From positions 1 through 64,000 of the forward strand of contig JAPOVK010000050.1 in assembly GCA_026708185.1 (NCBI GenBank): a stretch of 64,000 bases of DNA, in the 5' to 3' direction. Under the pieces are notes generated by a model. The model ran no database searches. It was not told the DNA's origin and was given only the letters and a program-made list of their open reading frames with translations. Positions 1 through 64,000 of the stretch are shown here, piece by piece; positions within the stretch are counted from its first letter, which is position 1; every line of letters begins with the position of its first letter. The position numbers were made by a program, and so were the translations under genes. Source of the DNA: Gammaproteobacteria bacterium. GTDB lineage: Bacteria > Pseudomonadota > Gammaproteobacteria > Pseudomonadales > Azotimanducaceae.

Positions 1-165
1 AGCGCGAGGGGCCCGCCCCTCGCAAGAAAGAGCCCTCAGCCGGGGAGCGCGAGGGGCCTGCCCCTCGCAAGAAAGAGCCCTCAGCCGGGGAGCGCGAGGG
101 GCCTGCCCCTCGCAAGAAAGAGCCCTCAGCCGGGGAGCGCGAGGGGCCTGCCCCTCGCAAGAAAG
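1..165. repeat. Tandem 45-bp palindromic repeats (3.7 copies)
   Basis: Copies begin at 1, 46, 91 and 136; the last is cut after about 30 bp. Each unit carries the hairpin GCGAGGGGC-CT-GCCCCTCGC (9-bp stem; CC loop in the first copy) followed by a purine-rich AAGAAAGAGCCCTCAGCCGGGG linker. The same unit, with a TT loop and a 41-bp period, recurs at 28005-28086, so this is a dispersed family and not a single local duplication. The array may extend left of the window. Function unknown; REP-like or transcript-end hairpins are possible. Confidence 0.9.
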
Positions 166-236
166 GCCATCGACGTTGAGGCGGACGGCGGAGCGCCGAT
201 GCCCGCGCCGCGGTCGATGTGAATGTCGGTAAGCGT

Positions 237-815
237 TCACCGGTTATGTCGTTGCAGCCGCGCCTCCAGTTCCGCGATGCGTTCCGCGGCCTGTTGCGCC
301 GCCGCCTCGGCGGCCATGCGCGCACGGCGTTCGTTGCTGCGGCCGGCCTCTGCTTCCAAACGGCTGGCCTCAGCCTTTGCACGTGCACTCTCCGCCTCGT
401 GGCGTGCGGCTTCTGTTCGTTGGAGTTGAGCCTCCGCTTGCTGGCGGGCCACGGCCTCCTCGTCGTAGGTGACGTACGAGTTCCGTTTCCGATTCGATAC
501 GTCGAAGACCACGAACACGTCTGGTGCGAGCCTGTCCACGATCGGTTTGCCGTGCGCGTCGAGCAGCACCTCGCCATGCTCGTCCACCCGCAGGTAGTGC
601 ACGAACATGCCGGCCTGCACGGCGACGTCCGCACGTTGCGCGTAGTGACCTCGCAGGCCGTAGAAGGCGTAGCCGAGCGGCTCGAGCTGATAGTCGGTCT
701 CAGCCAAAAGCTCGTCGTCCTCGTAGGGCAGTTCGGCCTCGGTGGGAAGACGCCACGCCGGGTCGATGCGCGGCAAGCGCGGGAAGTCGCGGATGGCGGG
801 TTCGGCCATAGCCAT
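237..815 (-). CDS. Uma2-family protein lacking the nuclease core (probable remnant)
   Basis: The 192-residue frame starts at ATG 815 (MAMAEPAIRDFPRLP). Its first ~120 residues match the N-terminal part of the intact Uma2 (DUF820) paralogue at 57561-58316: a 'MFVHYLRVDEHGE..' segment matching 'MFVYYIGRDDRGE..', then 'APDVFVVFDVSNRKRNSYV'. It then jumps directly into an Ala/Glu/Arg-rich coiled coil ending in 'AERIAELEARLQRHNR'. The central part of the family, which in the paralogue reads 'FVLEIASRSTRAHD..REYFLYDP' and carries the PD-(D/E)XK acidic and Lys residues, is missing (roughly 100 residues). The frame is intact, so it may be expressed, but nuclease activity is not expected. The longer 309-residue ORF upstream runs through repeat DNA and is not supported. 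Confidence 0.65.
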   Translation of the reverse strand: MAMAEPAIRDFPRLPRIDPAWRLPTEAELPYEDDELLAETDYQLEPLGYAFYGLRGHYAQRADVAVQAGMFVHYLRVDEHGEVLLDAHGKPIVDRLAPDVFVVFDVSNRKRNSYVTYDEEAVARQQAEAQLQRTEAARHEAESARAKAEASRLEAEAGRSNERRARMAAEAAAQQAAERIAELEARLQRHNR

Positions 816-936
816 ACTCCGTGGTGTTCCGCCGCGAGCAAGGCCGCTCGCCCGCAGCGTGACGAGGCGACCGTACCACAGCGGCGGCGTCGAGATGCCG
901 GGCGCGCATCGGGGCCGCTCACGAGATGATGACGGC

Positions 937-960
937 TCCATCCTGCCGCTCCAGGATGGA
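937..960. repeat. 9-bp-stem hairpin
   Basis: TCCATCCTG-CCGCTC-CAGGATGGA is a perfect 9-bp inverted repeat with a 6-nt loop. It lies in the leader region upstream of the Uma2 remnant. No T tract follows on either strand, so a simple Rho-independent terminator is not supported. Confidence 0.75.
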
Positions 961-982
961 CGGGCGCGATGGCCGATCTCTT

Positions 983-1035
983 CCATGCAACAAACACCAA
1001 AGGGAGCGTAGCGACCGTCGGTGGTTGTTGCATGG
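983..1035. repeat. Long inverted repeat with 21-nt loop (copy 1)
   Basis: The arms are CCATGCAACAAACACC and GGTGGTTGTTGCATGG (15 of 16 pair) around the 21-nt loop AAAGGGAGCGTAGCGACCGTC. A second element at 29675-29725 has quite different arms but a loop of the same length, 14 of 21 positions identical by eye and ending in CCGTC. Both sit in the same intergenic neighbourhoods as the dispersed element. Confidence 0.8.
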
Positions 1036-1037
1036 GA

Positions 1038-1131
1038 GGTCGGCGTGGCCTTGGGCCGGAGTCGGCGCGCCGCAAGCGGCGCGCGCCGGTGCCGAGCGAA
1101 CGCGAGGTACCGGACACGGCTATGGGGCGCT
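1038..1131 (+). repeat. Dispersed intergenic element, copy A
   Basis: It runs from GGTCGGCGTGGCCTTGGGCC to GGCTATGGGGCGCT and shares GGTGCCGAGCGAACGCGAGG plus the following TACCGGACACGG with copy B (29492-29567). Between the conserved flanks, copy A carries a 9-bp hairpin GCGCGCCGC-AA-GCGGCGCGC (1065-1084), where copy B has only GGC-GAA-GCC. A variable hairpin tip inside constant flanks suggests a structured RNA or a non-autonomous mobile element. The orientation given is arbitrary. Confidence 0.8.
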
Positions 1132-1189
1132 CGTTTACATGTAGGACATAGGCCCTTCGACCTCAAGGCACTTCACCCGGGTCGACGCG

Positions 1190-2512
1190 CTACTCGTAGC
1201 GCTGGCGTATATCGGCAAGTCCCGCGTCGAGTTCGTCCCTGGCCAGGTACCGCCCTCGCACCATCACCGCCTCGATGGAACGACTGTTGTCGATGTCGGC
1301 CAGCGGGTCGTTGCGCAGCACGACCAGGTCGGCGTCGCGTCCGGGCAGGATGCTGCCCCACGTCTCACCCATCCCGTAGAACTCGGCGGGCACGGTCGAG
1401 CCGGACGCGATGGCTTCGAAGGGGCTCATCCCCGACGCGACCATCGCGGCCAGTTCGCGGTGGATCGAGAAACCCGGCGTGTTGAAGATCTGCGGCGAGT
1501 CCGAGCCGAGTAGGATCGGCACGCCGGCGTCGTGCGCGGCGCCGATGAGGCGCTTGCGCAGGCTCAAGAAACGCGCCGCGGATTCCGGCGTGAACCCGCG
1601 CGCCGAGCCGGCGACCGCGCGCGAGTAGCTCTGGCGCAGGTTCTCTGGCAGGTAGGCGTAGTCCTCGCGGGCCTGCTGCGCGGCTAGGTCCCCGGCGACG
1701 TTCTCCAGCAACGTCTCAGTGGGCACCACGGCGGCCCCGGAAGCGGTCAGCGCGTCGATCAGGGCCGGAATCCGACCACTCTCGACGTCGGGCACGAGGT
1801 CCGCGCCGAACCAGGACCCCTGCCGGTCGGCTAGGCGCGCCGGTGCCACGAGCGTCTCCACGAAGCCGTCGAGGTGGTCGATGGTCTGTTGCTTGGCCGC
1901 GAGGCTGTCGAGCAAGCCGACGGCACCGGTGACATGCCCGGCAAAGGCGATGCCGGCCTCGTTCGCCGTCTGCGCGACGGCGTGGAAGGCGGCTTCGGAC
2001 AGACCCGGATGGATCTTCAGGAAGTCGTAGCCGGCTGCAAGCTGGTCGCGTACGCGCTGTTCCGCGGTGGCCACATCGCGCACGCTGCCCCCGCTGAACG
2101 ACGGCCCCGAGATCATCAGCGCAGGGCCGAGGACGTCGTGGGCGGCGATGGCGTCGCGAAGTTCGAGATGGGTCGGGTGGCCCATCATCCCGCGGGCCCG
2201 CGTGACGCCGTTGGCCACCCACAGGAACAGCACGTCCTCGCGATAGCCCGGGTTGTCCATGCGCGGCACGGGGACGTGCGCGTGCATTTCCGTGAGGCCG
2301 GGGATGACGTACATGCCGTCGAGATCGATGGTTTCGGCGTCGGGGGCCGCAGGTCCCGACGCGAAGGTGCCGTCGTGGACCACGATGTCGAGCACTTCGT
2401 ACGTCGGACCCGAGTCCATGGTGAGCACGCGGGCGTTGGTCAAGGAGAGGTCGGCGCCGTAGGTTGAAGCGGCGAGCATCCCCGCGACTAGGGCCACGAA
2501 CGCGTTGCGCAT
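1190..2512 (-). CDS. Exported amidohydrolase-family protein
   Basis: Metal-dependent amidohydrolase (imidazolonepropionase/prolidase-like branch), 440 residues from ATG 2512. That start gives a clean signal peptide (MRNAFVALVAGMLAASTYGA) and is preferred over the 13-residue longer ORF. The metal-binding motif 'EMHAHVPVP' follows the first beta strands; later landmarks are 'FLKIHPG', 'AGHVTGA', 'ILLGSDSPQ' and the C-terminal 'GRDADLVVLRNDPLADI' sheet typical of the family. Predicted periplasmic. Substrate cannot be read from sequence; dipeptide or cyclic amide hydrolysis is the usual guess. Divergent from the next gene, with about 70 bp between the starts. Confidence 0.9.
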   Translation of the reverse strand: MRNAFVALVAGMLAASTYGADLSLTNARVLTMDSGPTYEVLDIVVHDGTFASGPAAPDAETIDLDGMYVIPGLTEMHAHVPVPRMDNPGYREDVLFLWVANGVTRARGMMGHPTHLELRDAIAAHDVLGPALMISGPSFSGGSVRDVATAEQRVRDQLAAGYDFLKIHPGLSEAAFHAVAQTANEAGIAFAGHVTGAVGLLDSLAAKQQTIDHLDGFVETLVAPARLADRQGSWFGADLVPDVESGRIPALIDALTASGAAVVPTETLLENVAGDLAAQQAREDYAYLPENLRQSYSRAVAGSARGFTPESAARFLSLRKRLIGAAHDAGVPILLGSDSPQIFNTPGFSIHRELAAMVASGMSPFEAIASGSTVPAEFYGMGETWGSILPGRDADLVVLRNDPLADIDNSRSIEAVMVRGRYLARDELDAGLADIRQRYE

Positions 2513-2584
2513 GGCGACCACCCCTCTTTCGGCGGCAGGTACGGCATACAACGTACACCGAGTCGGTTTTCTGGTTCAATTGCC

Positions 2585-3658
2585 GTGTCCAAGGACCGCA
2601 AGCACCGAGCGATGACCGAGCGACAGTTGATGTTCACGGAGTCCGAGCTGCTCTCCGACCACGACTACGCCGCGGCGCACGTCATCGACGGGCGCAGGCT
2701 GCACGGCGGCTTCGACGGGGCCGGTAGCTACGTGCCGCCGCGCTCGAAGGGGCGCCGGGTCGCCATCGACAACTGGACTGCGGCGCTCCGGGAACGGGGC
2801 GGCGACCTGCTCGACGCGGACTCGTCGCTGCTCACCGGGCCGCGGGTCCCCAATCCCAAGCAGCAGCGCTACCTGATCGAATGCGGCATCACGCGGCCGT
2901 TCTGGAACGGATTGACGGTCACGGGCAAGATCGAGGGCCGGGGACGCATGATCGCGGAGATGCCGTTTCCGGACATGCAGCGGATCATCGTCGAGGACAT
3001 CAGCGGCATGGCCCTCGGGCATCTCAAGAAGGGCCTCCTGAAGGCTCACGGGATCGACGAGGGCGGTGAACCGGACAAGGGCGTCGGCGGTCACGACGTC
3101 ATGTGGTTCGTGGCTCGCGACCTCGCGTTCGGCGCCGATGCGCACCCGGACATCGAACCGTCCGGCGGGATCGCCCGCCCCGAAGGCGAGGAGCGATACA
3201 TGCCCGAGCTGGAGGTGCCCTACGAGATGGCGCTGCGCTTCCTGATGAACCTGCTGCTGATCGAGTTCCGCGCCGAGATCGGCTTTGCGACCTCGCAGGA
3301 GACCTTCCGCTCGCCGGGGCTGTTCGCCGGCCGGTCCAGCGAGGCCCTCGAAGCAGCGGAGATCGTCGAACGCATCCGCACCGACGAGCGGATCCACGTC
3401 GAGTCGCTGCGGCTCTACTTGGGCGAATTGCGCTCCTTGACGTTGAAGTGCGTCGACGGCGGCACGATCGCCGGCGCCGAGATCGTCGATCGGTTCTGGA
3501 CCGGCCTGGTGCAGTGGGCCACCGTCCTGCAGCCGCGGCTCGCCGCTGAACGCCAGCACGAAGTGCTCAAGGCCGAGATCCTGGCCCAGGAGGACGGGGC
3601 TCGCGTCCTCGCCGGCTTCAACGCGCTCGCGGACGCAGGCTACAGCATGGCGGGTTGA
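2585..3658 (+). CDS. Putative ferritin-like di-iron protein
   Basis: 357 residues from GTG 2585 (ATG 2612 is an alternative). No close family was recognised. The C-terminal half is strongly helical and carries a spaced carboxylate/His pattern: 'LLIEFRAE' (226-231), 'DERIHVE' with E268xxH271, 'GAEIVDRFW' (E299) and 'AAERQHEVLKAE' with E322xxH325. This E...ExxH...E...ExxH order is the hallmark of four-helix di-iron carboxylate proteins. The N-terminal ~200 residues look like a separate beta-rich region. No signal peptide. A cytoplasmic oxidase/oxygenase or metal-storage role is inference only. A long antisense ORF covers the same bases and is rejected as a shadow. Confidence 0.6.
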   Translation: MSKDRKHRAMTERQLMFTESELLSDHDYAAAHVIDGRRLHGGFDGAGSYVPPRSKGRRVAIDNWTAALRERGGDLLDADSSLLTGPRVPNPKQQRYLIECGITRPFWNGLTVTGKIEGRGRMIAEMPFPDMQRIIVEDISGMALGHLKKGLLKAHGIDEGGEPDKGVGGHDVMWFVARDLAFGADAHPDIEPSGGIARPEGEERYMPELEVPYEMALRFLMNLLLIEFRAEIGFATSQETFRSPGLFAGRSSEALEAAEIVERIRTDERIHVESLRLYLGELRSLTLKCVDGGTIAGAEIVDRFWTGLVQWATVLQPRLAAERQHEVLKAEILAQEDGARVLAGFNALADAGYSMAG

Positions 3659-3667
3659 CAACTGTCA

Positions 3668-3689
3668 CGGCAACCGGTGACGGTTGCCG
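3668..3689 (+). terminator. Hairpin after the ferritin-like gene
   Basis: CGGCAACC-GGTGAC-GGTTGCCG is a perfect 8-bp stem starting 10 nt after the stop codon. No T run follows, so it may be a 3'-end stabiliser or Rho-associated hairpin and not a classical terminator. Confidence 0.45.
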
Positions 3690-3761
3690 GTACCAGCGCA
3701 CCGGCCCATGGGCATGATGTGGTCATGGATTGTGCGCCGCAGTCAGTCCGACGAATAGGTG

Positions 3762-5015
3762 ATGGACAAGAAGGCACTTCTCAACGAACTGAAAATCGAC
3801 CGGGACGATGCGTCCGGCGGCCGCAAACCGCTGAAATGGCTGGTTGCTATCGCCGTGGTCGGCGGCATCGCCTTCGTCGGCTGGGCCTTCGGCAGGCCGT
3901 ACCTCGCCGGCACGGATGCGGCGGCCGCCGAAGTGCGCACGTTGCTGGTGCGAACATCATCGGCCGCGACACCCGGGGGGAGCGTCCTGGATGCGACCGG
4001 CTACGTGGTGGCACGCCGCCAAGCAACGGTGAGCGCGAAGACCACGGGCAAGGTCATGGAAGTGCTGATCGAAGAAGGCATGACCGTCGAGGAGGGCCAG
4101 CTTCTCGCCGTGTTGGACGCCAGCATCCCCGAAGCGCGCCTTGCGCTCTTCGAGTCGCAGTTGGCGTCCGCACGAGCCCTCGTCGACGAGATCGGGGTAG
4201 ACATTCGCCAGGCCGCGCTCGACTACTCGCGGACCAAGGATCTCGCCGAACGCGACCTTGCGAGCCAAGCCGAGCTGGACCGCGCCCGCCTCGTACTGCA
4301 GGGCCTGCAAGCGCGGCTGAAGCGTACCGAGAGGGACATCGAGGTGGCCGGGCGGTCCTTGGCCGTGCAGCGTCGGGAAGTCGACGATATGCAAATCCGT
4401 GCGCCGTTCGGCGGCGTGGTGATCGCCAAGGCGGCGCAGCCGGGCGAGATGATCTCGCCGATTTCCGCCGGCGGCGGGTTCACGCGCACGGGCATCTGCA
4501 CGATCGTGGACATGGACTCCCTGGAGGTCGAGGTCGACGTCAACGAGGCGTACATCAACCGCGTCTATCCCGACCAGCCGGTGACCGTGACGTTGAACGC
4601 CTACCCCGACTTCCCGATTCCCGCCGCGGTGATCGCGACGATTCCGGCGGCGGATCGCAACAAGGCGACCGTCCGGGTGCGCATCGCGTTTCGCGACCGC
4701 GATCCGCGCGTCCTGCCGGACATGGGCGTCCGGGTCGCCTTCCTGGAGGAGGGCGAGCCGACCGAGGAGAGGGCGACCGCGAAGATCCTCGTACCGAGGG
4801 CTGCCGTGGCAAGCGCGGAAGGCGCCCGTTACGTCTGGGTGGTGAGCGACTTGGGCGACGGCCGGGGCACCGTGGCACGCCGCACCGTCGTCGTGGGGCG
4901 CAGCGAGGGTTCGCGCATCCAGGTCACCGCGGGGCTCTCGGATGGCGAGCGAATCGTGGCCGCGGCGCTTGAGCCCACGCTGCGCGACGGCGACGAGATC
5001 AACCTGATCAACTGA
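3762..5015 (+). CDS. Periplasmic adaptor subunit of ABC exporter (HlyD/MacA type)
   Basis: Membrane-fusion protein, 417 residues from ATG 3762 (an overlapping GTG lies 3 nt upstream). One N-terminal transmembrane helix ('WLVAIAVVGGIAFVGWAFG'), then the lipoyl-like half motifs 'ATVSAKTTGKVMEVLIEEGMTVEEGQLLAVLD' and 'APFGGVVIAKAAQPGEMISP' bracketing an alpha-hairpin coiled coil ('RALVDEIGVDIRQAALDYSRTKDLAERDL..'), followed by beta-barrel and membrane-proximal domains. First gene of an operon with an ATPase and two permeases (19-nt gap to the next gene), matching the MacA-MacB logic of moving envelope substrates to an outer-membrane duct. No TolC-like gene is present in the window. Confidence 0.93.
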   Translation: MDKKALLNELKIDRDDASGGRKPLKWLVAIAVVGGIAFVGWAFGRPYLAGTDAAAAEVRTLLVRTSSAATPGGSVLDATGYVVARRQATVSAKTTGKVMEVLIEEGMTVEEGQLLAVLDASIPEARLALFESQLASARALVDEIGVDIRQAALDYSRTKDLAERDLASQAELDRARLVLQGLQARLKRTERDIEVAGRSLAVQRREVDDMQIRAPFGGVVIAKAAQPGEMISPISAGGGFTRTGICTIVDMDSLEVEVDVNEAYINRVYPDQPVTVTLNAYPDFPIPAAVIATIPAADRNKATVRVRIAFRDRDPRVLPDMGVRVAFLEEGEPTEERATAKILVPRAAVASAEGARYVWVVSDLGDGRGTVARRTVVVGRSEGSRIQVTAGLSDGERIVAAALEPTLRDGDEINLIN

Positions 5016-5033
5016 CCAACAAGGGGTAGCCGC

Positions 5034-5717
5034 ATGGCAATCGTCGACCTGAAGGACGTGCACAAGAGCTTCACGAAGGGGCGCGAGCGGGTGGAGGTAC
5101 TGCTCGGGATCGACCTCGCCATAGACCAGGGCGACTTCCTCGCCTTGATGGGTCCGTCCGGTAGCGGCAAGACGACGCTGCTGAACATCGTGGGCGGCAT
5201 CGACAGCGCGAGCCAGGGCCACGTCACCGTCGCCGAGGCGAATCTCAACCGGATGAGCGGTCGCGACCTCGCGCGTTGGCGTTCGTCGACGATCGGCTTC
5301 GTCTTCCAGTTCTACAACCTGCTGCCGGTATTGAACGCGCGCCGCAACGTGGAATTGCCGCTCCTTCTCACCAAGCTTTCGGGCAAGCAGCGGCGGAGGA
5401 ACGCGGACACCGCGTTGGAGATCGTCGGCCTTTCGGACCGGGCGAAGCACAAGCCCGGCGAACTCTCGGGCGGACAGCAACAGCGGGTCGCCATTGCCCG
5501 AGCGATCGTGGCGGACCCGCCGATCCTCGTGTGCGACGAACCCACAGGCGACCTGGACCGCGAAACCGCCGAGGAGATTCTCGACCTGCTCGGCATCCTG
5601 AACCGCGACCACGGCAAGACCATCATCATGGTGACGCACGATCCGAAGGCGGCGGACCACGCCCGCCGTACTTTGCATCTCGACAAGGGCCAACTGGTAA
5701 CGGAGGCGGCGGCATGA
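5034..5717 (+). CDS. ABC transporter ATP-binding protein (MacB/LolD type)
   Basis: 227-residue nucleotide-binding domain. Walker A 'GPSGSGKTT', Q-loop '[21 protein letters not shown]', ABC signature 'LSGGQQQRV', Walker B '[12 protein letters not shown]' and H-loop 'MVTHDPK' are all present, so it should be a working ATPase. The 'FYNLLP..NV.LP' stretch is typical of MacB/LolD/FtsE-type mechanotransmitters. It overlaps the downstream permease start by 4 nt (ATGA), indicating translational coupling. Confidence 0.95.
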
Positions 5718-6877
5718 GCGCACTAGGTCTGATCTGGGCGAATCTGCAGCGCCGCAAGATTCGCACCTACCTGACGATATTCTCGCTACTCGTCGCGTTC
5801 CTGCTGTTCACGGTGCTCCGCACCGTGGCCGTGTGGTTCGAACAGGGCATCGGCGACACCGGCGGCGTGGACCGGCTGGTCGTGACGGCCAAGTACTCCA
5901 TCATCGAAAGCCTGCCCATCAGCCAGCGGGCTGAGATCCTGGCCGTAGACGGCGTCGAGGCCATCACGCACATGACGTGGTTCGGGGGCAACTACCAGGA
6001 TCCGCGCAATTTCTTTCCCAAGTACCCGGTCGAACCCCTCGGCTACTTCGAGATGTTCCCCGAGTACATCATCGATCCGGACCAGCTCAACGCTTTCGCC
6101 AATACGCGCACCGGGGCGGTGGCGCCCGCCGGCATGCTCGAGCAATACGGCTGGCAGGTCGGCGACAAGATCCCCATCGAGGCCGACATCTATCCCATGA
6201 GCGACGGCAGCCGGCTTTGGGAGTTCGACCTCGTGGGCTCGTACACCACCGAGGCAGAGGGTGGCCCGCCGCCGGTATTCCTCTTCCACTACGACTTCTT
6301 TGACGAGGCGCGCCAGTTCGGCCAAGGATCGGTCGGCTGGTGGACGGTGCGCATCGGCGACCCGGAGCGCGCGCCGGAAATATCGAGCACCATCGATACG
6401 CTGTTCGAGAATTCGCTCAATCCCGTCAAGTCCGCCACCGAGGACGAGTTCGGGCGCCAATTCGCGGCGCAGATCGGCGACATCGGCCTCATCACCACGG
6501 GCATCCTCTCGGCCGTGTTCTTCACAATCCTGCTGCTGACCGCCAATACGATGAGCCAGGCGTTGCGCGAGCGCATCCCGGAACTCGCCGTGTTGAAGAC
6601 GGTCGGCTTCTCCAACCTGAAGGTGGCCATGATCGTGCTGGGCGAATCCGTGCTGCTGTGCGCGCTCGGCGGGCTTCTCGGGATTGCTCTGGCCGTGCTC
6701 GCCGCGCCCGGGATCAACCAGGCCATGGCAAGCACTGGCCTAGGCCTCTTCATCATCGGCTGGGAAGTCCCGGCCATCGCCGCCGGCCTCGCCGTGCTGC
6801 TTGGCGTCGCCGTCGGCACGAGTCCGGCCTGGTCGGCGAATCGGCTCTCGATAGCCGATGCGTTGCGGAGGAGTTGA
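5714..6877 (+). CDS. ABC transporter permease, FtsX/MacB fold (first)
   Basis: 387 residues from ATG 5714, inside the ATGA overlap with the ATPase; the 533-residue ORF in the track is an upstream read-through of the same frame. One N-terminal membrane helix (about 17-37), a large periplasmic MacB-PCD-like domain (about 45-265) and three C-terminal helices ('[23 protein letters not shown]', '[24 protein letters not shown]', '[22 protein letters not shown]'). Includes the conserved coupling segment '[17 protein letters not shown]'. Probably pairs with the next permease, since the two sequences differ clearly. Confidence 0.93.
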
Positions 6878-6880
6878 CCT

Positions 6881-8044
6881 GTGTTCGGACAGATACTCGA
6901 AATCGCCTTGATGAATCTGCGCAACCTGCCGTCGCGGATCGGCAGTTCGTCGGTGATCGTGGTGGGGATCGGTGGCGTGGTGGGCGTGCTGATCGCCATC
7001 CTTGCCATGGCCGCGGGCTTCAAGAGCACGCTTGAACGCGGCGGCGAGCCGGATCGCGCCTTGGTTCTGCGCGGCGGCTCCACCAGCGAACTGTCGAGCG
7101 GCGTGTCGGTAGAGGAGCGCGGCGTGATCGCCAGCATGGAAGGCGTAGTGCTCGCAAGCCCCGAACTCTACGTCGTGGCGGACGTCCCCAAGCGTGCCAC
7201 GGGCACGGACGCCAACCTGATCCTGCGCGGGGTCGCCCAGGCCGCCTTCGATTTGCGCGACGAAGTCGAGATCGTGGAGGGCCGCAATTTCGAACCGGGC
7301 AAGGCCGAGTTGATCGCCGGGCGCAGCGCGCACACCGAGTTCGCCGGCATCGACGTAGGCAACACGGTGCGCCTGCGCCAGAGCGAGCTGACGGTGGTGG
7401 GCATCTTCGAGGCAGGCGGTTCCGCGTACGAGTCCGAACTGTGGATGGACCTGATCTTCGCGCAATCATCCTTCCGGGCCGAGGGCGCCATCAGCTCCAT
7501 GCGTCTGCGCGTGGACTCCCCGGCGCGCATTCCGGAGTTGGCCCAGCAGGTTGAGGATGACCCGCGCCTAGACCTCACCGTGCAGTCCGAGGAGGAGTTC
7601 TTCGCCTCCCAGTCAGCGGATCTCACCAGCACCATCGAGACGTTCGGCTCCGCCGTGGCGACCATCATGGCGATCGGCGCGGTGTTCGCGGCGCTCAACA
7701 CCATGTACTCCGCCGTGGTCACCCGCACGGTGGAGATCGCCACGCTGCGCGCATTGGGCTTCGGAGGATTGCCGGTGGTGATCTCCGTGATGATCGAGTC
7801 GCTGGCGCTAGCGTTGCTCGGCGGCGCGCTTGGCGCGGGGGTGGCTTACCTGGTCTTCGACGGCTTTACGGCCTCGACGCTGAACAACGTCTCGTTCTCG
7901 CAAGTCGCATTCGACTTCGCCGTCACGCCGGAGCTGATCCGGGACGGAGTGACGTGGGCCGTGGTGCTCGGCGCGGTCGGCGGGCTGTTCCCCGCGATCC
8001 GGGCGGCGCGATTGCCGATCACGGTTGCCTTGCGCGGCGAGTAG
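6881..8044 (+). CDS. ABC transporter permease, FtsX/MacB fold (second)
   Basis: 387 residues from GTG 6881, only 3 nt after the previous stop. Same topology as its neighbour: N-terminal helix ('IGSSSVIVVGIGGVVGVLIAILAMAAG'), periplasmic domain, then three C-terminal helices with the coupling sequence 'TRTVEIATLRALGFGGLPV'. Two non-identical permeases with a single ATPase and one adaptor suggest a heterodimeric MacB-like exporter, unlike classical MacB, where ATPase and permease are fused and homodimeric. Substrate unknown. Confidence 0.92.
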   Translation: MFGQILEIALMNLRNLPSRIGSSSVIVVGIGGVVGVLIAILAMAAGFKSTLERGGEPDRALVLRGGSTSELSSGVSVEERGVIASMEGVVLASPELYVVADVPKRATGTDANLILRGVAQAAFDLRDEVEIVEGRNFEPGKAELIAGRSAHTEFAGIDVGNTVRLRQSELTVVGIFEAGGSAYESELWMDLIFAQSSFRAEGAISSMRLRVDSPARIPELAQQVEDDPRLDLTVQSEEEFFASQSADLTSTIETFGSAVATIMAIGAVFAALNTMYSAVVTRTVEIATLRALGFGGLPVVISVMIESLALALLGGALGAGVAYLVFDGFTASTLNNVSFSQVAFDFAVTPELIRDGVTWAVVLGAVGGLFPAIRAARLPITVALRGE

Positions 8045-8314
8045 ACGCCGGTTCTAGGATTCGGCGAAGGCTCGCTTCGCGGCGCGTCGTTCGTCGATGC
8101 AGTTGCGGTATTCCGCGGCCCGGCGGACCAACTGGAAGATCCACCCTCCTCGAAGGAGTTCAGGGTCTGGACCAGGCCAAGCCTGCGCGGTGTCGGGGGG
8201 CGCCCGCCATGATCGTCGCCGGCACGACGGCCATCGGTCCGCGCAAGGCCAACTGCTCGCCGCTACGGGCGTTGCGGACGAGGATGCGACGCCCACCGCG
8301 GCCGGAAGACGCAC
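8045..8314. other. Gap with no confident gene
   Basis: 270 bp between the convergent exporter and USP genes. An 86-residue minus ORF (8054-8314) ends in a helix-like 'LVRRAAEYRNCIDERRAAKRAFAES', and another frame reads 'RILVRNARSGEQLALRGPMAVVPATIMAG' before a stop. Together these look like pieces of one decayed gene, but no family was recognised. Confidence 0.4.
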
Positions 8315-9145
8315 TCAGTGGACCCGGGCGGCCAAGACGTCGCAGAGCGACCCGTGGAGCACCGCGTTCGCCGTCGACCCGGTGAGCAACTGCAGACCAT
8401 GCTTGCCGTGGGTGCCCACGACGATTAGATCGGCGCCGATTTCGCGGGCCAGGTCGTGGACCCGCGGCCCGACGTGACCGGCGAGTTCAAAGACGTCGTC
8501 CTCGTCGATGCCAAAGTTGTCGGCTAGGCGGCCGAGCCGCTCGGCCGCTTCGTTCAGGAGCGGGTCGTAGGAACTTGCGCTGACGTTGCAGACCGCGAGG
8601 TCGGCACCGCAATGCAGCGCGACCCGGTTGGCCTCCTCCATGACCTGGAAGGACTCGTCGCTCAGATCCACGGCGGCGAGGACCTTGCGGTAGGCCGGTG
8701 GCAGATCGGATACCTCATCCTCGATGTGCACGGCGAGCACGTCGCATGGCGTGCCGTGGATCATGGCATTGGATGTCGATGCGAACAGCGCCCGTGCGCC
8801 GTGGTGCCCATGGCTGCCGACGACGACGAGATCCGCGTTTTGGCGTGCGTAGTCATGCAGCGCACCTGCCGCCCGCCCGTCCAGGACGCGGCACTTGGTG
8901 ATCCCGCGCGGCGTGCAAATGCTCTCCAGGTACTCGTCCGCCTGGCGGCGCACCGCGGCATCGAGGGCTTCCGTCGTCTCGAACGTGCCGAGGGTGTAGT
9001 CGTGGTGCTCGTGGTGGAAGACGCTGCAGGCATGCACCGCCTCGATGTGCGCCGGATCCGCCAGTTCGCAGGCCCTAGCCAGGACGGCGTTGGCGGCACC
9101 CTGATGCATGTCCAGACCGACCACGACGCGCTCGAATGCACTCAT
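8315..9145 (-). CDS. Universal stress protein with two UspA domains
   Basis: 276 residues carrying tandem Usp folds. Domain 1 starts 'FERVVVGLDMHQGAANAVLARACELA' and ends near the nucleotide loop 'VVGSHGHHGARALFASTSNAMIHG'; domain 2 starts 'YRKVLAAVDLSDESFQVMEEANRVA' and has 'VVGTHGKHGLQLLTGSTANAVLHGS'. The loops resemble the ATP-binding G-2X-G-9X-G(S/T) motif but are one residue shorter in domain 2, so ATP binding is likely and not certain. Good SD (GAGGAG) ahead of ATG 9145. Cytoplasmic stress-survival role; divergent from the STAS gene. Confidence 0.93.
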   Translation of the reverse strand: MSAFERVVVGLDMHQGAANAVLARACELADPAHIEAVHACSVFHHEHHDYTLGTFETTEALDAAVRRQADEYLESICTPRGITKCRVLDGRAAGALHDYARQNADLVVVGSHGHHGARALFASTSNAMIHGTPCDVLAVHIEDEVSDLPPAYRKVLAAVDLSDESFQVMEEANRVALHCGADLAVCNVSASSYDPLLNEAAERLGRLADNFGIDEDDVFELAGHVGPRVHDLAREIGADLIVVGTHGKHGLQLLTGSTANAVLHGSLCDVLAARVH

Positions 9146-9378
9146 GGGTTGGCTCCTCGACTGGTGGCTTGGTTAGGGCGAACGTAACGCCGTCGCGCTA
9201 TGCTTGCGAAGGAACCAATCGCTATAAGAACGCGCCCGCTTAGAACAAACCGGCATTTTTCGGTGATACTTGGGCGGGTGTATGTTGGTTGGCTGGAAGC
9301 CTGTTTGGCTGCCGAGCCACGCTGGCCGGTCGCGGTAGTTTCAAGCATCTGGCCGCGATGTCCGGAGCGGGGGAAGCG

Positions 9379-9732
9379 ATGGAAACGGACGTCACGCTGG
9401 AGCGCGGCGTGGTCGTGGTGGCTGTATCGGGGCGAATCGACTTCGCGGTGGCGGCCGAGTTCGAGGCGCGGTTGCGCCCGTTTCTCAACGTGGCGGAGAT
9501 CCGCGGGCTGATCTTGGACATTGCCGACGTCACCTACGTCAGCAGTGGCGGGTTGCGGGTCATGCTCATGGCGTCGCGTGCGTTGACGCGTCGGTCGGCG
9601 GGATTCGCGGTTTGTTCGCCGTCCGAACCCATCCACGGTCTGCTCGAAGGCACGGGGTTCGCGGAGGTCCTCAACGTCCACGACAACCGCGAATCAGCGC
9701 TCGCCGCGTTCGGCCCAGACGAGGCGACCTAG
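9379..9732 (+). CDS. STAS-domain anti-sigma factor antagonist
   Basis: 117 residues from ATG 9379, preceded by a purine-rich GGAGCGGGGGAAG; the 147-residue ORF extends upstream without support. A complete single STAS fold ('VTLERGVVVVAVSGRIDFAVAAEFEARL...LILDIADVTYVSSGGLRVMLMASRAL'). 'YVSSGGLRVM' carries the Ser that partner-switching kinases phosphorylate in SpoIIAA/RsbV-type proteins. No anti-sigma kinase or sigma factor lies nearby, so the partners are elsewhere. Convergent with the flavodoxin-like gene 4 nt away. Confidence 0.9.
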   Translation: METDVTLERGVVVVAVSGRIDFAVAAEFEARLRPFLNVAEIRGLILDIADVTYVSSGGLRVMLMASRALTRRSAGFAVCSPSEPIHGLLEGTGFAEVLNVHDNRESALAAFGPDEAT

Positions 9733-9736
9733 TGGT

Positions 9737-10207
9737 CTAGAAGATGCCCGCTTCGAGACCGGCGGCCAGGGTCATACCGAGTTCGCGGCAGGCTTCGAGA
9801 TCCGCATCGCACACTTCGCCGCGGGCGATGATCGGTTCCTGCACTTCCTGGAACGGGTAGCCGCCGGCAATCCGGCGGATGGCGCGCAAGGCGCCGCGGC
9901 CGTCGTTTCCAGCACTGACGAAGATCGCGTAGGGCAGGGGCTGGATCTTGCCTTCGACGGCGTAGAACGTGCGGTCGAGAAAGTCCTTCATCCCTCCGGA
10001 CATGTAGCCGAAGTTCTCGGGCGTGCCGAGCAGCAGGCCGTTCGCCCAGAGCAGGTCGTCTGCGCCGGCGTCCTTGGCCATGACAAGACGGGTCTCCACG
10101 CCGTCGATCAAGTCGTCGGTCGCGCCCGCGCAGGCGGCTTCGGCCAGCGCGCGGGTGCGGCCCGTTTGGGTGTGATAGACGATGAGGAGGTGCTTGCCGG
10201 CGCCCAT
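9737..10207 (-). CDS. Flavodoxin-like FMN protein / NAD(P)H reductase
   Basis: 156 residues from ATG 10207. The N-terminal 'LLIVYHTQTGRTRALAEAACAGA' is the FMN phosphate-binding loop of flavodoxins; 'WANGLLLGTPENFGYMSGGMKDFLDRTF' and 'IFVSAGNDGRGALRAIRRI' supply the 50s- and 90s-type isoalloxazine loops of the WrbA/NADPH-dependent FMN reductase group. A soluble electron carrier or quinone reductase. Divergent from the dehydratase gene with about 70 bp between the starts. Confidence 0.85.
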   Translation of the reverse strand: MGAGKHLLIVYHTQTGRTRALAEAACAGATDDLIDGVETRLVMAKDAGADDLLWANGLLLGTPENFGYMSGGMKDFLDRTFYAVEGKIQPLPYAIFVSAGNDGRGALRAIRRIAGGYPFQEVQEPIIARGEVCDADLEACRELGMTLAAGLEAGIF

Positions 10208-10272
10208 GGTCACGTGCCCTCGTGCGCCGCTTCCGGCGTCACATGTCGGGACGCTAGTATGGTGGCACTGGA

Positions 10273-11481
10273 GTGGACATGACCGTGACGCTCGACGACA
10301 TCCGTGCGGCCCGGGACCGACTCGGCGACGCAGTGGTGCGCACGCCACTCGCGAGATCCGAGACGCTCTCTGCGCAACTCCGAGCGGACATCCACCTCAA
10401 GTTCGAGAACCAGCAGTTCACGGCCTCGTTCAAGGAACGCGGCGCGCTGAACCGGCTGTTGCTGTTGCCGGATGCCGCGCGCGAGCGCGGCGTCGTCGCC
10501 ATGTCGGCCGGCAACCACGCGCAGGCCTTGGCGTATCACGGTCGTCGGCTCGGCGTGCCGGTCACCATCGTGATGCCGCGCTCAACGCCGAACGCCAAGG
10601 TCCGGCAGACGCGCGTCTTCGAGGCGGACGTGCTGTTGCACGGCAACGGATTGGCGGAGACCTTCGAGTTCACGCAGCGCCTGGCCGCCGAACGCGACCT
10701 CGTGCTGATCCATCCCTTCGACGACGAGGCGGTGATCGCCGGCCAGGGGACGCTGGGACTCGAGATCTTGGAACAGGCCCCGGATCTCGACACGCTCGTC
10801 ATCCCGGTCGGCGGCGGGGGCCTGATCGCCGGTACCGCCCTTGCCGCGAAGGCGCTGCGTCCGTCAATCACCGTGGTGGGGGTCCAAGCGGACCGGTTTG
10901 GCGCGGCGGCGGCGCTGTTCAACCGCACGGAGCCGGAGCCCGCGCGGCCGGGGACCGTGGCGGAGGGGATCGCCGTAGAGAGGCCGGGGCGGCTCACCAT
11001 GCCGATCATCCGCGAGATGGTCGATCGACTCGTGACCGTGTCCGACGAGGCGATCGAGGACGCCGTGTTCACCCTCCTCGAGATCGAGAAGACCGTAACC
11101 GAAGGTGCAGGGGCGGCGGGCCTTGCCGCCGTGCGCACGGAGCCGTCGCTGGCGCGGGGCAAGACGGCGCTTGTCCTCACGGGCGGCAACATCGACATGA
11201 TGATCCTCTCGTCTGTCCTCCAGCGCGGCCTGGTGCGCACGCGGCGCCTCGTGCGCATGGCGGTAGAAGTACCGGATCTGCCGGGTTCCCTGGCAGGCAT
11301 CACGCGGATCTTGAGCGATCGCGACAGCAACATCGTGGACATTGTCCACCAGCGCGCGTTCGGCGTGTCTACGGTGCGGGCCACCCTTGTCGAGTTGGTC
11401 CTGCAGATGCGCGGCGAGGAGCAGGTCGACGAGGTGCTCAGTTCATTGCGGGCCGCGGGCTACGATGCGCGCCTCGGCTGA
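10273..11481 (+). CDS. ilvA: Threonine ammonia-lyase (threonine dehydratase)
   Basis: PLP enzyme deaminating threonine to 2-oxobutanoate for isoleucine synthesis or threonine catabolism. 402 residues from GTG 10273; ATG 10279 is equally plausible. 'TASFKERGALNRL' contains the PLP-binding Lys, 'AGNHAQALAYH' is the substrate loop, and 'PVGGGGLIAGTALA' is the Gly-rich phosphate cradle. A single C-terminal ACT domain ('VEVPDLPGSLAGITRILSDRDSNIVDIVHQRAF..') implies amino-acid control. One ACT and ~400 residues match the shorter IlvA/TdcB-like form and not the ~510-residue two-ACT biosynthetic enzyme. Confidence 0.93.
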   Translation: MDMTVTLDDIRAARDRLGDAVVRTPLARSETLSAQLRADIHLKFENQQFTASFKERGALNRLLLLPDAARERGVVAMSAGNHAQALAYHGRRLGVPVTIVMPRSTPNAKVRQTRVFEADVLLHGNGLAETFEFTQRLAAERDLVLIHPFDDEAVIAGQGTLGLEILEQAPDLDTLVIPVGGGGLIAGTALAAKALRPSITVVGVQADRFGAAAALFNRTEPEPARPGTVAEGIAVERPGRLTMPIIREMVDRLVTVSDEAIEDAVFTLLEIEKTVTEGAGAAGLAAVRTEPSLARGKTALVLTGGNIDMMILSSVLQRGLVRTRRLVRMAVEVPDLPGSLAGITRILSDRDSNIVDIVHQRAFGVSTVRATLVELVLQMRGEEQVDEVLSSLRAAGYDARLG

Positions 11482-11502
11482 CGCCCCGTAGCCGGGTCCG
11501 GC

Positions 11503-12369
11503 TCATCCCGCCTTGACCTCGTCGACTACCGCAGCGTAGCGATCTAGTGCCGGCAACACCTCGTCGGCCGTGCTTGCGGGCAAGCCGAACGTCACATGGT
11601 CGAACCCCTGACCGATGCGGCCGCGCACCTGCGCCGCGTCCGGCGGCGCGCCGAACAAGGCGAGGTCGAGGTCCTCGACCTTGCGCCCTTTGGCCTCGAG
11701 AGCGGCCTTCAAACGCTCCATGTTCCCGGAGCCCAAGCCGCCGATGGGCAGCCAGCCGTCGGCGTACTCCGCGATGCGGTCGAACACCCAGCGCGAGTTG
11801 GCCCCGATCCAGATCGGCGGACCGCCCGCTTGGACGGGCTTCGGATAGGACCAGATGGGATCGAAGTCCACCCAGTCACCGTGGAATTCCGCCGTGTCGT
11901 TGTTCCAGATCTCGCGCATGGCGAGGACCTTCTCGCGCGTGATCGCCCAGCGATGCCGGTAGTCGGCACCGTGGTTCTCCATCTCCTCGCGGTTCCAGCC
12001 CGCGCCGATGCCGAGGATCGTGCGACCGTTCGAGATCGTGTCGAGGGACGCGATTTCCTTGGCGAGGGTGATCGGATCGCGCTCGATCACGAGGCAGATC
12101 CCGGTGCCGAGCAGCAGCCGTTCCGTGACCGCTGCCGCGGCGGCGAGGGCGACGAACGGGTCGTGCGCATGCCAATAGTCCTTCGGCAGGTCGCCGCCGC
12201 CGGGGAATGGCGTCGCGCGGCTGGCCGGGATGTGGGTGTGTTCCGGGAAGAACAGGCTGTCGAAGCCCCGCTCCTCGGCGGCCTTGGCGACTTCGACGGG
12301 ACCAATGGAGTAGTCGGTCGGGAACATGTGCACGCCGAACTTGGCGTTTTCTAGACCACGGAATGCCAT
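11503..12369 (-). CDS. LLM-class F420-dependent oxidoreductase (1)
   Basis: 288 residues, luciferase-like TIM barrel. 'FGVHMFPTDYSIGPVEVAKAAEERGFDSLFFPEHTHIP' is the N-terminal strand/helix pair of F420-type LLM proteins, and 'GRTILGIGAGWNREEMENHGADYRHRWAITREKVLAMREIW' is the family block around the cofactor. SD AAGGAG lies 8 nt before ATG 12369. Assigned as F420-dependent by family resemblance; FMN use is possible and no F420 synthesis gene occurs in the window. Follows the crotonase gene on the same strand with an unusual order for an operon (22-nt gap). Confidence 0.88.
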   Translation of the reverse strand: MAFRGLENAKFGVHMFPTDYSIGPVEVAKAAEERGFDSLFFPEHTHIPASRATPFPGGGDLPKDYWHAHDPFVALAAAAAVTERLLLGTGICLVIERDPITLAKEIASLDTISNGRTILGIGAGWNREEMENHGADYRHRWAITREKVLAMREIWNNDTAEFHGDWVDFDPIWSYPKPVQAGGPPIWIGANSRWVFDRIAEYADGWLPIGGLGSGNMERLKAALEAKGRKVEDLDLALFGAPPDAAQVRGRIGQGFDHVTFGLPASTADEVLPALDRYAAVVDEVKAG

Positions 12370-12391
12370 ATGGGTGCTCCTTCGCGCTTCG

Positions 12392-13162
12392 TTAGATGTC
12401 CGAGAAGTCGCCGTGCCGGCCGGCGCCCTCGTTGAATCGTGTGGCCCCGTGGACGGTCTCGCCGGACTTGATGACCTCGCGGCCGAGCATGGTCTCCTGC
12501 TGCATCGCTTCGTGGAGCGGCTTGCCCCACTGCATGATCACGGATCGGCGGTCGCTTTTGAGGCACCGCTGCGGGAACTTGGTCAGCGAATCCGCGAGGG
12601 CGACCGCGCCGTGCAGCGCTTCGCCGTCGTCCACTAGGCGGTTGGCGAGCCCCATGCGCAAGGCCTCGTCTCCGGCGACACCGCGGCCGGTCAGGATCAT
12701 GTCCATGGCATGGCTTTGGCCGATGAGGCGTGGCAGGCGGATCGTTCCGCCGTCGACGAGGGGTACGCCCCAGCGCCGGCAAAACACCCCGAACACGGCC
12801 GAGCGGGCCGCGACCCGCATGTCGCACCACAGGGCGAGTTCGAGGCCGCCGGCCACCGCGTAGCCCTCGACGGCGGCGACCACGGGCTTGGAAAGTGTCA
12901 TCCGCGTCGGACCCAAGGGGCCGTCGCCGTCCAACGTCACCCGGTTTCCGCGACCGGCGGCGACGGCCTTGAGATCGGCGCCGGCACAGAAGTTGCCATC
13001 GGCACCGGTCAGCACGCACGCCAAGCGCTGCTTGTCCGAGTCGAAGGACCGGAACGCGTCCTTGAGCGCGTTGGCGGTCTCGAAGTCGATGGCGTTGCGG
13101 ACTTCGGGGCGGTTGATGGTGATGACGAGCAGATCGCCGTGCTTCTCGGTTTCGACGGGCAC
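12392..13162 (-). CDS. Enoyl-CoA hydratase/isomerase (crotonase) family
   Basis: 256 residues from GTG 13162 with a GAGGAG SD upstream. Oxyanion-hole block 'VLTGADGNFCAGADLKAVAAG' and second block 'KPVVAAVEGYAVAGGLELALWCDMRVA', followed by 'RRWGVPLVDGGTIRLPRLIGQSHAMDMILTG'. Gly-Gly-Gly at the usual acidic pair region makes the exact reaction (hydratase, isomerase, hydrolase) uncertain. Ends 23 nt before the LLM oxidoreductase start, so the two genes probably share a transcript in acyl-CoA catabolism. Confidence 0.9.
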   Translation of the reverse strand: MPVETEKHGDLLVITINRPEVRNAIDFETANALKDAFRSFDSDKQRLACVLTGADGNFCAGADLKAVAAGRGNRVTLDGDGPLGPTRMTLSKPVVAAVEGYAVAGGLELALWCDMRVAARSAVFGVFCRRWGVPLVDGGTIRLPRLIGQSHAMDMILTGRGVAGDEALRMGLANRLVDDGEALHGAVALADSLTKFPQRCLKSDRRSVIMQWGKPLHEAMQQETMLGREVIKSGETVHGATRFNEGAGRHGDFSDI

Positions 13163-13374
13163 CAGTGACTCCTCTAGATGCCTTGAGAGCGTCCGATTCT
13201 AGCTGACAGGTTGCGTTCCTGACGCTGGCGGGAGAACGCGCCAGCGTTCTCGATCGCGTCGCCGTCAGGCGACGCGCCTTGGCTCTCGCTTTGGGCGTAT
13301 GGTAGCGGTGTTTGCATGCCGTCGCGGAACGCAATGCGGCGACAGCGAGGGGACATGACGACGGAGGAGGGCGT

Positions 13375-14469
13375 ATGCGTTCGTTGGGCTTGACGATGGC
13401 GCTGGTGTTGGGGTTGGTGGCATCGGCCGCCGAGGGTGGGGCGCCGGAAGGCTACACGGTGGCCCGTTTCGACGTGCCTTCGACGGCGGTGGGCAGCGAT
13501 GTTCCCACGTCGGCGTTGCTGCCCCCGGGATTCGACCGCGAGAGCGGCGCCATGCTGCCCCTGGTGGTTTGGTTGCACGGTGGTGGCGGGAATCGCGAGC
13601 AGCTGCCCCAGTATCGTCCGTGGCTCGACGAGTTGACCGCGGATGACGTGATTCCGCCCATGGTCTTCGCATCGTTCTCGACATCGCCGTTCAGTGGTTT
13701 CCTGGGTCCCTGGGAAGAGTTCATCGCCGACGAGTTGCCACAGGCCATGGCCGAACGCTATGGGACCCGGGTAGATCGCGAGGGGGTTGCCGTGGCCGGC
13801 ATCTCCATGGGTGGCTACGGTGCACTGAAAAGCGCGTTCCGATCACCCGATCGGTTTTTCGCAGTTGGCGCCATGGAGCCGTCGGTCGAGCCGACGCTGA
13901 CGACCTTGCCCAACCAGATGCGCAACACGTGGACACGTGGACCGTCGCCGTCACTCGGCGTGGTGGACAACCCGGCGCGCCTAGCGCATGACAATGCCGC
14001 TGCGATCCGCGCAAGTGGCCTCGCCATCTATCTCGAGGTCGGGGACGAGGACTACCTCAACCTGCACGACGGCACGGAGTTTGTGCACCGGGTCCTGTGG
14101 GACCACGACGTCCGCCACGAGTACCACCTCGTGCGCTGGGCGGATCACATCGGGGCGTCCATGCGGCCGCGCTTCGCCGAGATGATGGCGTTCATCGCCA
14201 CTGCACTTGCGGGCGGTCGCAGTGACCCGGTGGCGCCGCCATTGACCGAGGCGGAGCAGGAACTGCTGGCCGTGGTGGCTCGCCGCGCGGCGGCTGGCGA
14301 ACCTGCGCCCGAGGAGTGGTCGGACTACATGCTCGGGCCGCGCGGCCCGACGGTACACGCGCAGGTGTGGGCAGCGCTGCGGGCGCAGGCCGTGAAGGAC
14401 CCGGAATTGGCGCGCGCCTACGCCAGGCTGCCCGCGACTTCGTTGGACGAGGCCGAATCCGAAGACTGA
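13375..14469 (+). CDS. Exported esterase-D-like alpha/beta hydrolase
   Basis: 364 residues from ATG 13375, with GGAGGAGGG just upstream; the ORF start 63 nt earlier is rejected. Signal peptide 'MRSLGLTMALVLGLVASAAEGG'. 'LPLVVWLHGGGGNREQ' gives the oxyanion loop and 'VAVAGISMGGYGALKSAF' the nucleophile Ser of the esterase D/feruloyl-esterase (PF00756-like) group; 'GDEDYLNLHDG' and 'RWADHIGASM' are candidate Asp and His. A helical C-terminal tail of ~80 residues lies beyond the hydrolase fold. Periplasmic or secreted; substrate unknown. Confidence 0.88.
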   Translation: MRSLGLTMALVLGLVASAAEGGAPEGYTVARFDVPSTAVGSDVPTSALLPPGFDRESGAMLPLVVWLHGGGGNREQLPQYRPWLDELTADDVIPPMVFASFSTSPFSGFLGPWEEFIADELPQAMAERYGTRVDREGVAVAGISMGGYGALKSAFRSPDRFFAVGAMEPSVEPTLTTLPNQMRNTWTRGPSPSLGVVDNPARLAHDNAAAIRASGLAIYLEVGDEDYLNLHDGTEFVHRVLWDHDVRHEYHLVRWADHIGASMRPRFAEMMAFIATALAGGRSDPVAPPLTEAEQELLAVVARRAAAGEPAPEEWSDYMLGPRGPTVHAQVWAALRAQAVKDPELARAYARLPATSLDEAESED

Positions 14470-14656
14470 CCGGCGTTCGAGCGAAATCGGGGCTGTTGGG
14501 GACGGGTGAGCCTCAGGGGTGGGACGTCACCTCACGTAACAGTTTTGGGGGATTCTGGGCTGTTTCTCCCCAAAAGGTGTTGATTAACGTTTCCGGATGG
14601 CGGAGTATCGGCCGCATGCAAGGTTAGCGACGGCAATCGGAGGGGCCGGGCGAACT

Positions 14657-15082
14657 ATGCAATACGTGAACGCGGTCATCGCGGGGGCGCTGGTTCTATT
14701 TGCCGCCGCCTCCTTGGACGCGCCGGCTCAAGCGTCGATGTACGTCATCGGCGCCGCGCTCGCAGCGATCGCGTTCAAACACTGGCTCGGCGTCTGGATG
14801 GTACGCGTACTGGCCATAGGCACGGCCTTGACGCTGTACTGGTACTTCGGCCAGTTCTTCATCCTCGCCGGGGACCTCGAACCCGGCTGGTTCGCTACCG
14901 GGGAGGCCATTCCCGCGCTTACGCTCCTGGTCGCGGGCTTTGCAATGATCCCGGTTCTCTCGGAATACAGTTGTCGGATGAAAGCCAGCGCCCAATGCGA
15001 GCGCGGTCGACGCCAATTCGAGGACCGCAAGCCTTTCCTGAACGCCCTGCGAGCCTCCGAACCCCCTAGCTCCGCCTCCTGA
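14657..15082 (+). CDS. Small multi-pass membrane protein, unknown function
   Basis: 141 residues from ATG 14657 ('MQYVNAVIAGALVLFAAASLDA'), preferred over the 20-residue longer ORF whose N-terminus is charged. Four hydrophobic segments (about 4-20, 30-45, 52-72, 90-106), then a basic cytoplasmic-like tail ending 'SEPPSSAS'. It resembles small TMEM220-like membrane proteins in layout, but identity is not established. Confidence 0.7.
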   Translation: MQYVNAVIAGALVLFAAASLDAPAQASMYVIGAALAAIAFKHWLGVWMVRVLAIGTALTLYWYFGQFFILAGDLEPGWFATGEAIPALTLLVAGFAMIPVLSEYSCRMKASAQCERGRRQFEDRKPFLNALRASEPPSSAS

Positions 15083-15109
15083 TCCGTTCCAAACACTCCC
15101 GCGGCCGAT

Positions 15110-16063
15110 TCAGGCCGAGGTTGCTGCCGCCCGTACGGCCGGCATGACCTCGTCGAGATAGGCATCCAACGCCTCGGCGTCCCACGGCGCGCGCAACGCG
15201 ACATTGACCGCATCGGCGCCGTTGTCCACGTAGGCCATGATGTGCTCCGCTGCTTTCGCGGGCGTGCACAGGAGCGATCCCTCGGCGATGCGGTCGGCCT
15301 GCGACCCCCAGTCGGCCGCGATCTTCGCGCGCTCCCTCTCGACGCCGGCCGGATCAAGGCACAGATGGAACGCGACATTGGCGCCCCGGCGGATTGTCGC
15401 GGGGTCGCGATCGTCGATCTCGCACCAGTGGTCGAGAACGCTGTTCAGACGACCGAATTCGGCCGCGCTCGTGTAGGCGGCGTTCCAGCCATCGGCGCGG
15501 CGCGCGACGATCTCGAGCGTGCGCCGTTCCCCACGGCCGCCGATCCACAGCGGAAGGCGTTCCTGCACGGGTTTCGGCCAGCATGACGCGTCGTCGACCT
15601 GGAAGTGGCGGCCTGAATAAGTGGTCCGCTCCTGGTTGAGCAGGCTCTGGATGATCTCCGTGGCCTCGTCGAGCATGTCGAGTCTTGTGCCGATGTCGGG
15701 GAAGGCATAGCCATAGGCTGAGGCTTCCCACACGTGCCAGCCAGCGCCGAGGCCGAGCTCGAAGCGCCCGCCGGAAAGGTGGTCCAGCGTGCTCGCGGCC
15801 TTGGCCAGCAGGGCGGGGTTGCGATAGCCGACGTAGAACACTAGGCAGCCGATGCGGGCATGCTCGGTGTCGGCGGCCAGGGCGCCGAGCGTGGCCAATG
15901 CCTCGTAGTGGGGCTGCGTGCCGCCCTGGAAGGGCGCCTCGTAGAAGTGGTCCCAGACTGAGATCCAGTCGACGCCCGCAGAGTCCAGGCGGCGCCACAG
16001 GGCGCGCAGTTCGGCCATGGACAGGTTCTGCTGGCCGACGTGAACACCTAGGGAAACGGTCAT
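15110..16063 (-). CDS. LLM-class F420-dependent oxidoreductase (2)
   Basis: 317 residues from ATG 16063 (AAGGA upstream); a TTG 9 nt earlier is the ORF-track start. Typical F420-type LLM barrel: 'LRALWRRLDSAGVDWISVWDHFYEAP', 'RIGCLVFYVGYRNPALLAKAASTLDHLSGGRFELGLGAGWH' and 'RLPLWIGGRGERRTLEIVARRADGWN'. Different subgroup from the enzyme at 11503. Divergent from the nitroreductase with about 75 bp between the starts, so the two flavin/deazaflavin enzymes may share control. Confidence 0.9.
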   Translation of the reverse strand: MTVSLGVHVGQQNLSMAELRALWRRLDSAGVDWISVWDHFYEAPFQGGTQPHYEALATLGALAADTEHARIGCLVFYVGYRNPALLAKAASTLDHLSGGRFELGLGAGWHVWEASAYGYAFPDIGTRLDMLDEATEIIQSLLNQERTTYSGRHFQVDDASCWPKPVQERLPLWIGGRGERRTLEIVARRADGWNAAYTSAAEFGRLNSVLDHWCEIDDRDPATIRRGANVAFHLCLDPAGVERERAKIAADWGSQADRIAEGSLLCTPAKAAEHIMAYVDNGADAVNVALRAPWDAEALDAYLDEVMPAVRAAATSA

Positions 16064-16139
16064 TGGGTGCAAGTCCTTATAGCCCGACAGGCGCTAACCT
16101 TAGCCCAAGCTCCCTTGAACCGGATAGGCGTAGCAACCC

Positions 16140-16835
16140 ATGACAGTCACCGACGAGATCAACCACCGATTCGTGCCGCTTGACTACGTCGAGCGGCCCC
16201 CGAACGAGATGACCACCCGGGCGGCCGCGTTCTACACGCTCATGCGGCGGCGGCGAACCGTGCGCGATTTCAGCGACCGGCCTATTCCCGACGGCGTGAT
16301 CGAGCACGCTTTGCTAACCGCCGGCAGCGCCCCGAGCGGCGCCCATCGGCAGCCCTGGCATTTCGTGGCCGTCACCGACCCGGCGAAGAAAGCCGCCATC
16401 CGCGAGGCGGCCGAGAAGGAGGAGCGCGCCTTCTACGGCAAGCGGGCATCCAAGGAGTGGCTGGAAGCCTTAGAACCGCTCGGCACCGACCCGGACAAGC
16501 CGTTCCTCACCACCGCGCCCGTGCTGATCGCGGTGTTCCTGCGCCGGTTCACCTTCGTCCCGGAGACGGCGGGCGAACCGGCGCGGCGCCTCAAGAACTA
16601 CTACACCGCGGAGTCGGTGGGCATCGCCACCGGACTCCTGATCGCCGCGCTGCACAACGCAGGGCTGGCGACTTTGACCCATACGCCGAGCCCAATGGGG
16701 TTCTTGAACGACCTCCTCGGGCGAGGACGCGACGAACGGGCGTACGTGCTGGTCGTGGCGGGCTTTCCTGCCTCGGACGCGCGGGTGCCTGACCTGAAAC
16801 GCTACACGCTCGATGAACTCGCGACGTTCGAATGA
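16140..16835 (+). CDS. Nitroreductase-family, iodotyrosine-deiodinase-like flavoprotein
   Basis: 231 residues. '[42 protein letters not shown]' is the FMN-binding start of the nitroreductase fold. '[41 protein letters not shown]' and '[21 protein letters not shown]' are diagnostic of the iodotyrosine-deiodinase (IYD) branch, which performs reductive dehalogenation of halotyrosines or related phenols using FMN. Cytoplasmic, homodimer expected. The exact substrate in bacteria is usually unknown. Confidence 0.88.
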
Positions 16836-16844
16836 CGCGCGGCG

Positions 16845-18107
16845 TCACTCCTCGTTCGTTGGCAGGAAGTCGAATCGGGCGACCAACCGCCCGCCGACGT
16901 AAACAGCCAGCGCCGCACTGCCGGCCACGACAGACAGCAAGACCATTCGTCCCACGGGGCCGAACGATGGCGCACTGAATGAGACGAACAGGAATGCCGC
17001 GCAGACGAGTGCCAGCGAACCGAGCTGTGATGGCCGCTTCGCAGTGCGGGTCGGGCGGACGCTGCAGGCCACGATGAAGACGATCAGGCACGTGGCGCAG
17101 AGCAGCAGCGTCTCGTCGAACTGGTTTTCAAGCCCTGGCCTGGATGGCAACTGTGCCCCGAACAGGGCTTGCACGCCGACGAGGGCGACCGCCAACCCGA
17201 ATGTTGCCAACGTCACGATTACCATTCGAGCCGCGAATAGCCTGCCGAGGTCACGTCTTGAGTCCCCGATGCCAAGTTGCCAGGCCGTAGGCAGCCACGC
17301 CGCGGCCACCTTGAGGACCATGAGCGGCGTCAACGAAGCGACAAAGGTGATTATGCCGACGGCCACCGCGGCGAACTCAGCCCAGCTTTCGAACGGGATG
17401 TACGCTCCCACGGCGGTACTCGCCGTAATCCCGATCAGGATCGCCTCGGCAATCCGCATCGGAGGCTGCCCGAAGCCAAGCAAGAAGGTTAGCCCCGCCA
17501 CGCGCGGGTGGAAGTAGCGCCACCGCAACGCGTTGTCGGTGTGCGGTCGCGTCGGCGTGCCGAGCCGCTTTCTCAGCAAGGCAGCGGCCACGATGGCCAG
17601 TACCAATGCAGCCGACTGTGCGGCCGGCAGGGTCACCGGATGCCATGGGATCACGCCCCGATGGTCCGTGATGAGCGTGACGAAAGCGATGGAGACGAGG
17701 GTTATCTTGCCGAACTGCCAAGTGCTACGCCTTCGAGAATAGGTGAAGCAGAGGACGAGGATCGTCCCGCCTAGCGCCGCGAGGCCGAAGGCTGGCGCGA
17801 CATTACCGGCCAAGCCGGAGATCGCGGTCGCCAGGGCCACGACGCCCCACACGATGCCAAGGGCGACCGCCCACGCGGCCGTTGCGTAGCCCGGAACCAG
17901 CGTGGTGGCGTCCCATTGCCGGGCACGACGCAAGCAATCGCTTGCCCAAAGGACGGCGGCGACCGTCGTGCAGATAATGCCACCGTTTCCGGCAGGGAAG
18001 CCGGATGGCGTGGGCAGGAGCGCGAAGATGAGCCCAATGGCCACCAGGATCCAGAGGCCCAAGAAGCGCGCGCTCGGAAACAGGAGCGAGATCGAGGGTA
18101 CCGTCAT
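16845..18107 (-). CDS. Multi-pass membrane protein, ABC-operon permease partner
   Basis: 420 residues from ATG 18107, whose ATGA overlap with the ATPase fixes the start (the 628-residue ORF is a read-through). About 11-12 hydrophobic segments spread over the whole length and no recognisable soluble domain. Position third in a GntR-ATPase-membrane protein operon makes it the probable transmembrane half of the exporter, as in Ytr-type systems. Sequence family not recognised, so the permease role is inferred from context. Confidence 0.78.
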   Translation of the reverse strand: MTVPSISLLFPSARFLGLWILVAIGLIFALLPTPSGFPAGNGGIICTTVAAVLWASDCLRRARQWDATTLVPGYATAAWAVALGIVWGVVALATAISGLAGNVAPAFGLAALGGTILVLCFTYSRRRSTWQFGKITLVSIAFVTLITDHRGVIPWHPVTLPAAQSAALVLAIVAAALLRKRLGTPTRPHTDNALRWRYFHPRVAGLTFLLGFGQPPMRIAEAILIGITASTAVGAYIPFESWAEFAAVAVGIITFVASLTPLMVLKVAAAWLPTAWQLGIGDSRRDLGRLFAARMVIVTLATFGLAVALVGVQALFGAQLPSRPGLENQFDETLLLCATCLIVFIVACSVRPTRTAKRPSQLGSLALVCAAFLFVSFSAPSFGPVGRMVLLSVVAGSAALAVYVGGRLVARFDFLPTNEE

Positions 18108-18937
18108 GCCGTCACCCCGACGAACAGATCCTCGAGGGTCGTCTCTTCGACGCGACTGTTCGGCGCCAATCCGCACGCTTCGGGATCCCAGACCCAGAAG
18201 CGGTCCCTCTGTCGGCCGAGCACGTGGCGCTCGGGCGGGTACGGCGGAGTGGGCACTGTCACCGCCCGGACCCGCTCTTTGATCTCGTCGAGCGCGGTGT
18301 GGCAGAGGACGCGGCCGTTGTGCAGGATCGCGACGTGGGAGGAGACCCGTTCGATGTCGCTGGTGATGTGGCTGGAAAGCAGGGTCGTCTGGCCCTGGTC
18401 GACGTTCACCTCCATCAAGGTCTTCAGGAAGTCCCGGCGCGCTGCCGGGTCGAGGCTCGCCACCGGCTCGTCGAGAATCAGGAGGTCGGGCCGGTGGCCG
18501 ATGGCGAGGAGGATGGCGACCTTCTGCTGATCGCCCGGCGAGAGGGTGGCGATCTTGCGGTTCCTGAGCCGCCACTCGCGGCGCAAGCGGGACACCAGTT
18601 CCCCGTCCCAGCCGTCCTTGTAGTGGCGTGCCACGAAGTCGACGCAGGCGTCGACGGTCATCCAGCCGAAGCTCTCGAACTGCTGTGGCACGTAGCCGAT
18701 GCGTTTGCGAACGCGCGATGGCGAATTCCACGACGGTGCCCCGAATGCCTCGGCCGTGCCGGCATCGGCTTTCATGAGCCCGAGCGCGACGCGCATGAGC
18801 GTCGTCTTGCCGCTGCCGTTGCGGCCGAGGAGCCCCGTGACGGTTCCCGGTTCGAGGTCGAGATCGACGCCCCTGAGCACGGTGTCCCGGCCGTACTTCA
18901 GGTGTACGCCACCCAGGTTGAGGGGCGATACGGTCAT
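18104..18937 (-). CDS. ABC transporter ATP-binding protein (YtrB-like)
   Basis: 277 residues from ATG 18937. Walker A 'GLLGRNGSGKTTLMRVALGL', Q-loop 'GYVPQQFESFGWMTVDACVDF', Walker B 'LLILDEPVASLDP' and H-loop 'LLSSHITSD' are intact. The signature is 'LSPGDQQKV' in place of LSGGQ, a variant seen in GntR-linked ABC-2 systems. A ~55-residue C-terminal extension ('PTPPYPPERHVLGRQRDRFWVWDPEA') follows the domain. Four-nt overlaps on both sides place it between the GntR regulator and the membrane protein. Confidence 0.93.
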   Translation of the reverse strand: MTVSPLNLGGVHLKYGRDTVLRGVDLDLEPGTVTGLLGRNGSGKTTLMRVALGLMKADAGTAEAFGAPSWNSPSRVRKRIGYVPQQFESFGWMTVDACVDFVARHYKDGWDGELVSRLRREWRLRNRKIATLSPGDQQKVAILLAIGHRPDLLILDEPVASLDPAARRDFLKTLMEVNVDQGQTTLLSSHITSDIERVSSHVAILHNGRVLCHTALDEIKERVRAVTVPTPPYPPERHVLGRQRDRFWVWDPEACGLAPNSRVEETTLEDLFVGVTA

Positions 18938-19290
18938 GTTTCCTCCCAAATTCTCTCGATTTGTGCGATCACGTCGGCGCGCGACATGCCGAGTTCCTTG
19001 GCGTTGGCGACGAGCGCCTGCACCTCCGGTTCCATGGCCAGGGCGCGATCCGCGCCGCACTTGGCGACGACCATGCCGATGCCGGCTCGGCGAACGACGA
19101 TTCCTGCTTGATCGAGCATGGAATACGCCTTGGAGACGGTCATCGGGTTGATTCCAAGGTCCGTTGCGATGGCCCGCACGGAAGGCAGCTTGTCGCCGGG
19201 ACCAAGCGCTCCGGTGGCCACCAGGCGCCTCGTCTGGTCGACGATTTGCCGATAGATCGGCACCCCGGACGATGGATTCAGCAAGAACAC
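18934..19290 (-). CDS. GntR-family regulator, YtrA type
   Basis: 118 residues from GTG 19290. The ORF-track ATG at 19326 lies inside the operator palindrome, while GTG 19290 has the SD AGGAAG 4 nt upstream, so the GTG is preferred. N-terminal winged helix ('VPIYRQIVDQTRRLVATGALGPGDKLPSVRAIATDLGINPMTVSKAYSMLDQAGIVVRRAGIGMVV') followed by only a short helical tail, the layout of YtrA regulators, which lack a large effector domain. Expected to repress its own ABC operon through the palindrome at 19301-19328. Overlaps the ATPase gene by 4 nt. Confidence 0.9.
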   Translation of the reverse strand: MFLLNPSSGVPIYRQIVDQTRRLVATGALGPGDKLPSVRAIATDLGINPMTVSKAYSMLDQAGIVVRRAGIGMVVAKCGADRALAMEPEVQALVANAKELGMSRADVIAQIERIWEET

Positions 19291-19300
19291 GCGGCTTCCT

Positions 19301-19328
19301 ATGTGTATTAGGATGAAATAATACACAT
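19301..19328. promoter_or_regulatory. GntR/YtrA operator palindrome
   Basis: ATGTGTATTA-GGATGAAA-TAATACACAT is a perfect 10-bp inverted repeat with an 8-bp spacer. It overlaps the -10 element and start of transcription of the GntR operon (minus strand), the standard arrangement for autorepression. Strikingly A/T-rich against the GC-rich surroundings. Confidence 0.88.
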
Positions 19329-19345
19329 GGATACAACCTTGTCAA
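19318..19345 (-). promoter_or_regulatory. Sigma70-type promoter of the GntR-ABC operon
   Basis: On the minus strand: TTGACA (19345-19340), a 16-bp spacer, then TATTAT (19323-19318). This perfect -35 box and near-consensus -10 place transcription start near 19311, inside the palindrome, about 20 nt before GTG 19290. Confidence 0.8.
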
Positions 19346-19424
19346 ACCAAGTCTGTGAAACCAAGGTTCCTGCGCACTGGTTGCCGTCCCAGCGGGGCGG
19401 CCTTAGAGTTGCCGTGGCGCCTAC

Positions 19425-22400
19425 ATGGGTCGATTGATGGTGTTCGCCTATTCCCCCCTCGCCGGCGTGGCGCTGGCGGAATTGCGGTCGCTGCGCCGCT
19501 CCGTCCGAACCTGGGTCTTCCTCGGCATCGGCATCGCCGTTGCGTTCACGGCGTACGGCTACTACAGCTACCTGCGTGACGCCTTCGCATTCAACCCGAA
19601 CGCGGGCTTCATGTCGCCCCGTTACACGTCCGCGTATTTCACGATCTACCTGTTGTGGCTCTTCATGGCCGCATTGGTCTTCCTTGCGTTCGACGGGCGT
19701 GGCCGCGACGAAAGGGAGGGGATTGCCGAGGTTGTCGATTCGCGACCGGTGCCGAACCTGGGCTTGTTGACCGGTCGGCTCGTCGCGGTCGTTTTCGTCG
19801 CGCTCGTCCCGCTGCTGGCCGGTCAGGTCCTGATCCAGGCTGTCGGCTTCGTCGCCCAGGCGAGCGGCTTCGACATGCTCGGACCCGTACAGGGCGTATC
19901 GCTCGCCACGTTCGTCCTGGTCGATGCGCTGCCCGCCCTGATCCTCTGGTCGGCCTTCGTGCTGTTCCTTGCGGCAGGCCTCAAGAACCGGCTGGCGGTG
20001 GCCGGCGTTGCCCTCGGGCTGTTGGGTGCGCACATGTGGGCGTTCGCGCTCGTCCCGAGCTACCTGCTCCCGGCCCTGTCGCCGATGACGGTTCACGACA
20101 TCTGGGCATCCGACTTGGCACCGCGGTTCCCGACCGCCGAGAGCTACTCGCAGCGCGTGTCGGAGGTGCTAGTGGCTGTTGGCTTTGTGCTCTTCGCGGC
20201 CAGCGTTTCGCGGCGCAAGGACGGGGCGTCGCGCGGTCGGCAGTTCGGCGTCGGCGTGATCGCCGTTGCCTTGGGAGTCGGCGGCATCGCGACGATCGCC
20301 TACCGCGCGCACGCGAACCTGGTCGAGCGTGGGGAGTGGTTGCAGACCCACGAGGCCGCCGCCGAGACGGGCGAGCCCGAGGCCAATTTGGAGCGCGTAC
20401 GGGCGGTGTTGTCCCTCGACCCGGGCGAGTCCCTGCAACTCGATGCGACGCTGCACATCCGGTCGGGCACGGGTTCGGCGGACATGACGTTCAGTCTGAA
20501 TCCCGGTTTGACCATAGAGGAGCTCACCGTGGACGGCGCTGCCGCGACCTACACGTTCGAGCATGGCCTTCTGACCGTTGCCATGCCGCCGTCGCCTGCC
20601 GGACGCGATGCACGCGTGCTGGCCATTCGCGCCGCGGGATTGCCTGACGCCGACTTCGCCTACCTGGACAGCGCCGTCGACTGGCGTCGCCGGTCGAGCC
20701 GCAACGGCATCCTGTGGTTGGGGACGCAGTCGGGCATCTTCGAGCGCCGATACGTGGCGCTGATGCCGGGCCAGCACTGGCTTCCCGCGCTAGGGGCCAA
20801 TCTCGAGGACAACGCCGGCCGGGATCCGTTCATGCTGGACCTCGAGGTGCGCGTGCCGGAGGCGTGGCTGGTCGCGGCGCCGGGACATCGGGAGACACTG
20901 AGCCCGGGGACATTCCGGTTCCAGCCGGTGGCGCCGGTCGCCCAGGTCGCGGTGTTCGCCGCTCCGTTCGTCCGCCGCGCGGCTACCGTCGCCGGCGTCG
21001 AGGTGGAACTGCTGTTGCACCCTGGCCACACAGACAACATCGATGACTTGGCGCCGGTTGCGGCCCCTCTCAAGGACCATCTCGCCGAGGCCTTGACGCA
21101 GGCGGAGGATCTCGGCGTGCCGTACCCGTACCGGACGTTGGTGGGCGTCGAAGTGCCGGGTCACCTGCGCGGATACGGGGGCGGCTGGGCGCTGGACACG
21201 GTGATGGGTTTGCCGGGCATGGTACTGGTCCGGGAGCACGGCATCCCCCAAGCCCGACTGCCGGTGTATTACCGGCCGTTGTCGGCGGATGGGGCGGACC
21301 AGAGGGCGGCCATGTATCTGATCGCGATGCTCTCCGTGTCGATCCGGGATGACAATGTTGTCCGCGGCATCGCGAGGAACATGTCGGTGTTCCAGGCCGC
21401 GGCCCGTGGGCGGGGCGCCACGGCGCTGGATTTCGTCGTCGAGACGCTTGCGCTGAAGCTACTTGGCGACACAGAGGGCGAGGTTGCGACCGCGCACAGC
21501 AACGACCTTGACGCCGGCTTCGGCGCGACGGTGTCCGGCATGATCCGGGGACTCACGCCCTCCGAGCCACCGCGGAGCGCGTTTCAGTCGCTGTGGTATC
21601 CGGAGCCTTCCTGGCAGGCTGTGCGCACCGAGTCCCTCGCCAACCTCGTGGATTCCGATAGCCCGTTGCAAGCCCTGCGGGTCTTCGGTGTGAAAGGCGA
21701 TGCGGTGGCGAGGATGATCAGGGACGGAATCGGTCGGGAGCGGACAGGCGCGTTGTTGTCCATCCTGCGACAACGGCATGGCGACGGCTACGATGCGGCC
21801 GACTTCGCCGCAGCCGCCCGGGAAGCCGATGCCGACCTCGACGCACTGCTCGGAGACTGGCTCAACCAGGCCGGCCTGCCGGGTTTCCTCGCGTCGCCAG
21901 CGACGGTCTATCGCCTGAGGGATGATGCCGACGGTCAGCCGCGCTACCAGATTCGCCTTCACGTGCGCAACGACGAGCCCTATCCAGGCCTCGTGGCGCT
22001 GGCGCCGCACTTTTCCGGTGCAACCGGCGGTCGGGGGGATCCGGTTCCCATCCCGGGGCGGACCAGTGCCGAGCTTGGCTTGGTGGTCGCCCAGGCGCCA
22101 GAGCACTTCTGGCTGATGCCGTACCTGTCGCTGAACGGTTTCCCCGTCCCTGTGGCACTCCAGAACGACGATGCCGAGGGCGCTCGCGACGTCGCCCCCT
22201 TGGTCGGCGCGCGACCGAGCGACTGGGTGCCGCCGGTTCCCGATGGGATCATCGTTGACGACCTCGATTCTGGCTTCTCGGTCGTCCTCGGCGACGTCTC
22301 GCGGCTTGGCGGAGAGAGGTCACGGCAGCGGCCGGGGACGTCTGATCAGGACTTGCCACCGTACTCCGTGCGCCCAGGAACGTGGATTCGCGCGGCCATA

Positions 22401-22790
22401 CCCGGCGCCTGGGGAAAGTACCGGCGTACGACCGCTGGTGCGCTGCCGGGCGACCAGGGTGCCGTCGCGGTCTTCGAGGCCGAGTTGACCGAGGCCGGTC
22501 GCTGGCGTCTCGATTTCCACGTACCGGAGGCCGAAGTCCCGATGTCGTTCGGAAGCGCCCCGGCCCGATCCTGGCGCGTGTTCGGCGTGCTTGGGCCGAT
22601 GGCAATGCGCCTCGTGCTCGGTGACACCGGAACCCAGGTCGACTTCGACGCCGGCGCGGCAGAACCAGGCTGGAACAAGCTCGGCGAGTTCGAGATCGGC
22701 GATTCACGCGATGCACGCCTTGAGGTGTCGACCCGCACGCCAGGGGAAATGGTGGTCGCCGACGCGATCCGCTGGACGAAGGTTGAATAG
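19425..22790 (+). CDS. ABC-2-like permease fused to M1-peptidase-like and golvesin-like domains
   Basis: 1121 residues. Seven hydrophobic segments in the first 300 residues (about 30-50, 71-89, 117-141, 158-184, 190-212, 245-261, 274-293), including 'EVVDSRPVPNLGLLTGRL' typical of ABC-2 permeases joined to M1-aminopeptidase-like regions. Residues ~310-850 follow that M1-like layout, but no HEXXH zinc motif is present, so peptidase activity is not expected. The last ~125 residues ('GTWIRAAIPGAWGKYRR...GWNKLGEFEIG...MVVADAIRW') resemble the golvesin/Xly carbohydrate-binding-like fold. Divergent from the YtrA-type operon; its starts are about 135 bp from that regulator's. Likely the large membrane partner of that ABC system (inference). 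Confidence 0.8.
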   Translation: MGRLMVFAYSPLAGVALAELRSLRRSVRTWVFLGIGIAVAFTAYGYYSYLRDAFAFNPNAGFMSPRYTSAYFTIYLLWLFMAALVFLAFDGRGRDEREGIAEVVDSRPVPNLGLLTGRLVAVVFVALVPLLAGQVLIQAVGFVAQASGFDMLGPVQGVSLATFVLVDALPALILWSAFVLFLAAGLKNRLAVAGVALGLLGAHMWAFALVPSYLLPALSPMTVHDIWASDLAPRFPTAESYSQRVSEVLVAVGFVLFAASVSRRKDGASRGRQFGVGVIAVALGVGGIATIAYRAHANLVERGEWLQTHEAAAETGEPEANLERVRAVLSLDPGESLQLDATLHIRSGTGSADMTFSLNPGLTIEELTVDGAAATYTFEHGLLTVAMPPSPAGRDARVLAIRAAGLPDADFAYLDSAVDWRRRSSRNGILWLGTQSGIFERRYVALMPGQHWLPALGANLEDNAGRDPFMLDLEVRVPEAWLVAAPGHRETLSPGTFRFQPVAPVAQVAVFAAPFVRRAATVAGVEVELLLHPGHTDNIDDLAPVAAPLKDHLAEALTQAEDLGVPYPYRTLVGVEVPGHLRGYGGGWALDTVMGLPGMVLVREHGIPQARLPVYYRPLSADGADQRAAMYLIAMLSVSIRDDNVVRGIARNMSVFQAAARGRGATALDFVVETLALKLLGDTEGEVATAHSNDLDAGFGATVSGMIRGLTPSEPPRSAFQSLWYPEPSWQAVRTESLANLVDSDSPLQALRVFGVKGDAVARMIRDGIGRERTGALLSILRQRHGDGYDAADFAAAAREADADLDALLGDWLNQAGLPGFLASPATVYRLRDDADGQPRYQIRLHVRNDEPYPGLVALAPHFSGATGGRGDPVPIPGRTSAELGLVVAQAPEHFWLMPYLSLNGFPVPVALQNDDAEGARDVAPLVGARPSDWVPPVPDGIIVDDLDSGFSVVLGDVSRLGGERSRQRPGTSDQDLPPYSVRPGTWIRAAIPGAWGKYRRTTAGALPGDQGAVAVFEAELTEAGRWRLDFHVPEAEVPMSFGSAPARSWRVFGVLGPMAMRLVLGDTGTQVDFDAGAAEPGWNKLGEFEIGDSRDARLEVSTRTPGEMVVADAIRWTKVE

Positions 22791-23020
22791 GTTCAATAGG
22801 TGGCCAGACCGCAGGTTGAACTTAGCGCAAACACGGTAGTCCTATGGGCAGGATGCGGACTACACCCCCTCCGGGGCAATTGGAGAGCAGCACACCAATT
22901 GACAGGCCGATCCCGCCCCGGCGATAACGCTCCCCTCCCTCCCCAACGCCTATCGCCGGGGCTTCTTCTCCGGCCTTGTTGAGCTGCAGGATGCGGACGG
23001 GGACGTCCGCGTACCACACG
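22791..23020. other. Intergenic gap between convergent genes
   Basis: 230 bp with no accepted gene. Contains a partial (22855 region, GGATGCGGAC) and a full copy (22990-23017) of a small palindromic repeat also found at 58321. It separates the fusion protein gene from the RND pump, both ending here. Confidence 0.6.
22993..23010. repeat. Dispersed GCGGACG hairpin, copy 1
   Basis: GCGGACG-GGGA-CGTCCGC, a 7-bp stem with a 4-nt loop, flanked by GGAT and GTACCA. A near copy (GATGCGGACGGGGAGGTCCGCGCACCA) lies just after the intact Uma2 gene. Possible 3'-end or bidirectional terminator, since it lies between convergent genes. Confidence 0.75.
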
Positions 23021-26000
23021 CTATTGCGGTAGGGGTTGGCGGGGCCTGGAGAGCAGGCGCTTGGCTAACTCCCTGACGGTCGTCGGGGCCCGCGCGATGG
23101 CCTGCATGTAGGGCTGATGCGGCAGCGCCAGCATGGCCGGGGTCGCGACCAGCGTGAGGAGCGTTGCGAAGGTCAGCCCGGAGACGATGGCCTGGGCCAG
23201 CGGTACCCAGAATCCGGAGAGCTGGCCACCGTAGATGATCGTGCGATTGATGAAGTCGATCGACAGGTGGCTGGCGAGCGGCAGCAGGCCGAACACCGTG
23301 GTCACCGTGGTGAGAAGCACGGGCCGGAAGCGCTGAGCGCCGGTGCGCACGATCAGCGAGATCTGGTCGAGTTCCGGGTGGCGTTTGCGGATGTGGTTAT
23401 AGGTGTCGATCAGCACGATGTTGTTGTTCACAACGATCCCCGCCAAGGCAACCACACCGACACCGGTCAGGATCGCGCTGAACGGCATGCGGGTGACCAG
23501 GAGGCCGATCAGCACACCGGCCGTCGACATGACGACCGCGATGAGGATCAACAGGCTCTGGTAGAGGCTGTTGAACTGGGTCACCAGCAGCACGAACATC
23601 AGCAGCAGGGACATGGTCATGGCCACGACGATGAAGGCGATGGACTCGGCCTGCTCCTCGTTGGCGCCACGGAAGGCAACATCGACGCGCGAGTCCAAGT
23701 CCGTCTGGTCGAGCCAGGCCTGGATTTCCTTCACCTTGTCGTCGGCGAGTACACCCGGGGCGACGTTGGCGCGAATGAACATGACGACGCGACCGTCGAT
23801 GCGCTCGATGCTGTCGAGGTTGGGAACCGCTTCGCGGCGAACGAAGTTGGAGATTGGCACCAGTCCCTTGGATGTCGTGATCCGCAAGTCGTCCAAGGCG
23901 CTCAAGCCCCGCGCACTGGGCGGGTAACGCACGCGGATGTCCACCGCGTCGTCGGCCGTGTCCGGCCGGTACTGGCCGACGAGGACGCCATTGGTCACGA
24001 GTTCGACAGCGCGACCCACGAGGGAGACGTCGGCGTTGTAGAGCGCCGCTTGCGCCCGGTCGACGCTGATCTGCCATTCGACGCCGGGCAGGGACCGCGT
24101 ATCCTCGATGTCGCGCAACCCCTCGACCTCGCTGTCCATGTAGTCCCGCACGCGCTTCACCACGGGCCCGATCAGGGTCTTGTCGTCCGCCGTGAACTGG
24201 ATCTGGACCGGCTTGCCGACGGGCGGCCCGTCCTCCTGCTTCTGAACGTCGACGCCGATGCCGACGAGGCTCGCCGTCCGCACCCGCACCTCCTCGAGGA
24301 TCTCGCGGCCGGTGAGCTCGCGCTCGAACTGCTCGTGCAACTCGATGAACATCGTGCCCACGGTGTCGGAGGCGTCGCTAGAACCACCGATCCCGGTGCC
24401 GCCGGAGCCGCCACCGGCTTGCACCCACGTGTTGACGCTCTTGATGCCGGGGATCTCCAGGATGCGTTGCTCCACCTCCCGGACGAGTGCGAATGTCTCG
24501 ACCGCCGCTAGGTTGCCGCGGGCGCGAACCGACACGCGAGCGTACGACGGGTCCGTGTCGGAGAAGAAGGTCATGCCGCGCCCGTACTCGCCGTACGCGA
24601 CGAAGGACGCAACCAGGATGGCGACCGTGGCCAGCACGGTGAGCCCGGCGTGTCGGCACGTCGTTCGCAGTAGACGTGCGTAGATCCCGGTGAAGCCTTG
24701 GAGCTGGGTTGGGTCCCCGTCCTCGAGCAACCTGAGCGTGCGTCGGGAGCGGTCGTTGTGCGGGCTCGGCTTGCCGAAGGTGGCGCCGACGGTCGGGCCG
24801 AAGACCAACGCGTAGAGCAGCGATCCCGTCAAGACGAAGAACACGGTGACGGGCAGGTAGCGCATGAACTTCCCGGACACACCGGGCCAGAACATCAGCG
24901 GCAGGAACGCCGCCAGCGTGGTCGCCACCGACGCCGCAACCGGCCAGAACATCCTTGTGGCCGAGTTGGCGTAGGCCTCGCGCGGCGACATGCCCTCGGC
25001 CATCTTGCGGTCGGCATACTCGGTGATCACGATCGCGCCGTCGATGAGCATGCCGAGGCCGAGCAGCATGCCGAACATGACCATGAAGTTGAACGTGTAG
25101 CCGAGGAGCCACACGAAGACCAGCGCGAAAAGGAACGATACGGGGATCGCCGCGCCCACGATCAGGCCGCTGCGCAGGCCGAGCGCCGCCACCACCAGCA
25201 CCATCACCATGGCGAGCGCGGTGACGATGTTGCCCTGCAGTTCGTTCACTTGGTCGCGTGCGAAGGGCGCCTGGTCCTGGGTGTAGAACAACTCGACGCG
25301 GCTCGGCAGTCGGTCGCGGTAGCTCTCGACGACGGCGCGCACCTGGGCAACCGTGTCGACGAGGTTCGCGTTCGCGCGCTTGGCGACGTCGAGGGAGATC
25401 GTGTCCTTGCCGTTCACCCGCGCGAAACGGTTGCGGTCCTTGAATGTCCGGCGGATATCGGCGATGTCGCTCAAGGTCACTACGGAGTCGCCGTTCGCCT
25501 TCACCGGCAAGTCGACGATGTCGGCCGCATCCTCGATGACGCTCGGCACCTTGACAGCCATGCGGCCCGCGCCCGTGTCGAGCGAACCGGCGGCGATCAA
25601 CCGGTTGTTGCGGACCACGGTGTTGAAGAGCTGCTCGCTGCCGACCTCGTAGGTCTCCATGGCGGCGGGGTCGATGACCACTTCGAGAAGCTCCTCGCGC
25701 TCGCCCTGCAGTTGGACCTCCAAGACGTCGGGCAAGGCCTTGATGTCATCGCGGAGCTCTTGCGCCAGGTTGTAGATCACGCGTTCGCGGACGCCGTCGC
25801 CGACCAGGTTGACTTGGATGATGGCGAAGCCGGAGGCGCTCATCTCGAGGATGAAGGGCTCTTCGGCGCTGGTCGGGAACCACGGCTTGGCGCGGTCGAC
25901 GGCGGCACGCACGTCGTTCAGGGCTTCGTCCAGGTCGTAGTCGGCGTCGAACTCCACCGACATCCGCGCCATGCCCTGGTAGGCGTAGGCGCGCACTTCC

Positions 26001-26239
26001 TCGACGCCTTCGACCGTGCGCATCTCCACTTCCAGCGGTTTGACGAGCAGGCGTTCGGCATCCTCCGGAGAGATGCCCTCGTGCGGCACCGAGACCATGA
26101 ACACCGGCACCTCGATGTTCGGCGACGACTCGATGGGGATCGCGATCCGCGCGGCGACGCCAGCGAAGACCACCATCATCATCAGCAGCAAGGTGGTCCG
26201 CGAGCGCTGAACCGCGGCGTCGATGAGGGGATTGGTCAT
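23021..26239 (-). CDS. RND-family efflux pump inner-membrane transporter
   Basis: 1072 residues from ATG 26239, which overlaps the adaptor gene by 4 nt; the 1121-residue ORF is over-extended. HAE/AcrB-like: N-terminal helix ('RSRTTLLLMMMVVFAGVAARIAIPIESSPNIEVP'), porter domains in two repeats, and twelve membrane helices with conserved 'LGLGMLIDGAIVITEYADRKM' and 'AGIVVNNNIVLIDTY' blocks. At the proton-relay position, AcrB's Asp-Asp pair reads Asp-Gly, so one of the two usual acidic residues is absent; other Asp/Glu residues may compensate. Drug, lipid or metal substrate unknown. No outer-membrane factor in the window. Confidence 0.94.
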   Translation of the reverse strand: MTNPLIDAAVQRSRTTLLLMMMVVFAGVAARIAIPIESSPNIEVPVFMVSVPHEGISPEDAERLLVKPLEVEMRTVEGVEEVRAYAYQGMARMSVEFDADYDLDEALNDVRAAVDRAKPWFPTSAEEPFILEMSASGFAIIQVNLVGDGVRERVIYNLAQELRDDIKALPDVLEVQLQGEREELLEVVIDPAAMETYEVGSEQLFNTVVRNNRLIAAGSLDTGAGRMAVKVPSVIEDAADIVDLPVKANGDSVVTLSDIADIRRTFKDRNRFARVNGKDTISLDVAKRANANLVDTVAQVRAVVESYRDRLPSRVELFYTQDQAPFARDQVNELQGNIVTALAMVMVLVVAALGLRSGLIVGAAIPVSFLFALVFVWLLGYTFNFMVMFGMLLGLGMLIDGAIVITEYADRKMAEGMSPREAYANSATRMFWPVAASVATTLAAFLPLMFWPGVSGKFMRYLPVTVFFVLTGSLLYALVFGPTVGATFGKPSPHNDRSRRTLRLLEDGDPTQLQGFTGIYARLLRTTCRHAGLTVLATVAILVASFVAYGEYGRGMTFFSDTDPSYARVSVRARGNLAAVETFALVREVEQRILEIPGIKSVNTWVQAGGGSGGTGIGGSSDASDTVGTMFIELHEQFERELTGREILEEVRVRTASLVGIGVDVQKQEDGPPVGKPVQIQFTADDKTLIGPVVKRVRDYMDSEVEGLRDIEDTRSLPGVEWQISVDRAQAALYNADVSLVGRAVELVTNGVLVGQYRPDTADDAVDIRVRYPPSARGLSALDDLRITTSKGLVPISNFVRREAVPNLDSIERIDGRVVMFIRANVAPGVLADDKVKEIQAWLDQTDLDSRVDVAFRGANEEQAESIAFIVVAMTMSLLLMFVLLVTQFNSLYQSLLILIAVVMSTAGVLIGLLVTRMPFSAILTGVGVVALAGIVVNNNIVLIDTYNHIRKRHPELDQISLIVRTGAQRFRPVLLTTVTTVFGLLPLASHLSIDFINRTIIYGGQLSGFWVPLAQAIVSGLTFATLLTLVATPAMLALPHQPYMQAIARAPTTVRELAKRLLSRPRQPLPQ

Positions 26240-27396
26240 GAAGGACCGGCGGCTGCGCCTTCTCCGTGCGCGAGTATGGGGAGCTCGTCGGGACTGCCGT
26301 CGGCGCCGGGTGCCTGCATCTCCACAGCGACCCGTTGCCCCGCAACGACGTACTCTTGGCCGACGGTGATCAGTGTGGTCTCCCACGGCAGCCCGGTGAC
26401 CCAGGCACCATCGTGTTCGTCGGCCACCACGTTGACGTGCTGAAAGCGGACCCGCTGGTCGGCATCCACGATTCGCACGCCCAGACGGCCCTCGTCGTCG
26501 AGGGCGAACAGCGCCGGCGAGATCTTGTGCGCGAGCAGCTCGCCGACGCGGATATTGATTTCGGTGGTGACGCCGCTGCGCAACGCGTAGTCCGGGTTCG
26601 GCACGGTGATCTCGATGCGGTACGTCCGTGTCTCGGGCTCGGCCTGCTGGCCCACGAAGGAGATCGGCCCGGTCACTCCTGCGCCGGTCGCGAGTCTCCC
26701 CGTGGTGGGAGACCCGACCGATACGCGATAGACGTCCCGCTCGGCGATCTGGCCGACCAGCAGCATCGGGTCGAGATCGACGATGCGCGCGCAGGCCGTG
26801 CCGGATTGCGCATAGTCGCCGACTTCAAGCTCCACATCCTCGACGATGCCGTCGAAGGGTGCGCGGATGAAGGTCCGCTCGAGGTCGAGAGCCGCCGCTT
26901 CAAGCTGCGCCTGGGCCGTCGCGAGCCGTGCACGTGCCTGGGCGATTGCGGTCGCCGACTGAAAGCCCCGATCCTTGAGCTTCAGGCTGCCGAGGTACTC
27001 GAGTCGCGCTTGGTTGACGCCCTCCTTGCCCTGGGTGATACGGGCCTGGCGGTCTTCCACGGCGATTTGGCACAAGAGATCGCCGGTCTCAACCCGGTCG
27101 CCGCGCTCGACCGGGCGGGCGACCACCCGGCCCCGCGTTTCCGCCTGCACGGCAACCGTGCGCTTGTTCTCCGTGCGACCGCGCACGGAGATCTGTTCGG
27201 GACGCGTGCGCGCGTGGATGACCTTTGCCCGGACGGCCGTCGGCGCCTTGTCGTCGGCGCTCCCGGCGAGCAGTGTATTGGCTTCGGCCAGCGACGGGTG
27301 TTCCGAGACACCTTCTTCTGCGGTCAGGAAACCCGACAGCAGCCAGATTGCGACCGCAACAGTGATGACGAGGGCGGTGATGTAAGTGCCGCGCAT
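26236..27396 (-). CDS. RND efflux periplasmic adaptor (HlyD family)
   Basis: 386 residues. N-terminal anchor 'ITALVITVAVAIWLLSGFL', first lipoyl half 'VQAETRGRVVARPVERGDRVETGDLLCQI', alpha-hairpin 'ARITQGKEGVNQARLEYLGSLKLKDRGFQSATAIAQARARL', second lipoyl half 'IRAPFDGIVEDVELEVGDYAQSGT', then barrel and membrane-proximal domains. Overlaps the pump gene by 4 nt (ATGA). Bridges the RND pump to an outer-membrane channel encoded elsewhere. The 661-residue plus-strand ORF covering it is a shadow. Confidence 0.93.
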   Translation of the reverse strand: MRGTYITALVITVAVAIWLLSGFLTAEEGVSEHPSLAEANTLLAGSADDKAPTAVRAKVIHARTRPEQISVRGRTENKRTVAVQAETRGRVVARPVERGDRVETGDLLCQIAVEDRQARITQGKEGVNQARLEYLGSLKLKDRGFQSATAIAQARARLATAQAQLEAAALDLERTFIRAPFDGIVEDVELEVGDYAQSGTACARIVDLDPMLLVGQIAERDVYRVSVGSPTTGRLATGAGVTGPISFVGQQAEPETRTYRIEITVPNPDYALRSGVTTEINIRVGELLAHKISPALFALDDEGRLGVRIVDADQRVRFQHVNVVADEHDGAWVTGLPWETTLITVGQEYVVAGQRVAVEMQAPGADGSPDELPILAHGEGAAAGPS

Positions 27397-27477
27397 GGAA
27401 GTCCAGCGGAGTGGATTGCTACCAAAAGTAACACATTAGGCCTGCCGCACGCGAGAGCGGCCAGCCAGCGGCAATCG

Positions 27478-27897
27478 CTACCACTCGCCCGTATTGGGCA
27501 TGGAGGCCCAAGGCTCCTTCTGCGGCAGCGGCGCGCCGTCCTGCAGCAACTCAACCGAGATGTTGTCGGGCGACCGGACGAACGCCATGTAGCCGTCGCG
27601 CGGCGGTCGGTTGATGGTCACGCCGCCGGCCATCAGGCGCTCGCAGAGCGCGTAGATGTCGTCCACGCGATAGGCCAGGTGGCCGAAATTGCGGCCCCCG
27701 GCGAGCGTTTCCGGGTCCCAGTTGTAGGTCAGCTCGACCTGTGCCTCGCTGTCGCCGGGTGCGGCGAGGAAGACGAGCGAGAACCGCCCTCCTTCGTTGT
27801 CGATGCGTCGCAGTTCCTCGAGGCCGAGTTTGTTGCAGTAGAAGTCGAGAGACGCGTCGAGGTCGGCAACGCGAACCATGGTGTGGAGGTATTTCAT
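27478..27897 (-). CDS. gloA: Lactoylglutathione lyase (glyoxalase I)
   Basis: Converts the hemithioacetal of methylglyoxal and glutathione to S-lactoylglutathione. 139 residues from ATG 27897 (the 213-residue ORF reads through repeats). The four metal ligands are in the expected places: His in 'MKYLHTMVRVADLD', Glu in 'VELTYNW', His in 'GHLAYRVDDIY' and Glu in 'SVELLQDG'. 'DFYCNKLGLEELRR' and 'FGHLAYRV' are typical of the short Ni-type bacterial enzyme. Cytoplasmic dimer. Confidence 0.93.
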   Translation of the reverse strand: MKYLHTMVRVADLDASLDFYCNKLGLEELRRIDNEGGRFSLVFLAAPGDSEAQVELTYNWDPETLAGGRNFGHLAYRVDDIYALCERLMAGGVTINRPPRDGYMAFVRSPDNISVELLQDGAPLPQKEPWASMPNTGEW

Positions 27898-28004
27898 GGT
27901 GAGTCGATCAGGCGGATGTGGCCTACAAGAATAGCCGATCGGACAGCAGCGAGGCGAAGGCACCGGCGGCATCCAAGCTGCGGCCTTGGCGGTGGCTACA
28001 AGAG

Positions 28005-28086
28005 AGAGCCCTCGGCCGGGGAGCGCGAGGGGCTTGCCCCTCGCAGGAGCCCTCAGCCGGGGAGCGCGAGGGGCTTGCCCCTCGCA
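28005..28086. repeat. Two 41-bp palindromic repeats
   Basis: Units AGAGCCCTCGGCCGGGG... and GGAGCCCTCAGCCGGGG... each contain GCGAGGGGC-TT-GCCCCTCGC. They match the 45-bp array at 1-165 except for loop bases and a 4-bp shorter linker. Confidence 0.88.
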
Positions 28087-28095
28087 CAAAGAAAG

Positions 28096-28119
28096 ATGCC
28101 CCGGCCGAAGCCGGGGCAT
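28096..28119. terminator. Perfect 10-bp hairpin with CGAA tetraloop
   Basis: ATGCCCCGGC-CGAA-GCCGGGGCAT. Very stable, directly after the palindromic repeats. No T tract on either strand, so termination is only a possibility. Confidence 0.55.
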
Positions 28120-28120
28120 T

Positions 28121-28145
28121 CCAGGGGGGCGACGCGTCCCCCTGG
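28121..28145. repeat. 8-bp hairpin
   Basis: CCAGGGGG-N9-CCCCCTGG, immediately next to the tetraloop hairpin, making four stem-loops in a row within 140 bp. Confidence 0.65.
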
Positions 28146-28329
28146 TTCAAGGGGAGAGCAATGGAGAACTCGTCGCGAGGCAGTACTTTACGGTCGGATT
28201 GTGAATGGCTGTGCAAGGAATAGTGGAATTCCCGTGGACTACTGCTTGTAGCGTCCGATCTCAAGGCGAAACGCACATGTCGGACGCGGGCTAAGATGCG
28301 CGCACAGGCGTTGACTGCGGAGCAAGGGC

Positions 28330-29472
28330 ATGCAGACGATCCCCATCGCAGAACTGTTGCCGGACACGGTCGCCGTGCACGGCGCACTCGACTTCGACAA
28401 GCGTGGCTCCGGTCTTGCGCCACGGCGGCTACCCGCATGGACGCGTCTGCAATTGCCGGCGGTCATGGATGCCATGGTGCGGATGCCGTCCGGCGTGCGC
28501 TTGTGCTTCGCCACGGATTCACGTCGCGTTGGCGTGCACTTCCTGGCGACCAACATGGTCACCCCGCCGCGGTCGAGGCGTCCTGTCGTATTCAACTGCG
28601 AAGCGGCCGATCGACTGCAGGATGGCGCGTCGACCGAAGGCAACGCGATTGTCTTCAACCCCGAAGCTCCCGGCGGATTCGAACTCGTCCGTGGCGAAGC
28701 CGACACCGTCGTTTTCGATGTTCCCACGGGGGCGCCGGTCTGCGAGATCTGGCTGCCGCACAACGCCTTCGTCGAGTTGCGCGCCCTCACGATCGACGAC
28801 GGTGCCACCGTCTCGCCGCCACCCGCCGAGGCGCGACCCCGGTGGATCCACTACGGCAGCTCCATCAGTCACTGCATGGAGGCTCTCGAGCCCGCCAAGA
28901 CCTGGCCCGCTGTGGCCGCCCGGCGCGCCGGCGTGGCGTTGCAGAACCTGGGCTTCGGCGGCCAATGCCACCTCGACCAGTTCGTCGCGCGCACGATCCG
29001 CGACGCCGAAGCGGACATCGTCAGCATCAAGACCGGCATCAACGTGGTGAACATGGACTCGATGCGCGAGCGGGTGTTCGCTCCGGCATTCCACGGCTTC
29101 CTGGACACGATCCGCGAGGCCAAGCCCGACGTGCCCATCGTCGCTATCTCGCCCATCTACTGTCCCAGCGCGGAGACCCGTCCGGGGCCGACCGTGCCGA
29201 ACGAGGAGGGCAAGTTCGTCACCATCGACGGCTTCGAACCTCACCGGGTCGGTTGCCTTTCCTTGACGCGGATCCGCGAGATCCTTGAGAGTGCCGTGGA
29301 TGCGCGGCGCGTCGCGGGCGATGCCAACCTCCACTACGTGGACGGGTTGGATCTCTTCGGTGAGGCCGACGCCGACGACTTGCCGGACGACCTGCATCCG
29401 AATCCGGCCGGCTACGAGCGCATGGGCGAGCGTTTCGCGCCAACGCTCCGCCGGATTGTCGGCAGTCGGTGA
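28330..29472 (+). CDS. SGNH/GDSL-family hydrolase
   Basis: 380 residues, no signal peptide. After a ~175-residue N-terminal beta-rich domain comes the SGNH core: block I Ser in 'IHYGSSISHCMEA', block II Gly in 'NLGFGGQCHLD', block III Asn in 'IKTGINVVN', and the Asp/His of block V in 'DDLHPNPAGYERMG'. This layout matches the GDSL-like family 3 (PF14606-like) esterases that carry a jelly-roll domain before the catalytic domain. Carbohydrate O-acyl esterase activity is the usual guess; unproven here. Confidence 0.88.
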   Translation: MQTIPIAELLPDTVAVHGALDFDKRGSGLAPRRLPAWTRLQLPAVMDAMVRMPSGVRLCFATDSRRVGVHFLATNMVTPPRSRRPVVFNCEAADRLQDGASTEGNAIVFNPEAPGGFELVRGEADTVVFDVPTGAPVCEIWLPHNAFVELRALTIDDGATVSPPPAEARPRWIHYGSSISHCMEALEPAKTWPAVAARRAGVALQNLGFGGQCHLDQFVARTIRDAEADIVSIKTGINVVNMDSMRERVFAPAFHGFLDTIREAKPDVPIVAISPIYCPSAETRPGPTVPNEEGKFVTIDGFEPHRVGCLSLTRIREILESAVDARRVAGDANLHYVDGLDLFGEADADDLPDDLHPNPAGYERMGERFAPTLRRIVGSR

Positions 29473-29491
29473 GTGCCGGCGTTCCCGGGCT

Positions 29492-29567
29492 GGTCGGCGT
29501 GGCCTTGGGCCGGAGGCGAAGCCGGTGCCGAGCGAACGCGAGGTACCGGACACGGCTATGGGGCGCT
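29492..29567 (+). repeat. Dispersed intergenic element, copy B
   Basis: Same flanks as copy A at 1038-1131: GGTCGGCGTGGCCTTGGGCCGGAG and GGTGCCGAGCGAACGCGAGG through GGCTATGGGGCGCT, nearly identical over ~45 bp. The hairpin between the flanks is reduced to GGC-GAA-GCC. Confidence 0.85.
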
Positions 29568-29623
29568 TCCATGAAACAAGCCCAAGTCTTGTTGCCTGGC
29601 GGTCGGCGCCGCCTCGCCGCCGG

Positions 29624-29668
29624 GAGAATTCGCGCAGCGAATTCTCGGGGCGACCGCGAAGCGGTCGC
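29624..29668. repeat. Two adjacent hairpins
   Basis: GAGAATTCGC-GCA-GCGAATTCTC (10-bp stem, 29624-29646) and GCGACCGC-GAA-GCGGTCGC (8-bp stem, 29650-29668). Both are perfect and have 3-nt loops. Confidence 0.8.
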
Positions 29669-29674
29669 GTCTCG

Positions 29675-29725
29675 CATGGAACATCCGCCAGAGGAAACGC
29701 AGTTCCCGTCGGCGGATGTTCCATG
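29675..29725. repeat. Long inverted repeat with 21-nt loop (copy 2)
   Basis: Arms CATGGAACATCCGCC / GGCGGATGTTCCATG pair perfectly over 15 bp around AGAGGAAACGCAGTTCCCGTC. Loop length and much of the loop sequence match copy 1 (983-1035), although the arms differ. Confidence 0.85.
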
Positions 29726-29798
29726 ATCGACGGCGGGGCTGGGCCGAAGGCCGAGTAAGCGCACAGCGGAGCGAAGCGCAGGGCGAGCCGTGGGGCGC

Positions 29799-31001
29799 TC
29801 AGACGACGCCGCTCTCCCGAAGGGCGTTGATCGCCCGCGTGTCGTAGCCGAGTTCCTTGAGAACCGCATCGGTGTGTTCACCGACTTCTGGCGCCTTCTT
29901 GACACCGACGCGGTGGATAGCGTCGACGTTGACCGGGTGGTTGATGACGTAGTCGGCCCCGATGTCGTCCACGGGTTTGGTGATGATGCCGTTGGCCTTG
30001 AGTTGGTGATCCCCGGGAAGGTCGTGGACGCTCCCGACCAGCGACACCGGGACGCCCTCGGCCTCGAAGGTGGCTAGCCAATCCGCGGTTGTTCTGCTCG
30101 CCAGCACCGGGCGAAGGCGGTCGGCAAGGGCTGTACCCGACTGGATACGCGCCTCGCGGGTCGAGAACGCCGGGTCGTCGAGCAGTTCGGCGACGCCCAG
30201 GACTTCGAAGAAGCGCCGTATCTCCGACTCGCTCCGCACGAACGTGAATTGCAGCCAACGCCCGTCCGCGGTCTCGTACATCTCCCGCGTGAAATAGCGC
30301 GGCGCGCGGTTCGGATAGTTCGAGAAGTCGCTGCCGCGAGCGAACTTGGCACCAGCGATGCACGACGCGGCCCAAACACCGTTGGCGATCAACGACGTGT
30401 GCACCATGCTGCCTTCCCCGGTGCGTTCCCGATGCAGGAGCGCCGTGACGATGGACGCATACATCGAGATCGCCGTGGGATGGTCGCCCATGCCCGGCAG
30501 GGAGTGCGCCGGCTTCGCGCCCGGCGCGCGGACCACGTCCATCAGTCCCGAGCGGGACCAGTATGCGACCAGGTCGAAGCCTTCCCGGTCCTTTTCCGGC
30601 CCGTATTCGCCGTAGGCCGTCAGCGACGCGTAGACCATGCGTGGATTGAGGGGCTTCAAATCCTCGTACGTGAGCCCGAGCCGCCGACGCATGTGGAGCG
30701 GATAGTTCGTGACGTAGACGTCGCACCGCGCGACGAGTTTGCGCAAGATCGCCTGGCCCGCCTCGGTCTTGAGGTTAATGGTAATCGAGCGCTTATTGCG
30801 GGCATCTTGGGCCCAGGCATAGTTGATGTCGGCGTTCGGCGTCCCGGGGCCGTGGGCAAGGCGCCGGTAGGCGTCGCCTTCGCCGGGCATTTCGATCTTC
30901 GTCACGTCGGCGCCGTAGTCGGCGAGGATCGTGGACGACACGGGTCCGGCGATCCAGGTTCCTGCGTCGACCACTTTGAGTCCCTCAAACAGTGCGTCCA
31001 T
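29799..31001 (-). CDS. CaiB/BaiF family (type III) CoA-transferase
   Basis: 400 residues from ATG 31001; the 476-residue ORF has no support upstream. 'LFEGLKVVDAGTWIAGPVSSTILADYGADVTKIEMPGEGD' is the family N-terminus, followed by 'DARNKRSITINLKTEAGQAILRKLVARCDVYVTNY' and 'GFDLVAYWSRSGLMDV' with the candidate catalytic Asp. 'GMGDHPTAISMYASIVTALLHRERTGEGSMVHTSL' completes the match. Moves CoA between an acyl-CoA donor and a carboxylic acid; substrates unknown. Divergent from a carboxylesterase, with 61 bp between. Confidence 0.92.
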   Translation of the reverse strand: MDALFEGLKVVDAGTWIAGPVSSTILADYGADVTKIEMPGEGDAYRRLAHGPGTPNADINYAWAQDARNKRSITINLKTEAGQAILRKLVARCDVYVTNYPLHMRRRLGLTYEDLKPLNPRMVYASLTAYGEYGPEKDREGFDLVAYWSRSGLMDVVRAPGAKPAHSLPGMGDHPTAISMYASIVTALLHRERTGEGSMVHTSLIANGVWAASCIAGAKFARGSDFSNYPNRAPRYFTREMYETADGRWLQFTFVRSESEIRRFFEVLGVAELLDDPAFSTREARIQSGTALADRLRPVLASRTTADWLATFEAEGVPVSLVGSVHDLPGDHQLKANGIITKPVDDIGADYVINHPVNVDAIHRVGVKKAPEVGEHTDAVLKELGYDTRAINALRESGVV

Positions 31002-31062
31002 CAAGCCCGTCCGCAAAAGTACGCTGTGTATGATGGTCGCGAACCTAAGGGGAGTCGAGCCA

Positions 31063-32667
31063 ATGCGACGTGCCGTGCCTGTGTTGCTTCTTGTGCTGTT
31101 GGTCGCGTGCCGGGCGGAGGAGGCCCAGCCGGAGGTGCAGCCCGAGGCGGCGGATCCGAATGTCGCGGCGACCACGTCCGGGCCGGTGCGCGGTGAAACC
31201 GTCGACGGCGTACGCGTCTTCCGCGGCATCCCCTATGCGTCGCCGCCGGTCGGGGACTTGCGCTGGAAACCGCCCGCTCCGACGACCGCCTGGAGCGAGC
31301 CGCGCGACGCACTGGATTTCGGGACGCCCTGTTGGCAGCCGCGGCTCGAAGGCTTCTACAGCCGGGGCCCAATCGATCGATCCGAGGATTGCCTGTACCT
31401 CAACGTCTGGACGCGGGCCGCCGCAGGCGACGCGCTGCCGGTGATGGTGTGGATTCACGGCGGCGCCCTGCAGATCGGCCACGGTCACCTGCCGATGTAC
31501 GACGGCGGGGCGCTCACCGAAAAGGGCGTCGTGCTGGTCAGCATCAACTACCGACTTGGCGTGATGGGCTTCCTCGCCCACGAGGAGTTGTCCGCCGAAT
31601 CTCCGGAAGGCGCGTCCGGGAACTACGGCATCCTCGATCAGATCGCGGCACTCTCCTGGGTCCGCGACAACATCGCGGCGTTCGGCGGGGATCCCGGCAA
31701 CGTCACCGTGTTCGGCGAGTCGGCGGGCTCCTGGAGCGTCTGCTTGCTCTACGCGTCGCCGCTCGCGGGCGGCCTCGTGCATCGTGCGATCGGTCAGTCG
31801 GGAGGCTGCTTCGCGCCGTATCCGGCACTTGCGGCCGACACGCCGGCCGGACCGTCGGGCCATGCCGTTGGCGCATCGCTTGCCGAAGCCCTGTCCGTCG
31901 AGGACCTGGCGGGGCTGCGGGCCATCGAGGCGGCGGCGCTGTACGAGAAGATCGCCGAGGCCGAGTGGACCGCCAGCGGCCTGGTTTTCGTGGACGGTCA
32001 CCTGCTCCCGGCGGAACCCCGGGCTCTGGTCGAGGCAGGACGGAACAATCGGATCCCGGTGATGGTCGGCTCCAATGCCCACGAGGGGACGACGCTGTTC
32101 GCAGGCATGGGCGAAGTTGACGAAGCGACGTACCAGGCGGGCGTCGAGCAGGCCTGGGGCGATCTCGCCGGCGAGATTCTCGACGCCTACGCCGAAGACG
32201 CTGCGGTCAGCCCCGACACCGCGCAACGCCGGATCCTCTCCGACCAGTACTTCGCCTGGCAGATGCGAGCGTGGGCGCGTGCCCAGACCGCGCAGGGCGA
32301 CCCGGCATGGCTGTACTACTTCTCCCACGTACCGGACCTTGGCGGCGAGTACGGAACCTCGATGGGCGCGTTCCACGCGGCCGAGATTCCGTACGCGTTC
32401 GGCAATCCGACACTGGGTTTCGGCGACGGCGGGGACGAGTTGTCGACCCGGGCCAGCGATCTCGAGGTGACCCGCCTGATGACGGGTTACTGGACCAACT
32501 TCGCGAAAACGGGCGACCCCAACGGCGAAGGTCTGCCGCCGTGGCCGCGGTACGCGGCGGACACCGACCTCACGCTGGAGATCTCGGCGACCCCGCGCGA
32601 GATCGCGGGGTTGCGCAAGGCCAAGCTCGACATCATGGATCGCTTCTACGCCGTTGAGGACGAGTAG
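31063..32667 (+). CDS. Type-B carboxylesterase, lipoprotein
   Basis: 534 residues from ATG 31063 (AAGGGGAG upstream). Lipobox 'LLLVLLVAC' predicts a lipid-anchored periplasmic enzyme. Nucleophile elbow 'VFGESAGSWSV', oxyanion loop 'VWIHGGALQIG', catalytic Glu in 'SNAHEGTTLF' and His in 'GAFHAAEIPYAFG' are all present. 'GVRVFRGIPYASPPVGDLRWKPP' and 'SEDCLYLNVW' are family signatures. Strong paralogue of the enzyme at 38033, sharing long blocks such as 'VRDNIAAFGGDP.NVT.FGESAGS'. Convergent with the ankyrin-hydrolase gene 14 bp away. Confidence 0.94.
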   Translation: MRRAVPVLLLVLLVACRAEEAQPEVQPEAADPNVAATTSGPVRGETVDGVRVFRGIPYASPPVGDLRWKPPAPTTAWSEPRDALDFGTPCWQPRLEGFYSRGPIDRSEDCLYLNVWTRAAAGDALPVMVWIHGGALQIGHGHLPMYDGGALTEKGVVLVSINYRLGVMGFLAHEELSAESPEGASGNYGILDQIAALSWVRDNIAAFGGDPGNVTVFGESAGSWSVCLLYASPLAGGLVHRAIGQSGGCFAPYPALAADTPAGPSGHAVGASLAEALSVEDLAGLRAIEAAALYEKIAEAEWTASGLVFVDGHLLPAEPRALVEAGRNNRIPVMVGSNAHEGTTLFAGMGEVDEATYQAGVEQAWGDLAGEILDAYAEDAAVSPDTAQRRILSDQYFAWQMRAWARAQTAQGDPAWLYYFSHVPDLGGEYGTSMGAFHAAEIPYAFGNPTLGFGDGGDELSTRASDLEVTRLMTGYWTNFAKTGDPNGEGLPPWPRYAADTDLTLEISATPREIAGLRKAKLDIMDRFYAVEDE

Positions 32668-32680
32668 GGCACCGGCCTAG

Positions 32681-34504
32681 TCACTCCGGCTCGAAGCCTA
32701 TTTCGGCAAGACGCCGGATGTGGACATTGGCCGTCCGCGCATCGCGGGCCGCGGCTTCGGAATCGACGAACGGCTCTTCCTCGGCGCAGTAGTGGCCGGC
32801 CCGGACCGGAGCGCTGTAGGTTTCATCGAGCAGGGTGTGAAACCAGATGCGCAGCACGTGCCTCTCGAGGATGCTGGTTCGGCCGTACTCCAGTTGCTGA
32901 ACCAGGAACGGGAACACCTCGAAGAACTCGGGGTCGTACAAGGCAGCGAACACGGCCCGTAGGAGGCGCGCACCGGTGAGTTCAAGGCGCTCGACGTAGT
33001 GGTAGGAGAGAATCTCCAGACCGGTCAGGACGAGCGGATCCTCATCGAAACGGCGAACGAGCTCCCAGAAACGGGGCCGAAGGGAGTCCGCGTCGCACAC
33101 ACCGATGCGCGAGCAGTGGTCGAAGGCCCGTTCCAAGGCTCGATGCATGTCCCCGGCGTGCGTTTCGGCGCCGGGCAGACCGGGGAAGGCCGCTGCGGCC
33201 AGCACCATGGCTTCGACGCTCACCGGAAAGTCGCGCCCGACGGTCAGCGCGTACCGAGCGGCGTACGAGTGGCCCAAGAGCACCCACTGCTTGACTCCGA
33301 GCGCGCGCCGCAGGGCTTCGACGTCCGCGGCGATGGTGCCGCTGTTGTAGTTCTCGAGGTTCCGTCCCTCGGTGTCGAGCCGCGTCTTGCACGCGCGGTA
33401 GGCGGTGCTCCGCACCATGGCGTCCTCGCGCGCAGGGAGCCTTTTGGACAGCCCTTCGCGCAAGCGATCGACGTCATGCCGGCAGTGCAGTCTGGGGTAT
33501 GACATGCCGGTGCCGCGCGGGTCGATAACGTAGAGGTCGCGGCCGGAACCCTGGGCGAGGGCACGGTAGGTGGACCAGATCCAGTAAGGGTCCCGATCGA
33601 AGTCCATGGCGCGACCGGGGCCGCCTGCACCGAGGTGGAGAATAGGGTTGTCCTGCGGCGCTGCGCCACGCGCGCGGAAGCGGACCACGGGAAAGCCTAC
33701 GAGGGGACTCGCGCCGTCGTCGGGATTCTCGTTGACGACGAAGTAGTAGCACGCCTTCGGAGGCCAGGCCCGTTCGTGCTCGAACCAGCACGCGACCTGA
33801 TGCAATCCCGTGCGCGTCCATTGGAGGTCATCGGTTAGAGACCCGTCCGGCAGGTGGAGGCGCAGGATCTCGCCGGCGACGCCCGGGGCGCTGCCCCACA
33901 TGGTCGCGGTTGTCAACGCTGGCCAGCCGTGCGAGGTCCGTCTGCGGGGGTCGGCACCGACTTCGACGAGGGCACGCACCATCGCCGGGGAGTTGTCTCG
34001 GGTGGCGACGTGGAGCGGTGTCCATCCGCTGTCGTCGGCGGCGTTGGGGTCTGCGCCTGCCGCGGCGAGAGCGGCGACCACGTGGGAGGAGTCGGCTTGG
34101 CTTGCGGCGTAGTGAAACGCTGTCCACCCGTCGTCGTCCGCAGCGTTGGGATCCGCGCCAGCCTCGGCCAGCGCGGCGATGACTTGCGCAGGGCGATCGT
34201 TGCCAGCCGCGATGCTGAGCGGGGATGCCACATCATCCCCGACGGCATCCGGGTCCGCCCCCGCCGCAACGAGCATCGCGAACACGTCGAGCGCGTCGGC
34301 GAACTGCGCCGCGTGGTGGAGCGGGGCCCAGCCATCCTCGTCGGGGGACGCGGGGTCTGCACCAGCGGCCAGGCATCGCTGTAGCGTTTCGAGCGATGCC
34401 GATTGGAAGAACGCGGGGGTGTTCCAATCCTCGCACGCGGACTGCCCGCCTGCGGACTGTAGTGGAAGCAGGAGCAGGAACGTCGCGCAAGCGCGGCCAT
34501 TCAT
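32681..34504 (-). CDS. Exported ankyrin-repeat / alpha-beta hydrolase fusion
   Basis: 607 residues with signal peptide 'MNGRACATFLLLLPLQSAGG'. About four and a half ankyrin repeats ('DGWAPLHHAAQFADALDVFAMLVAAGADPDA', '..DGWTAFHYAAS..', '..SGWTPLHVATR..') occupy roughly residues 55-205. The rest is a prolyl-aminopeptidase/TAP-like hydrolase: oxyanion 'LGAGGPGRAMDF', 'LYVIDPRGTGMSYPRLHC', and nucleophile 'WVLLGHSYAARYALT'. The chain ends at 'YCAEEEPFVDSEAAARDARTANVHIRRLAEIGFEPE', before the usual 'GxxDPVTP' Asp and final His, so the C-terminal catalytic part seems absent. Either a truncated enzyme or a binding protein. Confidence 0.85.
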   Translation of the reverse strand: MNGRACATFLLLLPLQSAGGQSACEDWNTPAFFQSASLETLQRCLAAGADPASPDEDGWAPLHHAAQFADALDVFAMLVAAGADPDAVGDDVASPLSIAAGNDRPAQVIAALAEAGADPNAADDDGWTAFHYAASQADSSHVVAALAAAGADPNAADDSGWTPLHVATRDNSPAMVRALVEVGADPRRRTSHGWPALTTATMWGSAPGVAGEILRLHLPDGSLTDDLQWTRTGLHQVACWFEHERAWPPKACYYFVVNENPDDGASPLVGFPVVRFRARGAAPQDNPILHLGAGGPGRAMDFDRDPYWIWSTYRALAQGSGRDLYVIDPRGTGMSYPRLHCRHDVDRLREGLSKRLPAREDAMVRSTAYRACKTRLDTEGRNLENYNSGTIAADVEALRRALGVKQWVLLGHSYAARYALTVGRDFPVSVEAMVLAAAAFPGLPGAETHAGDMHRALERAFDHCSRIGVCDADSLRPRFWELVRRFDEDPLVLTGLEILSYHYVERLELTGARLLRAVFAALYDPEFFEVFPFLVQQLEYGRTSILERHVLRIWFHTLLDETYSAPVRAGHYCAEEEPFVDSEAAARDARTANVHIRRLAEIGFEPE

Positions 34505-34517
34505 CGAAGGCGCTCCG

Positions 34518-35132
34518 TCACGACTCGCGTGCTTGGGGCTCGGGGGCGATGAGGTGCTGCGTCTCGTTTAAGCTCTTGACGTTGCGTTCTCCCGTCGAGG
34601 CGCACAGGAAGCGGCTGATGCTGGCGTAGCGCACGTCGATGAAGAGGCGTGGCGGCATACCGAGAACCGTCGATGCCCAGACGTTAATCACGCCGCCGTG
34701 GCAGAACACGGCCACGCGCTTACCGCGCTCTGCATCGATGATCGCTTCCATGCCCGCGGCCACCCGGCCGCGAAACACCTCGATGTCGAAGTCGTCGCCG
34801 TAGCCGCCGTCGACGAAGGCCTTCCACGCGGGGTAGTCCTCGGCCTTGAGCTGCTCCATGGGGATGTAGTGGGACGCCGCCCGGTCGTATTCGGCCAGAT
34901 CATCGCGGGTGACCGGTTGCATCGCTCGCCGCTGCGCCAGCGGTGCTGCCGTCTCGACGGCACGACGCATGGGGCTCGTGTAGATCGCGTCGATCCGCTC
35001 GCGGGCCAGCCATTCGCCAACCTGTCGGGCCTCGCGAATGCCCGACTCGGAAAGGGCGGGATCGGCCCGGCCTTGTTCCTGTTCGACCCTGAGCGGCAGT
35101 CCGTGGCGAACGAGTATGAGTTCCACACGCAC
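34518..35132 (-). CDS. Histidine-phosphatase family protein
   Basis: 204 residues from GTG 35132 ('MRVELILVRHGLPLR'), chosen because the RHG motif normally lies within the first ten residues; the ORF-track start is 57 nt further upstream. Phosphohistidine His in 'LVRHG', 'IYTSPMRRAVETAAPLA' and the second His in 'VAVFCHGGVINVW' are present. Phosphoglycerate mutase/cobC-like fold; substrate unknown. Ends 14 nt before the ankyrin-hydrolase start, same strand, so possibly co-transcribed. Confidence 0.88.
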   Translation of the reverse strand: MRVELILVRHGLPLRVEQEQGRADPALSESGIREARQVGEWLARERIDAIYTSPMRRAVETAAPLAQRRAMQPVTRDDLAEYDRAASHYIPMEQLKAEDYPAWKAFVDGGYGDDFDIEVFRGRVAAGMEAIIDAERGKRVAVFCHGGVINVWASTVLGMPPRLFIDVRYASISRFLCASTGERNVKSLNETQHLIAPEPQARES

Positions 35133-35232
35133 GATCCCAAGCAACGAAACCAAGCCGCACAGCGTGTACGCCTTGCCGGGCACCGTCAACTAACGGGATA
35201 CTCCGCGCCTTTGCACTTTCAAGGGAGACCCC

Positions 35233-36054
35233 GTGGCCGTCAGCCCATCGAGTACCGAAGAACTGCTGGTCGAACAGCGCGACCGCATCGTCGTCCTCAC
35301 GCTCAATCGTCCGGAGCGGCTGAACGCCATCAGCGGCGCGATGCTCGGCGAGTTGTCGGCGAAGCTGATCGAAGCCAACAAGGATCCGGACACGCGTTGC
35401 ATCGTCCTCACCGGCGCCGGCCGTGGCTTCTGCGCCGGCCTCGACCTCGTCGCCGTCAACGAAGGCGGCATCGGCAGCCGAGCCCAACGCCGGGGCGACA
35501 ACCGACCGCGCGCGCTGTTCGACCTGCGCGATGCGCCGATCAACGTCATGTGGAATATCGACACGCCGGTGATCTGTGCCGTCAACGGCGCGGCGGCCGG
35601 ATACGGCATGGACCTAACGCTGCTCGCGGACATCCGCATCGCCAGTGAGTCGGCCAAGATGGCGGCGGTCACCGCCAAGCGCAACGTCGTGCCGGAAAGC
35701 GGCGGAACCTGGCTGCTGCCGCGGCTGATCGGGTGGGCCAAGGCTGCGGAACTCTACTACCGGGCGCGCACGATCGATGCCCAGGAGTGCCTCGCGATCG
35801 GCATCGTCAACACCGTTGTTCCGAACGAAGAACTGATGCCGACCGCCATGCAATGGGCGGAAGAGATCGCCGACAACGCGCCGATGGCCGTGCAGACCAC
35901 CAAGCGCATGATGCGCATGGGCTTGGAGGAGTCCTACGACACCGCGGTCGATCACTTGATGGTGCACTTGAACGGCATGTTCCAGAGCGACGATTTCCAG
36001 GAGGGCGTGAGCGCGTTCCTCGAACGCAGGAAGCCGAACTTCACCGGGCGGTAG
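35233..36054 (+). CDS. Enoyl-CoA hydratase/isomerase (crotonase) family
   Basis: 273 residues from GTG 35233 with AAGGGAG SD. 'IVLTGAGRGFCAGLDLVAVNEGG' is the oxyanion block; 'PVICAVNGAAAGYGMDLTLLADIRIASESAKMAAV' the second; 'VPESGGTWLLPRLIGWAKAAELYYRARTIDA' carries the Glu in the position of hydratase catalytic residue. C-terminal trimerisation helix 'DFQEGVSAFLERRKPNFTGR'. Most like fatty-acid hydratases. Followed 16 nt later by a membrane protein. Confidence 0.92.
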   Translation: MAVSPSSTEELLVEQRDRIVVLTLNRPERLNAISGAMLGELSAKLIEANKDPDTRCIVLTGAGRGFCAGLDLVAVNEGGIGSRAQRRGDNRPRALFDLRDAPINVMWNIDTPVICAVNGAAAGYGMDLTLLADIRIASESAKMAAVTAKRNVVPESGGTWLLPRLIGWAKAAELYYRARTIDAQECLAIGIVNTVVPNEELMPTAMQWAEEIADNAPMAVQTTKRMMRMGLEESYDTAVDHLMVHLNGMFQSDDFQEGVSAFLERRKPNFTGR

Positions 36055-36070
36055 GCTGCGCCGAAGTCCC

Positions 36071-36742
36071 ATGCCGGTCTGGTTGTTTGCCGTCGCCGTC
36101 GTGGCCGTTCTCGCGGGGTCGGGCATCGCCCTGAGCTACGGCCTACACGGCGGCGTCAGCGTCGCGTACTGCGTCCTCAGCGTGTTCCTGTCGCTGAACC
36201 TCTTGGTCTCGTATTGGGAGTTCAGCCTGGGGCTACGCCAGGACGTCATCGCCCGGCGCGCAGCCTATTGGCGCGAGCGCGGCGCCGAGACCGGCCGCTC
36301 CCCGGCGTTCGCGTTCCTGACGGCGAGGATCTCGTGGCGGCAGATGTTGTCGCTCGACTGCTGGGCCGACGTCTGGGCAGCCTATGCAAGCTACGACGGC
36401 GCGTACGTGGATCGACGGTCCTACGGCTTCAATGTCGACTTCTACAACGGCGTTTTGCTGGCGCTGCCAGCGTTGTTCCTCTACGTCGCACTCACCGTTC
36501 ACTGGCTACCGGCGATGGCAGTCGGAATCCTCGGTGCGATGCTGTTCGGGCATTGGGTGTACTCGGCGTCGGTGTATTGGCTGAGCTTCTTCGGATCGGG
36601 GAGCCACAGGCCCATCAGTCGCGGCGAGGTGATCGCCTACGTGTGGGCGACCAACGCGCCCTGGATCCTGGCGTCGATGGTCGGGGTCTACGTCTCGATC
36701 CGCTTGATCGTCGACGGTGACTACGGCGTCCTGATGCCCTAA
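36071..36742 (+). CDS. Multi-pass membrane protein, unknown function
   Basis: 223 residues. Hydrophobic segments near 3-25, 31-50, 125-145, 147-170 and 190-213, with a ~75-residue polar stretch between the second and third that includes 'WRERGAETGRSPAFAFLTARISWRQMLSLDCWADVWAAYASYDGAYVDRRSYGFNVDFYNG'. I do not recognise the family. Same strand and 16 nt after the crotonase gene; convergent with msrA 6 bp away. Confidence 0.78.
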   Translation: MPVWLFAVAVVAVLAGSGIALSYGLHGGVSVAYCVLSVFLSLNLLVSYWEFSLGLRQDVIARRAAYWRERGAETGRSPAFAFLTARISWRQMLSLDCWADVWAAYASYDGAYVDRRSYGFNVDFYNGVLLALPALFLYVALTVHWLPAMAVGILGAMLFGHWVYSASVYWLSFFGSGSHRPISRGEVIAYVWATNAPWILASMVGVYVSIRLIVDGDYGVLMP

Positions 36743-36747
36743 AGCGG

Positions 36748-37335
36748 CTACCCGGTGCCCCACACCTCGTCGAGCCGGGCGTCCCGCCGGCACCGGAATC
36801 GGTAGTACTTGTAGCGAATGGGATTCTCCAGGTAGTAGTCCTGGTGGTAGTCCTCGGCGTCGTAGAACGCGGACCGCGGCAGGATGCGGGTCACGAAGCG
36901 GGCGCCAAGCTTCTCCTCGAGTTCGCGCTTGGTCCGTTCGGCGAGTGCCATCTCCTCGTCGTCCCCGACGAAGATCGCGGCCCGATAGCTTGAGCCCTTG
37001 TCGCAGAACTGGCCCAGATTGTCGAACGGATCGATGTTCCGCCAGTACACGTCGAGCAACGTGGCGTAGTCGATTTTCTCCGCGTCGTACGTGACCTCAA
37101 CCGCCTCGAGGTGCCCGGTGTCGCCGTAGGTGACCTGCTCGTAGGTGGGATTCTCCGCATGGCCGCCGGTGTAGCCGGACGTGGTGGCGACGACGCCCTC
37201 GAGCTCGTCGAACGGCGGCTCCATGCACCAGAAGCAGCCGCCCGCGAAGACCGCTGTCTTGAGGTCCTCGGCGGAGGCGGGGACCGAGGCGGCGAGCACC
37301 GCCAACACCGTCGAGACGACAACTCGGATAGGCAT
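36748..37335 (-). CDS. msrA: Exported peptide-methionine (S)-S-oxide reductase
   Basis: Repairs methionine-S-sulfoxide. 195 residues from ATG 37335, which gives signal peptide 'MPIRVVVSTVLAVLAASVPASA', so the enzyme should act in the periplasm, unlike cytosolic MsrA. Active-site 'GGCFWCMEPPFDELEGV' with catalytic Cys, then 'TSGYTGGHAENPTYEQV' and 'YHQDYYLENP' in order. Resolving Cys residues are fewer than in the E. coli enzyme (one in 'GQFCDKGSSYRAAIF', one in 'YRFRCRRD'). Confidence 0.94.
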   Translation of the reverse strand: MPIRVVVSTVLAVLAASVPASAEDLKTAVFAGGCFWCMEPPFDELEGVVATTSGYTGGHAENPTYEQVTYGDTGHLEAVEVTYDAEKIDYATLLDVYWRNIDPFDNLGQFCDKGSSYRAAIFVGDDEEMALAERTKRELEEKLGARFVTRILPRSAFYDAEDYHQDYYLENPIRYKYYRFRCRRDARLDEVWGTG

Positions 37336-37394
37336 GATCTTCCTGGACGGCTTCAAGACTGTGCCGGTTTCGACCGCGCGCCACGGTCGCAAGT

Positions 37395-37913
37395 TCACCG
37401 CTTCAGTCGAGGCCGGCCCATGAAGTCGCCCTTGCCGATGGGCGTGCCCTTCATGCGCAGCATGTCGTAGGTCGTGGTGGCGTGGAAGTAGAAGTTCGGC
37501 AGCGAGAAGGTCAGCAGGAAGTCCTCGGCGTTGAAGGGCATCACCATCTGTCCCATCCGGAACTCCATGGCCTTGCCCGCAAAGCCGTTCACCGTGTCCG
37601 CGTCGTAGGCCGCGAGCCCTTCGCGCGCCTCCGTCACCATGCCGCGCAACCCTGCATAGTCGAAGTCGTTCATGCTCGGCGGTCCGAAAACGCCGGCCTC
37701 GACGCCCTTGAGCGCACCGAGCGAGTGGTGCGTGACGGAAATCACCTGGAACCGGAATGGCAGCATGTCGTCGATGAGGCGCATCTCGACCACGCTGTCG
37801 AGGTCGATGCCGTTGGCCTCGCAGTGGGCGCGGCCCTTGTCGAGTACGCCTTCGACCGCGGGGAGGATTTGCTGAAAGGTGCCGACGGTTGCGTCGTAGA
37901 GAGAGAATGCCAT
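37395..37913 (-). CDS. DUF1993-family protein
   Basis: 172 residues from ATG 37913; upstream frame is unsupported. 'MAFSLYDATVGTFQQILPAVEGVLDKGRAHCEANGID' and 'LPNFYFHATTTYDMLRMKGTPIGKGDFMG' match the DUF1993 layout, a DinB-like four-helix bundle of unknown activity. Two His residues ('VTHHSLGAL', 'NFYFHATT') could bind metal as in DinB relatives. No signal peptide. Confidence 0.88.
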   Translation of the reverse strand: MAFSLYDATVGTFQQILPAVEGVLDKGRAHCEANGIDLDSVVEMRLIDDMLPFRFQVISVTHHSLGALKGVEAGVFGPPSMNDFDYAGLRGMVTEAREGLAAYDADTVNGFAGKAMEFRMGQMVMPFNAEDFLLTFSLPNFYFHATTTYDMLRMKGTPIGKGDFMGRPRLKR

Positions 37914-38032
37914 TGCGGCCTCCGGTGGATTGAGGAATTGGTTGAGCGCGCGAGTGTAGCGCAACGCGCTGGTCGGGCCGGGGAAGTGCGTTAGGCTTGT
38001 GGCAGTGGTCCGTCGCGTAAGAGGGTTATCGA

Positions 38033-39979
38033 ATGAAAGCCTTGAAGATCCTTGTGATTCTGGTGCTGGCGTACGTCCTGGTCGTCGCGCTCTTCGAGTC
38101 GTTGCTCGGCTACTTCCAGCCGCAGGCACCGGGGACGGTGGTCATCACGACGTTCGATACCGACGGCGGGGCGCACGATCGCGTGGTCTCGGAACTGGAG
38201 AGCGACGGCAAGATGTATGTCGCGGTGAACCATTGGCCGCGCGCCTGGTATCGGCGCCTGCGGGACGTTCAGATGGTGCGCGTCACGCGGGACGGCGAGA
38301 CGGGGGAATACACCGCGGTGGTCGTCGACGGCGAAGAGCACGACCAGGTGGCGGCGGACAATCCCACGGGCCCCGTGTTCCGCATCCTCACCGGGTTCCC
38401 GCCGCGGTATTTCGTGCGCCTTGACCCGATGGCACCGCCGCTTGACGAGGTGGTCGAAACCGCCTACGGCAAGGTTCGCGGCGCGTTCACGGACGGCACG
38501 CAGGATGGCGCGGTCTTGGCGTACAAGGGAATCCCGTTCGCCGCGCCGCCGGTCGGCGACTTGCGCTGGAAACCGCCGGCACCGCCAGCGCCATGGGAAG
38601 GAGAGCGGGACGCCACCGAGTTCGGTGCGTCATGCCACCAGGCGCCCGCCGCTGACGAGGGTTTCTACGCCCAGCCCGATCTCACCGAGAGCGAGGACTG
38701 CCTCTTCCTGAACGTCTGGGCGCCGGAAGGCCACGTCGATGCTGGGTTCCCGGTGATGGTCTGGATCTACGGCGGCGGTTTCATGGTCGGTTCCTCGAGC
38801 CTGCCGCTTTACGACGGCGAGGCGCTGGCGCGCGCCGGCGTCGTGGTTGTGACCGTCAACTACCGTCTGGGACTGCTCGGCTTCTTCGCCCATCCCGCTC
38901 TGAGCGCCGAGTCGCCGAACGGCGCATCCGGCAACCAGGGCCTCTACGACCAGGTGGCCGCGCTCCAATGGGTGCGCGACAACATCGCCGCGTTCGGCGG
39001 CGATCCCTCGAACGTGACCATCTTCGGCGAGTCGGCTGGATCGATTAGCGTCTGCTACCTGGCCGCGACGCCGCTCGCGGACGGCCTCTTCCAGAAGGCG
39101 ATCGGCCAATCCGGTGGCTGTTTCGCGAGGCACGCTTCGCTGACCAGCACTGAAGGTGTCGTGGTGGACGGCGCGGTGCCCAACCAGCTCGCCGGCTCGG
39201 GCCACGAGATCGGGCTTCAGCTCGCCGCCGCGCTGGGTGCACAAGGCGAGGGGGCCGAGGCCATCGCCGCATTGCGGGAACTGGATGCCGCGACGATGAT
39301 CGGGACGCTCCAGGACGCGGAGGTCGTGGCGCCATGGCGCTCGATCTTCGTCGACGGCCATATGTTCCCGGACCAGATGCGGCGTCTCATGGAAGGCAAG
39401 AAGGGCGTCGCCTACATCCTGGGATCGACCGCCGACGAGGGCACGGCGCTGTTCATGGGGCTGCCTGAAACGTCGCTCGAAGACTGGCAGTCGGGGATTC
39501 GCGAAGCCCAGGGCGAGCACGCGGAGTTGTTTCTCGCGGCCTACGCGGACGACGCAGACGCTTCCCCGTCAAGGGCGACGCAGAACATCATGGGGGACGC
39601 CTTGTTCACCTGGGAGATGCGCACCTGGGCGCGCCTGGCGACCGCGGCCGGCAGCCGCGCCTACCTGTACGTGTTCAACCACGCGCCGGAGGTCGAGGAG
39701 TACGGCCAGTCGCTCGGCGCATTCCACGGATCCGAGATCGCCTACATCTTCGGCAACGGCAGCGACCTGTGGGGCGACACGGACCGAGAACTCTCGGCGA
39801 CGATGCAGGCCTACTGGGTGAATTTCGCGCGGGGCTGGGATCCGAACGGCGACGGGCTCCCGACGTGGCCGGTCTACGGGGACGACGATCTCACGTTCGA
39901 ACTGGACGCCGATCCACAGCCGCTTGCAGCCTTCCGCAACGCCAAGCTCGACGCGCACGAGGCCGCATTGGCGTTCTAG
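38033..39979 (+). CDS. DUF385-like nitroreductase domain fused to type-B carboxylesterase
   Basis: 648 residues. N-terminal membrane anchor 'LKILVILVLAYVLVVALFESLLGYF'. Residues ~33-130 ('TTFDTDGGAHDRVVSELESDGKMYVAVNHWPRAWYRRLRDVQMVRVTRDG...GFPPRYFVRLDP') resemble the F420-dependent nitroreductase/DUF385 split-barrel family. From ~140 it is a full carboxylesterase: 'VWIYGGGFMVGSS', 'IFGESAGSISV', Glu in 'STADEGTALF', His in 'GAFHGSEIAYIFG'. Paralogue of the enzyme at 31063. The fusion would place a deazaflavin or flavin-type domain and an esterase together on the periplasmic side of the membrane. Frame is continuous across the junction. Confidence 0.9.
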   Translation: MKALKILVILVLAYVLVVALFESLLGYFQPQAPGTVVITTFDTDGGAHDRVVSELESDGKMYVAVNHWPRAWYRRLRDVQMVRVTRDGETGEYTAVVVDGEEHDQVAADNPTGPVFRILTGFPPRYFVRLDPMAPPLDEVVETAYGKVRGAFTDGTQDGAVLAYKGIPFAAPPVGDLRWKPPAPPAPWEGERDATEFGASCHQAPAADEGFYAQPDLTESEDCLFLNVWAPEGHVDAGFPVMVWIYGGGFMVGSSSLPLYDGEALARAGVVVVTVNYRLGLLGFFAHPALSAESPNGASGNQGLYDQVAALQWVRDNIAAFGGDPSNVTIFGESAGSISVCYLAATPLADGLFQKAIGQSGGCFARHASLTSTEGVVVDGAVPNQLAGSGHEIGLQLAAALGAQGEGAEAIAALRELDAATMIGTLQDAEVVAPWRSIFVDGHMFPDQMRRLMEGKKGVAYILGSTADEGTALFMGLPETSLEDWQSGIREAQGEHAELFLAAYADDADASPSRATQNIMGDALFTWEMRTWARLATAAGSRAYLYVFNHAPEVEEYGQSLGAFHGSEIAYIFGNGSDLWGDTDRELSATMQAYWVNFARGWDPNGDGLPTWPVYGDDDLTFELDADPQPLAAFRNAKLDAHEAALAF

Positions 39980-39988
39980 GCCGCGGCT

Positions 39989-41155
39989 GTGCTGCACACG
40001 CTCGCGGTCGCGAACTACCGTTCGCTCCGCGACATGGTCCTGCCGCTCAAGTCGTTGAACGTCGTCACCGGCGCCAACGGCAGCGGCAAGTCGAACCTCT
40101 ACCGGGGCTTGAGGCTGCTCTCGGAGACCGCCTTCGGAACGGCCGTCGAGTCCATCGCAGCGGAAGGCGGCGTCGAATCCGTGCTGTGGGCCGGGCCGGA
40201 GCAGTTCTCACGCCTCGTCAAGAAGGGCCACCATCCGGTGCAGGGCGGGCCGCGCAAGGACCGGATCAACCTCCGTTTCGGCTTTGTGGGCGACGACTTC
40301 GGCTACGCCATCGACTTCGGCTTGCCGACGCCGGTGCCGCAGACCATGTTCGGGAAGGACCCGGAGATCAAGCGCGAAGCGATCTGGCACGGCGAGATGT
40401 GGCACGATCGGCGGGCCGTCGCGGACCGGCGCGCCGGGGTTGTGCGCAGCCGCGACGACAGCGGCGCCTGGCAGGTCGTCGCCCAGCACTTGCCGACCTT
40501 CGACAGCATGCTGTCGAGCGTTGCCGACCCGGTCCGCGCGCCAGAAGTGCTCATGCTCCGGGAACAGATCCGCTCATGGCGCTTCTACGACCATTTCCGC
40601 ACGGATGTCGCCTCGCCGGCCCGCGTGCCGCAAATCGGCGCGCGAACGCCCGTGCTCAGCAACGACGGCCACGACTTGGCCGCCGCCTGGCGCACCATCA
40701 TGGAAATCGGCGACCGGGAGGCCTTGGACACGGCTGTCGCCGATGCTTTCCCCGGGGCGGAGGTGGATGTCGAGAACCCGGGCGGCCGCTTCGCCCTGCG
40801 CTTTTCACAGCACGGCTTGCTGCGCCCGTTGTCCCAGGCGGAACTGTCCGACGGGACCCTGCGCTACCTGCTCTGGATCGCGGCCCTGCTCACGCCAAGG
40901 CCGCCGAGCCTGATGGTGCTCAACGAACCCGAGACCAGCCTGCATCCGGACCTGCTGCCCCCGTTGGGGCGGTTGATGAAGCGGTGCGCGGAAGACACCC
41001 AACTGTGGGTGACGACCCACGCGCCGAGCCTCATCGAGGCGCTGACCGCGGACGGTGTGTGCAACCACCTGGAGCTCGACAAGGACTTCGGCGAGACCTT
41101 CGTCCAGGACCTCGATCCGTTGGACGTGCCACCGTGGCGTTGGCCTACGCGGTGA
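39989..41155 (+). CDS. AAA-family ATPase (RecF/ABC-ATPase-like)
   Basis: 388 residues from GTG 39989, nine nt after the esterase stop. Walker A 'VVTGANGSGKSNLYRGLRLL' near residue 30, an ABC-like signature 'LSQAELSDGTLRYLLWIAALL', Walker B 'LMVLNEPETSLHPDLL' and a 'WVTTHAPSLIEAL' switch motif. This is the AAA_21-type ABC ATPase layout shared with OLD- and RecF-like proteins, but no TOPRIM or nuclease partner follows. Nucleic-acid-related function is guessed from family relatives only. Confidence 0.88.
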   Translation: MLHTLAVANYRSLRDMVLPLKSLNVVTGANGSGKSNLYRGLRLLSETAFGTAVESIAAEGGVESVLWAGPEQFSRLVKKGHHPVQGGPRKDRINLRFGFVGDDFGYAIDFGLPTPVPQTMFGKDPEIKREAIWHGEMWHDRRAVADRRAGVVRSRDDSGAWQVVAQHLPTFDSMLSSVADPVRAPEVLMLREQIRSWRFYDHFRTDVASPARVPQIGARTPVLSNDGHDLAAAWRTIMEIGDREALDTAVADAFPGAEVDVENPGGRFALRFSQHGLLRPLSQAELSDGTLRYLLWIAALLTPRPPSLMVLNEPETSLHPDLLPPLGRLMKRCAEDTQLWVTTHAPSLIEALTADGVCNHLELDKDFGETFVQDLDPLDVPPWRWPTR

Positions 41156-41186
41156 GGTGCACGGCGCGCGGACGTCCGCGCACCGT
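41156..41186. terminator. Palindromic bidirectional hairpin
   Basis: Between convergent genes: GCGCGGACGTCCGCGC at 41166-41181 is a perfect 16-bp palindrome. It resembles the GCGGACG/CGTCCGC core repeats at 22993 and 58325. No T run; terminator role is inferred from location. Confidence 0.5.
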
Positions 41187-42830
41187 CTATGCGCGGTGTC
41201 GGAGCACCTGCCCGGCCCGGGCCTCCGTCAGCTCCCCGTCGAGCACATGGATCTCGCCGTTCACCAGGGTCGCCTTGTAGCCGATGCTGCCCTGCGTCAG
41301 GCGCGACGCGCCCGCAGGGAAGTCCATGACGCGGTAGGGGTGCGTCTCCGCGACGGTGTCCGCATCGAAGACGTTGATGTCGGCGCGCATGCCTGGTGAC
41401 AGCGCGCCGCGGTCCGGTAAGCCGAGGATGCGGGCTGCGCCGCTGGTGAGTCGACGGATGCCCTCGCCCATGGTGAAGAGGCCGTCCTCGCGGATCCAGT
41501 GCGACAGCACGAACGTCGCCCAGCCGGCGTCCATCACCATGCCGACGTGGGCGCCGGCGTCGCCGACGCCGAAGAAGACGCCCCCGGCGAAGAGGTCGCG
41601 GAGCGCCTTCAGGTTCTGGTTCTCGCCGACGTGGTTGAAGAGCGCCCGGCCGTCGGTCTCGTCCGAGATACGCAGCAAGGTCTCGGTCCAGTGCTCGCCT
41701 GCGGCATCCGCCATGGACGCGAGGTTGTTGTAGCTCCCGAGCGTGTGGTCCGGCGAGACACCGTCGCCGAGGTAGTACATCCACTCAGGCCGGGTCCAGC
41801 CCTTTTCCCAGCCCCGCGCTTCCTCGATGAGGTTTGCGCGCAAGGCGGGGTCGCGGATCGCGGCAAGCCGCTCGTCGACGCCCATGGCGCGGAGCTTGGC
41901 CCATCGCTCGATGCTGCCGGGCATGAGCGCCTGCACGCCGATCAGCGCGCCGCTTCCCCGCACCTGCGCCACGCCGGAGATGTCGCGTCCGGTTGCGATC
42001 TTGCGGATCGCCGCTAGGCGCTTGTTCCCGGCGTCGTCGTCGAAGCCCTGCAGCGTGGAGTTGAAGAGCATGCGCGCGCCAGTCGCACCGGCGACGTGGT
42101 CGACGTGGTCGAAGCGCATGCCGACGTGCTGGTAGAGCGCGTCGCGGCTTGCGATCTCGTTGCCGATCAGCACCAGTTCGTCGAGTTCGGCGAGAGTGCC
42201 GGGTACCGCACGGCCGTCGGGGATGCGATGGCCGCTGTAGCGGTTGGACGAGAACCCGACGGCGCCGCGGTCGATCGCCTCGCCCACCAGTCGCGCCATC
42301 TCGCGCTTCTCGTCGGCCGTCGCGTCGTCTTCGACGCCGCGCTCGCCCATCACGAAGTAGCGCAGCGCGCCGTGGCCAATCATGCCGGCGATGTTGATGC
42401 CGGGCCGGAGCCGCTCGACGGAGTCCAGGTAGCCGCCGTAGTCCACCCAGTCCCACGGCAGCCCGGTGAGGATCGACTGGCGTGGGATGTCCTCGACGGT
42501 CTCCATCATGCCGGCGAGGAGTTCGCGGTCTTCGGGTCGGCAGGGTGCGAAGGTGACGCCGCAGTTGCCGATCAGGGCCGTCGTGACACCGTGGCAGGAG
42601 ACCGGGCTTACGTGCGGGTCCCAGCAGATCTGCGCATCGAGGTGGGTGTGCAGATCGATGAATCCGGGCGTGACGGTCAACCCTTCGGCGTCGAGTTCGC
42701 GCCGGCCCTTGGCGTCCACCTTGCCGACGGCCGCTATCGTGCCGTCGTCGATGGCGACGTCGGCCGGTACCGGTTCACTGCCTAGGCCGTCGACGACATG
42801 GCCGCCTCGGATCACGAGTTCGTGCGACAT
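41187..42830 (-). CDS. Amidohydrolase, D-aminoacylase / DAN-like family
   Basis: 547 residues from ATG 42830. 'LVIRGGHVVDGLGSEPVPADVAIDDGTIAAVG' and 'VTPGFIDLHTHLDAQICWDPHVSPVSCHGVTTALIGNCGVTFAPCRPEDRELLAGMMETVEDIP' match the N-acyl-D-amino-acid deacylase group, with metal ligands in 'DLHTHLDAQ'. Later 'MIGHGALRYFVMG', 'YQHVGMRFDHVDHV' and 'GVGDAGAHVGMVMDAG' provide further metal/His/Asp sites; 'ALSPGMRADINVFDADTV' closes the barrel-beta domain. No signal peptide. Substrate uncertain. Confidence 0.92.
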   Translation of the reverse strand: MSHELVIRGGHVVDGLGSEPVPADVAIDDGTIAAVGKVDAKGRRELDAEGLTVTPGFIDLHTHLDAQICWDPHVSPVSCHGVTTALIGNCGVTFAPCRPEDRELLAGMMETVEDIPRQSILTGLPWDWVDYGGYLDSVERLRPGINIAGMIGHGALRYFVMGERGVEDDATADEKREMARLVGEAIDRGAVGFSSNRYSGHRIPDGRAVPGTLAELDELVLIGNEIASRDALYQHVGMRFDHVDHVAGATGARMLFNSTLQGFDDDAGNKRLAAIRKIATGRDISGVAQVRGSGALIGVQALMPGSIERWAKLRAMGVDERLAAIRDPALRANLIEEARGWEKGWTRPEWMYYLGDGVSPDHTLGSYNNLASMADAAGEHWTETLLRISDETDGRALFNHVGENQNLKALRDLFAGGVFFGVGDAGAHVGMVMDAGWATFVLSHWIREDGLFTMGEGIRRLTSGAARILGLPDRGALSPGMRADINVFDADTVAETHPYRVMDFPAGASRLTQGSIGYKATLVNGEIHVLDGELTEARAGQVLRHRA

Positions 42831-42900
42831 GCGGGGGGCTCTCCGCGTTTTTAGTTCGATGAGATTGTAGCCCGCTGGGACAAGGCGGTCGGGCCTTGAG

Positions 42901-43029
42901 CTAGAGGACGAACGCGTAGATAGCCAAGATGACCACTGCAATCGTGCCGTACAAGATGGCGAGCTTGGTGTGGGCCCACCACGCTCTGTCGAGCTTGAGG
43001 TCGCCTAGAATCACCCTATGCCGTTTCAT
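42901..43029 (-). CDS. Small single-span membrane protein (42 aa)
   Basis: From ATG 43029 with GAGGGA 8-9 nt upstream: a basic start 'MKRHRVILGDLKLDRAWWAHTK' then one hydrophobic helix 'LAILYGTIAVVILAIYAFVL' running to the stop. The ORF track starts further upstream without an SD. Not recognised. Confidence 0.6.
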   Translation of the reverse strand: MKRHRVILGDLKLDRAWWAHTKLAILYGTIAVVILAIYAFVL

Positions 43030-43096
43030 GGCTTGTTCCCTCAGCTTGGTCCGTGCTTGACACGACTGTTTGGGGTAGGCAGCAGTATCCAACCCG

Positions 43097-43261
43097 CTAA
43101 AGCCAGCCGAGCGCCTTGACTGCAGTGCCGAGCGCCGCGACTACGCCGACTGCGGCGATGGCCACTTTCCAAGCATCCATGGTCATGTCGTGCTCCATCT
43201 TGCGGATCTCGACCTTCAGCTTCTCAAGCTCCGTTTCCTTGCGTTTATCATCGTAGTCCAC
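43097..43261 (-). CDS. Small coiled-coil membrane protein (54 aa)
   Basis: From GTG 43261 (AAGGGAG upstream), preferred over the TTG at 43279: 'MDYDDKRKETELEKLKVEIRKMEHDM' forms a short amphipathic helix, followed by a hydrophobic segment 'WKVAIAAVGVVAALGTAVKALGWL'. Sixty-seven bp before the other small membrane protein. Codon use is more A/T-rich than the neighbours. Phage-type or small regulatory membrane proteins often look like this; function unknown. Confidence 0.6.
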   Translation of the reverse strand: MDYDDKRKETELEKLKVEIRKMEHDMTMDAWKVAIAAVGVVAALGTAVKALGWL

Positions 43262-43414
43262 GGGCCCGGCTCCCTTCAAGGCGCGTGCGCGGGTTGACTG
43301 TCAGACCCGCATTCTCGGTGTTCCCCCGTCGGGGCGAAACGGCAATCTGCCCTCACGTTTTGTAAGAGATCGCCCATGCGTGCGACACCAGGCTGTCGCT
43401 CGGCGGATGTGGCG

Positions 43415-44245
43415 CTACGACTGTGCGAGTGCCGTCAGACGCTCAAGGTGGGCGCCAAACCGTTCTGCGCCGGGCCAGCCCAGGTCGTGGTCGGACGCAC
43501 GCGCAAGCTGGACCTGCCAGCGACTGAAGTGCGCGGCTGCCGCCAGGCTCTCGGGCGCTGGCATCGCGACGCCTCGGGATGTCAATCCGGCGCGTACCGC
43601 CGGCCAGTCGAGGCGGATCGATGCGCTAGACAGGATGTCGCCGAGGAACGTCAATCGGTTGCCGGGATAAGCGGTGTCGAAGTCGTACAGGCAAGTGACG
43701 TTGTCGCCGCACACGAGCATGTTGCTTGCCGACCAATCGGTCTTGCACATCATCGGTGGAGCCGCGTCGGCCAGCGCGTCGAAGCCGGCGAGAGCACGGC
43801 GAACCGATGCGCTTTCCCAGTCCGGATGGCGCTTCAAGGTGGCTTTGATTCGGTCCACCGTGGCGGCGATATGCGACCGCGCCGCGGTCTCGTCGGGCGA
43901 CGTGGATGATTCGAAGAACTGGGCGAGTACGGCGCCGTAGTGGGCACTCACGGCCCGGATGGTATCGGCGCTCGCGCCGGATTCGATCACGTCGATCAGC
44001 CGTTTGCCGGCCACGTGAGCCACGGTGATCGTGTCCGGTTCACGACACGCCACCAGCTTCGGGAGGATCGGCACCGCGGTGTACGCGCGGTAGAAGGCGA
44101 GTTCGCGGGCCAGCTTGACGTTGGGCGGATCGCGGTAGTCGTTGTAGCGTTTGGTCACGCAACGCTGGCCGTCGATCGTCTCAATCCGCGCTTCGCTTCG
44201 GGCGCCCTGGGCGATCCTGACCGGGTCCGTCGTGGTGGCGGTCAA
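43415..44245 (-). CDS. Kinase-like phosphotransferase (APH-fold)
   Basis: 276 residues from TTG 44245 (the only start before the GFA gene). 'QGARSEARIETIDGQRCVTKRYNDYRDPP' gives the N-lobe Lys region, 'DAAPPMMCKTDWSASNMLVCGDNVTCLYDFDTAYPGNRLTFLGDILSS' the catalytic loop and DFD-type metal site. The usual HGDLHxGN is replaced by KTDWSASN, keeping the Asp and Asn. Aminoglycoside/choline-kinase-like fold; substrate unknown. Twelve nt after the GFA gene on the same strand. Confidence 0.78.
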   Translation of the reverse strand: MTATTTDPVRIAQGARSEARIETIDGQRCVTKRYNDYRDPPNVKLARELAFYRAYTAVPILPKLVACREPDTITVAHVAGKRLIDVIESGASADTIRAVSAHYGAVLAQFFESSTSPDETAARSHIAATVDRIKATLKRHPDWESASVRRALAGFDALADAAPPMMCKTDWSASNMLVCGDNVTCLYDFDTAYPGNRLTFLGDILSSASIRLDWPAVRAGLTSRGVAMPAPESLAAAAHFSRWQVQLARASDHDLGWPGAERFGAHLERLTALAQS

Positions 44246-44257
44246 TGTAACTCCTGA

Positions 44258-45109
44258 CTATCCGGGCGCTTCGGGGAAGCTCGGCAAGGCAGGGTCGACG
44301 ATGGACCACGCGGCCTTCGAGGCCGTGAAGATGTTGGCCTTGGCCCCTGCCTTCGGATCGTCGTCCAGGCAGCCGGCCGGGATCTGCATGTTCTCGGGGT
44401 CCCGACGCCGCGGCACCTGGGAACCGCAGGTGCGGCAGAACGCGGTGCCCTTCACCTTTGCCTCCGGCATCTTGTAGTTGACCACCTGCGCTTCGCCCGA
44501 TAGCCAGCGGAAGGCCTCGTGGCCGACCATGACCATGGTGGCGTGTGCCGCGCTCATCGCGCGTCGGCAGCGCGAGCAGTGGCAGTTGACCATGGCCGCC
44601 GGCTCGCCGTCGTATTCGAACGCGACCGCACCGCAGAGGCAACTGCCACCCGTCGCGCCCGGGGTGCTCGCGGTCCGATTCGGCTGTTCGACAGAGTGCG
44701 CGTCGGGCCCGAATTCCGGTGGATACTCGTCGTGCCGTGGAAGGTCGTCGACGATCGTGTGCCAGGGTGCCATCGAGCCGACGAAAAAGTGCATGCTGGG
44801 CCGCGTGCCCGGATCTTCGGCGACGTTGCCGAGCGGGATCAGCGCGAACGGTCCGCCGGGCGGGCAGGCCGGGACGCCGGAGCCGCAGCGCGGACAGAAG
44901 TTGCGCCAGCCGTGCGATGACGAGCGGTAGTGGGCCGCCTTCTCCTCGCCTTGGCGCCAGTGGAAGTGCTCAGGTGCCGAGACGGCGAAGGTCGCGAATG
45001 CCGCGCCGTGGAACTTTCGGCACATGGAGCAGTGGCAGTGGCCGATCTGGTCGACGGGACCGCTGATCTCGAAGGCGATGTCACCGCACAGGCAGCTTCC
45101 GGTCAGCAT
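44258..45109 (-). CDS. GFA-family protein with two zinc domains
   Basis: 283 residues containing two glutathione-dependent formaldehyde-activating (GFA/CENP-V) domains. Each has CxCG ('GSCLCGDIAFE', 'GSCLCGAVAFE'), CxCxxC ('GHCHCSMCRKFHGAAF', 'NCHCSRCRRAMSA'), and a final CxxCG ('FCPRCGSG', 'FCRTCGSQ'), enough for the two zinc ions per domain. Most family members have one domain; the duplication is unusual. True formaldehyde activation is not implied by the family name. Confidence 0.9.
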   Translation of the reverse strand: MLTGSCLCGDIAFEISGPVDQIGHCHCSMCRKFHGAAFATFAVSAPEHFHWRQGEEKAAHYRSSSHGWRNFCPRCGSGVPACPPGGPFALIPLGNVAEDPGTRPSMHFFVGSMAPWHTIVDDLPRHDEYPPEFGPDAHSVEQPNRTASTPGATGGSCLCGAVAFEYDGEPAAMVNCHCSRCRRAMSAAHATMVMVGHEAFRWLSGEAQVVNYKMPEAKVKGTAFCRTCGSQVPRRRDPENMQIPAGCLDDDPKAGAKANIFTASKAAWSIVDPALPSFPEAPG

Positions 45110-45136
45110 GGCGTCCTCCTTGAACCAGACGGTTGT

Positions 45137-46207
45137 TCAGACGTTGGGGATGATGTCGGCGGCGACTCGTTCGAGCACGTCGAAACGGGTGTCGAAGTTG
45201 GGCAGGATCATCACCTGGTCGAGGTCGGCGGCGGCGAGCACGGACAGCCGCTCGATCAGGTCGTCGCGCGTGCCGATCATCGACGACGCCTGGAGGATGT
45301 CGGGCGTTAGGAACTTCTCCTCCTCCGGAAGCACCCAGCAGTTGTGGCCGCCGTGGATGCGTTGGTGGCGACGGTCTGCGGGGTAGGACTCGATCAATGC
45401 GCGATAGTCGTCCCAGATCGCGGCCATGAACCCCGGCGGTCGGCGTCCGAAGTTGCGGAACTGGTCGTAGCTGAAGTGCACTGCGGCCATGGCCATGGCG
45501 CCGCACTCGGCCTTCACGCGGGGCGAGTCGACGGCTTCGCCGGGGTCCAAGACGACCATCGTGGTGAGCGCCGTCGTGTAGTAGCTGCTGCGGTCAATCT
45601 CGCGGCCAGCCTCCTCGGCGCCCGCCTCGATCATGCTCCAGATGCGCGCCATGACGGCGGGGTTGGCCGGCATGGCGAGGACGGCCCCGTCGCCGTGCTT
45701 GCCCGCAAGGGCCAGCGACTTCGGGCCGAATCCGGAGACATACATCGGAATGGGATGGTCGAAGTCGACGAAACCCTTGTCGGGCATGATGTGCCGGATC
45801 GGGCGTTCACCAGGACCTTGGCGGTAGACGGCCTCCTCGCCGCGCAGCAGGGGTCCGATGGTCGCCAGGTATTCGTCGAATGCCGCAATCCGCTGCGGCG
45901 GAAACCCCATCACGCGCATGGCGGTGTTTCCCGCGCCAACGCCGAAGAAGGTCCGCCCGGGCGCCAGCGCATTGATGGTCGCTATGCCGGATGCGTTGTT
46001 CGGTGCGGGCCTCGTCCCCGTGACGGCGACACCGGTGCCAAGGTGGATGGTGCTCGTCCGCGTCGCAGCGAGCGCCAGGGTCGCGTAGCAGTCCGACCAC
46101 AGCATTTGGCTGTCGGCCAGCCACGCGTGCGAATAGCCGAGTTCCTCGGCGCGCACCACGTAGTCGATGTCGTGGACGTGCGAGGCCACGCAGATGCCGA
46201 TGTCCAT
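45137..46207 (-). CDS. LLM-class F420-dependent oxidoreductase (3)
   Basis: 356 residues from ATG 46207; the 689-residue ORF runs through unrelated upstream sequence. 'MDIGICVASHVHDIDYVVRAEELGYSHAWLADSQMLWSDCYATLALAATRTSTIHLGTGVAVTGTR', then 'GRTFFGVGAGNTAMRVMGFPP' and 'IPMYVSGFGPKSLALAGKHGDGAVLA', as in F420-dependent N5,N10-methylene-H4MPT reductase-like LLM proteins. Third LLM protein in the window. Followed 28 nt later by the GFA gene on the same strand. Confidence 0.9.
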   Translation of the reverse strand: MDIGICVASHVHDIDYVVRAEELGYSHAWLADSQMLWSDCYATLALAATRTSTIHLGTGVAVTGTRPAPNNASGIATINALAPGRTFFGVGAGNTAMRVMGFPPQRIAAFDEYLATIGPLLRGEEAVYRQGPGERPIRHIMPDKGFVDFDHPIPMYVSGFGPKSLALAGKHGDGAVLAMPANPAVMARIWSMIEAGAEEAGREIDRSSYYTTALTTMVVLDPGEAVDSPRVKAECGAMAMAAVHFSYDQFRNFGRRPPGFMAAIWDDYRALIESYPADRRHQRIHGGHNCWVLPEEEKFLTPDILQASSMIGTRDDLIERLSVLAAADLDQVMILPNFDTRFDVLERVAADIIPNV

Positions 46208-46269
46208 GGATGTCCTTGGTCCGGGAGAGAGTGACAGTCTAAGCGCGCCGTGGGCGGGACGCGACGCCG

Positions 46270-47124
46270 TCAATCGGTCGGCTCGCCGAAGGCGATGATC
46301 GACGCCTTGGGCAACGTCGGGTTGCCGAAGTAGGCGATGCTCCCATCGTCGCCGCCCATGACCGCGAGCAGCGCCTCGCGATCCCCCGACAGGTTGACGA
46401 CCTCGTCGCAAGCAAGCGTTTCGGCTTCGAAGTACGCGAGAAGCAGTTCGCCGAGGTCGTAAAGGTGCGTGGGTTGCTGGGCGATGCCGGCCAGCCAACG
46501 GTCCTCGCAGGTGGCCACGAAGGCGCGCACGTAGGGCGGAAGGTTGCGCTCGCGCTGAAGGATGTCGAGCTTGCCGGACTGGATGATCCCCGGGCCGACC
46601 TGCACCGCCGCCTCGAACATGCCCGGGTGGTAGTCGCTGCGCCCGACCACGGCGAGACCGGCGGTGCGTACGCCGAGAATCCGCGTGTAGCCGTGTGGCG
46701 TCAATTCGCTCTCGATCTTGCCGTCCAGTTGCAGGAGCCCCAACGGTGAGACCGGGTTGAACACGGAAACGAAGCCGCTGCCGACGACCAGCCGATTGCC
46801 GCGCTCGAGAATCGCCTCCATGGCACTGACGCCCATGCCGAGGATGCTCGGTTGGTAGTCGGCGCGCCACACGTGGGCGACCAGGACGGTGTCGTCGACC
46901 ATGTCGACATGGATGCGCGGGTCGCTGCCGCGGAGCGCAGCGAGCGTGCCGGCGCCGGAGAGCCGCGTGTCGAAACGCTGCGTGCTCGGCATCGGCAAGG
47001 TGACGACGCCCGAGACCAGCGGCGCCTCGAACCGTGGCGCCGGGTCGTCCTGGCAGGCAGCTAGCCCGCCACCGGCGGCGATCGCCATGATCGCCGCCCG
47101 CGCGGCCTTCGCTGGCTTCGACAC
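46270..47124 (-). CDS. Lipoprotein with NAGPA-like (phosphodiester glycosidase) domain
   Basis: 284 residues from GTG 47124, which yields a lipoprotein signal 'MSKPAKAARAAIMAIAAGGGLAAC' (ATG 47088 is an alternative). 'ILERGNRLVVGSGFVSVFNPVSPLGLLQLDGKI', 'AAVQVGPGIIQSGKLDILQRERNLPPYVRAFVATCEDRWLAGIAQ' and 'LYDLGELLLAYFEAETLACDEVVNLSGDREALLAVMG' follow the NAGPA/DUF2233 pattern, in which the 'NLDGGxS' motif normally occurs; here it reads 'NLSGDREA'. Exported carbohydrate-related hydrolase fold with uncertain activity. Lies 24 nt after the molybdoenzyme gene, same strand. Confidence 0.75.
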   Translation of the reverse strand: MSKPAKAARAAIMAIAAGGGLAACQDDPAPRFEAPLVSGVVTLPMPSTQRFDTRLSGAGTLAALRGSDPRIHVDMVDDTVLVAHVWRADYQPSILGMGVSAMEAILERGNRLVVGSGFVSVFNPVSPLGLLQLDGKIESELTPHGYTRILGVRTAGLAVVGRSDYHPGMFEAAVQVGPGIIQSGKLDILQRERNLPPYVRAFVATCEDRWLAGIAQQPTHLYDLGELLLAYFEAETLACDEVVNLSGDREALLAVMGGDDGSIAYFGNPTLPKASIIAFGEPTD

Positions 47125-47147
47125 CTCCCCGTGGTGCCAGCGGGGTG

Positions 47148-49361
47148 CTAGGCGACCTTGATCGGCAGCGCGCGGTGGCGGGTGCCGGTCGCCGCGAACA
47201 GCGCATTCACCAGCGCGGGCGCCACCGGTGGAACACCGGGCTCGCCGACGCCGGCGGGCAGCCGGCCTTGGGCAGGCACCAGTTCCACGGAAGTGGCAGG
47301 TGCTTCGGACATGCGCAGCAGCGGGTAGTCGTGGAAGTTGCTTTGCGCCACCACGCCGTCGGCCATGTCGATCTTGCCGTGCAGGGCGAGCGACAACCCG
47401 AACACGACCGCGCCCTCCATCTGCGCGACGCACGTGTCGGCGTTGACGTAGGTGCCGCAGTCCAGCACGACGTAGGCGTTCGAGACCTTCGGCGTGCCGT
47501 TGACCGCGCTCGCCTCCAGAACCACCGCGACGTAGGAACGGAAGCTGTGGTGAACGGCGAACCCGAGCCCGGTGCCTTCCGGTCGCGGCCGATCCCATTC
47601 CGACAGAGCCCGCACCCGTTCAATGACGTGGCGCAGACGACCGACGTCCAGGCCGTGGCCCTCGGGCGGCTGCATGCCGGGGACCTTGAGTACGCCGCTC
47701 GCCGGCAGGATCTCCAGGCGGTGCTCGATCGGGTCGCGTCCTACCGCCGCGGCCATCTCGTCAGCGAAAACGTTGGCGGAGAACGCGTGGAAGATGTTGC
47801 ACACCGAACGCATCCAACCGACGCGCACGCCCGGACGCAGGCCAGCGAACTCCATGCGCTGGTTCTCGACCGTGTACGGCAGATTGGAGAATCCCATCTC
47901 GAGTTCCCAATCCGCCGGCATGGTGGCGCCACCGTCGAACACGGTGGTGATCGAGGGAAACGCGGTGCGTTCCAGCCACGCCTTGGGGTGGCCGCGCTCG
48001 TCGATCGCCGCGCGGTGGTATTGCGCGCTCGACGCATGGAAGTAGTCGTGGCGGATGTCGTCCTCGCGCGACCATTGCACCCGGATCGGGCGGCCGAGGC
48101 GCTTGGAGAGTTCCACGGCCTCGAGCCCGAAGTCCGGCTTCGACTTGCGCCCGAAGGCGCCGCCGAGCAGCGTCGGGGTGACCGTGACGTTCTCGGGTTC
48201 GTAGCCGAGCCAAGCCGCGACCAGACCGCGGGCGGACTGCGGATCCTGGAACGGCCCGTGGACCACGCACATGCCGCCCGACACGTCCGCGATTGCCACC
48301 GGTGGTTCCATCGGCGCGTGCGCCAGGAACGGCGTCTCGTAGGTTGCGGAGAGTTCCGTCATGCCCTCGGCGAAGACAGCGTCCACGTCGCCCTTCTCGG
48401 AGTCGGGGACCGGCGTGCCCGGCTGGGCCAGCGCCTTGCGCAACTCCTCCTGCAGGGTGTCGCTGGAGAACGTCTGGTTGGGGCTGTCCGTCCACTCGAT
48501 CTCGAGGTCGCGGGCGATGCGCATCGCCGTGTAGGTGTCGTCCGCGACCACCGCGACGCCGCCGACGGGATTGAACACCGGCCCCGCGCTCGCGGACGGG
48601 TCGAGGATCTCGATCCCGAGTAAGCCCGGCGCCGTGTTCGGCTTGTTGAGGATGTTCTTCACGCCGCCGCCGAGCCAAGGACAACGGACCACGACCGCGG
48701 TCGCCATGTTCGGCATCTGGAAGTCCGCGCCGTACGTACCCTTGCCGCGGACGATGTCGGCGGCGTCGACGTGCACGGCATGTTTACCGATGTAGCGGTG
48801 CTCGGCCTCGCTCTTGCGCGGCGGATCTTCCGGTACGGGCAGAGTGGCCGCGATGCCGGCGAGGTCGCCGTAGCCGAGCCGTTGGCCGCTGCCAGCGTGG
48901 ATCACCTCGTGGTTCGTAGCCTCGACCTCGTCGACACCCACCCCCCAATGCTGCGCCGCCGCTTGGCGAAGCATCAGCCGAGCGGCGGCCCCGGCGGTGC
49001 GCAGGCGCTCGTAGTTCAAGAGGATGCTGCGCGACCCGTCGGTGTTCTGGTCGCCGTACTTGGCGTCGCCGTCCGCCTGGTCGACGACCACCCGCGACCA
49101 ATCGGCGTCCAACTCGTCGGCGACGACTTGGGCGAGCGCAGTGCGGATGCCTTGGCCCATCTCCGAGCGGTGCGCGGTGACGTGAACGGTGCCGTCGGGC
49201 TCGAGCGCCAGGAACAGGTTGGGCACGAACGGTTCGGTGGCGACCGGCGGCCTCGGTGTCCGCGCACAACTCGGCAGGCAGGCGCCGAGCACGAAGACGC
49301 CCGATACGCCCAGGAAGTTGCGCCGCGATAGGTCCGGTGAAAGGTTGGTGATGGCGTTCAT
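47148..49361 (-). CDS. Molybdopterin subunit of xanthine-dehydrogenase-family hydroxylase (IorB-like)
   Basis: 737 residues with a Tat signal ('[19 protein letters not shown]'). Two-domain aldehyde oxidase/xanthine dehydrogenase large subunit: '[36 protein letters not shown]', '[37 protein letters not shown]' and the active-site '[30 protein letters not shown]', where the Glu of 'GEPGVPP' acts as base. Pairs with the [2Fe-2S] subunit (4-nt ATGA overlap), as in isoquinoline 1-oxidoreductase. No FAD subunit, as in other Ior-type enzymes that pass electrons to cytochromes. Substrate unknown. Confidence 0.93.
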
Positions 49362-49828
49362 GATGCGTTCCCCCCGGTGCGTTGCGCGGCCGCTTCATGG
49401 ATCGCCGCGCGGATGCGGACGTACGTGCCGCAGCGGCAGAGGTTGCCGGCCATCGCGGTGTCGATATCGGCGTCGGTGGGCGATGCGTTGCCGTCGAGCA
49501 GCGCCGCTGCCGACATCAGTTGTCCCGACTGACAGTAGCCGCACTGCGCAACGTTGTTCTTGACCCAGACTTCGAGAAGCTCCGGGTGCGCGGCCTCCAG
49601 CGCTTCAATGGTGGTGATCGGGACGTCGGCGGCGCCGGACACCGGGAGTTGGCAAGACCTCACCGGGCTGCCGTTGACGTGCACGGTGCAGGCGCCGCAG
49701 TAGCTGCCGCCGCAGCCGAACTTGGTGCCGGTCAGGCCCAAGTGATCGCGCAGCACCCAGAGCAGCGGTGTGTCGGGAGCCACGTCGGCTTCGACGTCGC
49801 GCCCGTTGACGTTGAGTTTCAGTGCCAT
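49358..49828 (-). CDS. [2Fe-2S] subunit of Ior-type hydroxylase
   Basis: 156 residues from ATG 49828. First cluster '[20 protein letters not shown]' and second '[17 protein letters not shown]...[19 protein letters not shown]' give the two [2Fe-2S] sites of the small subunit. No signal peptide, so it should be exported bound to its Tat-tagged partner. Overlaps the molybdopterin gene by 4 nt. Confidence 0.95.
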
Positions 49829-49962
49829 GGAGAAGGCCTTTAAGGTCGCGTGGACAGTTCCGAGGGTACTTGGCGGCACGGTCGACGGCAACGGTCGCGG
49901 GCAATCACCGTGCCGCGCCGAGATCGGTGGACACCCTCAAGGGCCCGCCAGTCCAGATCCTT

Positions 49963-50730
49963 CTAGCGGTCGCCCAGGGCCTTGAGCATCCGCTTCAACG
50001 CGAAGTGGCGATAGCTGCCCAGGATCAACTCCCGGACCTCGTCCCAGTCGATCCGGTCCTCCACGTCGAGGTCGATCCAGCCCCGGTGGCCGATGTAGCG
50101 GGGGATCGTGTAGCGCGGGTCGTCGGTGAGCGTGGCCTGCAGGGCCGCGCCGACCCAGGTCTCGATCGTCATCCGCCGCCGGTAGCGGTGCACCGTCGCG
50201 AAGGTCTTCTTGCCCGCCTTGAACGCCGGTGTGCCGAACTGCCGTCCTTCGCCGGTCTCAGGCAGTTCGGCGCACATCTCGCGCAACCGTTCGAGTTTTT
50301 CGCGGGCGTGGGGGGCGGACAGCGGATCGAACTCCTCCGGATCGATGGTCTCCGTCGGCGGTTCGATGTCGAGCGGCGGGCCGAGCGCCTCGACCAGTTC
50401 GGACGGCGCGACGTTCACGTAGGCCTCGCGCACGCGCATCGCAATGTTGTACCAGTCGTTGCCCTGATCGAGGTGCACACCGAGCCAGCCCTTGGGACCG
50501 ACATACTGGGGCACGAAGTAGTGCTCGGGCTCGCCGCTGACGTGCATCTGCTGAGCGCCTTGGGGTGCGTGCACCCACAGCGCGATGCGACCGTCGCCGT
50601 GGTGGTTGACGGCTAACGTGGCGAAGGTCTTGCCGCGCACCTTGAAGTCCGGCATGCCGTGGCCGGGGCGCACATCCACTTCGGGGAGCGCGCAGACCTC
50701 CTGCACGGCAGCCTTGATGTCCTTACCCAT
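49963..50730 (-). CDS. Tandem YjbR/MmcQ-type protein
   Basis: 255 residues from ATG 50730. Two copies of the YjbR (CyaY-like fold) domain: 'KVRGKTFATLAVNHHGDGRIALWVHAPQGAQQMH...YVGPKGWLGVHLDQGNDW' and 'FKAGKKTFATVHRYRRRMTIETWVGAALQATLT...YIGHRGWIDLDVEDRIDW'. The shared 'Y.G..GW.....' and 'K.FA(T)' segments mark the repeat. DNA-binding or MmcQ-like roles are suggested for relatives; nothing in the window fixes one. Confidence 0.85.
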   Translation of the reverse strand: MGKDIKAAVQEVCALPEVDVRPGHGMPDFKVRGKTFATLAVNHHGDGRIALWVHAPQGAQQMHVSGEPEHYFVPQYVGPKGWLGVHLDQGNDWYNIAMRVREAYVNVAPSELVEALGPPLDIEPPTETIDPEEFDPLSAPHAREKLERLREMCAELPETGEGRQFGTPAFKAGKKTFATVHRYRRRMTIETWVGAALQATLTDDPRYTIPRYIGHRGWIDLDVEDRIDWDEVRELILGSYRHFALKRMLKALGDR

Positions 50731-50797
50731 CGGTCCCCCTTGTCCGGCAGCGGCGTGTCCGGCAGCGGCGCAATGTAACACGCGCTATGATCGGCGA

Positions 50798-51787
50798 ATG
50801 GCTCAGGTGAGAGAGCATCAGCCCATCCGCGTGCAACGGCTGGTGGACCGGCCAATTGTCGGGCCCGACGCGCATCCGAGCATCGGCGCCAACATTCAAG
50901 GTCCGTCCCTGATCCGGGTCCCGGACTGGCTTGCCGACCCGCTCGGGCGCTACTACCTCTACTTCGCCGATCACAAGGGCCGGTACATACGCCTGGCCTA
51001 CGCCGATGCGCTGACGGGACCCTGGCGCATCCATGTGCCGGGCAGCCTGCGTCTTGAGCAGACGCCGTTTCCCAACGAGCCGCCGCCGGTTTCGCCCGAA
51101 GCCGTTCGCCGGGCCGAAGCCCGCAACCGGGAACGCGGTGTGCGCATCGGCCACTCGGTGGCGCATGAAATGGGCACGCCCCACATTGCCTCGCCGGACG
51201 TCCACGTCCACGACGCCGACCGCCAGATCGTCATGTACTACCACGGACTCGAAGCGGCGGGTCGCCAGGTCTCGCGGGTGGCCGTGTCGCACGACGGCAT
51301 CGACTTCGAGAGCCACACCGACATCCTCGGGCAGACGTACATGCGCGTATTCGACTACCGGCGCATCACCTACGCGCTGGCGATGCCGGGCCAGTTCTAC
51401 CGGTCCCGGAACCCGCTGCACGGCTTCGAGGAGGGACCGCTGCTGTTCAACCCGGACATGCGCCACGCCGCCGTGCTCGTGCGCGGCGACACCTTGTACG
51501 TGTTCTGGACGCAGGTGGGGGACGCGCCGGAGCGCATTTTGGTCTCAACGGTCAGCCTCTTGGGCGACTGGATCAACTGGCAGGCCAGCGAGCCTGTCGA
51601 TGTGCTGCGCCCGGAACGTCCGTGGGAAGGAGCCGATGCGCCGCTGGAGCCGTCCTATCGGAGCGTGGCCTACGGTGAGGTCAACCAGTTGCGCGATCCG
51701 GCGATCTACGTCGAGGACGACGCCGTCTACCTGTTGTACGCCGTCGCGGGCGAAAGCGGCATCGCCATCGCCCGCGTCTGGCTCTGA
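50798..51787 (+). CDS. GH43-like five-bladed beta-propeller protein
   Basis: 329 residues from ATG 50798; the 400-residue ORF extends into the divergent gene. 'GPSLIRVPDWLADPLGRYYLYFADHKGRYIRLAYADALTGPWRIH', 'SPDVHVHDADRQIVMYYHG' and 'LRDPAIYVEDDAVYLLYAVAGESGIAIARVW' are blade repeats as in glycoside hydrolase family 43/32-like or phosphorylase (GH130) folds. No signal peptide. Acidic residues in 'YFADHKG' and 'VHDADRQ' could be catalytic but the enzyme class is not certain. Confidence 0.75.
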   Translation: MAQVREHQPIRVQRLVDRPIVGPDAHPSIGANIQGPSLIRVPDWLADPLGRYYLYFADHKGRYIRLAYADALTGPWRIHVPGSLRLEQTPFPNEPPPVSPEAVRRAEARNRERGVRIGHSVAHEMGTPHIASPDVHVHDADRQIVMYYHGLEAAGRQVSRVAVSHDGIDFESHTDILGQTYMRVFDYRRITYALAMPGQFYRSRNPLHGFEEGPLLFNPDMRHAAVLVRGDTLYVFWTQVGDAPERILVSTVSLLGDWINWQASEPVDVLRPERPWEGADAPLEPSYRSVAYGEVNQLRDPAIYVEDDAVYLLYAVAGESGIAIARVWL

Positions 51788-51793
51788 CGCCGC

Positions 51794-52828
51794 CTAGGCG
51801 AAGAGTTTCTCCGAGGTCGCTGCGGCGACGAAGTTCTCCTTCAGCACCGTGTAGTCCTGTATGTCGGCGTTGACGACGTCCAAGCCGTGTGCGAGCACGT
51901 AGGCATAGCTGCGCTGGAAGTCGGACAGGTCGGCCTTGAGATAGGACTCGTCGTAGAACCGGTCGAAGATCTTGCCGTTGGCACCGCCGCCCCAGCGGCG
52001 ACCCGCCAGGAGACGACCGACCTTCATGCCAACCAAGGCGATCCCGGCCTCGCGCGCGCGTTTCAGTACCGGCGCAAGGTGCACCATGTCCTCTGTGCCG
52101 GTGAGGATCTTGCGGCTGTTCCAGTCGTACCAGCCGGCCGGCGTGATTGCGATCATGGCCAGGTCGTACCAGCCGGTTTCCGTCGCGGCCTCGAGGCATC
52201 CCTGGGCGTTCTCGTGGGTTGACAGTCCGAGGTAGGTGACCTTGCCGGCGGCCTTCGCGTCCTCGAAGGCGCGATACATCTCTTCTGCGCGGACGATCCC
52301 CGGGTTGTTGGCCGCCATCTGGTAGTAGGCATCGACGTGGTCGGTGTCGAGTTCCTTCAGGCTGCCTTCCATGTAGGCGGTCCAGTTGGCGGCGGCGCGC
52401 TTGGCGACCTCGGTGGTGACCTCGACATCGGCACCGATGTCCACGGGGGCCTTGGAGATGAGGAAGATCTCGTCGCGGTGGCGCTTGGCGAACTCCGCCA
52501 GGTTCTTCTCGGCATCGCCGTAGTAGTCGCTGTAGCCCACGTCGTAGACGTTGACGCCGGCCTGCATGGCGACGTTGAGCAGGCGGTCGTTCGGACGCCG
52601 GGACAACGCCGCGCCGCAGCCGTAGACGAGTCGGCTGGCACGGAACCCGGTGCGTCCGAGCGTCCTGTAGGTCATGCCGGGCCACGCGGCCTTGTCGACG
52701 GACTCCTTCGCCGCCGTCTCCGCGGCGCTGACGTTGCGGGTCTGGAGCAGCACCTGGCCGCCCACGCCGAGCATGGTGAGGAACTGCAGAAACGACCGGC
52801 GGTCGGTTTTCGGTTGCGAACTGGGCAC
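51794..52828 (-). CDS. Tat-exported aldo/keto reductase
   Basis: 344 residues from GTG 52828 with GGGGGA 6 nt upstream; this gives 'PSSQPKTDRRSFLQFLTMLGVGGQVLL', a twin-arginine signal (RRSFLQF). 'YRTLGRTGFRASRLVYGCGAA', 'VYDVGYSDYYGDAEKNL' (Asp, Tyr), 'IFLISKAPVD' (Lys) follow the AKR barrel. The usual catalytic His after strand 4 ('YLLHG') reads 'YYQMAANNP', so the His is replaced by Met. Activity may be altered. C-terminal motif 'LAHGLDVVNADIQDYTVLKENF' ends the barrel. Confidence 0.88.
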   Translation of the reverse strand: MPSSQPKTDRRSFLQFLTMLGVGGQVLLQTRNVSAAETAAKESVDKAAWPGMTYRTLGRTGFRASRLVYGCGAALSRRPNDRLLNVAMQAGVNVYDVGYSDYYGDAEKNLAEFAKRHRDEIFLISKAPVDIGADVEVTTEVAKRAAANWTAYMEGSLKELDTDHVDAYYQMAANNPGIVRAEEMYRAFEDAKAAGKVTYLGLSTHENAQGCLEAATETGWYDLAMIAITPAGWYDWNSRKILTGTEDMVHLAPVLKRAREAGIALVGMKVGRLLAGRRWGGGANGKIFDRFYDESYLKADLSDFQRSYAYVLAHGLDVVNADIQDYTVLKENFVAAATSEKLFA

Positions 52829-52993
52829 GGTGGATCCCCCTTGGCTTAACGCGTTGGCAAGCAGCATGTAGAGCAGCCCATAGACTGCTACGGATGCGTT
52901 GCGTTTACAACGCGGTCCTTCGAGTGTTCTAGGACGCCGCTGGCGGCCAACGCTTATGATGGGCGGCACACGCATATCGGGAATCCGCTGACG

Positions 52994-53779
52994 ATGCCTT
53001 ACGCCAAGAACGGGGCCATCGAGATCTACTACGAGACCCACGGTCTCGCCGAGACCCATGGTCTCGCCGATGGCGAGAACCTGGTTTTCGCCCACGGCGC
53101 CGGCGGCAACGCCACGAGCTGGTGGCAGCAGGTTCCGGCGTTCGCGGCTACGCACCGGATCGCCGTCTTCGATCACCGCGGCTTCGCGCGCACTGTCTGT
53201 CCGGCGGAACAGCAGAGCGCGGCCCACTTCGAAGCGGATCTGGTGGCCGTCATGGATGCGGCGGAGATGGACCAGGCGGTAATCGTCTGCCAGTCGATGG
53301 GTGGCTGGACTGGCGTCCGGGCCGCGGTCAACCGGACCGACCGCGTCCGCGCCGTACTGCTGGCCAATACGCCCGGCGCGATCCGCAACGAGACCACCGT
53401 CGCCAACATGGCCCAAATGGCTGAACGGCTGGCTGCGGCGGGCGGCCTCGTGAACCGGGCCTACAGTCCGGAGTTCGCCGAGCGCAACCCGGCGGGGGCA
53501 GTGTTGTACCGCCAGATCTCGGCGTTCAATACGCAGGCGAGGCCGAACATTCGCGACGCGTCCGTCTACGTCACGCCCGAGGCGGTCAAGGCGACGGGCC
53601 TGCCTTTCCTGATGTTGTCGAGCGATTTGGATCCGCTGTTCCCGCCGGCGGTTCTGGAGTCGGTCGCGGCCGACATCGACGCGCCGGTCGAGCGCATCAA
53701 CGGCGCGGGCCACTCGACCTACTTCGAAATGCCGGACGCTTTCAACGCGGTGCTGCGGGACTTTCTCGCCGGACTCTAG
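52994..53779 (+). CDS. Alpha/beta hydrolase
   Basis: 261 residues. Oxyanion 'LVFAHGAGGNATSWWQQV', nucleophile elbow 'VIVCQSMGGWTGVRAAVN' (Ser in CQSMGG, a variant of GxSxG), Asp in 'LSSDLDPLFPP' and His in 'GAGHSTYFEMP'. An exact-in-frame duplication 'ETHGLAETHGLA' near residue 16 derives from an 18-bp tandem repeat. No signal peptide. Its stop codon overlaps that of xthA on the other strand (shared CTAG). Confidence 0.9.
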   Translation: MPYAKNGAIEIYYETHGLAETHGLADGENLVFAHGAGGNATSWWQQVPAFAATHRIAVFDHRGFARTVCPAEQQSAAHFEADLVAVMDAAEMDQAVIVCQSMGGWTGVRAAVNRTDRVRAVLLANTPGAIRNETTVANMAQMAERLAAAGGLVNRAYSPEFAERNPAGAVLYRQISAFNTQARPNIRDASVYVTPEAVKATGLPFLMLSSDLDPLFPPAVLESVAADIDAPVERINGAGHSTYFEMPDAFNAVLRDFLAGL

Positions 53780-54546
53780 TCGATGTCCACGCCGACGGGG
53801 CAGTGATCTGAGCCCGTGACGTCCGGCCAGATGAAGGCGTCCACGACTCGCCGCTGGGCGGATGGGGAGGCCAGCACGTAGTCGATGCGCCAACCGACGT
53901 TGTCCGCGCGCGCATTGCCCCACTGTCGCCACCACGTGTAGTGTCCGGCTTCGCCGCGGTGCCGGCGGCGGAAGGTGTCGCTCCAGCCCGCATCGATCCA
54001 GCGCTGCATCTCGGCACGTTCCTCGGGTAGGAAGCCGCTGGTCCTCGCGTTGGTCTTGGGGCGTGCCAAGTCGAGTTCGGTATGCGCGGTGTTGTAGTCG
54101 CCCACGACGTAGACCGGACCGCGTCGGCGCACGAGCTGCAGCCGGTCGAACACCGCCTGGTAAAAGCCGAGCTTGTAGGGCACGCGGCTGTTGTCGCGGT
54201 CTGTTCCGCTGCCCTTCGGGAAGTAGACGCTGGCGATCGCCATGCGGCCAAAGTGGGCGATCAGCAGCCGGCCCTCGACGTCGTATTCCTCGATTCCTAA
54301 GCGCGTCTCGACGCGAGTCGGCGGGTCGCGAGAATACAGGGCCACGCCGCTGTAGCCGAGCCGTTGGGCGGGTGCAAAGACGGCGTGCCAACCCGGCGGC
54401 GAGCGGACGCCGGGCAGAAGTTGCGTCGGTAGCGCGCGCACTTCCTGGAGCCCGACCACGTCGGCACCCGACGCCTCGAGGAAGTCCATGAAGCCTTTCT
54501 TCACGCAGGCCCGCAGGCCGTTCACGTTCCAGCTCACGATGCGCAT
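53776..54546 (-). CDS. xthA: Exodeoxyribonuclease III (AP endonuclease)
   Basis: 256 residues, EEP-fold enzyme removing abasic sites and 3'-blocks in base excision repair. 'MRIVSWNVNGLRACVKKGFMDFLEASGADVVGLQEVRA' has the Asn and Glu metal ligands; 'VYVVGDYNTAHTELDLARPKTN' the catalytic Asp/Asn; 'VGWRIDYVLAS' and 'TGSDHCPVGVDID' the C-terminal Asp-His pair. Slightly shorter than the E. coli protein. Lies 9 nt after the MFS gene, same strand. Confidence 0.95.
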   Translation of the reverse strand: MRIVSWNVNGLRACVKKGFMDFLEASGADVVGLQEVRALPTQLLPGVRSPPGWHAVFAPAQRLGYSGVALYSRDPPTRVETRLGIEEYDVEGRLLIAHFGRMAIASVYFPKGSGTDRDNSRVPYKLGFYQAVFDRLQLVRRRGPVYVVGDYNTAHTELDLARPKTNARTSGFLPEERAEMQRWIDAGWSDTFRRRHRGEAGHYTWWRQWGNARADNVGWRIDYVLASPSAQRRVVDAFIWPDVTGSDHCPVGVDID

Positions 54547-54555
54547 GTGTGGCGT

Positions 54556-55815
54556 TTACCGGGTTGGCCGCTCGCAGAGGGCAAACAGGATAGCGCCAAG
54601 GCCGGAGCCTGCGGCCAAGATTGCGAAACCCAAGACGTAGTCGCCGAAGATGTCCGCCATGGCGCCTGCGAACAGCGCCCCGAACGCCATCCCGAACATC
54701 GCGATGAGCGACGAGAAACCCATGATCGTGCCGAACGACGTGGCCCCGAAGTAGTCGGCCCGCAAGGCAACCATGAGCGGGCCGCGGACGCCCCAGGCGA
54801 GCCCGTTGAGCACCGCGAAACCGATCACCATGGCCCAGTCGGTAGCGAATGCCAGAAGTGCGAAGCCGGATCCGTGTCCGAGCATGCAGCCGACGCACAG
54901 CAGGCGCTTGTCGAAGTGGTCGCCCAACCAGCCGCCAAGGAGTTGGCCTGTGATCTGGGTCGCCGTCATTAACATGACGGCGAAGCCGGCCTGGATCGGA
55001 GTAAAGCCCAAGCCCTCCGTGACGTGGGGGATAAGGTGTGCGGTGACTGCGGACACGGTCAGAAGCGCGAGTGCGTGGGCGCTTGAGATGTACCAGAACG
55101 CCCGTGTTCGCATGGCTTCGGTAGGCGTTAGATCGCGGTCGCGCGGGCGCCGCCGGGCGATCACGGGATGTGGTTCGTCCGTGCCGTCGGGTATCTCGCC
55201 GACGTTCTCGGGTCGGTGATGGACCAAATTGACGAGAGGGAGGCCGACCAGCAGCACGACAATCGCCGAGCCCGCCGCCGTCCAGCGCCAGCCGACGAGT
55301 TCGATGGACAGGATCACTAGCGTCACACCCATTCCACCGAACGAAAAGCCCAGTTGGGAGACCGCCACCGCCTTGGCGCGGTGCTGGTCGAACCAGTTGA
55401 CGATGGCGACCGTCAAGGTGGCGAAACCGCCTAGGCTAGAGCCAAGGGCGATCAATGCCCACGCGATGTAAAACACCAAAAGCGTGTCGGTCAGCGCGAA
55501 CAACGCAAAGCCGACAGCAAAGATCGTCAACCCCCAACGGAGTACCGGCCGTGGCCCGAAACGATCCACGAGCCAGCCCTGCAACGGACCGAGCAAACCG
55601 CTTTCTGCACGGGTCAACGCGAATGCGCCGGAAAGCGCCGTCTTGCTCCAGCCGAACTGCGCCTGCAATGCCACGGTGTATGCGCCGAACGAATGCATCA
55701 TCAGCGCGCCCGAGAGCAGTTGTATGCCAGCCGCGCCGATTACCAGCCACCAGCCGTGGAATACGCGGCCACCTGGGCGGACGACGTGGTCAATGCGGGA
55801 GATGGGCGAGTTCAA
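54556..55815 (-). CDS. MFS transporter, MCT/OFA-like
   Basis: 419 residues, twelve membrane segments, start TTG 55815 (uncertain). 'FHGWWLVIGAAGIQLLSGALMMHSFGAYTVALQAQFGWSKTALSGAFALTRAESGLLGPLQGWLVDRFGPRPVLRWG' is the MFS loop 2-3 signature of the monocarboxylate/oxalate-formate-type branch; the second half starts with 'MRTRAFWYISSAHALALLTVSAVTAHLIPHV'. Probably moves small organic anions; substrate unknown. Upstream of xthA in the same direction. Confidence 0.92.
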   Translation of the reverse strand: MNSPISRIDHVVRPGGRVFHGWWLVIGAAGIQLLSGALMMHSFGAYTVALQAQFGWSKTALSGAFALTRAESGLLGPLQGWLVDRFGPRPVLRWGLTIFAVGFALFALTDTLLVFYIAWALIALGSSLGGFATLTVAIVNWFDQHRAKAVAVSQLGFSFGGMGVTLVILSIELVGWRWTAAGSAIVVLLVGLPLVNLVHHRPENVGEIPDGTDEPHPVIARRRPRDRDLTPTEAMRTRAFWYISSAHALALLTVSAVTAHLIPHVTEGLGFTPIQAGFAVMLMTATQITGQLLGGWLGDHFDKRLLCVGCMLGHGSGFALLAFATDWAMVIGFAVLNGLAWGVRGPLMVALRADYFGATSFGTIMGFSSLIAMFGMAFGALFAGAMADIFGDYVLGFAILAAGSGLGAILFALCERPTR

Positions 55816-56000
55816 ATTCTGGCTCGTCGCGCCCGCGAAAGCCGCCGCCTCATACGGTTGAGGCGCGTCCGGGCAGGACGCGAAACGACGCGGGGATCAA
55901 GCGGCGGTGCGCGAAGCATAGCAAACCGGTGCGTTCGCGCCGCCCTTGCCACCGTGTCCTCGAATACGCGAACCTTGCCGAACCTTGACTGGAGCTGACC

Positions 56001-56474
56001 ATGAAGAAACAAATACCCGCTTGCGTTGCCTTGGCGCTTGGCGTTCTCTTCGCCCCCGTCGCGTCCGCCGCGTCCATTGCCGACCTCGCTTGGATGACCG
56101 GGACGTATTCGGGCCCGGCTGGCCCCGGCGTTCTGGAGGAGAACTGGACCGTCCCGCGGGACGGATCGATCCAGTCCGTGGTGCGCATGACGTCCGGCGG
56201 GCAGACCAGCATGGTCGAGCTCATCGTGATCGAGGAGGAAGACGACACCCTCGTCCTGCGCCTGCAGCAGTGGGATCCCGGCATGAAGCCGCGCACCGAA
56301 GGGCCGACGGTGATGAAACTCACCGAGTTGGGCGACAACACGGTCGCGTTCGGTGTCGTGGGGGAGGGCATGTTCAACACCCTGCGCTATACGCGCGACG
56401 GCGACACGTTCACGATCTCGATCACCAACGCCGACGGGTCGTCGTTCGACATCCCGCTGACCGCCTCCCGCTGA
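56001..56474 (+). CDS. Exported DUF6265-like protein
   Basis: 157 residues. Signal peptide 'MKKQIPACVALALGVLFAPVASA', then 'ASIADLAWMTGTYSGPAGPGVLEENWTVPRDGSIQSVVRMTSGG.TSMVELIVIEEEDDTLVLRLQQWDPGMKP', a lipocalin-like beta barrel seen in DUF6265 proteins. Function unknown; likely periplasmic binding or carrier fold. AAC-CATGAAGAAA start with modest SD. Confidence 0.85.
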   Translation: MKKQIPACVALALGVLFAPVASAASIADLAWMTGTYSGPAGPGVLEENWTVPRDGSIQSVVRMTSGGQTSMVELIVIEEEDDTLVLRLQQWDPGMKPRTEGPTVMKLTELGDNTVAFGVVGEGMFNTLRYTRDGDTFTISITNADGSSFDIPLTASR

Positions 56475-56495
56475 CGGACTTCGAAGCGTGCGGCG

Positions 56496-57257
56496 GTGAA
56501 AGTCCAGATCCTCTCCGACATCCACGTCGAGTTCGGCAACCGGATACCGCCGCCCGCGCCGGAGGCCGATGTCGTCGTGCTTGCCGGCGACCTCGCCCCG
56601 TATCGTCCGGAGGTTCTTGAGGACATCGCTGAGACGTTGTCTGGTTGCCGGATTCTCTACGTTCCCGGCAACCACGAGTTCTACGGCGGCGACATCGATG
56701 ACGTACGCGAGGCGATGGCGCGCGATTGCGCGAGACTCGGCATTGAACTGTTGGACCAGCGTGCGCTCACCATCGACCGTGTTCGTTTCATCGGGGCCAC
56801 GCTCTGGACGGACTTTGCGCTCGACGGCGTCGCGGAGGCGGTGGCGGCGCAGCAGACGGCGCGGCAACGGATGCCGGACTTTCGCGTGATCCGCCAAGGT
56901 GGCGTGGCATTCACCCCCGCGGAATCGGTGCGCCGGCACGAGGCCGACCGCGACTTCATTGCAGAGGAACTGCGGAACGCGGCGGACGAGGGCCTCACGA
57001 CCGTGGTGATCACGCACCATGCGCCGTCGCCACGGTCGATCCGGCCGTGGTTCCACGGCAATGCGCTCAATCCGGCGTTCGCTTCACGCCTCGATACGCT
57101 GATCGCCACGTACCAGCCGCCGTTGTGGATCCACGGCCATATGCACGACAGCATCGACGAACAACTCGGTGGGACTCGGGTGGTGGCGAATCCCGGCGGC
57201 TACACGGCGGCGGAGAACCCGCGATTCGACCCGGCTCTGTGTGTCGACGTGGGATGA
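56496..57257 (+). CDS. Calcineurin-like metallophosphoesterase
   Basis: 253 residues from GTG 56496. Five metal-site motifs in order: 'ILSDIHVEF' (D-x-H), 'LAGDLAPY' (GD), 'VPGNHEFYGGD' (GNHE), 'VVITHHAPS' (H) and 'WIHGHMHDS' (GHxH). Complete two-metal phosphoesterase, cytoplasmic. Substrate (nucleotide, phosphoprotein or phosphodiester) undetermined. Follows the DUF6265 gene after 21 nt. Confidence 0.93.
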   Translation: MKVQILSDIHVEFGNRIPPPAPEADVVVLAGDLAPYRPEVLEDIAETLSGCRILYVPGNHEFYGGDIDDVREAMARDCARLGIELLDQRALTIDRVRFIGATLWTDFALDGVAEAVAAQQTARQRMPDFRVIRQGGVAFTPAESVRRHEADRDFIAEELRNAADEGLTTVVITHHAPSPRSIRPWFHGNALNPAFASRLDTLIATYQPPLWIHGHMHDSIDEQLGGTRVVANPGGYTAAENPRFDPALCVDVG

Positions 57258-57560
57258 CGCTCGTGGCCCGTTTCCGCAGGTCGGCTTCGAGACGATAGCG
57301 CGACTGACGGCGGTCGCGGCCACAAGCACAGCGTTGCAGACCATAACGCCCCCGTCGCTCGGGCGAATGTCTTACACCGATTCGAGACATCGGCCATTCC
57401 GCGCGGTCCCGTCGCTGGCCAGCATGGCGGTCCAACGCTGCCAAGACGCCACCCATGCACCGCGCATCGTCGACGACCGCCGCACCACCCGGGATTGGGC
57501 CCTCCGTCGCCCCTGTGGTACGTTCCCGAACGGCCCGACCGCGCACGACTGGAGAGACAG
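57258..57560. other. 303-bp intergenic leader region of Uma2 gene
   Basis: Contains 'ATCGGCCAT' and 'CCCTGTGGTACG' (57512-57522) blocks that recur, in the same order, upstream of the Uma2 remnant at the left end of the window. No gene accepted. GGAGAGACAG directly precedes ATG 57561. Confidence 0.6.
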
Positions 57561-58316
57561 ATGGCCGAACCCGCGCTCGCCTACCCGCCGCGCCCCTGTC
57601 CGGCGCTCGACGCGATCCTCGCGCTCCACGAGGACAGCCTGCCGCCCACGGACCGCGAACCAATGCCTGACGTCGACGAGCAGGAACGCCCCCTCAACTA
57701 CTCGCGCTACGCCATCCGCCGCCACATGCGCCGCGTGGACGACCAGGTCGCCGTCTACGGGGACATGTTCGTCTACTACATAGGCCGCGACGACCGCGGC
57801 GAGCCCGTTAAGAGGTCGGTGGCGCCGGACGTGTTCGTCGTGTACGGCACGCCGTACCGGTTGAACCGGCGGTCCTACGTGCTGTGGGACGAGCCGGAGG
57901 CCGACATCCGTTTCGTGCTGGAGATCGCCTCGAGGAGCACGCGCGCCCACGACCACGGGGCGAAGCGCGACATCTACGCGTCTCTTGGCGTGCGCGAGTA
58001 CTTCCTCTACGACCCGCCGGGTCAGAGGCGTCCGGCGGCGCTCGTGGGCCTGCGGCTGCGCGACGGCGTCTACCGGGAGATCGCGCCCGGCGCGCTGCCG
58101 GACGGCCGCCCGGGGGTGCGGAGCGACGTCGTGGGGCTCGTCGGCTACGTCGCCGAGGGGGGCTGGCTGCGCTGGTTAGATCCGGCGTCGGGCAAGGACC
58201 TGCGCGAATTCGACGAGCACGCGGATCGCGCGGATGCGGCGGACGCTTACGAAAGGCGGGCGGAGGCCGCCGAACGGCGGGTCGCCGAACTCGAAGCCCT
58301 GCTCCGCAAGCGCTAG
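57561..58316 (+). CDS. Uma2-family restriction-endonuclease-fold protein
   Basis: 251 residues from ATG 57561 (SD GGAGAG). Intact DUF820/Uma2 core: 'MFVYYIGRDDRGEPVKRSVAPDVFVVYGTPYRLNRRSYVLWDEPEADIRFVLEIASRSTRAHDHGAKRDIYASLGVREYFLYDPPG' with PD-(D/E)XK-like Asp (PDVFVV), Glu (LEIAS) and Lys (AKRDIY). C-terminal part 'SGKDLREFDEHADRADAADAYERRAEAAERRVAELEALLRKR' is a coiled coil. Mobile in many genomes, native role unclear. Paralogue of the remnant at 237-815. Confidence 0.92.
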   Translation: MAEPALAYPPRPCPALDAILALHEDSLPPTDREPMPDVDEQERPLNYSRYAIRRHMRRVDDQVAVYGDMFVYYIGRDDRGEPVKRSVAPDVFVVYGTPYRLNRRSYVLWDEPEADIRFVLEIASRSTRAHDHGAKRDIYASLGVREYFLYDPPGQRRPAALVGLRLRDGVYREIAPGALPDGRPGVRSDVVGLVGYVAEGGWLRWLDPASGKDLREFDEHADRADAADAYERRAEAAERRVAELEALLRKR

Positions 58317-58323
58317 GAGCAGA

Positions 58324-58349
58324 TGCGGACGGGGAGGTCCGCGCACCAC
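58324..58349. repeat. Dispersed GCGGAC hairpin, copy 2
   Basis: TGCGGAC-GGGGAG-GTCCGCGCACCACC directly after the intact Uma2 stop. Six-bp stem; matches the 22990-23017 copy (GATGCGGACGGGGA.GTCCGCG.ACCA). Confidence 0.75.
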
Positions 58350-58354
58350 CGCTG

Positions 58355-59302
58355 TCAGGCGGTGCCGTGGCTCACAACGCCCTTGATGTAATCGCCGATC
58401 TCGCCGGACGTCACGCCCTGCATGAACGTCGGGTAGTCGTCGATGTCGACCACGTGGGTGACCAGCGGTTTGAGGTCGATAACACCCTTGTGGATGAGGC
58501 GGATCGCCGGTGGGAACGGGTCCCGCATCTGCGCGCCCGGCGACGAGTTGACGAGGCTGATGGCTTTGCCGTGCCACGTGCTCGGGTTGAACGTCGCCTT
58601 GTCCCCCTTGATCCAGCCGAACAGGTTGATCCGCCCGGCGCGTCGCACGATGTCGGTGGCTAGATCGAGGCCGGATTGCGCACCGCTGGTGTCGACCACG
58701 GTGTCGATTCCGCGTCCCGCGAGATCCCGCTTGACGTCGTCGAAACCCGGCGCGGTGACGTTGTGCGCCTCGGTAGCGCCCGCCCCGAGTGCCAGGTCAA
58801 GCCGCCTGTCGTCGACGTCGAGGGCGATCAGTTGGTCCGCGCCGACGCCGCGTAGTCCCTGCAGCATCATCAGGCCCATGAAACCGCAACCGACCATGGC
58901 CAGTCGCTCACCGGCCTTCAGTTGACAGTGATCCATGCCGGTCACAACGCACGACACCGGCTCGACGATCCAGTGGTGGTCGGCGAGGTCCGAGTCGGGG
59001 ATGCGGTAGACGCGGTTGGCGGGCATGTTGCGAAGCCTGGCGAAGCCGCCGCCCGCGACGCGGTCGCCGACTTCCCAACCGCTGACGCCCGCGCCGAGCT
59101 TGGCGATGTAACCGACGCCCTCGTGCCCCGGCGGGGCGGCATAGGCCGAGTCGCCGCCGGCGCGGAAGGTCTGCAGATCCCAGGAACAGATGCCGCAGGC
59201 GGCGACTTCGACCTGCACCTGGCCGGGCCCCGGCTCGTCGACGTCCACGTGGACGATTTCGGCGCCACCGCCGGGTGTATAGCGCACGTTCTTGACCTGC
59301 AT
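58355..59302 (-). CDS. Zinc-type alcohol dehydrogenase family protein
   Basis: 315 residues from ATG 59302 (ORF-track start is 25 residues longer). Catalytic zinc ligands 'ACGICSWDLQTF' (Cys) and 'PPGHEGVGYIAKLGAGVSGWEVGDRVAGGG' (His-Glu), then Rossmann 'LAMVGCGFMGLMMLQGLRGVGADQLIALDVDDRR'. The structural-zinc four-Cys lobe of horse-liver-type ADH is absent. 'EPVSCVVTGMDHCQLKAGE' is the usual link. A medium-chain dehydrogenase; substrate unknown. Confidence 0.92.
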   Translation of the reverse strand: MQVKNVRYTPGGGAEIVHVDVDEPGPGQVQVEVAACGICSWDLQTFRAGGDSAYAAPPGHEGVGYIAKLGAGVSGWEVGDRVAGGGFARLRNMPANRVYRIPDSDLADHHWIVEPVSCVVTGMDHCQLKAGERLAMVGCGFMGLMMLQGLRGVGADQLIALDVDDRRLDLALGAGATEAHNVTAPGFDDVKRDLAGRGIDTVVDTSGAQSGLDLATDIVRRAGRINLFGWIKGDKATFNPSTWHGKAISLVNSSPGAQMRDPFPPAIRLIHKGVIDLKPLVTHVVDIDDYPTFMQGVTSGEIGDYIKGVVSHGTA

Positions 59303-59409
59303 GTCGAACCCCGTGGACCAAAGTTGGTCAGAGCCTAAGCGACGGGGAGTGATTGTTCTACCTAGGCGCCGGCGCACCGAGTTCCGCGCAGTCGGACAAC
59401 GGAGACACC

Positions 59410-59775
59410 ATGACCGAATCGGAAGCCTACGACCCGAAACGGGATCTTGAACGGATGAAAGCCGGGATCGAACGGCTGCAGGGCGAGCACGCCGCGGTGA
59501 CGAGAGCCGTCCTTCGGGAGTTGAAGGAAGCGCAGCGCGCTGCGGACGAAGCCTTGCAAGCCCTGATGGCCGTACCCGAGGACGAGGTAACGGAGGACCA
59601 TCCCAAGGCTCTGGCCGTCAAACGCGCCGCGGCGGAGGGCGACCGGGTGAAGAAGGAAGGCAAGGCGAAAATGAAAGAAGCGACCGAGCGCTTCAAACGG
59701 CTGAACGAGGAGATCGTGCAGTCCGCGATGGCGCGTATAGAGGAATGGCAGGGGAAGCGGAAGGACGAAGATTAG
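59410..59775 (+). CDS. Small coiled-coil protein, unknown function
   Basis: 121 residues from ATG 59410 (GGAGACACC upstream). Almost entirely charged helix: 'RDLERMKAGIERLQGEHAAVTRAVLRELKEAQRAADEALQALM' and 'KAKMKEATERFKRLNEEIVQSAMARIEEWQGKRKDED'. No signal peptide or motif recognised. Convergent with the phytanoyl-CoA dioxygenase gene 12 bp away. Confidence 0.75.
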   Translation: MTESEAYDPKRDLERMKAGIERLQGEHAAVTRAVLRELKEAQRAADEALQALMAVPEDEVTEDHPKALAVKRAAAEGDRVKKEGKAKMKEATERFKRLNEEIVQSAMARIEEWQGKRKDED

Positions 59776-59787
59776 CGTGCGGTGACT

Positions 59788-60612
59788 TCAGGAGCGCAGA
59801 AAGCCCCCGGGCACCCGGTTGCGCCGCAAGGGCATGTCGGGGTCTCGGCTCTTGATCTCGGGCGGAACGCTGCCAGCCCAGTGTTCGGGTACCGTGTTGG
59901 CACGCCGGTAGTACCAGCCGAGCAACACCGTGCGCCGTTCGGCGGTCGTGTTCGGGTGCGTGCCGTGCAGTAGGCGCGCGTCGCCGATCATCAGTTGGCC
60001 GGCCTTGACGGGGACGTCGACGGCGTCGGGGTGGTCGTAGAACATCCACTCGTTGGTTTCTTCGACCTCGTAGCCGCCGCCCTCGTGGGGCGCGATGAGG
60101 TGCTCGTGCAGGTCGAGACGCCTGAGATGGCTGCCCGGGATCGCGCGCAGACAGCCGTTGGCCACATTGGTATCGGTGAGATACCAGTTGAGGAACACGG
60201 TCTGCGGCCACGGCGACAGGCTGATGGGGTCGTCCCAACGCATCCAGTCCTGGTGCCAGTAGAGCGCGGGCGCATAGGGCGGCTTCGAGATGATCTGGAA
60301 CGTGCCGATGGAGCGGTGGTCGTCGATCTTGAGTGCACGCAGGATCCGGGCCGGGTGGTCGATCAGGAAATCCACCATCTCGTCGCTCGGCTGCTTCAGA
60401 GACGCGGGCGACGTGGTGCGGATTCCTGTGAGCTTGATGTCGGAGCCCTGGTACTTCCATTGGGGCGGGTGTTCCGTGCGTGCGATCCAGTCGTCGGACC
60501 AGCGGCGCAGGCGCTCGAGCGCGCCGTCGGGGAGTAACCCGTCGACGACGCAGTAGCCGTCCTCAAGCAGTTGCTCGCGGGCGGCGGCGATCTGTCGTTG
60601 GTCAAGCGTCAT
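59788..60612 (-). CDS. Phytanoyl-CoA dioxygenase-family (PhyH) protein
   Basis: 274 residues. Fe(II)/2-oxoglutarate oxygenase: HxD in 'LYWHQDWMRWDDPISLSPWPQTVFLNWYLTD', distal His in 'DARLLHGTHPNTTAERRTVLLGWYYRR' followed by the Arg that binds 2-oxoglutarate. 'NGCLRAIPGSHLRRLDLHEHL' is characteristic of the family. Acts on hydroxylatable lipids or other small molecules. Forty-six nt after the acyltransferase gene; may belong to the hipBA transcript. Confidence 0.92.
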   Translation of the reverse strand: MTLDQRQIAAAREQLLEDGYCVVDGLLPDGALERLRRWSDDWIARTEHPPQWKYQGSDIKLTGIRTTSPASLKQPSDEMVDFLIDHPARILRALKIDDHRSIGTFQIISKPPYAPALYWHQDWMRWDDPISLSPWPQTVFLNWYLTDTNVANGCLRAIPGSHLRRLDLHEHLIAPHEGGGYEVEETNEWMFYDHPDAVDVPVKAGQLMIGDARLLHGTHPNTTAERRTVLLGWYYRRANTVPEHWAGSVPPEIKSRDPDMPLRRNRVPGGFLRS

Positions 60613-60658
60613 GCCATGACGAAGTAAACCACATGCGTTGCTCGTCGGTTGAGCTTGC

Positions 60659-61555
60659 TCAGCGGTAGATGTTCGGCTGGCGCGGGAACCGGAAGCGCTT
60701 GTACTCCCACTGGTACTGCTCGGGGTCGCGCCGCACCTGGGTTTCGACGGCCGCGTTCATCGCTCGTACGCTTGCGACGTGGTCGGGGTCGCGGATCGCG
60801 GCGTCGACGGCCTCGATACGGATTGCGAAGCCGCCCTCGACGCGAATGGCGTTGCCGAAGACGATGTCCACGTCGACGCGCTGCAGGAGCTTCGCCACCA
60901 GGGTCATGGTGAACGCCTCTCGACCGAAAAACGGCGCCGCGACGCCGCTGCCGACGATGGGCACCTGGTCCGGCAACACCGCCACCATGCCGCCTCCGCG
61001 CAGCACCTTGATCAACTGCCGGAGGCCGCTCACGGAGTCTGGCGCAGACCGGTGGCCGAGTCGCGCTCGTGCATTGCGTAAGGCCGCGTCGACGATGGCG
61101 GACTTTGGCTTTTCATACAGCGGTGCCAAGGGCGCGACGGTGTTCAGGTAGTAGCCGATGAATTCCCAGTTGCCGAGGTGCAGCGGCATCACGATCAGGC
61201 CGCGGCCAGGGGGACGGTCGCGCAGGAGATGCTCGCCCTCGACGGTCTTGATCAAGGACCCGAGCCGTTCAAGGGGCCAGGTCCACATCGCGACCGCCTC
61301 GAGGACGATCATCGCGGTTTGGCGGATGCTGTCCCGGGCGAGCCGCTCGCGCCAGGCATCGGACCGGTCCGGATAGGCGATGGAGAGGTTGATGCGCGTC
61401 GTACGGACCGCGCGGCCGTTGAGCAGGAACGTGATCCGTCCCGCCACGCTGCCGATCCGTCGCAGCGCTCTGATCGACAGGGGATACAGCAGCCAGCAGA
61501 AGGCGCGAAAGACGGTGACCGCGAGGCGTGCGGCCCATGGCTGTGCCTCGCTCAC
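60659..61555 (-). CDS. Lysophospholipid/LPS acyltransferase (LpxL/HtrB family)
   Basis: 298 residues from GTG 61555, whose GTGA overlaps the hipA stop; the 517-residue ORF is a read-through. 'LLYPLSIRALRRIGSVAGRITFLLNGRAVRTTRINLSIAYPD' then catalytic 'LIVMPLHLGNWEFIGYYLNTV' (HX4E), 'GLRQLIKVLRGGGMVAVLPDQVPIVGSGVAAPFFGREAFTMTLVAKLL' and C-terminal 'RDPEQYQWEYKRFRFP'. This matches late lipid A acyltransferases, which transfer an acyl chain from acyl-ACP on the inner membrane. Translational coupling to hipA is unusual. Confidence 0.92.
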   Translation of the reverse strand: MSEAQPWAARLAVTVFRAFCWLLYPLSIRALRRIGSVAGRITFLLNGRAVRTTRINLSIAYPDRSDAWRERLARDSIRQTAMIVLEAVAMWTWPLERLGSLIKTVEGEHLLRDRPPGRGLIVMPLHLGNWEFIGYYLNTVAPLAPLYEKPKSAIVDAALRNARARLGHRSAPDSVSGLRQLIKVLRGGGMVAVLPDQVPIVGSGVAAPFFGREAFTMTLVAKLLQRVDVDIVFGNAIRVEGGFAIRIEAVDAAIRDPDHVASVRAMNAAVETQVRRDPEQYQWEYKRFRFPRQPNIYR

Positions 61556-62796
61556 GCGGCGCGGTGGAGCCGTCGGGCGAGTCGCTCGCCGCGTTGCTTG
61601 ACGACGGCGGCGGCTTGCCTTGATGCGACATGGGGCGCCTCGACCTGGTCGACGGCGTCGATCACTGACTCGGTGAGTTCCCTCGCGCGCTGCAGGACGA
61701 GAGACGGGTTCAGGCCGCAGTCCTTGGCGAGCCGTTGAAGGTCGGACCGCCCAACGCGATCCGACTCCCGAGCGCGCCCGATGCGCATGGCCATGCGGGA
61801 GGTCAGCGCGGGATAGGCGACCGTGCAGACGACGTCGTAGAGCGGGGCCATGCGAGCGCGACCGTTGCGGTGGCGCAGCCATGCGAAGTTCTTGACGTGA
61901 GCGTCGTGGTTGCCGATCACCGTATTGAACAGCACGGCATCCAGAAGTCGCCCGATGTCGATCACCGGTGCGGCGGATACGTCGCGTACCAGCGCGAAGC
62001 ATTGGGCGAGTCCCGGCCCGCCCTCGCTTTGATACTTGATCTCGGACCTTACGCCCAGGGCCTGGCAGAAGTCCTCCTGGTGGATTCGACGAATGACACC
62101 GCCTTCGTGTTCGCGGTCGAAACGCTCGACGAGGAGGTAATCGATACCTGAGCTCTGCTTGACAGTACAAGCCGCCGTGGCCAAGCCGGATGCAGCCGCC
62201 AGCTCGAGGCAAAAGGCCTCGTTAAAGACCACGCCTTCATATTCCGGTATCGCGGGCTTCAGGATGTGTGTGCTCGGCGCAGCACCTAGGGGCAGGAAGT
62301 AGTCGTCGCCGTCGACCGCCAAGGCGATCTTGTGCTGCGCCCCGGCGAGGGACATGCGGTAGCCGTCCGTGCCGGCCAGCAGCGGTCGTTGCGGCAGCTC
62401 GGCTAGCAACTCACCGACTTCGGTAGAGCGCAACGGCCGCAGATGGCACCCCAACTCGTCGGGGTGGCAGCCCGATGGGAGTAGGCAGATCGCGCCAGCG
62501 CATTCACCGCCAACAGCTTCCAGAAAGGCGAAATCGTTCTCAGGGCTGACTCCGAGCAGTCGGCCGAGGACGGCGCGGCTGTTGCCCTCCGGGAGGACAC
62601 CGCCGAAGAACGGCGCGCAAAGGCGCTGCGGAAACGGTTCGCGGCGTAAGGGCAGCGAGTGCGAGAGTGCCACTGCCTGTGGATCGTCGAGCCACTCTTG
62701 GGCGTACTGGAAGACCATCCTGCCACTGTCGCGCAGGATCAGATGACCAGCCAGGTCTGCTTGCAGGTAGGCGTCTAGAGTGCGCACGGCGGTCAA
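61552..62796 (-). CDS. hipA: HipA-type Ser/Thr kinase toxin
   Basis: 414 residues. N-terminal HipA_N ('LSLPLRREPFP...FFGGVLPEGNSRAVLGRLLGVSPENDFAFLEAVGGECAGAICLLPSG'), P-loop-like 'RMSLAGAQHKIALA' (149-160), ATP-lysine 'HILKPA', kinase loop 'VIGNHDAHVKNFAWLRH' (298 Asp) and metal motif 'LYDVVCT' (321 Asp). In E. coli HipA phosphorylates glutamyl-tRNA synthetase and triggers persistence. Overlaps hipB by 4 nt (ATGA) and the downstream acyltransferase by 4 nt. Confidence 0.93.
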   Translation of the reverse strand: MTAVRTLDAYLQADLAGHLILRDSGRMVFQYAQEWLDDPQAVALSHSLPLRREPFPQRLCAPFFGGVLPEGNSRAVLGRLLGVSPENDFAFLEAVGGECAGAICLLPSGCHPDELGCHLRPLRSTEVGELLAELPQRPLLAGTDGYRMSLAGAQHKIALAVDGDDYFLPLGAAPSTHILKPAIPEYEGVVFNEAFCLELAAASGLATAACTVKQSSGIDYLLVERFDREHEGGVIRRIHQEDFCQALGVRSEIKYQSEGGPGLAQCFALVRDVSAAPVIDIGRLLDAVLFNTVIGNHDAHVKNFAWLRHRNGRARMAPLYDVVCTVAYPALTSRMAMRIGRARESDRVGRSDLQRLAKDCGLNPSLVLQRARELTESVIDAVDQVEAPHVASRQAAAVVKQRGERLARRLHRAA

Positions 62797-63011
62797 GCCT
62801 GATCGACAGGCGCCTCGAGGACCACGCGCACACCAAGCGCATTCAGAACGTCCAGCGTCTTGCCGATTTCACAGGTGGCTTTGCCTCGCTCCAGGTCGAC
62901 GACGAAGCGCAGGCCCGTGCCGGCTGCGAGGGCCAGTTGCCGCTGGGTTACGCCCAACGCGTTGCGGACGGTCTTGGTGGTATTGCCGATCTGACGGGGC
63001 GAGGCGAACAT
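62793..63011 (-). CDS. hipB: HipB-type XRE antitoxin/repressor
   Basis: 72 residues. Helix-turn-helix of the Cro/C1 type ('KTVRNALGVTQRQLALAAGTGLRFVVDLERGKATCEIGKTLDVLNALGVRVVLEAP'). Expected to bind HipA and the operators at 63031-63146. Overlaps hipA by 4 nt (ATGA). Confidence 0.9.
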   Translation of the reverse strand: MFASPRQIGNTTKTVRNALGVTQRQLALAAGTGLRFVVDLERGKATCEIGKTLDVLNALGVRVVLEAPVDQA

Positions 63012-63030
63012 ACGCTGTCCGACATCTGAT

Positions 63031-63146
63031 GTTCCTGTACGGGAATAGTATGGGTTGAATCGGTGCTAGGCAAGCGGCGTGTTCCTGTACGGGAACTTCG
63101 GCCCATCTCCGGACAGGCCGCGCAAGATCTGTTCCCGCACGGTAAT
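63031..63146. promoter_or_regulatory. Three HipB-type operators spaced 50 bp apart
   Basis: O1 GTTCCTGTACGGGAAT (63031-63046), O2 GTTCCTGTACGGGAAC (63081-63096, perfect GTTCC-N6-GGAAC) and O3 GTTCCCGCACGGTAAT (63131-63146). Starts are exactly 50 bp apart. O1 covers the -10 end and start of transcription of hipBA, as expected for autorepression. Confidence 0.85.
63045..63073 (-). promoter_or_regulatory. Probable hipBA promoter
   Basis: Minus strand: TTGCCT (63073-63068), 17-bp spacer, TACTAT (63050-63045), overlapping operator O1. Reads towards hipB at 63011. Confidence 0.6.
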
Positions 63147-63155
63147 CTGGCAGCT

Positions 63156-63560
63156 CTACGACCAGATTCCGATGATGCCGCCCATCAGCGCCGAATACGT
63201 GACCCGGTAGCCCGCCTGGATGCCCCAGAGCTTCCAGCCCCAGCCGCAGAAGGCGTTATCCGATGCCATCGAGGTCGCGATGAAACCGACCCCGGTGATC
63301 AAGCCGAACACGATGCCAGTGATTAGCCCCGTCATCTGCAGCCCCTCCATCAAGGCCGCGACCACGACGCAGGTGACCAGCGCCGCGACAGCGCTCACGA
63401 TGAACGGTTCCGGCGACGGCTGGATCTCGTCCTCAGTCTTGCCGAGCGCGGCAACCCAGGCCTTGCCGAACATCGGGCCGTACCACAGCGCGCCCAGCGC
63501 GAAGGCCGCGGCCGTGGCCACGATGATGGCCCACCAGTTAAGTCCGCCGAAATCGAGCAT
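63156..63560 (-). CDS. DUF1761-family membrane protein
   Basis: 134 residues from ATG 63560; the 247-residue ORF is antisense to the next gene. 'LNWWAIIVATAAAFALGALWYGPMFGKAWVAALG', 'VSAVAALVTCVVVAALMEGLQM', 'TGIVFGLITGVGFIATSMASDNAFCGWGWKLWGIQAGYRVTYSALMGGIIGIW' supply four membrane segments as in DUF1761. Function unknown. Lies upstream of the hipBA promoter in the same direction, with 144 bp between. Confidence 0.88.
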   Translation of the reverse strand: MLDFGGLNWWAIIVATAAAFALGALWYGPMFGKAWVAALGKTEDEIQPSPEPFIVSAVAALVTCVVVAALMEGLQMTGLITGIVFGLITGVGFIATSMASDNAFCGWGWKLWGIQAGYRVTYSALMGGIIGIWS

Positions 63561-63656
63561 TCCACTCTCCAATGAAGGTGCTTCATTCGCCGCCGAGTAT
63601 CGCAACGCGACGGGTGGGTTGATAGCCTCTGAAAGGAAGCCGTTGCCAGGGGCCCC

Positions 63657-64000
63657 ATGGTCAACAAGGTCATTCTCGACCCCAGCTTCCGCCGCATGGA
63701 GGAGATCTTCCACCCCGACGACCTCGTCCGCCTGCACGCCTGCTGCGACGTGGTGTGGGGGCGAGACGAACCGATGCCGGAGGCGATGTTCGAGGAGCAC
63801 CGCGCCGACGCCTTCGCGGTGGTCACCACGCGTTGGCGCTATGGCGACTTGAGCGAGTTTCCGAACCTGCGCGCGATCATGGAGGTCGGCGGCCGCCATC
63901 CGGGCCCGGCCGCCGTCGACTACGACACGTGCCGCGCAAACGGCATCCGGATCTTAAGCTGCGCACCGGCCTTCGGGCCCATGGTCGCCGAAATGGCGTT
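63657..64000 (+). CDS. 2-hydroxyacid dehydrogenase family (partial, runs off the end)
   Basis: From ATG 63657 the frame stays open to the window end (114 residues seen): 'MVNKVILDPSFRRMEEIFHPDDLVRLHACCDVVWGRDEPMPEAMFEEHRADAFAVVTTRWRYGDLSEFPNLRAIMEVGGRHPGPAAVDYDTCRANGIRILSCAPAFGPMVAEMA'. The 'D...C.ANGIRI.SCAPAFGPMVAEMA' stretch matches the hinge before the NAD-binding half of D-isomer-specific 2-hydroxyacid dehydrogenases. The catalytic Arg/Glu/His lie beyond the window. Not in the ORF track because no stop is reached. Confidence 0.8.
   Translation, partial: MVNKVILDPSFRRMEEIFHPDDLVRLHACCDVVWGRDEPMPEAMFEEHRADAFAVVTTRWRYGDLSEFPNLRAIMEVGGRHPGPAAVDYDTCRANGIRILSCAPAFGPMVAEMA

Follow-up and report, generated by a model that had tools for sequence, protein, structure and literature searches.

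The window, meaning the whole stretch of DNA that was analysed, is 64,000 nucleotides long. Here, one gene runs in a single unbroken frame from an ATG start codon to a TAG stop codon, and joins a split-barrel domain behind a hydrophobic N-terminal segment to a type-B carboxylesterase (Table 1). A transmembrane anchor, one continuous frame, and a complete esterase were all part of the original prediction, and all three agree with the analysis that follows.

Table 1. Coordinates of the fusion gene, its parts, and two other genes of the window.
Feature	Positions	Strand	Evidence or remark
Fusion ORF, 648 aa	38033..39979	+	Same ORF in sister genome G007 (L003), 91% identical
N-terminal transmembrane helix, residues 2-28	38036..38116	+	Helix in model; hydropathy, charges
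Split-barrel (FDOR-A/DUF385-like) domain, residues 33-132	38129..38428	+	Profile to PDB, Pfam tally, AlphaFold2, Foldseek
NHWPRAWY signature, residues 66-73	38228..38251	+	N66-R70 and W72 invariant in 58 sequences
Fusion junction and linker, residues 133-143	38429..38461	+	Stand-alone homologues end here (FVRLDP plus 0-12 aa)
Type-B carboxylesterase domain (PF00135), residues 139-629	38447..39919	+	COesterase PF00135, E=1e-113
Catalytic Ser334 codon (GESAG)	39032..39034	+	Motif
Predicted catalytic Glu469 codon	39437..39439	+	Motif
Predicted catalytic His565 codon	39725..39727	+	Motif
Paralogous lipoprotein esterase, lipobox LVAC, Cys16 codon at 31108	31063..32667	+	50-53% identical to fused esterase
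Divergent neighbour, DUF1993 protein	37395..37913	-	Marks ancestral locus

The N-terminal segment is helical in the model and contains the only long hydrophobic stretch in the protein, with a Kyte-Doolittle mean of 2.94 for the 19 residues that begin at position 3 (the next best region reaches 1.6). Lys2 and Lys5 lie on the N-terminal side of this helix, for a predicted topology of N-in, C-out. By this distribution of charge, the split barrel should face the periplasm. The protein has no lipobox; its first cysteine does not come before residue 201.

The esterase half matches PF00135 over its full length (381.5 bits against a cut-off of 27, positions 3-501 of a profile of 515). With a Ser334/Glu469/His565 triad and a GGGF oxyanion motif at residue 247, all assigned by motif, it is a predicted complete type-B esterase. 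It shares these three features (full-length domain, triad, oxyanion motif) with p-nitrobenzyl esterase (1qe3) and with fumonisin B1 esterase (8s6d, E=4e-90), its nearest relative among solved structures. Unlike these, it has no signal peptide or lipobox of its own, and would be tethered via the split barrel.

A paralogous esterase in the same window does have the lipobox that was claimed for it; its start is exactly at 31063. This protein, the lipoprotein esterases of two other genomes (G053 and G243), and the fused esterase belong to one esterase family, but the lipoproteins are anchored by the lipobox cysteine and lack a split barrel. In the tree, the fused esterase groups as sister to the G053/G243 lipoprotein esterase (about 60% identical, support 98/95), and its derivation from the neighbouring paralogue was rejected on this ground. 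On the minus strand, positions 32681-34504 hold a 607-aa frame in which ankyrin-like repeats at the N-terminal end and an alpha/beta-hydrolase-like C-terminal part (GHSYA) were read by eye; the frame has no match in the otherwise syntenic region (L032) of the sister genome.

Identity of the split barrel and the question of F420

The fused domain, taken alone, reaches no Pfam family, and its match to TIGR00026, the model for deazaflavin-dependent nitroreductases, is weak (24.7 bits, cut-off 46.35). Its relatives, 22 out of 26, match PF04075, again weakly; the cut-off of 22 is exceeded by L005 (23.2 bits) and by a sulfatase fusion described below (28.2 bits). A profile of the family brings up Ddn/FDOR structures first when compared with the PDB (3r5z, E=6e-5). 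The AlphaFold2 model of the barrel (mean pLDDT 84) likewise finds this F420-bound FDOR-A structure as its best Foldseek match (E=2.4e-6, TM about 0.54). Because the relatives, the profile, and the predicted structure point the same way, the DUF385-like call is good: the fused barrel is a distant, diverged relative of the FDOR-A/PF04075 (DUF385) fold. Some relatives also match DUF2255 (PF10012)/PNPOx-like split barrels weakly, below the curated cut-off. The original prediction described such domains as stand-alone or mycobacterial in type. The first part holds. The second is too narrow, as the group is centred in the gammaproteobacteria and is membrane-anchored.

The FDOR-A proteins of the PF04075 family (F420H2_quin_red) include Ddn (Rv3547; 3r5z, 3r5r, 7kl8), with which the fused domain shares the split-barrel fold and the equivalents of Trp88 and Ala76. 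In Ddn, the tail of F420 is contacted by R54, T56, and R60, its phosphate lies near K79, and W88, A76, and Y133 hold the remainder of the cofactor (PMC3267046). A profile alignment of 58 members of the fused-domain family places D42, D44, and H48, the commonest residues at these positions, opposite R54, T56, and R60, and an invariant H67 opposite K79. Thus, where Ddn has a basic groove for the tail and phosphate (R54, R60, K79), this family has D42, H48, and H67, and only three of the 58 sequences have lysine or arginine anywhere in positions 41-44. W88 corresponds to an invariant W72, and A76 to a nearly invariant A64.

The family differs from Ddn in other ways as well. It carries an N-terminal membrane helix and is predicted to face the periplasm. 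An acidic D-x-D-G replaces G-R-K-T-G, and the loop from K79 to W88 is about four residues shorter, reduced to NHWPRAW. The tyrosines of helix D are not recognisable, and the domain in the window falls below curated cut-offs.

The cell itself is not short of the cofactor. The CofD/CofE genes for F420 biosynthesis are in the same genome (G000:C27:40069-41597), and CofE is found in 196 of the 207 genomes of the family, in all 37 genera. This distribution suggests that F420 is a core trait in these uncultured gammaproteobacteria. Cofactor supply is therefore no obstacle in the cell; co-occurrence of the domain with F420 biosynthesis, of course, is uninformative as a clue when CofE is nearly universal. 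The contig that carries CofD/CofE also carries a separate, canonical FDOR-A with GNKTG and SQGGAPKNPVW. Because this protein keeps the motif, while in the fused domain the tail residues are mostly acidic, K79 is histidine, and the loop is shorter, binding of F420 by the fused domain is doubtful. The view that the N-terminal domain is an F420 reductase fares poorly on the same grounds.

Stand-alone relatives and repeated joining

Of the 207 genomes in the bacterial family to which the window belongs, 146 have the split-barrel domain. The homologues that were read out are mostly stand-alone proteins of 133-144 amino acids, whose stop codon lies at the fusion point; among the matches listed, fused forms occur only in the window, G007, G033, and G015. 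G103 and G205 have long open frames that were considered as further fusions, but these proved to be stand-alone genes with read-through upstream. One stand-alone gene is split into two frames (L129:5594-6002, G002:C705), through either a frameshift or a sequencing error in the MAG.

Elsewhere in the genus, the stand-alone gene is likewise divergent from the DUF1993 gene. Its neighbours show no esterase link of the kind seen in the fusion. A tally of immediate neighbours, with genes called by a longest-ORF heuristic, finds DUF1993, GDPD, and GDSL lipase genes most often (four each), and no conserved context.

The genome that contains the window has one close copy of the domain, the fused one. 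The sole other match is a transmembrane-anchored, DUF2255-like paralogue, about 25% identical. This paralogue is flanked by two alpha/beta-hydrolase genes of the same strand, their ends overlapping or abutting (L002:430-2750, G000:C1). As a recurrent context the arrangement was rejected: none of the 11 relatives that have the paralogue keep it.

Searching other genomes for the same architecture, as the original prediction proposed, finds it not only in the sister genome G007. An Acidobacteria-labelled MAG (L106, PAUN01000061.1) has a barrel-esterase fusion of its own; the hypothesis that this and the window's fusion go back to one ancient event, which would place the two in one clade, is rejected (p-AU 5.9e-5). 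In G015, the barrel is fused to a sulfatase (592 aa; L040:9320-11098, G015:C1:~110820; PF00884, E=4e-56), and in G033 to a DUF3047 protein (471 aa; L020:767-2182, the same as L069, G033:C156). Most simply, barrel and partner were joined on four separate occasions. The barrel-esterase fusion is a new domain architecture made from known parts, and our search of the literature found no paper on it.

The stand-alone form suggests how the fusion may have arisen. A small gene at the ancestral locus, for a split barrel anchored in the inner membrane and facing the periplasm, would have lost its stop codon and continued into an esterase gene that lay downstream. Because the closest relatives of the esterase that are not fused are either lipoproteins or secreted proteins, the anchored barrel protein would here have supplanted an export signal of one of these two kinds.

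Weighing the readings

Two genes wrongly joined, by assembly or by gene calling, would also give such a frame. In the family, of course, stand-alone genes are the norm, and the sequences look like MAGs. The sister genome G007 (contig JAPOYV010000047.1, a MAG labelled COS4_bin_44), however, has the fusion in the same gene order, again with 648 amino acids and 89%/91% identical. At 88% nucleotide identity between the two, purifying selection acts on both sides of the junction. With a second, independent esterase fusion in L106, an artefact of this kind, which the original prediction had named as its refutation, is extremely improbable.

The original prediction went further, and proposed that an F420- or FMN-dependent reductase domain and the esterase act in two steps to detoxify aromatic esters. 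The FDOR-A fold, the retained counterparts of Trp88 and Ala76, and an organism and family equipped with CofE (the organism with CofD as well) are all compatible with this, and an F420 protein exported by the Tat pathway is known (PMC3478262). The plain transmembrane anchor of the fusion, however, implies Sec export, and so presumably export without a folded cofactor. The residues that replace those binding the tail and phosphate in Ddn (PMC3267046), when the genome's own canonical FDOR-A keeps its motifs, also count against the proposal, as does the lack of such esterase neighbours around the stand-alone forms. Further, a single specific two-step reaction would not be expected when the partner differs by lineage (esterase, sulfatase, DUF3047). 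Thus, the two-step proposal is very unlikely to be correct. A wider version, in which a periplasmic, anchored FDOR-like family uses an extracytoplasmic cofactor and on repeated occasions became covalently linked to envelope hydrolases (esterase, sulfatase), coupling redox chemistry with hydrolysis at the inner membrane, is a long shot too.

At the other extreme, the barrel might serve in the fusion as a membrane anchor only, its ancestral function unused. The replacement of an export signal in the fusion speaks for this, and both fused sisters have lost N79 and P80, the only residues missing from the 43 columns with the highest conservation in the stand-alone forms. Between window and sister, dN/dS (NG86) is slightly higher in the barrel (about 0.16) than in the esterase (about 0.10). 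Yet a value near 0.16 still indicates purifying selection, within or just above the range for pairs of stand-alone genes (0.08-0.16). Nor has the fusion given up any of the invariant signature residues (NHWPR, W72, G121-F122, R125, R129), and the genome has no second close copy of the domain. These points make a mere anchor unlikely, if less so than the redox readings.

Because the fused barrel is the only close copy in its genome and purifying selection continues, it most likely keeps its original job. The reading that we favour, and consider probable, is thus one of tethering: the barrel would retain its own role, probably binding a small cofactor or an amphipathic ligand at the membrane surface, and the esterase, held by it at the periplasmic face of the inner membrane, would hydrolyse periplasmic esters independently. 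The observations behind this reading are the architecture, the orthologous stand-alone form, the missing lipobox, conservation in the sister, purifying selection, and recurrence with other enzymes; from these we infer the order of events, the topology, the tethering, the independence of the two activities, and the nature of the barrel's ligand.

Some points pull the other way. Topology and tethering are predictions, and the model of the full-length fusion (mean pLDDT 59 in the esterase half) is too poor for judging how the domains pack. That the barrel was fused twice, separately, to one esterase family may point to some functional connection with ester hydrolysis. So may the DUF2255-like paralogue between its two hydrolase genes, although its relatives do not keep that arrangement. 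The loss of N79 and P80 makes some change in the function of the barrel possible.

The fusion itself is of modest interest. What deserves biochemistry is the widespread and apparently uncharacterised family of membrane-anchored split barrels to which it belongs, in an uncultured gammaproteobacterial family that has the genes for F420 biosynthesis. The invariant NHWPRAW signature sets these barrels apart from their F420-binding relatives, and their repeated fusions to unrelated hydrolases are natural constructs with which the location and the role of the barrel may be tested.
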